From a bacterium (GTDB taxonomy: Bacteria > Armatimonadota > Zipacnadia > Zipacnadales > UBA11051), in contig JAJFUB010000163.1 in assembly GCA_021372615.1 (NCBI GenBank), positions 1 to 33,833 of the forward strand: 33,833 bases of DNA, written 5' to 3'. The notes under the pieces are model-generated. The model was given only the letters and a program-made list of their open reading frames with translations. It had not been told where the DNA came from and did no database searches. The position numbers and the translations under genes were made by a program. This document shows positions 1-33,833 of this stretch, piece after piece. Positions within the stretch are counted from its first letter, which is position 1; each line of letters starts with the position of its first letter.

Positions 1-287
1 TAGAACTCGCCCAGGCAGAAATGCGCTTCAGCGTGGCGGGGGTGGATCTTGAGGGCCTTGCGGTACGCCTGGTAGGCCTTGCGCGGCATCTCGGCCTCGA
101 AGTACGCATCGCCGAGCTTCACGCGCGCATCGGGGTTGTGGCCGTCGAGTTCGGTCGCCTTCTCGTAGTGCGTGATCGCGTGTTCGAGAACGCCCTTCTC
201 GGCCAGATAGTCGGCTCGTCGAACCCGTGCGGCGGCCATTCTGCGCTTGCGCGCCGCTTCGCTTGACGTGCTACGTCGGCGAGGCAT
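1..287 (-). CDS. TPR-repeat protein, 3' end outside window
   Basis: The reverse strand reads without a stop from an ATG at 287 to the window edge, giving 95 residues. The start has a GAGGGAG Shine-Dalgarno a few bases upstream. The product opens with a basic stretch (MPRRRST...ARKRR), followed by two tetratricopeptide-type helical repeats at about residues 24-57 and 58-91, with the usual small/aromatic spacing (for example AITHYEKATELD and LGDAYFEAEMPRKAYQAY). TPRs mediate protein-protein contacts, so no specific function can be given. It starts 32 bases after the dtd stop on the same strand and is probably co-transcribed from the dtd promoter. The C-terminus is missing because of the window boundary, not because the gene is broken. 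Confidence 0.8.
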   Translation of the reverse strand, partial: MPRRRSTSSEAARKRRMAAARVRRADYLAEKGVLEHAITHYEKATELDGHNPDARVKLGDAYFEAEMPRKAYQAYRKALKIHPRHAEAHFCLGEF

Positions 288-319
288 GGAACTCCCTCAT
301 CGAGACTGTACGCCCGGCC

Positions 320-781
320 CTAATCCCTGGTGGCCGACCCCTGATCCCGATCAATGATGAGTGTGACCGGACCGTCATTCACCAGCGAGACTTGCATGTG
401 CGCGCCGAAGACCCCGCGACCCACCGGCGGGCCGGACCGCGCGCACAGGTCGCAGAAGCGGTCGAAAAGCACCGTGGCCTGATCGGGAGCGAGGGCGTCG
501 GAGAAGCCGGGCCGCCGCCCCTTGCGGCAGTCGCCGTAGAGCGTGAACTGCGGCACCAGCAGCAACTCCCCGTCCACGTCCTCCACCGACAGGTTCATCT
601 TGTCGTCGGCATCCTCAAAGAGCCGCAGACCGACCAGCTTGGCCGCCATCCAGTCCAACTCGGCCTCGCCGTCGCCGGGCCGGAAGCCCACGAGAGCCAG
701 CAGGCCCCGGCCGATTTGCCCCACGATCTCCCCGTCAACTCGCACCGCCGCCTGCGTCACGCGCTGCACTACAACTCGCAC
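320..781 (-). CDS. dtd: D-aminoacyl-tRNA deacylase
   Basis: The 153-residue product has the full family length and both family signatures: a QFTLYGD segment (78-84), which aligns with the SQFTL active-site motif but has Pro in place of the Ser, and the cross-subunit Gly-Pro motif NDGPVT (135-140). Dtd is a cytoplasmic homodimer that hydrolyses D-amino acids (and misloaded glycine) from tRNA, keeping D-residues out of proteins. The start is GTG at 781, chosen because AAGGAG lies 8 bases upstream and no better start exists. A near-consensus promoter lies directly upstream. The Shine-Dalgarno is the right arm of a 6-bp hairpin (CTCCTT cac AAGGAG), which may modulate initiation. It is probably first in an operon with the TPR gene. 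Confidence 0.95.
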   Translation of the reverse strand: MRVVVQRVTQAAVRVDGEIVGQIGRGLLALVGFRPGDGEAELDWMAAKLVGLRLFEDADDKMNLSVEDVDGELLLVPQFTLYGDCRKGRRPGFSDALAPDQATVLFDRFCDLCARSGPPVGRGVFGAHMQVSLVNDGPVTLIIDRDQGSATRD

Positions 782-805
782 AATGATGACTCCTTGTGAA
801 GGAGG

Positions 806-834
806 ATTATAGGCGGGCCCACGAGTGAAGTCAA
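806..834 (-). promoter_or_regulatory. Sigma-70-type promoter for dtd
   Basis: On the minus strand, TTGACT (829-834) and TATAAT (806-811) are separated by exactly 17 bases. The -10 box sits about 25 bases before the dtd GTG, giving a very short leader. Confidence 0.85.
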
Positions 835-870
835 CGAACGGCGGGGGGCGGGCAGGCAGTCGTTGCCGTT

Positions 871-908
871 CCCCTCTCCGGAGCGAAGCGAGGGAGAGGA
901 GTAGGGGC
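871..908. repeat. CCCCTCTCC/GGGAGAGG intergenic palindrome
   Basis: Imperfect inverted repeat between the divergent dtd and radical SAM genes: CCCCTCTCC at 871-879 faces GGGAGAGG at 892-899, with a GAGCGAAGCGAG centre. The same arm sequence recurs inside the T-box leader (CCCCTGTCCC 2753-2762 and GGGAGAGGGG 2784-2793), so it is a dispersed repeat rather than a gene-specific element. Confidence 0.55.
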
Positions 909-970
909 GAGGACGCCGTTCCCGCCTTTCGCCGCAGGTCTCGCTACACTCAATACCGAACCATCCGCCC

Positions 971-2395
971 ATGCCTGCCACCGTCCTCCTCGTCAACCCC
1001 AACCGCATGTCGCCGCCTGTCGCGCCGCTCGCGCTGGAGTATCTCGCCGCCGCGCTAGAAGACGCCGGCGTTCCCTTCGCCCTGTGTGACTTGTGCTTCG
1101 CCGACGACCCGGCGGCGGCGCTGGCGGCGGCGGTGCGGGAGCACGATCCGCGCCTCATCGCCGTCACCATGCGCAACTCCGACGACTGCTACTGCGCCAC
1201 GCAGCACTCGTTCATCCCGGACATGCAGCAGCTCCTGCAGGGCCTCCGCGAACACAGTGACCAGCCGGTAGTGCTCGGTGGCGCGGGCTACTCCGCCGCG
1301 CCGGAGGCCATCCTGGAACTGACCGGCGCCGAGTACGGGGTGGTGGGCGATGGGGAAGAGGCGCTGCCCAAGCTGGCGGCCGCGTTGGCTGATGGTGGGG
1401 ACATGAGGCGGATCCCGGGGCTGGTCTGGCGCGACGCCGCCGGCACGCATCGCACACCGCCGGCCTATGCCGACTTCGGTCAGACGACCCTGGCGCGCAA
1501 TCATCTCGACAACGCCCGCTACTTCGCTCAGGGCGGCCAGGCCGGGCTCGAGACCAAGCGCGGCTGCCCGATGACCTGCACCTTCTGCGCCGACCCGCTC
1601 AGCAAGGGCACCCGCTGCCGCCTGCGCCCCCCGCAGGCCGTCGCGCAGGAGGCCCGCCACCTGATCGCCCAGGGTGTGGATGCCATTCACCTGTGCGACG
1701 CCGAGTTCAACCTGCCCCTCGAGCACGCCAAGGGCGTGTGCCGGGCGGTGGTCGCGGCCGGGCTGGGGGAGCAGTGGCGCTGGTGGGCGTATCTGTCGCC
1801 GGTTCCGTTCGATGCGGAGCTAGCCGACCTGCTGGTGCGCTCGGGCTGCGCGGGCGTGAACTTCGGCACCGACGCCGGCGATGCGGAGATGCTCCGCCGC
1901 CTGGGTCGCCAGTACGGGCCGGACGATATCCGTGAGACAGCGCGGCTGTGCCGGAGCCAGGGCCTGACCTTCATGTGCGACCTGCTGCTGGGCGGGCCGG
2001 GCGAGACGCGCGCGTCCCTCCGCCGCAGCATCGAGCTGATGAAGGAGATCGGGCCCGACTGTGTCGGTGTGTCCTTCGGCATGAGGCTATATGCCGGCAC
2101 GGCAGTCTCTCGCGCGGTGCTGGCGCAGGGGCTCACGACGGATAACCCGCACCTGCGCGGCCGCGTGGCGGACAACGAGCACATGGCGTGGCCCATCCAC
2201 TACGTCGAGGCCGGCCTGGGCGAGGATGTCATCCCGCACCTGCGGGACCTGATCGGGGGCGACCGGCGGTTCCTCTTCGGCTGGCCCGATGAGACGCAGG
2301 CGGACTACAACTACGATGACAACACCGTGCTGGCCGACGCCATCCGCGACGGGGCGCGGGGAGCGTACTGGGACATCCTGCGGCGGCTGGTGTGA
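971..2395 (+). CDS. B12-binding radical SAM protein
   Basis: The 474-residue protein has a cobalamin-binding-like N-terminal alpha/beta domain (about 1-145, including VVLGGAGYS near 100-108 and a GDGEEAL segment at 126-132) followed by a radical SAM barrel. The [4Fe-4S] cluster motif is CPMTCTFC, with cysteines at 199, 203 and 206 in CX3CX2C spacing; a GGPGET segment follows later. Family members use S-adenosylmethionine to generate a 5'-deoxyadenosyl radical, and B12-dependent ones often methylate or rearrange unactivated carbons. The substrate cannot be deduced. The usual DxHxxG cobalamin-ligand motif is not evident, so B12 may bind base-off without a protein ligand or not at all. It stands alone, divergent from dtd, and no strong Shine-Dalgarno precedes the ATG at 971. 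Confidence 0.85.
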   Translation: MPATVLLVNPNRMSPPVAPLALEYLAAALEDAGVPFALCDLCFADDPAAALAAAVREHDPRLIAVTMRNSDDCYCATQHSFIPDMQQLLQGLREHSDQPVVLGGAGYSAAPEAILELTGAEYGVVGDGEEALPKLAAALADGGDMRRIPGLVWRDAAGTHRTPPAYADFGQTTLARNHLDNARYFAQGGQAGLETKRGCPMTCTFCADPLSKGTRCRLRPPQAVAQEARHLIAQGVDAIHLCDAEFNLPLEHAKGVCRAVVAAGLGEQWRWWAYLSPVPFDAELADLLVRSGCAGVNFGTDAGDAEMLRRLGRQYGPDDIRETARLCRSQGLTFMCDLLLGGPGETRASLRRSIELMKEIGPDCVGVSFGMRLYAGTAVSRAVLAQGLTTDNPHLRGRVADNEHMAWPIHYVEAGLGEDVIPHLRDLIGGDRRFLFGWPDETQADYNYDDNTVLADAIRDGARGAYWDILRRLV

Positions 2396-2404
2396 GGGTC
2401 TTGT

Positions 2405-2425
2405 AGGGCGGGTACGGTCCGCCCT
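2405..2425. repeat. Single-arm palindrome after radical SAM gene
   Basis: AGGGCGG (2405-2411) and CCGCCCT (2419-2425) form a 7-bp stem around GTACGGT, ten bases after the upstream stop codon. No T-run follows, so it is a weak terminator candidate. Its GTAGGGCGG...CCGCCCT layout resembles one arm of the paired palindromes described at 11477, 12456, 14684 and 17819. Confidence 0.5.
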
Positions 2426-2480
2426 GGTTGGTTCGGCGCCTCACCGACTCCCCGAGATCACGTCCAGCACTGCTTTGGCC

Positions 2481-2509
2481 TTGAATCTAGCGGCGTCATG
2501 TACTATAGT
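2481..2509 (+). promoter_or_regulatory. Promoter of the T-box/cimA transcript
   Basis: TTGAAT (2481-2486) and TATAGT (2504-2509) are separated by exactly 17 bases. Transcription would start near 2516, just upstream of T-box stem I. Confidence 0.8.
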
Positions 2510-2659
2510 AACGCCATACAACCGAATAATGGCAACGACAGGGACGAGTAGCCGCCGAGACTACCCGAGGCGTCCGTGAGGGCGCGGAGCGAGCCGGGAT
2601 GGTGAGAGCCGGTGGGCAAGACGGCGGTGAATATCACCCTTGAGCCGCGGACCGAAACG

Positions 2660-2680
2660 GAGGGGCCGGATACCATCCGG
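2660..2680. repeat. GGCCGGATACCATCCGG dispersed repeat copy inside T-box
   Basis: This 21-base stretch containing CCGGATACCATCCGG is identical to 17823-17843 (upstream of dgt) and differs by one base from 14683-14703 (after glyS). Here it lies between stem I and the AGTAG/CCGTTATC segment of the T-box leader, flanked by CGGAG and CTCCG that could form the base of a hairpin. Confidence 0.75.
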
Positions 2681-2739
2681 ACCAGCCCGAGTAGACTCCG
2701 CCGGAGCTTCCACCGTTATCGGGAAGGCGGCATCGACCG

Positions 2740-2817
2740 CCCTCACCCCCGTCCCCTGTCCCATCGCGACGTTGCGCGTCGCAGGGAGAGGGGAGTCGCG
2801 CAGCGACGGGGTGAGGG
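2740..2817. repeat. 78-base palindromic insert in T-box leader
   Basis: Nested inverted repeat: CCCTCACCCC (2740-2749) with GGGGTGAGGG (2808-2817), CCCCTGTCCC (2753-2762) with GGGAGAGGGG (2784-2793, one mismatch), and a central GCGACG/CGTCGC hairpin (2766-2771, 2777-2782). It occupies the position of the variable stem III of canonical T-boxes. Its arms resemble the repeat at 871, so it looks like a mobile or dispersed palindrome accommodated within the riboswitch. Confidence 0.7.
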
Positions 2818-2898
2818 GACAGCGGCCTGTACCGACTGAGAGGGCGGCACTCCCCACCGGGGGAGCACCGTCAAACAGAGTGGTACCACGGGACTACT

Positions 2899-2937
2899 GC
2901 AGGCCCGTCTCTGTATGTCAGAGGCGGGCCTGCTTTT
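2899..2937 (+). terminator. T-box attenuator terminator
   Basis: GCAGGCCCG-CTC pairs with GAG-CGGGCCTGC (2899-2933), followed by TTTT (2934-2937). The hairpin directly follows the T-box sequence, so antiterminator and terminator are mutually exclusive. It ends about 40 bases before cimA. Confidence 0.9.
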
Positions 2938-2976
2938 GTTCTCCGGGCCACACACCTCGGCAGGGAAGGAACGACC

Positions 2977-4551
2977 ATGAGCAACCGCACCCTGATCTAT
3001 GACACGACCCTACGCGACGGCTGCCAGGGCGAGGGCATTGCGCTGTCTGTGGATGACAAGCTGCGGATCGCGCGGCGCCTGGATGTTTTCGGGGTGGCGT
3101 ACATCGAGGGCGGTTGGCCGAACCCGACTAGCCCCAAGGACCGCGAGTTCTTCGAGCGGGCCGCCGACATGAAGTGGCGCCACGCCAAGATCGCGGCCTT
3201 CGGCAGCACCCGTCGCGCCGACATCGCCCCCGAGGACGATGACAACCTGCGCGACCTCGTGGCCAGCCGCGCCCCGGTCGTGACGATCTTCGGCAAGAGC
3301 TGGGACTTCCACGCCACCAAGATACTCCGCATCTCGCTGGTCGAGAACCTGCGCATGATCGAGGACTCCGTCGCCTGGCTCAAGTCACAGGTGACCGAGG
3401 TCATTTTCGATGCCGAGCACTTCTTCGACGGCTACCTGTCCGATGCCGCCTTCGCTCTCGATTGCCTGCACGCGGCGGTACGCGGCGGCGCCGACTGTCT
3501 GTGCCTGTGCGACACCAACGGTGGCACGATGCCCCCGCAGGTCGTCGAGATCGTCGCGGCGGTGCGCCAGCAGGTGGAGACGCCACTGGGCATCCACTGC
3601 CACAACGACTCCGGCACTGCAGTGGCCAGCAGCCTCATGGCAGTGCAGGCCGGCTGCCGGCAGGTGCAGGGCACCTTCAACGGCTTTGGCGAGCGGACGG
3701 GCAACGCCGACCTGTGCACCATCATCCCCAACCTGGAGCTCAAACTCGACCGCCGCTGCCTGCCCAAGGGCAAGCTGGCGGAGATCACGACCGTGAGCCA
3801 CTACGTATCCGAGGTGGCCAACCTGATCCCCAACTCGCGCGCGCCGTATGTCGGCTCCTCGGCCTTCGCGCACAAGGGCGGCATGCACGTCAATGCCGTG
3901 ATGAAGCACCCGGAGTCCTTCGAGCACATCGAGCCGGAGGTCGTCGGCAACCAGCGCCGCATCCTGGTCAGCGACTACTCGGGGTCGTCCACCATCGTGG
4001 GCAAGCTGCAGCGCGTGTGGCCGGAGTTGGACCGCAAGGACCCGATCGTCGCCGAGGTGCTCCGGCACGTCAAAGACCTCGAGAACGAGGGCTACCAGTT
4101 CGAGGCCGCCGAGGCCTCGCTGGAGCTGCTCGCCCTGCGGCTGCGGGGCGAGCTGGAGGACATGTTCGACCTGCACGGCTACCGCGTGATGATCGCCAAG
4201 CTCGACGAGGACTCCGACCCGTATAGCGAGGCCACCGTGAAGGTGAGCATCGGTGACCGGGAAGTGCACACCGCCGCCGACGGTGACGGTCCCGTCAATG
4301 CGCTCGACAACGCCCTGCGCAAGGCGCTCACGGAGCTGTTCCCGAGGCTGCAGCGACTGCAGTTGGTGGACTATAAGGTCCGCGTGCTGACCGCCGAGGG
4401 CGGTACGGCCACCAAGGTCCGCGTCCTGATCGAGACCACCGACGGTACGCGCAACTGGGGCACCGTCGGTGTGCACGAGAACATCATCGAGGCCAGTTGG
4501 CAGGCCCTGATCGACGCGATCATCTACGGGCTACTGAGGGATGGGCACTAG
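2977..4551 (+). CDS. cimA: (R)-citramalate synthase
   Basis: The 524-residue product belongs to the LeuA/CimA/NifV acyl-transferase family. It has an N-terminal DRE-TIM barrel with TLRDGCQGEG (about 11-20), the metal-binding HCHNDSG motif and GFGERTGNADL, followed by HKGGMHVNAV and a C-terminal LeuA-type dimerisation/allosteric domain (about 400-524). The length and the TLRDGxQ form fit the direct citramalate synthase family: pyruvate plus acetyl-CoA gives (R)-citramalate, which enters isoleucine synthesis without threonine deaminase. A GGAAGGA Shine-Dalgarno precedes the ATG. The upstream T-box with an ATC (Ile) specifier supports CimA over 2-isopropylmalate or homocitrate synthase, because a leucine pathway enzyme would be expected to carry a Leu codon. 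Allosteric inhibition by isoleucine is likely from the family but was not tested here. Confidence 0.94.
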   Translation: MSNRTLIYDTTLRDGCQGEGIALSVDDKLRIARRLDVFGVAYIEGGWPNPTSPKDREFFERAADMKWRHAKIAAFGSTRRADIAPEDDDNLRDLVASRAPVVTIFGKSWDFHATKILRISLVENLRMIEDSVAWLKSQVTEVIFDAEHFFDGYLSDAAFALDCLHAAVRGGADCLCLCDTNGGTMPPQVVEIVAAVRQQVETPLGIHCHNDSGTAVASSLMAVQAGCRQVQGTFNGFGERTGNADLCTIIPNLELKLDRRCLPKGKLAEITTVSHYVSEVANLIPNSRAPYVGSSAFAHKGGMHVNAVMKHPESFEHIEPEVVGNQRRILVSDYSGSSTIVGKLQRVWPELDRKDPIVAEVLRHVKDLENEGYQFEAAEASLELLALRLRGELEDMFDLHGYRVMIAKLDEDSDPYSEATVKVSIGDREVHTAADGDGPVNALDNALRKALTELFPRLQRLQLVDYKVRVLTAEGGTATKVRVLIETTDGTRNWGTVGVHENIIEASWQALIDAIIYGLLRDGH

Positions 4552-4609
4552 GGCCTGGCCGCAGCCGTCCCCAGTCCCCAGAACCCAATGCCCAACACCC
4601 GCCTTCGCC

Positions 4610-5452
4610 ATGCCTGAGCTGCCCGAAGTAGAAACCATGCGACGCGACCTGGAGGCCCTGGCCGACCAGGCCGTGGTCGCGCGTGTGCAAGTGCTGGATG
4701 AGAAGGTCATCCAGGGCTCAGCCCGCGCCTTCGCCCGGGGGCTGAAGGGCCGGCGCTTCGTCTCCTTCGGCCGGCGCGGCAAGGTACTGATGCTGGGCCT
4801 GGATGATGGCGCCGTGCTGCTGGCACACCCGCGCATGACCGGCCACTGGCTCGGCCTGGAGCCGGAGCATGACGTGCCGGCCCATCCCCGCGTCATCTTC
4901 CACCTCGACAGCGGACGCCGGCTGGTGTTCGACGACGCGCGGCGCTTCGGGCGGCTGGAGCTGGTGCGTGGGGACTGCGTGGGGGAGGCGTGCCTGCTGC
5001 GGAACATCGGCGAGGACGGCCTGCGCGTGGACGAGGCGGCACTGGCAGAGTGGCTTAGCCGTAAGCGCGTGGCGATCAAGGTGGCCTTGCTCGACCAGCG
5101 GGGCATCGCGGGCATTGGGAACATCTACGCCTCGGAGATTCTGCACCGTGTGGGCCTGGACCCGCGCACGCCGGCCCGCCGCGTCAAGCCGGACGAGCTG
5201 CGCGGCATCGCGCGCGAGACGGAGCGCGTCCTGGGCGAAAGCATCGAGTACCGCGGGACCACGCTGATGAACTACCGGACGGCCAATGGCGATCAGGGGG
5301 CATTTCGCCGCAAGCTGCGGGTGTACGGCCATGAGGGGGAGCCCTGCCGCCGCCGGGGCTGCGAGGGCACGATCCAGCGGATCGTGCAGGTCGGGCGCAG
5401 CACGTACTTCTGCTCCCACTGTCAGCGCACCGGGCGGAAGCGGCAGGCCTAG
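4610..5452 (+). CDS. mutM: Formamidopyrimidine-DNA glycosylase
   Basis: The 280-residue enzyme begins MPELPEVET, where the mature N-terminal Pro is the Schiff-base nucleophile and Glu3 is catalytic, so translation must start at 4610 even though the frame is open upstream to 4541. Lys58 (RRGKVL) matches the conserved beta-turn Lys. The C-terminus carries the Cys4 zinc finger (CRRRGC ... FCSHCQR), with helix-two-turn-helix sequence before it (QRGIAGIGNIYASEIL). It excises 8-oxoguanine and formamidopyrimidines in base excision repair and nicks the abasic site. It starts 58 bases after cimA; no Shine-Dalgarno is obvious, and the gap is a C/A-rich tract. It may be co-transcribed with cimA by read-through. 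Confidence 0.96.
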   Translation: MPELPEVETMRRDLEALADQAVVARVQVLDEKVIQGSARAFARGLKGRRFVSFGRRGKVLMLGLDDGAVLLAHPRMTGHWLGLEPEHDVPAHPRVIFHLDSGRRLVFDDARRFGRLELVRGDCVGEACLLRNIGEDGLRVDEAALAEWLSRKRVAIKVALLDQRGIAGIGNIYASEILHRVGLDPRTPARRVKPDELRGIARETERVLGESIEYRGTTLMNYRTANGDQGAFRRKLRVYGHEGEPCRRRGCEGTIQRIVQVGRSTYFCSHCQRTGRKRQA

Positions 5453-5460
5453 GCAGCGGT

Positions 5461-5505
5461 CAGATGGCAGCAGGCCCGCTGCTTGGCCGGCGGGCCTGCT
5501 ATCTG
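5461..5505. terminator. Bidirectional hairpin between mutM and the minus-strand gene
   Basis: AGCAGGCCCGC (5469-5479) pairs perfectly with GCGGGCCTGCT (5490-5500), extended by CAGAT/ATCTG (5461-5465, 5501-5505) across a 3-base bulge. It lies 8 bases after the mutM stop and 7 bases past the TAG at 5513 on the other strand, so it probably ends both converging transcripts. No U-tract follows on either strand. Confidence 0.6.
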
Positions 5506-5512
5506 TGGGGCG

Positions 5513-5629
5513 CTACTTCACTTCCAGTTGCGTAGTCCCGCTGAGTTCGCCCCCTATCGGCCCCAGGTCCGTGGTTGCGGCCACGCTGTACTGCCCTCTT
5601 GGTATTCGCACGGAATACTGGGGCCCGCC
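5513..5629 (-). other. In-frame coding continuation after the TGA of the secreted-protein gene
   Basis: On the minus strand, the 38 codons after the TGA at 5632-5630 stay open in the same frame to a TAG at 5515-5513. They encode a beta-rich, hydrophilic segment (GGPQYSVRIPRGQYSV, then TTDLGPIGGELSGTTQLEVK) that resembles the end of a secreted beta-sandwich. The hairpin at 5461-5505 sits just beyond the TAG rather than the TGA. A 6-bp hairpin with loop CGUGC (5602-5618) starts 11 bases after the TGA. Possible explanations are a TGG-to-TGA nonsense change, a consensus error, stop-codon read-through or, least likely, selenocysteine. Confidence 0.55.
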
Positions 5630-6355
5630 TCACCCAAACGCCATCTTCGCCAGCCCCGCGCTGCCCTGGTGGACGACCTTCCCGTCGGCCGTGGTCACCT
5701 TGACTGTCACGAGGCAGGGCTGCCCGTTGTGCGTAGCCTGCGAGACGAAGAACTCGGACCCGGCCAGTGTCACGCCGATACCGGTCTGCCCCTTCGTCGC
5801 CTCGTCCGGCGCCGTCGCTACCTCAAGCTGCGGGCCACGCACCCAGCCACCCGGCGGCAGGTTCTCCACACTGCGAGCTGTGGTCATCCGGCAGGCGCCG
5901 TAGTACACCCAGCGCTCGGTGCCACGCTGCAGCTCGCAGCGGACCATCGCCCCGCAGTACTCCTCCACTGGCTGCCCGCGCCTCTGATACCGCGTTACGT
6001 GGACGGTGACCACATTGCGGCCCGCGCAGTCCCCGCCCCGACGGAACGGCACAGCGACCGCCGGGAGGACGCACGACGCGAACTGGCCGCTCCCCATCTC
6101 CGTCACCTTCCCCACCGACTTCTCCCGGGGCTCGAACTGTCCGTTGGCGTTCACATCCGCAAAGAGCACATTGCGAAGCTTGCAGGCGCCGTCGGAGCGC
6201 AGCTTGACGAGGAGTGTCTCGGCCCCGGTGGGGGGGAGGGACAGCCGGGCGTACCGCGCCGTAGTGGGCACCTCGGCCGCGTGGAGGCCCGACAGCATGA
6301 GGAGACACGACAGGGGAAGCACAACCCGTCTGAAGCGGAACTCTGACATGCGCAT
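5630..6355 (-). CDS. Secreted protein of unknown function, ends at an in-frame TGA
   Basis: The 241-residue product has a Sec signal peptide: basic FRFRR, then VVLPLSCLLMLSG and a likely cleavage after LHA. No lipobox is present. The mature part is beta-rich with scattered cysteines (CKLRN, SCVL, DCAG, YCGAMVRC, ACRM, PCLV), which suggests an exported disulfide-containing domain. An ADVNANGQFEP stretch looks like a calcium-binding loop. No family was recognised. AAGGGGG lies 9 bases before the second in-frame ATG (6349) and only 3 before the first (6355), so 6349 may be the true start. The reading frame resumes after the TGA for 38 more codons (see 5513-5629), so this may be a disrupted gene. 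Confidence 0.65.
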   Translation of the reverse strand: MRMSEFRFRRVVLPLSCLLMLSGLHAAEVPTTARYARLSLPPTGAETLLVKLRSDGACKLRNVLFADVNANGQFEPREKSVGKVTEMGSGQFASCVLPAVAVPFRRGGDCAGRNVVTVHVTRYQRRGQPVEEYCGAMVRCELQRGTERWVYYGACRMTTARSVENLPPGGWVRGPQLEVATAPDEATKGQTGIGVTLAGSEFFVSQATHNGQPCLVTVKVTTADGKVVHQGSAGLAKMAFG

Positions 6356-6445
6356 CTACCCCCTTGCTGGAGTGTCAGAGGCCTGGCGTCATCATGAGGA
6401 TGTTCGTCTCACGGCCACGCACCTCCTGCCGGCAGTCGCAAAGAA

Positions 6446-6473
6446 GACAGACCGGCGCGAGCGCCGGCCTGTC
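6446..6473 (-). terminator. Rho-independent terminator of the Hsp20 gene
   Basis: Read on the minus strand: GACAG-G-CCGGCGC, a 2-base loop, GCGCCGG-U-CUGUC, then UUCUUU. The single G-U pair would be an A-C mismatch on the plus strand, so the hairpin is oriented for the minus-strand Hsp20 transcript, whose stop lies 22 bases upstream. Confidence 0.75.
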
Positions 6474-6495
6474 CTGTGACCGCTGTGTGACGGGT

Positions 6496-6942
6496 CTAGT
6501 GCACCTCGATCTTCTTGCCGATCTTCTCTTCCTTGGCCTTGGGGGCCTTGATGGTGCAGACGCCGTTCTCACAGGTGGCGGTGATCCCGTCCTGCTTGAC
6601 CTCCGCGGGCAGCGTGACCGCGCGGTAGAAGCTGCCCGTGCGCAGCTCCTTGCGGTAGTAGCCCTCTTCCTTGACCTCTTCCTCCTGCTTCGTCTGGCCG
6701 CGTATGGTGAGGACATTGTCCTGCAGGTTGATCTCCAGGTCTTCCTTCCTGATGCCCGGCACCTCAGCCTTGACGATGACCTCGTCATCGCTCTCGTAGA
6801 CATCCACGGGTATGCCCAACTGGTGGGCGTCCCCCTCCTCAGCCCAGGGCATGAAACGGCTCATGTCCCTGGCCATCTGCTCCATCTGATCCCACACGGC
6901 AGGCATCCTGCGTCCGGGGCGATACCATCGGATCAGCGACAT
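6496..6942 (-). CDS. Small heat-shock protein Hsp20
   Basis: The 148-residue protein contains an alpha-crystallin domain from about residue 42 to the C-terminus: PVDVYESDDEVIVKAEVPGIRKEDLEI opens it, and GSFYRAVTLPAEV, then AtCENGVCTIKAPK (normally ANGVLxIxxPK) close it. The C-terminal tail is short (EEKIGKKIEVH), ending in an I-x-V-type anchor. Hsp20 proteins are ATP-independent holdases that bind unfolding proteins in large cytoplasmic oligomers. The ATG at 6942 was chosen over the open frame to 7008 because AGGGAG lies about 10 bases upstream and the upstream residues lie within the promoter. A promoter and a terminator flank it, so it is monocistronic. No CIRCE element was seen. Confidence 0.93.
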   Translation of the reverse strand: MSLIRWYRPGRRMPAVWDQMEQMARDMSRFMPWAEEGDAHQLGIPVDVYESDDEVIVKAEVPGIRKEDLEINLQDNVLTIRGQTKQEEEVKEEGYYRKELRTGSFYRAVTLPAEVKQDGITATCENGVCTIKAPKAKEEKIGKKIEVH

Positions 6943-6979
6943 GGTGGTCACACTCCCTTGTTCGTGTGTTGGTAGGGAC

Positions 6980-7008
6980 ATCATATGCATTGAGCGTATA
7001 AATGTCAA
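6980..7008 (-). promoter_or_regulatory. Promoter of the Hsp20 gene
   Basis: On the minus strand a perfect TTGACA (7003-7008) and TATGAT (6980-6985) are separated by exactly 17 bases. The region is locally AT-rich. The predicted leader is about 30 bases. This is a vegetative-type promoter with no recognisable heat-shock sigma motif. Confidence 0.85.
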
Positions 7009-7060
7009 GTATGTTTATGTTTACATCTGAACATCCAGCCCCGCCTGCCCCAGACCCGTC

Positions 7061-7082
7061 GCGCGGGCGAGGCCGCCCGCGC
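7061..7082. repeat. GCGCGGGCG/CGCCCGCGC palindrome in the 7009-7364 gap
   Basis: Perfect 9-bp arms around AGGC. It is the only structured element seen in the 356-base gap between divergent Hsp20 and beta-barrel genes. Read on the minus strand it begins GTAGCGCGGGCGG, like the other GTAGGGC- or GTACGCC-headed palindromes in this window. The rest of the gap shows no gene and no convincing promoter for the plus-strand gene. Confidence 0.5.
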
Positions 7083-7364
7083 TACAGGAAGGGAGATCGG
7101 GCACAGACTGTGGCCGGCTCTGAGTACCGGACCGCTCGCGCTGAGGAGGTGTCTCCGGAACACCACACCATCGCCTCGTACTCACTACGGGCGGTCGTAC
7201 TTTTCCTGAGGCCATTCCGTCTCAGGCATGTCTAAGCAGCTACTGTTGACGACGGTTGGCCACACTGGATCTCTGTGCCATCGTCGTGCAATGGTGGGTT
7301 GCAAGGAACCTTGCGGGCGTGCTAAGCTACATACCATCGGCCGGTGTAATCGAACCAGTTCATC

Positions 7365-9566
7365 ATGATCACCCCGCTGCGACCGCAACCGAAGATGCTC
7401 CTGGCCCTCGCCGCCGCTGTGATGCTGGCGGCGACCTGTGTGGTGGCCGATGACACCTCCGCCTCGGACCACGCCACCTTCTACCTCGAGAGCATTCGCC
7501 CGGCCACCATCAAGCTGGAGTCCGTAGCACCGCAGACGACGGACACGAACGCCCTCGTCGTGCCGACCGCCAACACCTACGACCTCAGCATGAACGGCGG
7601 CCTCATGTCGCTCCGCCGCAGCTTCACGCGGACCGTCGTGGACCGCGCCTCCGCGCTGCTGGACATGGCGTACCAGGAGAAGTCCGTCACCGAGGCCGGA
7701 CTCGATCTCGGAAGCACCGCGTTGAGCTTCTCCTCGACCACCACCGAGACCAAGGACGTCGTTGGGCTGTCGCTGGACAGCACGCGCGTAGATGTCATGG
7801 GGCTCAAGCAGTCCTTCGGCGGCGGCGAGAGCGCCTCGTCGCTCGCCCTCACCCGCACCATCACCACGCAGGAACTCGCCTCCGGCGATGTCTCCACGAC
7901 GGTGGACGCCCTCGCGTTCGCCAGCGGGTTGACTAAGCGCAGCGATCTGTCGTTCAAGGCCAGCCAGTTGACCACCGATGAGGTGGGGGCGCTGAACCAG
8001 ACGAACCTCGAGGCCGTCCTGAAGCTCAAGTTCGCGGGCAGCGAGAACGCACAGAGCTACCTCCTCACCCACAAGTTCAACAACCGCCAGGACATCGTCA
8101 TCGAGAAGATGGACTTCAATGTCCCGCTGGCGCTGAGCGGCGGCAAGGGGATCGCCGAGTACCATTCGGCCTTCACGACCACCGATGGGGTGGAGGTCGG
8201 CAAGCGCACCACGCATCTGCTTCTGCCCTTCCGTACGGGAGGCAAGGCGGGGAGCCTCGACCACCAGATCGTGGGGCAGGACAGTGGCTCGGGCATGGTG
8301 GAGACGACCACCACCAAGCTGGTCGCACCCTTCCGTCTGGCCGGCAGCGACTTCTGCACCGAGGGCACGCGCATCGTCCTGCACAAGTCCGGCTCTGACA
8401 CAGAGACACTGGCGCAGAAGCTGACGGCCCCCCTGCTCGGCGGGTTGGCGACACTGCACCACCAGACGGTGAAGACTGAGACCTCGTCGGCGACCACGGA
8501 GGTGGAGCAGTTCGCCGTGACGCTGCCCACCATCAAGCTGGGCACGGTCGCCAGCTTCACCGGATCGCGCACCTCCACCGACACCAGCACCACCGGCGCC
8601 GAGGACGTGACCAGCGTCAGCCTCACCGCCGATCCGCTCAAGCCGCTGCATATCGAGGCCCAGTACAAGCTGGACGACGAGGGCGACACGCAGACGACGA
8701 TCAGCCGCCAGCTCCAGACCAAGTGGGCCATCTGTGACAAGACGTCGCTGGTGGGGCGGTTCTCGGAGGCCGAAGCAGCCAGCACCACCACACCCAACGT
8801 CCTGCGCCTGGTGGAACTCGTGCGCGACCGCGGCAAGTCCGGGATCGGGCTGCGTGCCGGCCTGGCCTCCTACGAGGCGTCCGACGGCACCGAAGTGGAC
8901 GCCGCGCGGCGCTTCGAGGTCACGGCCGGTGACAAGCGGACGGTCGCTGTCAGCGCCGCCTACTGTGAGTATGACACCAGCTCGTACAAGCGGCAGGATG
9001 ACGACGGTACCGTGGCGCTGTCGCTGCAGCATGGCAACCCCGACGGTTTCAGTGTGCGCTGGCGCTATGAGGACAAGCCGGCGCGGGCCGAGCCGCTGCA
9101 GGCGGTGGAGTTGGCGATGAAGGCACTGGGCGGCTCGCTACAGCTCAGCTATGCCGCCAACCCGGTAGCGCCCGATGGCTCGACGGTGCGCCAGGCCGAC
9201 CAGTACGAGGCGACCCTGGGGCGCAAGATCCTCGGTGGCGTCACCATGGAAGTGGCCTACCGCTACCTCGCCTATGACGAGGAAGGCGACAACGACCAGA
9301 GCGTTCGCATCAAGCTGGACGGCGGCAAAGAGGACAAGAGCGGCAAGCTGGCAGTGGCCTTCTACACCGGCGACTACGCCCCGACAGCCAAGTCCACGGT
9401 GACGGCCAGCACGATTCCCCTGACCTCGCTGCTGAGCATCTCATACTCGCACAAGTGGGGCACCGCCGGTCGGATCAGTCTGACCGTCAAGCAGCAGATG
9501 GCCGCCAGCGCCACTCTGGAAGATGACGCGACTGAGGGGCGCCTGGAGTTCCAGACGTCGTTCTAG
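7365..9566 (+). CDS. Large outer-membrane beta-barrel candidate
   Basis: The 733-residue protein starts with a signal peptide (MLLALAAAVMLAATCVVA, about 11-28). It then has many alternating polar/hydrophobic segments of 8-12 residues rich in Ser and Thr, with acidic loops, and no hydrophobic helix. Examples are SLQLSYAAN, GGVTMEVAYRYLAY, DQSVRIKLDGG and KLAVAFYTGDYAP. It ends RLEFQTSF: a final Phe with alternating hydrophobics is the signal recognised by the BAM insertion machinery. These features suggest a barrel with many strands in a diderm outer membrane, but no specific porin family is recognised. It has no neighbours on the same strand within 200 bases. Start uncertainty: ATG at 7365 or an internal ATG at 7395, neither with a strong Shine-Dalgarno. 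Confidence 0.65.
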   Translation: MITPLRPQPKMLLALAAAVMLAATCVVADDTSASDHATFYLESIRPATIKLESVAPQTTDTNALVVPTANTYDLSMNGGLMSLRRSFTRTVVDRASALLDMAYQEKSVTEAGLDLGSTALSFSSTTTETKDVVGLSLDSTRVDVMGLKQSFGGGESASSLALTRTITTQELASGDVSTTVDALAFASGLTKRSDLSFKASQLTTDEVGALNQTNLEAVLKLKFAGSENAQSYLLTHKFNNRQDIVIEKMDFNVPLALSGGKGIAEYHSAFTTTDGVEVGKRTTHLLLPFRTGGKAGSLDHQIVGQDSGSGMVETTTTKLVAPFRLAGSDFCTEGTRIVLHKSGSDTETLAQKLTAPLLGGLATLHHQTVKTETSSATTEVEQFAVTLPTIKLGTVASFTGSRTSTDTSTTGAEDVTSVSLTADPLKPLHIEAQYKLDDEGDTQTTISRQLQTKWAICDKTSLVGRFSEAEAASTTTPNVLRLVELVRDRGKSGIGLRAGLASYEASDGTEVDAARRFEVTAGDKRTVAVSAAYCEYDTSSYKRQDDDGTVALSLQHGNPDGFSVRWRYEDKPARAEPLQAVELAMKALGGSLQLSYAANPVAPDGSTVRQADQYEATLGRKILGGVTMEVAYRYLAYDEEGDNDQSVRIKLDGGKEDKSGKLAVAFYTGDYAPTAKSTVTASTIPLTSLLSISYSHKWGTAGRISLTVKQQMAASATLEDDATEGRLEFQTSF

Positions 9567-9592
9567 GGGCGAGGCCGGTATCGGCCCGCCCC
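9567..9592 (+). terminator. GC-rich hairpin after the beta-barrel gene
   Basis: GGGGC and GGCC face GGCC and GCCCC directly after the stop codon (CGAGGCCGGTATCGGCCCG centre). No T-run follows. The core resembles the GGCCGG...CCGGCCCGCC repeat arms, so it may be a divergent repeat copy acting as a terminator. Confidence 0.45.
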
Positions 9593-9621
9593 GTGCCGTC
9601 CCGTTTACGGCAATCTTACCG

Positions 9622-9650
9622 TTGACTGGGTGTCAGGTTTCCGGTATACT
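9622..9650 (+). promoter_or_regulatory. Promoter of the cvpA-like/sigH operon
   Basis: TTGACT (9622-9627) and TATACT (9645-9650) are separated by exactly 17 bases. The predicted leader to the ATG at 9808 is about 150 bases, with no further structure recognised. Confidence 0.85.
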
Positions 9651-9807
9651 TTGTGGCACATAGCAGAAGGCCGTGGGGCCCAGGCCTCTCGTCACACTCC
9701 TCGCTACCACTCGCAGCGCTCTGGATCCCCCCACTCTCGTCGCTTGAGGGCAGACAATCCGCGCGCGCGCCGGTTCACCGTCGGTGCGCACAGGATGGAT
9801 ACGCCTC

Positions 9808-10293
9808 ATGACTTGGCCTGACTTCGTCGCGATTGCCCTGTGTATCGCCATGGGCATCGTCGAGAGCAAGCGAGGCTTCGTGCCGGCTTTCTGCGCCATG
9901 GTGGGCGCCGTGCTGGTAGTAGAGATCGCCGGATCGAGCTACCGCAGCCTTTTCCCCGGCCTCAGCTATGCCACCGGGTATGCCGTGACAGTCATCATCG
10001 GTTTTGCCATCGTCGCGGTCCTGACCATCCTGCTCAAGCGTTACGCGCCGACGGACATCGGCTCTTTTGACAGCCCCCTGGCGGGCGTGGTCGGCATCTT
10101 CACCGGCCTGATCCTGGCCCACGCCCTGTACGGCGCCGTGATCCTGGCCTCGCCGGGCGGCATGACCGCCCCGGTCTATGCCAACTCGGCACTGGGCGGT
10201 CAGATATATGAGCTGCGTGGGTGGCACGGCTTTCTGGAGTTCATGGGCCGCATCGGCTCCACCAATGTGGCCGAACCAACCGGGCGCTCGTGA
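9808..10293 (+). CDS. CvpA-family membrane protein
   Basis: The 161-residue product has about four hydrophobic helices (approximately residues 5-20, 27-44, 56-76 and 92-114) and a FDSPLAGVVGIFTGLILAHAL segment resembling the conserved third/fourth helices of the CvpA/colicin V production family. A short soluble tail follows. CvpA-like proteins are inner-membrane proteins linked to envelope homeostasis, and their biochemical role is unsettled. The frame is open from a GTG at 9784, but AGGATGG ends about 9 bases before the ATG at 9808. It is the first gene after a strong promoter and is followed 16 bases later by the UBA-like gene and then sigH, so it probably lies in the same operon. Confidence 0.65.
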   Translation: MTWPDFVAIALCIAMGIVESKRGFVPAFCAMVGAVLVVEIAGSSYRSLFPGLSYATGYAVTVIIGFAIVAVLTILLKRYAPTDIGSFDSPLAGVVGIFTGLILAHALYGAVILASPGGMTAPVYANSALGGQIYELRGWHGFLEFMGRIGSTNVAEPTGRS

Positions 10294-10309
10294 CCCGGTC
10301 CGGGGATGA

Positions 10310-10693
10310 TTGAGTGTGCATGACCTGGCGCAAGTGGACCTGATCCGCGAGCGGATGGGTGTGGGCTACAAAGAGGCCATGGCGGCCCTGGACGAGGCGG
10401 AGGGGGATGTGGTCGCTGCCCTGGCTATCCTCGAAGACGCCGCTGTAGGCGGCCTGAGACTATTTGAAGAACGGGCGAAGGAAGGAGTGAGGCGCGGGCT
10501 CGTCGAGCAACTCACACTGATCAGGTGGCAGATCCTGGGGCAGCCGGTGGCGGAGCTACCGGTGGCCGTGGTCGGGATCGGGGCCGTGCTGGTGGGCCTG
10601 GCGGCTCTCCTGATCTCTAGCAGCACCGTCGAAACCGAGTACACGTCCGGGGACTCGGGGCCCACGGACCAGCAACCTCCAGAGAGTCATTAG
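10310..10693 (+). CDS. UBA-like/DUF4342-type small membrane protein
   Basis: This protein of about 127 residues has an N-terminal three-helix UBA-like domain (LIRERMGVGYKEAMAALDEA, then GDVVAALAILE), the fold also used by EF-Ts. A basic linker (EGVRRGLVEQL) and one transmembrane helix follow (PVAVVGIGAVLVGLAALLI, about 83-101), then a short hydrophilic tail. This layout resembles DUF4342 proteins, whose function is unknown. The start is TTG at 10310 or GTG at 10316; GGGG lies upstream at a better distance for the GTG. It lies between the CvpA-like gene and sigH. A role in membrane-linked control of the sigma factor is conceivable from position only. Confidence 0.7.
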   Translation: MSVHDLAQVDLIRERMGVGYKEAMAALDEAEGDVVAALAILEDAAVGGLRLFEERAKEGVRRGLVEQLTLIRWQILGQPVAELPVAVVGIGAVLVGLAALLISSSTVETEYTSGDSGPTDQQPPESH

Positions 10694-10705
10694 CCGAGGT
10701 GACAA

Positions 10706-11395
10706 ATGGTTAATGCTGCGGAATTCTTTCGCGAAGCCGGAACCCGTTTGGTGGGCCATTCGCAGGATCCGCTGTCGGATGAGGAGCTCGTGAGGCGCGC
10801 GCAGGAAACGCGTGACGTCGAAGCGACAGAGTACCTACTGTACAAATACCGCAACCTAGTCCGCGCCAAGGTCAAGTCGTACTTCCTGGTCGGCGCCGAG
10901 CGCGATGACCTGCTGCAGATCGGCATGATCGGTCTGTGGGAAGCCATCACCGACTACCGCGCTGACCGCCACACGTCGTTCGCCTGCTTCGCCAAGGTCT
11001 GCATTCAGCGCCAGATGATCTCGGCCATCAAGGCTGCCACCCGGCAGAAGCAGGCGCCGCTGAACTCCTCCGTCTCCCTGGAAGCCCCCCCCAGCGGCGA
11101 CAGTGAGGACCGCGCGCTGTCCGAGGTGCTCACCTGCAAGCCCGAGGTGGACCCCGAGACCATCGTGCTGGGCAAAGAGGGCGAGCGCCTGTTGCAGGAG
11201 ACGCTGCGCGAGGAGCTTTCGCCGTTCGAGTGGCGGGTCCTCACCGAGTACCGCACCGGCAAGTCCTACCGCGAGATGGCGGAGAAGCTGGACTGCAAGG
11301 TCAAGTCCATAGATAACGCTCTGTCGCGGATCCGGCGCAAGCTGCCCCAGGTCGCCCCGGAGCAGGTGCAGAGACTGCGAGCGCACACCGCCTGA
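10706..11395 (+). CDS. sigH: RNA polymerase sigma factor, SigH (Spo0H) family
   Basis: The 229-residue protein follows the Bacillus SigH pattern closely. It has an N-terminal SDEELVRRAQ helix, region 2 with YRNLVRAKVKSYFLVGAERD, DLLQIGMIGLWEAITDYR and FACFAKVCIQRQMISAIK, and then TRQKQAPLNSSVSLE. C-terminal region 4 is a helix-turn-helix (about 180-215) with KSYREMAEKLDCKVKSIDNALSRIRRKL. SigH directs transition-phase and sporulation-entry genes in Firmicutes; homologues outside that group have other targets. GAGGT precedes the ATG. No anti-sigma gene is adjacent, but two small membrane proteins precede it in the operon. A terminator hairpin follows 21 bases after the stop. Confidence 0.88.
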   Translation: MVNAAEFFREAGTRLVGHSQDPLSDEELVRRAQETRDVEATEYLLYKYRNLVRAKVKSYFLVGAERDDLLQIGMIGLWEAITDYRADRHTSFACFAKVCIQRQMISAIKAATRQKQAPLNSSVSLEAPPSGDSEDRALSEVLTCKPEVDPETIVLGKEGERLLQETLREELSPFEWRVLTEYRTGKSYREMAEKLDCKVKSIDNALSRIRRKLPQVAPEQVQRLRAHTA

Positions 11396-11416
11396 CGCCG
11401 GGCGCTAACGATTCCC

Positions 11417-11450
11417 GCGGACGGGTCAGCAATGGCCCGTCCGCTGCGTT
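11417..11450 (+). terminator. Terminator of the sigH operon
   Basis: GCGGACGGG (11417-11425) pairs perfectly with CCCGTCCGC (11436-11444) and is followed by TGCGTTTGT. The T-run is weak, but the position 21 bases after the stop is typical. Confidence 0.7.
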
Positions 11451-11476
11451 TGTGGTACAATGGCTGGCGGCGCGTC

Positions 11477-11537
11477 GTGGGAGCGGTCACCGACCGCGAC
11501 TGGCCTGACGGAAGTCGCGGTCGGTGACCGCTCCCAC
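11477..11537. repeat. REPIN-like paired palindrome, 25-nt perfect arms
   Basis: The left arm (11477-11501) starts GTGGGAGCGGTCACCGACCG and the right arm (11513-11537) is its exact reverse complement over 25 bases, with an 11-base loop. Each arm contains its own palindrome, GCGGT-CACCG-ACCGC. It ends 38 bases before glyQ. No T-run follows, so it is more likely a dispersed repeat than a terminator. Confidence 0.85.
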
Positions 11538-11575
11538 AGCCTTCACACGCCAGCCTTCACCTACGGGAACCACCT

Positions 11576-12445
11576 ATGACTTTCCAGCAGATCATCAAGC
11601 ATCTCGACGACTTCTGGGCCCAGCGCGGCTGCATCATCGCCCAGCCCTATGACGTGGAGGTCGGCGCCGGGACCATGACGCCCGACACCTTCCTGCGCGC
11701 CCTGGGGCCCGAGCCCTGGAACGTCGCCTACGTGCAGGGCTGCCGCCGGCCGGACGACGGGCGCTATGGCGAGAACCCCAACCGCTTCCAGAAGCACTTG
11801 CAGTACCAGGTCATTCTGAAGCCCTCGCCCGACGGCATTCAGGAGACATACCTGGACAGCCTGTGCTCTCTGGGCCTCGACCCGCTGCAGCACGACTTCC
11901 GCTTCGTGGAAGATGACTGGGAGGCCCCGACGTTGGGCGCCTCGGGCGTCGGCTGGGAGGTCTGGCTCGACGGCATGGAGATCACGCAGTTCACGTACTT
12001 CCAGAAGGCCGGGGGCATGGTCTGCAGCCCCGTCGCCGTGGAGCTGACCTACGGCATCGAGCGGTTGGCGATGTACATGCAGGATGTGGACCACTACCGC
12101 GACCTGAAGTGGAACGACACGATCAAGTTCGGCGAGCTGCGGCGTGAGGAAGAGCGCCAGTTCTCCGTCTACAACTTCGAGGTTGCCAACATTGACATGC
12201 TCTGGGAGCTGTTCCGGCTCTACGAGGCCGAAGTCGAGCGCCTGCTGGAACTCGGCCTGCAGCTTCCGGCGTACGACTATGTGCTCAAGTGTTCGCACAC
12301 GTTCAACCTGCTCGACTCGCGCGGGGCGGTCAGCATCACCGAGCGCCCGGCGATGATCGGCCGCATCCGTAACCTGGCGGGCGCGGTGGCCAAGGCCCAT
12401 GTCGCCCAGCGCGAAGCGTTGGGGTACCCGCTGCTCGCCCAGTAG
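11576..12445 (+). CDS. glyQ: Glycine-tRNA ligase alpha subunit
   Basis: The 289-residue product matches the alpha subunit of the bacterial alpha2beta2 glycyl-tRNA synthetase along its length. It opens [20 protein letters not shown] and contains [63 protein letters not shown] and [12 protein letters not shown], which include the class II motifs. It forms glycyl-adenylate and, with GlyS, charges tRNA-Gly in the cytoplasm. It pairs with glyS 105 bases downstream. A large inverted repeat lies upstream and another between the two genes. No T-box was found before it, although glyQS is often T-box-regulated in other phyla. Confidence 0.97.
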
Positions 12446-12455
12446 TCCATGGCTC

Positions 12456-12521
12456 TGGTACGCCCGACACTCCTGTCGGGCGCGCCGCGTTCATCGCCCG
12501 ACAAGAGTGTCGGGCGTACCA
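12456..12521. repeat. REPIN-like paired palindrome between glyQ and glyS
   Basis: The left arm (12456-12482) reads TGGTACGCCCGACACTCC... and the right arm (12495-12521) is its reverse complement over 27 bases with one mismatch (a tolerable G-U in RNA); the spacer is 12 bases. Each arm contains CGCCCGACA...TGTCGGGCG. It starts 11 bases after the glyQ stop and ends 30 bases before the glyS ATG. Confidence 0.85.
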
Positions 12522-12550
12522 CAACTCATAACCGATGGCTCCTAGCTACC

Positions 12551-14659
12551 ATGCCTGATCTACTCATCGAGATTGGTGTCGAGGAAATCCCCGCGGACGT
12601 CATCGTGCCGGCGCTGGAGCAGATGCGCATGGCCCTGGCCGAGGGCCTTACCGCCCTGCGTCTGGAGCATGGCGCGGTCAGCATCTATGGCACGCCGCGC
12701 CGTCTGGCCGCGCTCGTGGCGGGCGTGGCGGAGCGCCAGCCGGACGAAGTCAAGGAGGTCAAGGGCCCGCCGGCGTCGGCGGCTTTCGACGCCGAGGGTA
12801 AGCCCACCAAGGCCGCGCAGGGCTTCGCCGCCAAGAACGGCCTGAGCGTGGATCAACTGCGTGTGGAGGAGACCGACAAGGGCTCCTTCGTCTACGCCAC
12901 CGTGTCCGGGCAGGGCCGCCCGGCCGCCGAGGTGATCCCCGGACTGCTCGAGAGCATGATGACGGGTTTCGTCTTCCCCAAGACGCTCAAGTGGGGCGAC
13001 CGCGAGGAGCGGTTTGCGCGGCCCGTGCGCTGGTTGGTGGCGCTGCTGGGGGACGAGGTGCTCGACTGGGAGTTCGCCCGCGTCAAGGCCGGGCGTACCA
13101 CGCGCGGCCATCGCTTCCTGGGGTCGGACCATGTGCCGATTAGCAGCCCTGCGGCCTATCTGGAGACCCTCCGGGCACAGCACGTGATCGCCGACCATCA
13201 CGAGCGCCGCGAGATGATCCGCGACCGCGCCGTGGCGGCAGCGGCGGCCGTGGGCGGCAACCCGCGCCTGGATGAGGACCTGCTGGAGGAGAACAACTTC
13301 CTCGTCGAGTGGCCGTCATGCCTCCTCGGCAGCTACCCCGAGCGCTTCCTGGCGCTGCCCGAGTCCGTGCCGGTGACCGTGATGCAGAAGCATCAGCGGT
13401 ACTTCCCGGTGCAGGACGAGGCGGGGCGCCTGCTCCCGCACTTCATCATCACCCGCAACGGCGAGGGCCAGGGCGAGGACAACATCCGCCGCGGCAACGA
13501 GAAGGTCATCGTGCCGCGCCTGGAGGACGCCGAGTTCTACCTGACGGAGGACCTCAAGACGCCTCTGCCCGACCGGCTGGAGGCGCTCAAGCGCGTCACG
13601 TTCATGGAGTCGCTCGGCACGCTGCACGATAAGACCGAACGGATCGTGCAGCTTGTGATCTGGCTGGGGCGGCAGCTTGGCATGCCGGCCAACGAGCGCG
13701 ACATCGCCGTCCGGGCGGCCCTGCTGTCCAAGTGCGACCAGGTGACGTTGATGGTCGGCGACGGCAAGCTGGCGGCCCTGCAGGGGGTCATCGGCGGACA
13801 CTACGCGGGTCTGGCCGGGGAGCGGCCGGAAGTCTGTCAGGCGCTGGCGGAGCAGTACCTGCCCGTGCGGCCGGACGACCCCGTGCCGGCGACGATGGCG
13901 GGCAAGCTGCTGGCCCTGGCCGACAAGATGGACAACCTCGCGGCTGCGTTCTCGCTGGGAATGATCCCCCGGGGCACGCGCGATCCGCAGGGCCTGCGGC
14001 GCCAGGCGCAGGCGGTGCTGGCCATCCTGCAGGCCGGCGATATGCACGTGCCACTGGGCGCCCTGGTGGCCGAGTCCGTGGGGCTGGTACCCGAGCCCGA
14101 TCCTCTGCCGAAGGGGGCGTTGTCGCCGGCTGACGCGGCCACTGCCCTGATGGACTTCGTGGCCGGGCGCATCGAGGCCACACTACAGGACGCGGGCCTG
14201 CCGTACGACACGGTTCGAGCCGCGCTGGGTGGCGCGTGGAACGACCCGGTGGAGATCATGCAGCGGGCGCAGGCACTGCAGCGGATCCGCGAGGATGCCG
14301 CCGACTTTGAGGCGCAGGTGGACACGGCTACGCGCCCCGCGAATATCTGGCGCAACACCGACCTGCCCGCTGGGGTAGCGGTGAAGCCGGCGCTGTTCGA
14401 GCACGAGACGGAAAGGGCCTTCTGGACGGCGTTCACGGCGGCGTGCGATCGGGTAGAGGCATTGCAGCAGGCCGAGACGACCGACTACGCGGCGGTCTGG
14501 CAGGCCATCACAGCCCTGCGCGAGCCGATCGAGACGCTGTTCGAGGCGGTCATGATCAACGCCGACGATCCCGACCTGCGCAACAACCGCCTCGCGATGA
14601 TGCGCGAGCTGGACACGCTGTATCTGCAACTCGCCGACTTCCGCGAGATCGTGCAGTAG
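12551..14659 (+). CDS. glyS: Glycine-tRNA ligase beta subunit
   Basis: The 702-residue product starts MPDLLIEIGVEEIPADV, the conserved N-terminus of GlyS. The open frame back to 12449 is the repeat sequence and not coding. Conserved segments include GPPASAAFDAEGKPTKAAQGFA, KTLKWGDREERFARPVRW, EWPSCLLGSYPERFLALP and QKHQRYFPV. An HD-like domain and a C-terminal DALR-type anticodon-binding domain (ending LRNNRLAMMRELDTLYLQLADF) complete it. The beta subunit binds tRNA-Gly and supports alpha-subunit catalysis. No good Shine-Dalgarno precedes the ATG, which is notable because an inverted repeat fills the upstream gap; coupling to glyQ may be weaker than usual. Confidence 0.97.
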   Translation: MPDLLIEIGVEEIPADVIVPALEQMRMALAEGLTALRLEHGAVSIYGTPRRLAALVAGVAERQPDEVKEVKGPPASAAFDAEGKPTKAAQGFAAKNGLSVDQLRVEETDKGSFVYATVSGQGRPAAEVIPGLLESMMTGFVFPKTLKWGDREERFARPVRWLVALLGDEVLDWEFARVKAGRTTRGHRFLGSDHVPISSPAAYLETLRAQHVIADHHERREMIRDRAVAAAAAVGGNPRLDEDLLEENNFLVEWPSCLLGSYPERFLALPESVPVTVMQKHQRYFPVQDEAGRLLPHFIITRNGEGQGEDNIRRGNEKVIVPRLEDAEFYLTEDLKTPLPDRLEALKRVTFMESLGTLHDKTERIVQLVIWLGRQLGMPANERDIAVRAALLSKCDQVTLMVGDGKLAALQGVIGGHYAGLAGERPEVCQALAEQYLPVRPDDPVPATMAGKLLALADKMDNLAAAFSLGMIPRGTRDPQGLRRQAQAVLAILQAGDMHVPLGALVAESVGLVPEPDPLPKGALSPADAATALMDFVAGRIEATLQDAGLPYDTVRAALGGAWNDPVEIMQRAQALQRIREDAADFEAQVDTATRPANIWRNTDLPAGVAVKPALFEHETERAFWTAFTAACDRVEALQQAETTDYAAVWQAITALREPIETLFEAVMINADDPDLRNNRLAMMRELDTLYLQLADFREIVQ

Positions 14660-14683
14660 CAAGGCGGCGTGGCTGTGGGGGGA

Positions 14684-14772
14684 GGGGCCGGATATCATCC
14701 GGCCCGCCGTGCGGACCTCTGGGCACAAGCAGACGTGAGCAGTGAACAACGGGCCGGCTGATAGCCGGCCCC
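14684..14772. repeat. REPIN-like paired palindrome after glyS
   Basis: The left half GGGGCCGGATATCATCCGG (starting 14684, continuing CCCGCCG) faces the right half GGCCGGCTGATAGCCGGCC (within 14750-14772), about 40 bases apart. Reverse-complemented, the right half reads GGGGCCGG-CTATCAG-CCGGCCCG against GGGGCCGG-ATATCAT-CCGGCCCG, so only central bases differ. The same pair occurs at 17819-17918. The right-hand hairpin followed by CACCGTTTC might also end the glyS transcript. Confidence 0.8.
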
Positions 14773-14803
14773 ACCGTTTCTCCCCGCCGGCCGGAGCGAC
14801 AGC

Positions 14804-15214
14804 CTACCAGTCTGCCTGCTCCTTGATCGCCTTCACCACCGCCCTGGCATCGGGGCCGCGGATGACGCGTGTGCCGACCAGCGTCGTCGGCGTGGTGGGC
14901 GCGGTCGAGCAACCGAACCTGTTGTGGCTCAACTCCTGGAGCACTTCTCGGGCGTGCGGAGCCTGGGTCACGTCCGCCAGCTCGTAGGCGACCCCCTGGC
15001 CGTCTAGCAGGTCCTGCAACACCGCGCAGTCCCCGCAGCCGGGGCCGAAGATGAGCACCACCGGCGGGCCGGGGTACTGCCACTCCACCCCCAGTTGCTG
15101 CATGACCTGCTCCGTCTGCTGTCGCGACCTGAGGCCCGAGCGGTCCTGGGTTGCGATGAGTACGAAGACGGCGACAAACGCGATCTGCACCAACGCCAGA
15201 TACCTGCGCGACAA
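14804..15214 (-). CDS. Membrane-anchored glutaredoxin/thioredoxin-like protein
   Basis: The 136-residue protein has one N-terminal transmembrane anchor (LALVQIAFVAVFVLIA, about 6-21) and a compact thioredoxin-fold domain with active-site CGDC (C60 and C63 in VVLIFGPGCGDCAVLQDLL), a YELADVTQ strand and a TPTTLVG segment with the cis-Pro expected for this fold. The short domain resembles glutaredoxin/NrdH-like proteins more than full thioredoxins. If the N-terminus is inside, the domain faces the cell exterior or periplasm and may act on disulfides there. It starts with TTG at 15214, supported by AAGGGGGG 8 bases upstream. It begins 18 bases after the GH42-like gene, so the two are probably co-transcribed; that gene product contains cysteine pairs. 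Confidence 0.75.
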   Translation of the reverse strand: MSRRYLALVQIAFVAVFVLIATQDRSGLRSRQQTEQVMQQLGVEWQYPGPPVVLIFGPGCGDCAVLQDLLDGQGVAYELADVTQAPHAREVLQELSHNRFGCSTAPTTPTTLVGTRVIRGPDARAVVKAIKEQADW

Positions 15215-15232
15215 GCTGCTAACCCCCCTTGC

Positions 15233-17746
15233 TTACTCTCCTCTGAAGCTGATGATACTCCAGATGTGGATTCCTGGCACCTTGACCGTCACCACGCCCT
15301 GCCGCACCTCCGCCGTGAGTGTGGAACCCTCCTGCCCGCTATCGGGCGATGACCATGTGACCGACCCGACCAGCCGCTTTGTTCCCGCTGGCAGCGGCAC
15401 CGACACCGTGAACGGCCCGCAGGGCTTCATCTCGTCCTTGTCGGCGTCCAGGTCTACATTGAGCAGTTGCACGATCACCTGCTGCCCGTGGCGGTAGGGC
15501 CTGATCTGCACCGTTGCCGGGGCGGTCGTCTCCAGGTGCGGCACACCCATCAGCGCTTGCGCGACGGCCTTGAGCATCGCTGTGCGCGCGGGGGCCTCGC
15601 CCGTCGGCGGCGGGATCGAAGCGGTGATGCTGCCTTGCCCGGAGTGCGCCACGGCGGTGTCAGGGACATACCCCGCCGGCGACTTCTGCCAGCCCAGGAA
15701 CGCCTCCCAACCGGGGACCTGCTTGCCGTCGCCGCCCTCGCAGCCGGGGTTCTGCAGCAAGTTCGTGTCGCTGCCCTGCTCGCCGAAGAACAGGTCGTCG
15801 AACCACGCCTGGCCGCTGTGGTAGCGGAACAGGGCATGGACCGTGGCGGACTTGACCGGCTTGCCGGGGTGGATGACGAACTCGGACATCTGCCAGTCGT
15901 GCGTCCCCGCCTTGAACGGCGCCACCTGCGCCCACAGGGGCGTGCCGTCGGTGTAGGTGAGGTCCACCCAGAGCCCGTACTGGTTGTCGGTCGGACCCGA
16001 GACCTGCTCCGCCTTGCTCCAGCCCCGTACCACCAGCGGCTTCGCCTCGGTCTGGTTCACCTGCACCGTCTGCGACGCGCCGCGCGCCGCGCCGATGGCG
16101 TTGGCGGTGAGGAACTCGGCCGGCTCATCCTGCAGGCGCAGCGTCCGAGGGCTGGCGAGCAGGTCGGTCCCCGCTGCCTGGGCCCGTCTGGCGAAGCTCT
16201 CGTCGCGCGTAGCGAACAGTCCGGAGATGGCCAGACGCCCGCCCGCTTGCTGGAACTTGCGCAGGCTCGCGATCTGGGCGTCAGACAGGGCCTCGATGCC
16301 CGGGCAGATCACGAGACCGTACTGCGCCAGACGCCGGTCGAGGTCGCTGTCCGGCCATAGCTCGGCGTCGCCCATGACCTCGATGTTGTAGGGCACGTGG
16401 GCCGCTTCGAGGGCCCGGGCGAAGCCGACGAAGTGGTCGCCGGCCGCCTTCGTCCCGGCCACACCGCCACCGAGGCCTGTCGCTCCCAGGTAGCGCGGGG
16501 CGAACGAGGGCACCGAGTACAACAGCGCCACCCGTGTGTCGGCGGCATAGTTGCCGGTCAGCAGGTCGCTGTGCTGGTGGGCGAACTGCGCGTACTTCGC
16601 CAGCGCCTCGTAGGTGGCGACGCCCATCGGGATGCTGACGTAGCCCTTCTGCGGGTCCCAGCCCAGGTTGTTGATCTCATAGTACGGCGTGGCGCCGTGA
16701 ACGTAGCATTCGGCGACGAAGACCTGCGACCCCGCGACCTGGTCCATGTAGGCCCTGCTGCCGAAGTCCCAGATCCAGGCGGGCTTGCTGTGCCGCCCGC
16801 CCGCGAGGTTGAGCGCATACCACAGGCTGTTGGGGTTCGTGCCAAAGGCGCGGTTGCTGTTCTCCAGGAAGATCAGGTCGCTGGCATCGGACAGCAGCAC
16901 AAAGGGGTACGGGGGCAGGCCGTGCGCCCCCTGGTTGCCGCAGATGGGCACTTCCGGCCGCGCCGCGTGCGAGGCTGCCACTTCGTCCCGCCAGTGCCCC
17001 ACATTCGAGGCCAGCATGAAGCGCGTGTACTCCCGCAGCAGTGGGTCCTCCAGCTTCTCTTCGGCCGGCTTCTTCAGGGCCGTCTGCAGGGCGGCCTTGG
17101 CATCGAAGGTGGCGATGTCAGGGATGCCGAGCGCCTTGAGGCGGTCGGGAGCGAGGCCCTGCAATCGGGCCTTGAAGCCGGCCAGGCACCACTTGCACCA
17201 GCCGCCGTTGTCCCAGCCCACGCCGCAGGGAGAGCCGATGTTGTCCTGGCGCACCAGCGCGCACGTCGGGTCCTTGGCGGCGCGGAGGATCGAGTCCTTG
17301 TGGAAGTCATGCCAGCGCGGCGCGTTGTGGCAGACGTAGTACAGCAGCGGGGTCTCGCTGCCATACCGGAGCGTCTGGAGCTTGCCGGTGCTGTTGACCG
17401 CCACCCCGTTGTCTTCGGTGGGCTCGAAGGCGAAGCCGAACTTGTCCTGCCAGAGCTGGTAGTCACGCTTGGGGCCTTGCGGGAACTCCTGGTACTCCAG
17501 CCCGCCGAGGATCTTGCGCGTGCGGTGGGGATGGTTGACGAACTCAGGCAGGCAACTCCACTCGGCCACTTCGGGCTGGAAGTCGTCGAGGATCTGCTCG
17601 GGCGTCTTGCCGGGGGTGCCCGAAGTCCTGTTGAAGGGGCCGACCATCGGGCAGACGGCGGCCTTCCACCAGGGAGTAGGGGAGAGCTGGGCGAGGCTGA
17701 GAGTGGCCGCGCAGAGCAGGGCCGCCAGCGACAGCACAGGGCGCAT
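15233..17746 (-). CDS. Secreted GH42-like glycoside hydrolase candidate
   Basis: The 837-residue product has a signal peptide (MRPVLSLAALLCAATLSLAQ). Residues 30-400 look like a TIM barrel and contain a GWCKWCLAGFKARL segment (184-197), matching the CxxC...F pattern of GH42-type beta-galactosidase relatives. Residues 403-540 (TRVALLYSVPSFAPRYLG, LVICPGIEALSDAQIASL, FQQAGGRLAISG) fit the flavodoxin/amidotransferase-like trimerisation domain of that family. Residues 560-715 (AWFDDLFF, then NPGCEGGD) resemble a carbohydrate-binding beta-sandwich. Catalytic glutamates could not be assigned with confidence. The start at 17746 was chosen because GGAGG lies 6 bases upstream; the longer frame runs into repeat DNA. 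It probably acts outside the cytoplasm on a galactoside or other plant or microbial glycan. Confidence 0.7.
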   Translation of the reverse strand: MRPVLSLAALLCAATLSLAQLSPTPWWKAAVCPMVGPFNRTSGTPGKTPEQILDDFQPEVAEWSCLPEFVNHPHRTRKILGGLEYQEFPQGPKRDYQLWQDKFGFAFEPTEDNGVAVNSTGKLQTLRYGSETPLLYYVCHNAPRWHDFHKDSILRAAKDPTCALVRQDNIGSPCGVGWDNGGWCKWCLAGFKARLQGLAPDRLKALGIPDIATFDAKAALQTALKKPAEEKLEDPLLREYTRFMLASNVGHWRDEVAASHAARPEVPICGNQGAHGLPPYPFVLLSDASDLIFLENSNRAFGTNPNSLWYALNLAGGRHSKPAWIWDFGSRAYMDQVAGSQVFVAECYVHGATPYYEINNLGWDPQKGYVSIPMGVATYEALAKYAQFAHQHSDLLTGNYAADTRVALLYSVPSFAPRYLGATGLGGGVAGTKAAGDHFVGFARALEAAHVPYNIEVMGDAELWPDSDLDRRLAQYGLVICPGIEALSDAQIASLRKFQQAGGRLAISGLFATRDESFARRAQAAGTDLLASPRTLRLQDEPAEFLTANAIGAARGASQTVQVNQTEAKPLVVRGWSKAEQVSGPTDNQYGLWVDLTYTDGTPLWAQVAPFKAGTHDWQMSEFVIHPGKPVKSATVHALFRYHSGQAWFDDLFFGEQGSDTNLLQNPGCEGGDGKQVPGWEAFLGWQKSPAGYVPDTAVAHSGQGSITASIPPPTGEAPARTAMLKAVAQALMGVPHLETTAPATVQIRPYRHGQQVIVQLLNVDLDADKDEMKPCGPFTVSVPLPAGTKRLVGSVTWSSPDSGQEGSTLTAEVRQGVVTVKVPGIHIWSIISFRGE

Positions 17747-17818
17747 GTTCCGCCTCCGCATAGGATGTGAGGTATAGACTTCGCCGGGCGGGCGCCGGGA
17801 ACCTACCCGCGCAACGCC

Positions 17819-17918
17819 GTTGGAGGGGCCGGATACCATCCGGCCCGCCGCTCTGGCGCACGTTGCCAAGCAGCGGGATGACCCTACGGCGGGCCGGCTG
17901 ATAGCCGGCCCCTCCAAC
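17819..17918. repeat. REPIN-like paired palindrome between the GH gene and dgt
   Basis: The left arm (17819-17850) contains GGGGCCGGATACCATCCGG and the right arm (17887-17918) contains GGCCGGCTGATAGCCGGCC. Over 32 bases the arms are reverse complements with three mismatches, all within the central heptamer (ATACCAT against CTATCAG). The element lies in the divergent intergenic region, 52 bases before the dgt start. It is the most complete copy of the type also seen at 14684 and, as one arm, at 2660. Confidence 0.88.
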
Positions 17919-17969
17919 AGCGCCATGGCGGCAGGTCGCGTGGCCCGCCCTGGCGAACTGCCCAACGCC

Positions 17970-19037
17970 ATGACCATCCGCGAACGCACCGAGCAGTGGG
18001 AGCGTGAGCACCTCAGCCCGTACGCGCAGCTCAGCGCTGAGAGCCGCGGCCGGCGCGTGCCCGAACAGCCCGATCCCGTCCGCACCGACTACCAGCGCGA
18101 TCGCGACCGCATCATCCACCTCTGTCGCGCCTTCCGCCGCCTCGCGCACAAGACACAGGTCTTTATCTCGCCGCACGAAGACCACTTGCGCACGCGCCTG
18201 ACCCACACGCTCGACGTGTCGCAGATCGGCCGCACCATCGCGAAGGCACTGCGCCTGAATGAGGAGCTGACCGAGGCCATCGCGCTGGCCCATGACGTCG
18301 GCCACACCCCCTTCGGCCATTCCGGTGAGGCCGCGCTGGACGAAGCCTACCGCCGCTACGACCCGGAGGGCGGCTTCAACCACTACGAGCACAGCCTGCG
18401 CGTGGTAGACGAGCTGGAGCGCGACGGGTCGGGCCTGAACCTGACCGTCGAGACGCGCCTGGGCATCGTGCAGCACAGCAAGGGCGAGTCAGACCTGGCC
18501 GAGGTGCTCGCAGGCTCCGACCAGGGCGGGGCAGGCGAGATGACGCTCGAAGCGATGATCATCCGCCTGTCGGACCGTATCGCCTACCTGAACCACGACC
18601 TGGACGATTGCCTCCGGGCGGGCCTGCTGACCCAGGATGATGTGCCGCCCGACGTGCTGCGGGTGTTGGGCTACCGGCACGGCCAGCGCGTGGGGCGCAT
18701 GGTCACCGACGTGATTGACCAGAGCCTCGACCAGCCGCGGGTCACCATGGGTCCCGAGATGATCGAGGCGACCGACGCCCTGCGCCGGTTCATGTTCGAC
18801 CAGGTCTACTACCGGCCCGAGCTGATGAATGAGGTCAGGAAGGTGCGCGGCATCATTGGGGGCCTGTTCGAGGTCTACATGACCAATGACGCGGCGCTCT
18901 TCGAGGCCACCGGGCTGGTCCCCGACGACACGCGACGGCGCGCCCGCGCCGTCACCGACTACATCGCCGGCATGACCGACCGCTTCGCCCGCGCCCAGTA
19001 CGTCCAGCACTTCCTGCCCACCGGCTATCCCTTCTGA
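17970..19037 (+). CDS. dgt: dGTPase-like HD phosphohydrolase
   Basis: The 355-residue protein has the HD-domain metal ligands of the deoxyguanosinetriphosphate triphosphohydrolase family: H79 in TRLTHTLDV, H108-D109 in AHDVGHTPFGHSGE, and a later Asp in LSDRIAYLNHDLDD. The N-terminal half also has DYQRDRDRIIHLCRAFRRLAHKTQV, typical of the group. Such enzymes release inorganic triphosphate from dNTPs, affecting dNTP pools; the exact nucleotide preference cannot be read from sequence. The start at 17970 was chosen because the upstream open frame (to 17820) is repeat DNA. No good Shine-Dalgarno is visible. It converges on the GH39-like gene 19 bases away. Confidence 0.9.
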   Translation: MTIRERTEQWEREHLSPYAQLSAESRGRRVPEQPDPVRTDYQRDRDRIIHLCRAFRRLAHKTQVFISPHEDHLRTRLTHTLDVSQIGRTIAKALRLNEELTEAIALAHDVGHTPFGHSGEAALDEAYRRYDPEGGFNHYEHSLRVVDELERDGSGLNLTVETRLGIVQHSKGESDLAEVLAGSDQGGAGEMTLEAMIIRLSDRIAYLNHDLDDCLRAGLLTQDDVPPDVLRVLGYRHGQRVGRMVTDVIDQSLDQPRVTMGPEMIEATDALRRFMFDQVYYRPELMNEVRKVRGIIGGLFEVYMTNDAALFEATGLVPDDTRRRARAVTDYIAGMTDRFARAQYVQHFLPTGYPF

Positions 19038-19056
19038 CCCGCCCTCCCCCCTGGCG

Positions 19057-21840
19057 CTACTCCATCGCTCTGGCGGTCCGGAGCCCCTGGCTCAGGCTCC
19101 GCATCTGCTGGACGATGCTGCGCGTCTGCGCCGCCTTGACCGCCGGGGGCAACTGCAGCGCCTCGTTGGCCGCGGCCTGCGCGCTGGTGAGGCGTGCGGT
19201 GGCCGCAGAGCTGACGGACGCGCCATCCAGCCACCGCCCGACGTTCACGAAGTAGGACATCGTCTCCAGGGAGGGCCCCGAGTCCAGCGTCCCGTCCACT
19301 TCCAGCAGCGGCCGGTCCGCCAGTGAAGCGGGCAGGCTGACGTTGAGGTAGCCGTCCATCGTGAAGGTCGCGGCCTGCACCCACGGCTCCGGCTCGTCCG
19401 GGAGCGTGACCGACACCGGGGCCATGGCCGACGGCTGTCCGGCCCCGGCCCGGAAGGGCACTCGCACGGTGGCCGGCGACCACCCCGCCGGCAGCCTGAG
19501 CTGCAGCGTGCCGCTGGTCTCGTGCCCCAGGTAGTTGTAGGCCCACACGTTCAAGATGTGCGTCTGGCCGGGCTCCAGCATCCGCGCTTTGCGGAACGAC
19601 TGCCCGGTGCTGAAGTCCACGATTGGCACGACGCGCAGGACGACGGGCTTCTCCAGGGCGTTGAGGTAGTAGGCGACCTGGGCCTTGTGGAGCAGGGCTG
19701 TATACGTGCCGCGCCGTTGGACCTGGTTCAGGCGCCACTTGGTCCACAGGCAGCGCTGAAGCAGATGGTCGGCCACGGGCAGTTCGGCATCGGGATGGCG
19801 GGCGACCAGGCCGGAGCGGATCGTGTCCAGGTAGCGGTTCATGGCCTGCACCGTGGCCCCGGGCAGGGCCAGGTTGTTCCACACCCCGCTGCGGTCGTCG
19901 GCAATCTCGCCCAGCCATTCCTCCATGCGCGCCAGGCGCCACAGGTTGTTGGCGACCTTCACCGGCACCTCCTCGCCGGCGGTGCAGGTGTGCAGCAACC
20001 ACACGCTCAGGGACATGCAGGCGTTCTGTGCTGTCACCAGGGCCTGCGGCGCCGCCGACGGCGTCGTGGCGAGGGCCGTTTCCACCTGCTGGACCGCGGT
20101 CGCGAGGAGGGTGAAGCGGCTGGGCCCGAGCAGGTCCGCCAGGTCCTGCTCCATGGGGTTGGCGTACCACACGAAGCAGGTCGAGCTGGCCTGGGGGGTG
20201 CCGTAGGGCGTGGTGGTCAGCAGGTCGAACCGTCGCCGGAAGGCTTCGGGGAGGTAGCGCGTGTCACTGACCCCCAGGATCACCAGCGGCTCCGCGGTGA
20301 GGCGGACCGTGACGCTCGTGCCGCCGCCCAGGCTGGTGCACTTGCCGAACGGGTCAATCTTCACGGCCGTCCGCGAGAGGCTGATGGTCGCGGTCGCCCC
20401 GTCATCCGACCAGGCGGCCAGCATGGGCGCCCCGTGCTTGAGAAACAGGTGCGCCGTGATGTGGTCGCCCAGGTTGACCGGCCCCACCTCCACCGCATCG
20501 GAGAGCAGCTTGCGCGTGGCCGCGAAGGCCGGGTACAGGGGCGTGGGCTGCAGCTTGCCCGTGTCAGCCCGCAGCAGGGCCGTGCCGGGAGCGTAGTCCT
20601 CATCGGTGCCGATGTAGCCCCCCAGGCACCCCGAACGGAAGAAGGACACCTCCCGCCAGGCCTTCAGCGTCAGGTAGCACCGCAGCAGCTCACCCGGTGT
20701 CTCCTGGTAGGTGGTGTAGTCCGCGGACCCGCGGCGGCCCTGGGCATAGCACTCGGTGTGCGACGTCTCACGCGGAGCGCCGACGCACCAGGGGATCTGC
20801 TGGGAGCCGGAGTACCAGATGCGCAGTGCCTCCTCGACGTCGCCCCCCGTGTGCAGCCCGACGTAGTCGAAGCAGTGCTTGGGCGACCCCGAGGCCATCA
20901 TGCCCATGGCGGCCCAGTTGCCCGTCGAGCCCCCGTACACCATCGGAGCCTCGGGGACCCGCCGTCGCCCCGCAGCCCAGCTCATGTGCAGCAGCTCCAT
21001 GTAGCGGTTCCAGTCGCCCATGTAGAAGCAGATGTCCGCCTCGTTCCACATCTCCCAACTGTGCGTCCAGGGCAGGGACTGGCGGGACGGCCGGCCCTGC
21101 GCCGGCATGACGCCCGTCGCGGGCCACGAGACGGTCTTGTTGCGGGCGAAGCCGGTCACCTGGTCGAGGTATAGCCCGTACTCGTTGGGCTCCGTTGGGT
21201 GCCAGGTGAAGACGGCGTTGTTCGCCCAGACGTCGCTGAAGGTGTTGGCGGGCTTCTCGGCCAGGAAGCTGGGCGTATAGCCCAGGACCAGCATCATCTG
21301 GATGCCGTGGCGGGCAGCCATGGCGTACCAGTCCTCCAGCAGGTCCGTCCGCCACACCCCGCGCTGCGGCTCAAAGGGCGGCCAGGGCACCGTCTGGCGC
21401 ACCAGGCGCACTCCCATCTGCGCGGCCGTCTCCAGAATCTCATCGGTCGAGCCGTTGCCGGGGCACAGGCCAAAGATCGAGTAGTCACCCGGGTCCTCAT
21501 AGGGGCGCGGCAGCACACAGAATGTCTCCCGGTGGGTCCCGGACGGCCACTTCAGATCGAGCGTGTAGTGACCGACGCCAAAGGACGGCAGCGTCAGCGA
21601 CACGGCCTGTGTGCCCCCCACGCCGATGCTGGACACATAGCGGCACGCGCCGTAGTAGTCCGTCACCCGGACGCTCACGGTCCGTCGCGGGGCAGGCAGG
21701 CTCAGCGTCAGGTCACGCGTCTCGTCCGTGAAGTAGGCGTTGGCCAGACGGGGGAAGCTCACGGTGCAGTCGTCCGCCCACACGACGGCACAGAGCAGCA
21801 ACGCCGGCAGCACAAGAGCCGGGCAGAAACGGCGCGGCAT
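19057..21840 (-). CDS. Secreted clan GH-A (GH39-like) glycoside hydrolase candidate
   Basis: The 927-residue product has a signal peptide (PRRFCPALVLPALLLCAVVWA). A beta domain (about 25-115) is followed by a TIM barrel: DYSIFGLCPGNGS, MGVRLVRQTVPWPPFEPQRG, QMMLVLGYTPSFLAEKP and, importantly, HSWEMWNEADICFY, where the Glu (about residue 267) matches the acid/base of clan GH-A enzymes such as GH39 xylosidases and iduronidases. A nucleophile Glu was not identified. The C-terminal half (about 540-927) is unrecognised, partly helical, with beta domains near 730-850. The ATG at 21840 was chosen because GGAGG lies 5 bases upstream; the ATG at 21852 overlaps that site. It probably degrades extracellular polysaccharide. 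Confidence 0.72.
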   Translation of the reverse strand: MPRRFCPALVLPALLLCAVVWADDCTVSFPRLANAYFTDETRDLTLSLPAPRRTVSVRVTDYYGACRYVSSIGVGGTQAVSLTLPSFGVGHYTLDLKWPSGTHRETFCVLPRPYEDPGDYSIFGLCPGNGSTDEILETAAQMGVRLVRQTVPWPPFEPQRGVWRTDLLEDWYAMAARHGIQMMLVLGYTPSFLAEKPANTFSDVWANNAVFTWHPTEPNEYGLYLDQVTGFARNKTVSWPATGVMPAQGRPSRQSLPWTHSWEMWNEADICFYMGDWNRYMELLHMSWAAGRRRVPEAPMVYGGSTGNWAAMGMMASGSPKHCFDYVGLHTGGDVEEALRIWYSGSQQIPWCVGAPRETSHTECYAQGRRGSADYTTYQETPGELLRCYLTLKAWREVSFFRSGCLGGYIGTDEDYAPGTALLRADTGKLQPTPLYPAFAATRKLLSDAVEVGPVNLGDHITAHLFLKHGAPMLAAWSDDGATATISLSRTAVKIDPFGKCTSLGGGTSVTVRLTAEPLVILGVSDTRYLPEAFRRRFDLLTTTPYGTPQASSTCFVWYANPMEQDLADLLGPSRFTLLATAVQQVETALATTPSAAPQALVTAQNACMSLSVWLLHTCTAGEEVPVKVANNLWRLARMEEWLGEIADDRSGVWNNLALPGATVQAMNRYLDTIRSGLVARHPDAELPVADHLLQRCLWTKWRLNQVQRRGTYTALLHKAQVAYYLNALEKPVVLRVVPIVDFSTGQSFRKARMLEPGQTHILNVWAYNYLGHETSGTLQLRLPAGWSPATVRVPFRAGAGQPSAMAPVSVTLPDEPEPWVQAATFTMDGYLNVSLPASLADRPLLEVDGTLDSGPSLETMSYFVNVGRWLDGASVSSAATARLTSAQAAANEALQLPPAVKAAQTRSIVQQMRSLSQGLRTARAME

Positions 21841-21968
21841 CAGGACCTCCATAGTCAGCGTAGTGTAGAGAATCTCGGACGATGGGGCCGCCGGCTTGAG
21901 CCCTCGTGTGACAGGCAGGTCAGCGGGAGCACGGGAGCGAACATGACCAGGCTCTGAGGAGGTGCCCC

Positions 21969-23615
21969 ATGCTGAACCTGATGCTGGCCGCGCTGCTGGC
22001 CGGTGGTGTGCCCGATGGCGCCGTAACGATCAAGGTCGGAGACCTGCAGGTGGCGCTGGAGTCGGCCAACGCCTGGAACATCTCGAGCCTGAACCTGGGC
22101 GACAAACAGCTCATCCTGCCCGCCGGCGGACGTGGCGCCGCCATCAGCGTCGGCGGACAGTGGTACGGCGGCGGCATGCGGGCGCAGAGCGAGACCGTCA
22201 CCGCGCTCAAGGTCGTCGCGGACGGGAAGGAAGTGACCCTCGCCCCGCCGCAGACCATCACCGGCGACACAGTCACGGTCAGCAAGGAGTCCATGCTGGC
22301 CGGCATCAAGCACACCGCCGAGACCACCTTCGAGAAGGACCTGTTCGTCCAGCGCCACGTCTTCGAGGCGACCGAGGACGTGAGCCTCGGGTCCTTCTAC
22401 GGCTTCATCTACTCGCTGTGGCCGCAGGCGAAGAACTGGCTGGCCAAGCCGCTGCGCGGCAACCTGCAGCGCGGGGAGTTCAACGCCGATGGCGGCAACA
22501 AGCCCGGCACGCCGGTGCGCTGGATAGCCCAGTACGACCCGGCACTGGGTGTCGGCACGCTGGCCTACTTCATCGAGCCCCTGAGCGGCCCCGGCGCCTT
22601 CCACGCCTTCTGGGACAAGGACACCTACCACAAGCTGCTGGTCCAGCCGATGAAGGGCGCCCTGGCCAAGGGCACGAAGTTGGAGTTGACGATGGTGATG
22701 CAGCCCTTCGCCGCCACTCCCGACACCTGGGAGCAGAAGGCGCTGGAGGTCGCGAAGGCCTTGCAGACGCGCTTCCCCGCGAAGGAGCCGACCGGTCCGG
22801 ATGCCACGTATGCCGAGGGCATCCCCGAGGACGGCGTGCTGACCTTCAAGACGGCGCACTACACCGTGCCCCTGTCGGCCAAGCAGGCCTGGACCATCTA
22901 CAAGATCCTGTATGACGGCAACGTGATCGCGCACGAGCGGGGCTTCTATGGCACCGTGATGATCCCCGCCGGCAGCAACTTCTGGGGCACGGGGCACACC
23001 GAGGGCGGCCGCGAGATCGTGCAGGCCCTCAAGGTGGTGGTGGACGGCAAGGAGCAGCCGGTAGCGGTCGACCAGACGCTCACGGGCTCCAAGCTGCTGT
23101 TGGTGAAGGACTCGCTGATCTGGAAGCTCAAGTGCCATGCCGAGATCGAGGTCAGCGATGACCGGATCATCGAGCGCACGGAACTCGAGGCCACCGAAGC
23201 CTGCGAGCTGAAGCTGCTGTACTACTTTATGCACTGCTTCGTGCCGACCACGACCAAATGGGCCGCCGAGCTTCCTGACGGCAGCTCCACCGAGGGGGAG
23301 TTGAAGAGCGCCGGCGGCTTTGCGGTCAACCAGGACACCCGCTGGGTGGCGCAAGTGGAGCCGAACCTGCGCTATGGGTTCTTGTGCTATACTCCGCAGG
23401 TCATCACCGGGCCCGGCAGCGCCGCGAAGATCTGGGACCTGGATGCGAGCCGCTACCACAAGTTCTACTACCAGGCCAACGGCGCGCGGCAGCTCAAGGC
23501 AGGGGAGAAGCTGGACTACACCGTGGTGGTGCAGGTGGTGCCCAACGAGGCCGGCGACTGGGCGGCGACCAAGACGGCGGCGAGCACGCTCAAGCAGCTC
23601 TACCCGCCCAAGTAG
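21969..23615 (+). CDS. Secreted protein of two tandem homologous domains
   Basis: The 548-residue protein has a short hydrophobic N-terminus (MLNLMLAALLAGGV) that probably acts as a signal peptide. It then has two homologous halves, about 18-268 and 291-546. Paired segments are ALKVVADGKE/ALKVVVDGKE, FEATEDVSL/LEATEACEL, DTYHKLLVQ/SRYHKFYYQ and ALQTRFPAK/TLKQLYPPK. The predicted beta-rich composition suggests two beta-sandwich domains of a sugar-active or sugar-binding type, but no family was recognised. A perfect GAGGAGGT Shine-Dalgarno precedes the ATG. It is followed 43 bases later by a Gfo/Idh/MocA oxidoreductase on the same strand and is divergent from the GH39-like gene, which suggests a glycan-use locus. 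Confidence 0.8.
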   Translation: MLNLMLAALLAGGVPDGAVTIKVGDLQVALESANAWNISSLNLGDKQLILPAGGRGAAISVGGQWYGGGMRAQSETVTALKVVADGKEVTLAPPQTITGDTVTVSKESMLAGIKHTAETTFEKDLFVQRHVFEATEDVSLGSFYGFIYSLWPQAKNWLAKPLRGNLQRGEFNADGGNKPGTPVRWIAQYDPALGVGTLAYFIEPLSGPGAFHAFWDKDTYHKLLVQPMKGALAKGTKLELTMVMQPFAATPDTWEQKALEVAKALQTRFPAKEPTGPDATYAEGIPEDGVLTFKTAHYTVPLSAKQAWTIYKILYDGNVIAHERGFYGTVMIPAGSNFWGTGHTEGGREIVQALKVVVDGKEQPVAVDQTLTGSKLLLVKDSLIWKLKCHAEIEVSDDRIIERTELEATEACELKLLYYFMHCFVPTTTKWAAELPDGSSTEGELKSAGGFAVNQDTRWVAQVEPNLRYGFLCYTPQVITGPGSAAKIWDLDASRYHKFYYQANGARQLKAGEKLDYTVVVQVVPNEAGDWAATKTAASTLKQLYPPK

Positions 23616-23658
23616 CGATCAAGCGAGAGCCGGGGGACCGGCAAAGAGGAGAGCAGAC

Positions 23659-24756
23659 ATGGCCAACTACCGTTCACTACTCGTAGGCTGCGGCGCGCGC
23701 GCGACCGAGCACGCCGACGTCTACCGCGACATCCCCAACATGGACCTGGTCGCTTGCTGCGATTTGCTGCCTGAACGGGTCGAGCACTACAAGCAGACCT
23801 ACGGCATCCCCGAGGGCTACACGGACCTGCACGAGGCGCTGGACAAGGTGAAGCCCGACGTGGTGCACTTCGTGACCCACCCGGCCCATCGCGTCTGGGA
23901 AGCGCAGACGGCCGCCGACGCCGGCGTCAAGGCCTGCATCATCGAGAAGCCGGTCGCCGTGCTGCCCTCCGATGTCACCGGGCTGGATGGGGTGCACAAC
24001 AGCACCGGCATGGAGATCATCACCAACACCCAGCGCAGCTACTTCCCGCAGTTCAACGATGGCACCATCAGCGACATCGTGCAAAGCAAGCTGGGCGAGG
24101 TCTACATGGTGCATTGCGGGGCCAAGGGCAACTCGATGTCCATGGGGCCGCACATGATGGACCTGCTGCTGCTGTTCCTGGGCCGGCCGACGCCGCTGTC
24201 GGTGTGGGCGATGGGCTACGAGATCTGGGAGTCGCAGGAGGGCAAGCCGGACTACCGTGACACCCACCGCTCCCCCGAGCACCTGCTGGCCGAGTACTGG
24301 CTGCCGTGCGACTGGCAACAGTCGCCCAACGTCCGGGTCATCTTCGAGTGCGGCGAGGACGTCGTGGGCACACCCAATGAGCAGAGCTTCTGGATGCACC
24401 TGCACTTCGACTTCCTGGGCTCCAAGGGCCGCCTGTACCTGACCCAGAACAAGGGCTACTGGTACCAAACCGAGGGCATGGCCGAGCCCGTCCACGGCGA
24501 GAGCAGTTGGGACAAGCAGGGCCGGTGGGGCCAGCGCGACTTCACGGCGGCCGTGGCGGACCACCTGGACGGCAAGGCGCTCCACCACAACCGCTGGGAG
24601 ACGGGGCGCGTGGTCGTCCAGTCGCTGCTAGGCGCCCAACAGTCCATCTATGAGAACACGAAGATTGACTTCCCGCTGAACTTCAACGACGCGCAGTGGC
24701 ACGCCCTGCGCGCGCGTCTGCTGGCCGAACAGAAGGCCCGCGAGGCGAAGGCGTAG
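23659..24756 (+). CDS. Gfo/Idh/MocA-family oxidoreductase
   Basis: The 365-residue protein has an N-terminal Rossmann fold with LLVGCGARATEHADVY (7-22), DLVACCDLLPER and the family signature EKPVA (96-100). The C-terminal dimerisation/substrate domain contains GPHMMDLLLLFLG, with candidate catalytic residues H165 and D168. Family members use NAD(P) to oxidise or reduce sugars, inositols or their derivatives in the cytoplasm; the substrate is not deducible. No signal peptide is present. The ATG at 23659 has AAAGAGGAG upstream; a longer open frame reaching 23320 overlaps the preceding gene and is not used. It lies 43 bases after the tandem-domain secreted protein and is probably co-transcribed with it. 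Confidence 0.92.
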   Translation: MANYRSLLVGCGARATEHADVYRDIPNMDLVACCDLLPERVEHYKQTYGIPEGYTDLHEALDKVKPDVVHFVTHPAHRVWEAQTAADAGVKACIIEKPVAVLPSDVTGLDGVHNSTGMEIITNTQRSYFPQFNDGTISDIVQSKLGEVYMVHCGAKGNSMSMGPHMMDLLLLFLGRPTPLSVWAMGYEIWESQEGKPDYRDTHRSPEHLLAEYWLPCDWQQSPNVRVIFECGEDVVGTPNEQSFWMHLHFDFLGSKGRLYLTQNKGYWYQTEGMAEPVHGESSWDKQGRWGQRDFTAAVADHLDGKALHHNRWETGRVVVQSLLGAQQSIYENTKIDFPLNFNDAQWHALRARLLAEQKAREAKA

Positions 24757-24870
24757 CACAGAGCACAGTTGTGAAGTCAGCGGAGGGGCAGGGGCTCGCC
24801 CGGTGGCGGCCGCTGCCCCCCCTGCCTCCCGTATCGCGGCCGTCCCGGGGCGCCGCGCCAGCAAAGCAAC

Positions 24871-25905
24871 ATGAGCCATCGAAACCGCAACAGCGGGGGG
24901 ACGACGCCGACGCCGCGCGCGCGGCGCACATTCTGGGGTTGTACACGTGTCTGGTGCCTGCTGTGGACGGTGCTGGCAGGCCTGTACCTGCTGGCCGTCC
25001 TCATCCTCGAGCACGCCGTGAGCGACAGCTTCGTGCCGGCCTATGTGGCGCGCTACGCGCCGCAGTTGCTGTTCGTACTCCCGGTGGGCGTCCCCCTGTT
25101 CTTCGCGGTCATCTGCTGGCGCAAACGCCTGATATGGGCGAACCTGGCGCTCATCGCCGTGGGGGTCGGGGTGCTCATGCCCCCCTCCTTCCCAACGCAC
25201 CGCCTGCGTACTCAGCCCGCCGAGCGCATCCGTGTGGCGACCTGGAACGTCCATGAGGACTTCAGGAACGCGGCGGCCCTGGGCGTGGCTCTGGCCGAGC
25301 AGGAGCCGCAGATCGTGTGCCTGCAGGAGGCACGGCGCGACACCTTCGCCACCGTCCTGCGCGGCGCGGAGACGGCGCACACGCACGAAGTGACGACCCT
25401 CACGACGGGTCACATCGAGGCTGAGAGGGCCATCCGTCTGGGACCCTATCCGAACTACCGGTGGGGCCTGGAGACGAAGATCAAGCTGCCCCAGGGGACG
25501 CTGACCGTGCTCAACGTCCACTTTCTGACCGCGTTCACGGGGCGCACGATCCGGCGCCACCGGTACGACCTGGGGGGCTTCCTGCAGCGCACCGCTGCAG
25601 CGCGGCGCCTGGAGGCGGAGGCGGTGCAGGAGTGGCTCGAGCACACGAAGGGGCCCCGCCTGGTGGTGGGGGACTTCAACAGCCCTCCGGGGAGCGATCC
25701 GTACCGGCACATTGCCGCGGCGACGACGGACGCCTTTGACGTGTGCGGGCTGGGCTGGGGGTACACCTATCGTCGCGACCACCCGATGATCCGCATTGAC
25801 CAAGTCTTCTGCAGCCCGGAGGTCACGCCGGTGCGGCTGCGCGGCGTGCGCGGAGGCCTCTCGGATCACCTGCTGGTGGTGGCGGACATCGTCCTGCCCC
25901 AATGA
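24871..25905 (+). CDS. Membrane endonuclease/exonuclease/phosphatase-family protein
   Basis: The 344-residue protein has three N-terminal transmembrane helices (about 25-46, 63-82 and 86-103) and a C-terminal EEP domain. Catalytic motifs are in order: RVATWNVH (N126), IVCLQEA (E153), NVHFLT, VVGDFNSPPGS (D268 and N270), RIDQVFCS (D310) and LSDHLLVVADI (D332 and H333). The family includes metal-dependent phosphodiesterases acting on nucleic acids, sphingomyelin or inositol phosphates; membrane-tethered forms are common and their substrates are mostly unknown. The number of helices suggests the catalytic domain lies outside the cytoplasm if the N-terminus is inside. It has a weak Shine-Dalgarno and a 114-base gap from the previous gene. 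Confidence 0.85.
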   Translation: MSHRNRNSGGTTPTPRARRTFWGCTRVWCLLWTVLAGLYLLAVLILEHAVSDSFVPAYVARYAPQLLFVLPVGVPLFFAVICWRKRLIWANLALIAVGVGVLMPPSFPTHRLRTQPAERIRVATWNVHEDFRNAAALGVALAEQEPQIVCLQEARRDTFATVLRGAETAHTHEVTTLTTGHIEAERAIRLGPYPNYRWGLETKIKLPQGTLTVLNVHFLTAFTGRTIRRHRYDLGGFLQRTAAARRLEAEAVQEWLEHTKGPRLVVGDFNSPPGSDPYRHIAAATTDAFDVCGLGWGYTYRRDHPMIRIDQVFCSPEVTPVRLRGVRGGLSDHLLVVADIVLPQ

Positions 25906-25907
25906 CA

Positions 25908-25933
25908 ACAGGCGCGGGGTGACCCGCGCCTGT
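25908..25933. terminator. Bidirectional terminator hairpin between EEP gene and pckA
   Basis: ACAGGCGCGGG (25908-25918) pairs perfectly with CCCGCGCCTGT (25923-25933). It lies between converging stops (25905 and 25959). No clear U-tract follows on either strand. Confidence 0.7.
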
Positions 25934-25958
25934 CGGTGTGTGTCTACAGCCTCAACGC

Positions 25959-27584
<1,626 letters not shown>

Positions 27585-27615
27585 GGTCGGGACTCCTGTG
27601 GCTGAAGTGCCTTTG

Positions 27616-27643
27616 AGTATATCATTATATTCTTTCCCGACAA
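27616..27643 (-). promoter_or_regulatory. Probable promoter of pckA
   Basis: On the minus strand TTGTCG (27638-27643) and TATACT (27616-27621) are separated by 16 bases within an AT-rich segment that also contains an overlapping TATAAT. The predicted leader is about 25 bases. Confidence 0.6.
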
Positions 27644-27667
27644 GACCCTTTTTCCGCCTCGCACCGC

Positions 27668-28198
27668 CTATTTCCGGTCAAAGTAGATGCTCTTGCCTCG
27701 CACCGACAGCGGCAGGCCGTGCGCCAGCGCCACCTCCGGCCCCAAGAGCCCCAAGCGCACCGCAGCTCTACCGATTGTGTACATGATCCGGTTGTCTACG
27801 CGGTGGTCCATCGCCACCGACGCCGCCGACCCGAGCGCGATGCCCAGATCGCCCACCATCAGGGCGCAGCGGGCCCCGGCCTGTTCGCTGGCTTCGCAGC
27901 CCGGGAAGCCGCACAGGTCGCAGCCCGGGACATGCCGCCGGTCCAGCTTGGTGCCGATGATCACGCAGGCGTCCGAGTTGGTCAGGTTCTGCGCATCGCG
28001 GGCGAAGAACGGTGCACTGAACTCCTCCGCGCAACGCCGCATCTCGGCCGCCAGCGCCTCCCTGTCTTCAGGTGTGGCCACGATGGCAGTGACGATCTGG
28101 TCTATGCCGCAGGCCTTGGGGGCCGTGCGCGCCGCAATGCACATGAGGCGGGCGACCTCAACGACGGCCTCCGCCTCCGGGTTGATGACAAGGGCCAT
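27668..28198 (-). CDS. DUF2148 ferredoxin-domain protein
   Basis: The 176-residue protein matches the DUF2148 family along its length. It has an N-terminal EAVVEVARLMCIAARTAPKACG segment, NSDACVIIGTK, then CDLCGFPGCEA with cysteines at 93, 96 and 101 plus C111, a likely Fe-S ligand set, and VDNRIMYTIGRAAVRLGLL and GLPLSVRGKSIYFDR near the end. The function is unknown; members are common in anaerobes, which hints at low-oxygen metabolism. The start at 28198 has GGAGG 6 bases upstream; the open frame further upstream lacks family sequence. It is 83 bases upstream of pckA on the same strand, but pckA appears to have its own promoter. Confidence 0.85.
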   Translation of the reverse strand: MALVINPEAEAVVEVARLMCIAARTAPKACGIDQIVTAIVATPEDREALAAEMRRCAEEFSAPFFARDAQNLTNSDACVIIGTKLDRRHVPGCDLCGFPGCEASEQAGARCALMVGDLGIALGSAASVAMDHRVDNRIMYTIGRAAVRLGLLGPEVALAHGLPLSVRGKSIYFDRK

Positions 28199-28288
28199 GG
28201 TGAGCCTCCGTGGGGGTAGGATGTGCGCCACTATTCGCCCCGGACACCGCCGCCCCTTCCCGCACGGGCAGGCCGGGGGGGACACGGC

Positions 28289-28320
28289 GCGACGCGGACC
28301 TCACAGGAGATCCGCGTCGC
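28289..28320 (-). terminator. Hairpin after the FecR-permease gene
   Basis: GCGACGCGGA (28289-28298) pairs perfectly with TCCGCGTCGC (28311-28320), 58 bases past the stop codon of the minus-strand permease-FecR gene. No T-run follows, so it may act as a pause or mRNA 3' stabiliser. Confidence 0.5.
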
Positions 28321-28377
28321 GGATGCCGCCCCGGGGTGTGGCGGCGGTTAACGGCGACGTCCACCGTCCGGCTTGCC

Positions 28378-30531
28378 TCAGCCGCCCCGTCGCCGTCGCT
28401 GTTTCTCCATCTCGATCCAGAACCGCTGCGCCCATTCGCCATACTGGCTATTGGGGTCGTTCTCAATGATGGACTTGACTTCCTCGCGCGCTTCGTCCCA
28501 GTTGCCGGCCCGGATGTGCATCTGGGCCAGGGCTGCCGAGCGCGGCGAGTCGGTCGCGCTGTGGGCGTGCTTGGCGGTGAAGAAGTCAGCGCGCTTGGCC
28601 ATGACATCGGCGATGTACATGTGCGGCTCGGGCTTGAGGATGGCGATGAAGATCAGGTAGCCGATGATGATGAAGACCCACAGGCCCTTGGGGGCACGCG
28701 TTCTCAGCGCCGCCACGCGTGTCTGACGGCTGGTCTCCAGCAGGCCCTTCTCAGTGGCCTGCAGACGGTCCACCTCTTGCTTGGTCATGTTCTCGACGAG
28801 AGTCGTCTCACCGGCGTTGGCGCGCTTACCGGCCTGGACGGTGCGCTCGTCCTGCGCCCATCGCTCCAGACCGAAGCCCTCGTCCAGTCGAACCGCACGG
28901 GTGATGGACACCGCGCCCTCGTTGACCGCCACCGCTCCCTGCTGCTTGCCGATCTCCAACTGGAAGGCCGTGCCGCGCACGCCGAGGGTCAGCAGCGGGG
29001 TGTCCACCGAGAAGGACGACTGGCGGCTCATCATCTTGCGGACCTTGGTGAAGAAAGCCCCGACGTTGACCCGCAAGGAGGTGATGACGCCGCCGTTCTC
29101 GAGCATCTCCAGGTTCTCGACCCGCATCTCGGTGTTCTGGAACAGGCGCATCTCACTACCATCGTGGAAGCGCAGGAAGGCGTGTGACTGGCGGCCCGTG
29201 ACCACCAGGTCGCCCGGGAAGAGCTTCTCGCCCCGAACCGCCGGCTGCAGGGCCTGCGTGGTCCGGTGGGCCACCTGCACGACGCCGTTCATGTCGCTCA
29301 CGATCGCCGTGCCCTCGGGCACGCGGCCCACCACATAGAAGGCCACGTAGACATAGAGACCGGCGAAGAGAGCGAGCATCCCCAGGGCACCGGCGATGCG
29401 CACCGGCCAGGACGTCTGGCGCCATACGCGCACCACCATCGGCAACTGCATGTCGTCGGGCAGGGCCAGCAGGTTCCCCCGCCGGGCCTGAGCGATCATG
29501 TAGGCGGTCATGTTCTGCCACCGGTCGGCCAGCAGGCCGATGATCAGCAGCGGCGCCTCGGCAATCGGGCCGGCAATCGGCATGCGCAGTTGGTTCACGA
29601 GCCAGTTGATCAGGGCGATGACCGCCGCGCCGATCGTGGCAGTGCGCAGGTTGCCGTTGCCGCTGGTGACCGACCCGCCGCCGATGAGCGCGGCGGTCAG
29701 CGGGGTCAGCATCCAGACCATCTGCCCGGAGGGGCCGATGATGGCCATCGAGGAGGAGGCAATCAGCAGTCCGGCCAGACCGGCGATGAGGCCGCTGGCG
29801 AGGAAGGCCATGAGCACGTTCTCCGCCGAGCCCAGGGCGGCGCCTTGCACGCGGTTGGGGGCACTGCCCACGGCCGCGAAGGTCTCGTGGTTGAACAGCA
29901 GCCGGGCGCCGAGCAGGGCAACGAAGAACAGGGCGAGCACGACGGGGATGCCGCCCACGTTGGTCTCGCCCACCGCCGCCAGTTCCGGCGCGGCCATGAC
30001 GAGGTCCAGGCGCGAGGTGGCGTACATGACCAGTTGCAGCGCCACCGCGCCGGTCATGATGGTCACCATCGCCGAGGAGATGCGGGTGCGGCCGGCGAGG
30101 AGGCCATTGATGGCCCCCAGCAGCAGACCGACGCCTAGCGCGCCGGCGATTGCCAGCCCGTAGCCGTAGGGCGACAGCACCGCCGCCGTACACGCCGCCA
30201 GCCCCGCGATCGAGCCCGCGCTGAAGTCATAGTGCCCCTTCATCAGGGGGAAGGTGACACCCAGGGTCACCATGCCCACCAGGCCAAAGCCGAGCAGGAG
30301 CTGGCGCATGGCCACTCCCGAGGGCCCCAGCAGAGCCGCCATCACCAGTAGCACCACCACCGCGAAGAACGGGGCCATCTGCCCAACGGCCGTGCCTTGG
30401 AGCCAGTAGTAAGGATTGCGGCCCATCGCCCGTCGCAGCTCAAGATCAAATAGCTTGCTCCCACAAGCCTCGCAGACCCGAGCCCCGAGAGGATGGGCAT
30501 GACGACAGCGTCCACAGGTTACGCTGGCCAT
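28378..30531 (-). CDS. Zinc ribbon / RbsC-like permease / FecR / TPR fusion protein
   Basis: The 717-residue protein combines parts usually encoded separately. Residues 5-24 are a zinc ribbon (cysteines 6, 9, 20 and 23). About 50-340 is a multi-helix domain like ribose/sugar ABC permeases (BPD_transp_2): HYDFSAGSIAGLAA matches the DLSVGS motif, and LIGGGSVTSGNGNLRTATIG the later cytoplasmic loop. A helix at 378-400 leads into a FecR domain (403-545: FPGDLVVTGRQSHAFLRFHDG, FSVDTPLLTLGVRGTAF, VNEGAVSI). Another helix (617-634) precedes a TPR-like tail (660-705). With both helices counted, FecR would lie outside the membrane, zinc ribbon and TPR inside. No ABC ATPase or binding-protein gene is nearby, so transport is uncertain and sensing is plausible. 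It starts 31 bases after the cyclase stop. Confidence 0.85.
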   Translation of the reverse strand: MASVTCGRCRHAHPLGARVCEACGSKLFDLELRRAMGRNPYYWLQGTAVGQMAPFFAVVVLLVMAALLGPSGVAMRQLLLGFGLVGMVTLGVTFPLMKGHYDFSAGSIAGLAACTAAVLSPYGYGLAIAGALGVGLLLGAINGLLAGRTRISSAMVTIMTGAVALQLVMYATSRLDLVMAAPELAAVGETNVGGIPVVLALFFVALLGARLLFNHETFAAVGSAPNRVQGAALGSAENVLMAFLASGLIAGLAGLLIASSSMAIIGPSGQMVWMLTPLTAALIGGGSVTSGNGNLRTATIGAAVIALINWLVNQLRMPIAGPIAEAPLLIIGLLADRWQNMTAYMIAQARRGNLLALPDDMQLPMVVRVWRQTSWPVRIAGALGMLALFAGLYVYVAFYVVGRVPEGTAIVSDMNGVVQVAHRTTQALQPAVRGEKLFPGDLVVTGRQSHAFLRFHDGSEMRLFQNTEMRVENLEMLENGGVITSLRVNVGAFFTKVRKMMSRQSSFSVDTPLLTLGVRGTAFQLEIGKQQGAVAVNEGAVSITRAVRLDEGFGLERWAQDERTVQAGKRANAGETTLVENMTKQEVDRLQATEKGLLETSRQTRVAALRTRAPKGLWVFIIIGYLIFIAILKPEPHMYIADVMAKRADFFTAKHAHSATDSPRSAALAQMHIRAGNWDEAREEVKSIIENDPNSQYGEWAQRFWIEMEKQRRRRGG

Positions 30532-30562
30532 GGTCTCACCTCACAGAATGTGAACCACCGCG

Positions 30563-32569
30563 TCAGGACGGCGCCACGGGCGGAGGGGATGAGGATGCTC
30601 CCGCGGTGGCGCCTGTCTTGCGTCCGACGATCTCGAAGACCTCGATGGGCACCGGGTGCCCGCGAATCTCGTGCATGCCGTGGCTGCGCGTCTCAATCTG
30701 ATCACTGACCCGTTCCGCCACTTCCTTGGTGCACAGGATCGTGGTCCCCAGTTCCTTGTTGTAGCCCTGCAGACGCGCGGCCAGGTTGATGGCCTGCCCC
30801 AGCACCGTGTACTGCGTGCGGATGTGCGAGCCCAGGCTTCCCACCAGCGCCTCCCCGGTGTTGAGGCCGATCCCGATGCGCATCGGCCCCGGAAGGGTGC
30901 CTGACGATACCCAGCGCTCGTTGAGCCCGTCCAGGGCCGCGATCATGTTGATCGCCAGGTCCACCGACCGCTGCACGTGGTCCGTCTGGTCCTGGATGGC
31001 GTTGAACGTCACGAAGATCTCGTCCCCGACGATGTTGTCAATCGTCCCCTCGACATCGAAGGCGAGCTGTGTGACCGACTCGAAGTACGTGTTCAGCACC
31101 GCGATGACATCGTGGGGATCCGCTGTGGCGGACCAGGCGGTGAAGCCGCGCACATCGGCGAAGAGCGCCGTCACGGGGCGCTTCACACCGGCGGCGCGCA
31201 CCTTCATCTCGCCCGTGTCGAGCTTGGCCACGACCTGGGGCGGAGCATAGCGCCCGAACTCATCGCGCAGGCGCTTGCGGGCGGCCTCCTCCGTGCACAG
31301 GCGGAAGACAGCGATCACGCCGAAGGTCAGCACCATCGCCAGATTCGGGGCCAGACCCGGCCAGACGACGCCGGACTGCGAGAAGGCCTTCAGCCCCAGG
31401 ACGTTGTAGCCGGCCAGGAGCAGTGCGACAACGAAGAGCCCCATGGCGGGCCGCAGGAAGGCTCCTGCCAGTGCCGCCAGCACCGCCACGACCAGCACCA
31501 GGCCCAGAGCGTCCGACGGCTGGGTTGGCTTGAGCAGGCGCTCCTGCAGCAGGCTCTCCAGGCCCTGTGCCAGGACCTCGACTCCCGGCATCTTCGGTCC
31601 CATGGGCGTCGGGTGCTGGTCCAGCAGCCCCTCGGCGGTGAAGCCGACGATGACCACCTTGTCCTTGAAGGTGCCCCGGCTGAAGCGGCCCTGCAGCACG
31701 TCCACGTAGGAGACGGCCTTGACAGTGCCCGGTGGGCCGATGAAGTTGATCAGGAAGCGGCCCTGGCTATCGAGGGGGACCTGGCGGCCGGGGCCCAACT
31801 GGGCGGCGCGGCTCAGGTCCATCTGCATGTTCTCGATGGGCAGGCCCTGCGCGAACGAGGTGAGCTTGAGCAGCAAGGTGGGGTAGAGGCGGACGCCCGT
31901 GCGGGCCATCTCCTGCACGAGCAAGACCCCACGACGCATGATGCCATCGGGATCAGGCACGCCCACAAGTGCCCCGGCGCCCGCGGCCACCTGGCCGAGG
32001 GAAGCCTGCGGCGCGACCATCGCGCCGGCCGTCGGCAGCAGAGGACGATGGGCGACCAACGCGGGAGCGACCGCAAAGGCCTCCGGGTTGCCCGCGCCGG
32101 CGGCGCGGCTGCGAAGCTGGCCCGGGTACAGACCGAGAATGACGTTGCCGCTGGCCTGGCAGGCGGCGGCGAGGGCTGCGTCATCGGCGGGGTTCTTGGA
32201 GGGTTCGGCGAAGATGACGTCGAAAGCAATGGCCTTGGGCTTGTCGGCCTGGAGGTTCTGCAGGAGCCGGGCATGCACCCGGCGGTCCCACGGCCAACGC
32301 CCCAGGTCGGGATCGGCGAGGCTGCGATCGTCAATGGCGATGATGGCGACGCGTTCGGGGGCGTGGACTTCAGCGCGGTAGTAGAAGCGGGAGTCGAGGG
32401 TCTTCAACTCGTAGCTGTACAGCGGCCCCCCGGGGCGGCATAGCAAGCTGCAGACGACCGCGATGGCGACGGCCATCAACAGCCACCAGACAACGAGACG
32501 CCAGCGCCCAGACCGCTGCGCGCGCGGCTCCGGAGCCTGCGGCGCGTCCGGGCCTCCCTCCGTACTCAC
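30563..32569 (-). CDS. CHASE2-domain class III nucleotide cyclase
   Basis: The 668-residue protein has a transmembrane helix (about 25-43), an extracytoplasmic CHASE2 sensor (about 50-345; RVAIIAIDDRSLADPDLGRWPWDR and KAIAFDVIF are typical), about three C-terminal helices (352-424) and a class III cyclase domain (463-650). Metal-binding Asp472 (FADVRGFT) and Asp516 (VGDE), and transition-state Asn595 and Arg599 (INLAARL), are present. The purine-selecting positions are not standard: Asn512 where adenylate cyclases have Lys (GTIDNIVGD), and Gln592 where they have Asp or Thr (TVLGQAIN). The product may be cAMP, cGMP or another cyclic nucleotide. The start is GTG at 32569 (GGTGG upstream); 32575 and 32578 are alternatives. 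It is first in an operon with the permease-FecR fusion. Confidence 0.9.
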   Translation of the reverse strand: MSTEGGPDAPQAPEPRAQRSGRWRLVVWWLLMAVAIAVVCSLLCRPGGPLYSYELKTLDSRFYYRAEVHAPERVAIIAIDDRSLADPDLGRWPWDRRVHARLLQNLQADKPKAIAFDVIFAEPSKNPADDAALAAACQASGNVILGLYPGQLRSRAAGAGNPEAFAVAPALVAHRPLLPTAGAMVAPQASLGQVAAGAGALVGVPDPDGIMRRGVLLVQEMARTGVRLYPTLLLKLTSFAQGLPIENMQMDLSRAAQLGPGRQVPLDSQGRFLINFIGPPGTVKAVSYVDVLQGRFSRGTFKDKVVIVGFTAEGLLDQHPTPMGPKMPGVEVLAQGLESLLQERLLKPTQPSDALGLVLVVAVLAALAGAFLRPAMGLFVVALLLAGYNVLGLKAFSQSGVVWPGLAPNLAMVLTFGVIAVFRLCTEEAARKRLRDEFGRYAPPQVVAKLDTGEMKVRAAGVKRPVTALFADVRGFTAWSATADPHDVIAVLNTYFESVTQLAFDVEGTIDNIVGDEIFVTFNAIQDQTDHVQRSVDLAINMIAALDGLNERWVSSGTLPGPMRIGIGLNTGEALVGSLGSHIRTQYTVLGQAINLAARLQGYNKELGTTILCTKEVAERVSDQIETRSHGMHEIRGHPVPIEVFEIVGRKTGATAGASSSPPPVAPS

Positions 32570-32632
32570 TAACACCACCCGCCTTCCGGGTCCCCAGCAA
32601 CCGAGGATGCGGCAGTGTAGTCTAGTAACAAG

Positions 32633-32661
32633 ATTGTAATTCAGCGCTCGGCAGCGGTCAA
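32633..32661 (-). promoter_or_regulatory. Promoter of the cyclase / FecR-permease operon
   Basis: On the minus strand TTGACC (32656-32661) and TACAAT (32633-32638) are separated by exactly 17 bases, giving a leader of about 57 bases. It lies in a 132-base divergent gap; no comparably good promoter is visible for the plus-strand hydrolase. Confidence 0.8.
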
Positions 32662-32701
32662 GGAAACTCCTGCCACGTGCTGCCGGGCGAGGACGGACAC
32701 C

Positions 32702-33763
32702 ATGAGCCTCGTGTCGCGATGGGTCTGTGTGCTGATGGCCGGGATGGTGATGTCTGTGGTCTGCGCCGAGCCGCCGTTCTACTCTGACAAGCTCAACTTG
32801 ATGGTTGCGGTGGACGATCACGGCCAGGCGCGCGCGGTGGCGACCCCGCAGGACTGGCAGCGACGCCGCGCGCACATCCTGGCCAACATGCAGCTTGTCA
32901 TGGGTGAGATGTCGCCCAGAAGCCGCCGCTGCCCACTGGACATGCAGGTGCTGGAGGAGACGCTGGGCCTGCACTGCCGGCGCCTGAAGATCACCTACGT
33001 GTCCGAGCCCGGCGACCGGGTTCCGGCGTACCTGTTCCTGCCGCAGCGGGCCGGGAAGCTGCCGGCGGTGCTGTGCCTCCATCAGACTACGAGTATCGGC
33101 AAGGGCGAACCGGCCGGGCTGGGGGGGCTGGCCAACCTGCACTACGCCCGCGAGCTGGCGCAGCGGGGCTACGTGACCCTCGCGCCCGACTACCCGGGCT
33201 ACGGCGGCTACCAGTGCGACCCGTACGCCATGGGCTACGCCAGCGCCACGATGAAGGGCATCTGGAACCACCGTCGGGCGCTGGATCTGCTGCAGAGCCT
33301 GCCGCAGGTAGACCCGGAGCGGCTGGGCTGCATCGGGCATTCCCTGGGCGGGCACAACACGCTCTTCCTGGCAGCCTTCGACGAGCGGGTGAAGGTCGCC
33401 GTGACCAGTTGCGGGTTCAACTCGTTCGCCAAGTACATGGGGGGCAACCTGAGCGGCTGGTCGCATAGGGGCTACATGCCTCGCATCAAGGAGCGCTACG
33501 GCTGCGACCCGGCGAAGATGCCCTTCGACTTCACCGAGGTCCTGGGCGCCATCGCCCCGCGGGCAGTGTTCGTGAACGCCCCCACGGGGGACAGCAACTT
33601 CGCCATGAGCGGCGTGGAGGACTGCCTGCGCGCGGCCACGCCGGTCTACGCGCTCTACGGTGCGACAGACCGGCTGCGGGCGGCCCATCCCGACTGCGGC
33701 CACGATTTCCCGCCGGCCGTGCGCGAAGAAGCGTATCGGTTCGTTGATTCCTTGCTGAGATGA
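32702..33763 (+). CDS. Secreted alpha/beta hydrolase, esterase-like
   Basis: The 353-residue product has a signal peptide (VCVLMAGMVMSVVCA, cleavage about residue 22). The core is an alpha/beta hydrolase fold of the dienelactone hydrolase/acetyl xylan esterase type: AVLCLHQTT (oxyanion region), LAPDYPGYG, the nucleophile elbow IGHSLGGH (Ser214), a candidate acid D297 in PTGDSNF and His334 in CGHDFPP. It probably cleaves ester groups from an extracellular carbohydrate or similar polymer; the substrate is unknown. GAGGA precedes the ATG. It is divergent from the cyclase operon, and an inverted repeat begins soon after its stop. Confidence 0.88.
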   Translation: MSLVSRWVCVLMAGMVMSVVCAEPPFYSDKLNLMVAVDDHGQARAVATPQDWQRRRAHILANMQLVMGEMSPRSRRCPLDMQVLEETLGLHCRRLKITYVSEPGDRVPAYLFLPQRAGKLPAVLCLHQTTSIGKGEPAGLGGLANLHYARELAQRGYVTLAPDYPGYGGYQCDPYAMGYASATMKGIWNHRRALDLLQSLPQVDPERLGCIGHSLGGHNTLFLAAFDERVKVAVTSCGFNSFAKYMGGNLSGWSHRGYMPRIKERYGCDPAKMPFDFTEVLGAIAPRAVFVNAPTGDSNFAMSGVEDCLRAATPVYALYGATDRLRAAHPDCGHDFPPAVREEAYRFVDSLLR

Positions 33764-33779
33764 ACAGGCCGTGGGTGTC

Positions 33780-33833
33780 GCGTCGTGTGCGACAGGCCTC
33801 ACGGCCGGCGGCGGGTCCCGTCGCACACGACGC
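33780..33833. repeat. Inverted repeat at the right window edge
   Basis: GCGTCGTGTGCGAC (33780-33793) is the exact reverse complement of GTCGCACACGACGC (33820-33833), with 26 bases between. Each arm has an internal GTCG-TGTG-CGAC palindrome, matching the architecture of the paired palindromes elsewhere in the window. The right arm touches the window end, so the full element is likely longer. Confidence 0.7.

Follow-up and report, generated by a model that had tools for sequence, protein, structure and literature searches.

Organization of the locus

The window, i.e. the whole stretch of DNA that was analyzed (33,833 nucleotides), represents one entire contig of a 6.4-Mb assembly. It harbors two co-directional open reading frames (ORFs) on the minus strand that are separated by 31 bases, the first of which encodes a CHASE2 class III nucleotide cyclase and the second a fusion of a zinc ribbon, an RbsC-like permease core, a FecR domain and a TPR-like tail (Table 1). 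For the cyclase, a GTG start codon was chosen, with alternative GTG codons at 32575 and 32569 also being possible. A promoter-like site is located 54 bases ahead of this start, compared to a chance expectation of 0.4 such sites in the scanned stretch, and the upper end of the locus at 32661 thus belongs to the promoter and not to a gene. No terminator-like site was found between the cyclase and fusion genes. The arrangement that had been proposed from the letters, namely a closely spaced pair behind a single promoter-like site, is upheld.

The pair is neighbored by a 205-aa gene without a family match, a PEP carboxykinase gene (pckA) and an esterase-like gene. An Rfam search of the window gave no match, and NCBIfam at an E-value of 1e-5 gave none for the long ORFs at 7185-9032, 15233-18085, 19057-21852 and 21969-23615, some of which are perhaps not genes. 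At 10706-11395 of the window, upstream of a glyS gene, lies a gene related to that of the sporulation sigma factor SigH.

Table 1. Features of the cyclase/fusion locus with their positions in the window and the evidence they are based on.
Feature	Position	Strand	Evidence
Sigma-70-like promoter TTGACC-17-TACAAT	32633..32661	-	Consensus scan, 10/12 positions
CHASE2 class III nucleotide cyclase gene, 671 aa	30563..32578	-	ORF; Pfam
CHASE2 extracytoplasmic sensor domain, residues 40-369	31472..32461	-	Pfam
Class III cyclase domain, residues 467-641	30656..31180	-	Pfam; alignments
Zinc ribbon / RbsC-like permease / FecR / TPR fusion gene, 717 aa, ATG start	28378..30531	-	ORF; Pfam; seven full-length homologues
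Zinc ribbon at the N terminus, residues 6-27, predicted to be cytoplasmic	30451..30516	-	Four invariant Cys; weak Pfam DZR
RbsC/BtuC-type ABC permease core, ten predicted TM helices, residues 47-339	29515..30393	-	Pfam BPD_transp_2; model
Degenerate ATPase-coupling segment, residues 214-243	29803..29892	-	Alignment with 20 ordinary permeases
Basic cytoplasmic linker, residues 340-375	29407..29514	-	Alignment, topology
TM helix 11, residues 376-401	29329..29406	-	Hydropathy, model
Extracytoplasmic FecR/PupR-type cell-surface signalling domain plus the small beta subdomain ahead of it, residues 403-597	28741..29325	-	Pfam; model
TM helix 12, residues 615-634	28630..28689	-	Hydropathy, model
Cytoplasmic TPR-like tail, residues 644-717	28381..28602	-	Weak Pfam TPR_19; TPR structure matches

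The cyclase and its missing or unrecognized receiver

Both Pfam matches of the first gene product, CHASE2 (6e-59) and Guanylate_cyc (1.8e-19), exceed their curated cut-offs, which confirms the initial assignment as a membrane cyclase with an extracytoplasmic CHASE2 sensor. In alignments, the metal aspartates (Asp475 and Asp519) as well as the transition-state pair (N598 and R602) are retained. The lysine involved in base recognition is replaced by Asn515 (codon 31034-31036), an exchange that is limited to the window, L034 and L035, with lysine occupying this site in all other cyclases in which the motif was found. Since the window cyclase lacks the lysine of adenine recognition, its product is uncertain.

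No cNMP-binding domain (PF00027) was found in the window genome despite the presence of several CHASE2 cyclases, and the domain is absent from 32 of the 42 genomes searched. As such, the receiver of the pathway in the window genome is either missing or unrecognized.

Domain composition and topology of the fusion protein

In the fusion protein, the matches to FecR (7.7e-13, residues 442-541) and BPD_transp_2 (7.6e-10, residues 77-318; 38.8 bits versus a cut-off of 26.8) lie above the curated cut-offs, and those to a zinc ribbon (DZR, residues 6-27, E-value 0.008) and to TPR_19 (residues 655-697, E-value 0.00024) lie below. The weaker ends are backed by the alignment, in which the cysteines C6, C9, C20 and C23 are invariant across all eight homologues, and by a TPR-like fold, so that the four-part composition suggested by the sequence-only reading holds. 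Most of the order-level homologues further share an RRGNLL motif within the basic linker.

The predicted topology leads from a cytoplasmic zinc ribbon through the ten-helix core to a cytoplasmic linker, and via helix 11, an external FecR domain and helix 12 back to a cytoplasmic TPR tail. The positive charges of the short loops fit this course (positive-inside pattern), and both lines of evidence back the earlier placement of FecR outside the inner membrane, with the topology as such being a prediction. The model of the whole fusion is of moderate confidence (pLDDT 67.5), and a Foldseek search with it returned no match below 0.001. The structure matches to permease, FecR and TPR proteins stem from VIA-align of the fusion model: the permease core resembles HmuU (Z 15.3) and BtuC (Z 13.1) over 242-270 residues, and the C-terminal part resembles TPR structures with a Z of about 7. 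Folded alone, the FecR region reaches a pLDDT of 88.5 and resembles the signalling domains of BDI_1681 (4m0n; Z 16.0) and PupR (6ovk; Z 15.8) over 132-139 residues.

Loss of the ATPase-coupling segment

Eight fusion cores were aligned with 20 ordinary RbsC-type permeases from the same and other genomes. The positions that are conserved in the latter are kept in the fusions to 55% in the N-terminal part and to 54% in the C-terminal part, compared to only 12.5% in the coupling segment. In ordinary permeases this segment reads GRxxYAxGxNxxAAxxxGV; in the fusions the motif is lost, including a four-residue deletion that removes GR in eight of eight cases. The membrane motifs D-[FL]-S-x-G and GG are largely retained. 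By analogy with what is established for type II importers, we take the degenerate segment to be the putative coupling helix.

As the segment is both deleted and scrambled, ATP-driven transport by the fusions is unlikely, and we advise against classifying the locus as an ABC importer. It had already been noted that the permease lacks its usual partners, and indeed neither an ATPase nor a binding-protein gene adjoins the window fusion according to the gene content of the window and a family search. The window genome encodes eight other BPD_transp_2 permeases, all of which score much higher. From our point of view, the core very probably serves as a sensor or scaffold rather than as an active pump. 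Of the original proposal that an RbsC core had been turned into a ligand-binding or scaffold module, the departure from transport is thus strengthened by the lost coupling segment, with ligand binding staying a conjecture.

Distribution and integrity of the fusion

The full-length fusion occurs in eight Armatimonadota genomes, seven belonging to the order of the window and one being more distant. This number is a count and not a test, as the underlying phylum search (291 genomes, three candidates scored per genome) used a profile that was built from the same eight members. A first contig-wide genome scan with a single fusion protein as query gave no match; with the alignment, from which a few short patterns were used, all full-length matches were found in Armatimonadota.

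A CHASE2 cyclase adjoins all eight full-length fusions, in reversed gene order in the most distant member (G054), and neither of the flanking genes tested (pckA and the 205-aa gene) is conserved alongside the homologous pairs. An assembly join within the gene, or homologues that are split into separate genes, would have undermined the fusion; both are ruled out by the seven other assemblies that contain it at full length, each time next to the cyclase. The search for the pair across genomes thus came out in favor of the sequence-only reading.

Two subfamilies can be distinguished, one comprising the window, G013 and G009 (48-51% identity to the window) and one restricted to the genus g3, with 33-35% identity to the window fusion. 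Since the nearest kin of the window fusion belong to other families, either duplication with loss or transfer must have occurred. In g3, the genus tested, purifying selection acts on the modules of the fusion, with dN/dS values of 0.10-0.22 in every module but the linker (about 0.17 for the permease core); the linker reached 0.35 in one comparison and was saturated in the other. Three g3 homologues, each from a different species, possess an additional in-frame HTH-like segment at their N terminus (L036:2486-2758, L037:3623-3850 and L038:10670-10894) with a dN/dS of 0.10-0.14; the two that were scanned match HTH_17 with E-values of 0.002-0.008, which is under the cut-off.

A fusion fragment in G036 (L041:2033-2511) joins residues 334-419 to residues 639-714, lacks FecR and resides on a 3.2-kb contig; it represents either a decayed copy or an assembly error. 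The 400-aa FecR proteins were considered as a split ancestor of the type zinc ribbon-helix-FecR-helix-TPR without permease and were rejected, as their N terminus is basic and devoid of a zinc ribbon and their C terminus is not TPR-like.

FecR and CHASE2 as cognate pairs

CHASE2 is present in 24 of 25 related genomes tested. A FecR gene is found within 5 kb of 66 of their 107 CHASE2 genes, versus 1.1 expected, and in 48 of these 66 cases it lies downstream on the same strand. The other 41 have no FecR gene within 5 kb, which is partly due to contig ends. The earlier remark that FecR proteins occur near CHASE2 cyclases elsewhere has thereby proven correct, also in view of the published cases discussed below. 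In the window genome, six of seven CHASE2 genes are situated near one of seven FecR genes.

The FecR domain is carried by divergent 300-aa anchored proteins, by 400-aa single-helix proteins, by proteins with barrel-like C termini, by the permease fusion and by long FecR-TPR-TonB-type barrels, the latter mostly beside CHASE2 kinases. One such barrel protein (1166 aa; L096:1822-7409) has a CHASE2 histidine kinase from the same genome as its neighbor.

When these mounts, which were assigned from length, orientation and sequence reading before the trees were built and include a few uncertain cases, were mapped onto a CHASE2 tree of 53 regions, 7 class changes were counted versus 33.6 after shuffling; a FecR tree of 53 domains gave 6 changes versus 33.6. 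In the CHASE2 tree, the partners of the seven order-level permease fusions make up a single clade (98/96), in the FecR tree the permease-borne domains form one group (85/86), and the division of the seven order-level pairs into two subgroups is identical in the two trees. The CHASE2 region of G054 sits on a long branch outside the permease clade, with a single clade not being rejected (AU p 0.27). Since both trees sort by FecR mount, we conclude that the two domains are passed on together as cognate pairs, with the permease being one mount among several. Co-inheritance of this kind can also stem from shared regulation. As for the idea that the two genes form a signalling unit, the conserved FecR-CHASE2 pair speaks in its favor, and the flow of signal within the unit stays conditional.

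Discussion

The explanation that we lean towards, if only slightly, is a two-protein envelope sensor in which a transporter-derived platform with its FecR domain acts on a CHASE2 cyclase. The cyclase would expose CHASE2 outside the inner membrane and its class III domain to the cytoplasm. The fusion would represent a platform of about 12 TM helices that is no longer coupled to an ABC ATPase and that holds the FecR/PupR-type domain outside the membrane, beside CHASE2. The input could be either a small solute occupying what used to be the permease cavity, for which we see a clearly less than even chance, or a partner of FecR in the envelope or outer membrane. A signal at the platform would then alter the FecR domain and its contact with CHASE2 and thereby switch the cyclase, and the cytoplasmic zinc ribbon and TPR tail might recruit further cytoplasmic partners. 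A direct FecR-CHASE2 contact is probable. The mount of FecR would decide what is sensed, with an outer-membrane barrel reporting outside signals and a former permease reporting something at the inner membrane. A more far-reaching version, in which the stripped importer permease is the solute-sensing subunit of the cyclase, passes its signal sideways via FecR and operates in genomes that mostly have no known cNMP receptor, so that both input and receiver would be of a new kind, appears rather unlikely to us.

The permease core might also be merely a membrane anchor or dimerization scaffold, i.e. a transporter fold without a ligand, with FecR alone doing the sensing. The other FecR mounts of the order (single helix, outer-membrane barrel and others) all manage without a permease, and only about half of the permease columns are conserved, but purifying selection on the ten-helix core and the largely kept motifs are more than an anchor needs; we consider this reading unlikely, albeit far from negligible. 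That the fusion is instead a working importer or channel, either sharing an ATPase or transporting passively while FecR and the cyclase report the flux, would agree with the retained fold and several membrane motifs, and the ATPases of the eight ordinary permeases could in principle be shared. However, the loss of the coupling segment in all eight homologues and the lack of an ATPase or binding-protein gene next to the window copy render it improbable.

The HTH-like extension of three homologues and the FecR/PupR fold itself could be taken to indicate an anti-sigma system, with a sigma factor as the target of the fusion and with the cyclase being next to it by chance or by common transcription. 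Yet Pfam places a zinc ribbon and a permease, and no anti-sigma domain, at the N terminus of the fusion, neither an ECF sigma factor nor a TonB receptor is attached to or located beside the pair, and the invariant neighbor is CHASE2. This possibility is therefore very improbable, we likewise advise against classifying the locus as a FecR anti-sigma system, and the analogy to TonB-linked FecR regulation that was drawn from the sequence does not hold. Slightly less far-fetched, but still hard to favor, is that the cyclase domain of the window subfamily has degenerated into a non-catalytic regulator and that the pair signals by protein contact instead of a cyclic nucleotide. The lysine-to-asparagine exchange confined to this subfamily and the genome without a cNMP-binding domain would be in line with such a role, but the intact metal aspartates and Asn-Arg pair argue against it.

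Returning to the two-protein envelope sensor, its broader relevance lies in the largely unknown sensing function of CHASE2, as has been stated for the CHASE2 kinases of one study (PMC5192318), with Sinorhizobium meliloti and its sensing through an outer-membrane barrel as the exception. Our data suggest a testable general answer, namely that CHASE2 reads a cognate FecR domain and that evolution swaps the FecR scaffold, including a retired sugar permease. They also raise the question of the cyclic-nucleotide receiver where a genome encodes many cyclases but no cNMP-binding domain.

The placement of FecR beside CHASE2 is already published, and for the permease-FecR combination a literature search found no relevant report. 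In Campylobacterota, CHASE2 cyclases are clustered with a FecR outer-membrane protein, a TPR protein and a phosphodiesterase (PMC9239204), and in S. meliloti the CHASE2 cyclases CyaD1, CyaD2 and CyaK respond via NsrA, an outer-membrane barrel (PMC13001267), and the Clr targets include the FecR protein SMc02177 (PMC5498481). Both share with the window a CHASE2 class III cyclase that is tied by genome position or pathway to an envelope FecR, and the Campylobacterota cluster also a TPR protein. Their FecR domain, however, resides on a periplasmic or outer-membrane protein, whereas that of the window is held between two helices behind an ABC-permease core, in one chain with a zinc ribbon and TPR. 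The Burkholderia BiofilmReg operon, composed of FecR-LysM and a CHASE2 histidine kinase (PMC5192318), displays the same two-gene FecR-CHASE2 core, but its output consists of a kinase and a response regulator and it contains no permease.

With RbsC-type permeases, the fusion shares the profile match, the BtuC-like fold and part of the membrane motifs; it differs in the missing coupling segment, in the absence of a nearby ATPase and binding protein, and in being fused to FecR and TPR. FecR/PupR anti-sigma regulators likewise resemble it in the fold of the signalling domain and its extracytoplasmic placement, but not in their anti-sigma domain, ECF sigma factor and TonB receptor partner. A transporter fold also serves within a signalling protein in transceptors such as CbrA, an SLC5 transporter fused to a histidine kinase (PMC13022988, PMC7096432). 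CbrA derives from another transporter family, and the output enzyme of the window is a separate CHASE2 cyclase. Overall, the constant pairing of the fusion with a membrane cyclase suggests that what looks like a former sugar transporter has been turned into a signalling antenna, and if this is true, ABC permeases would join the transporter folds that have been recruited for signalling.
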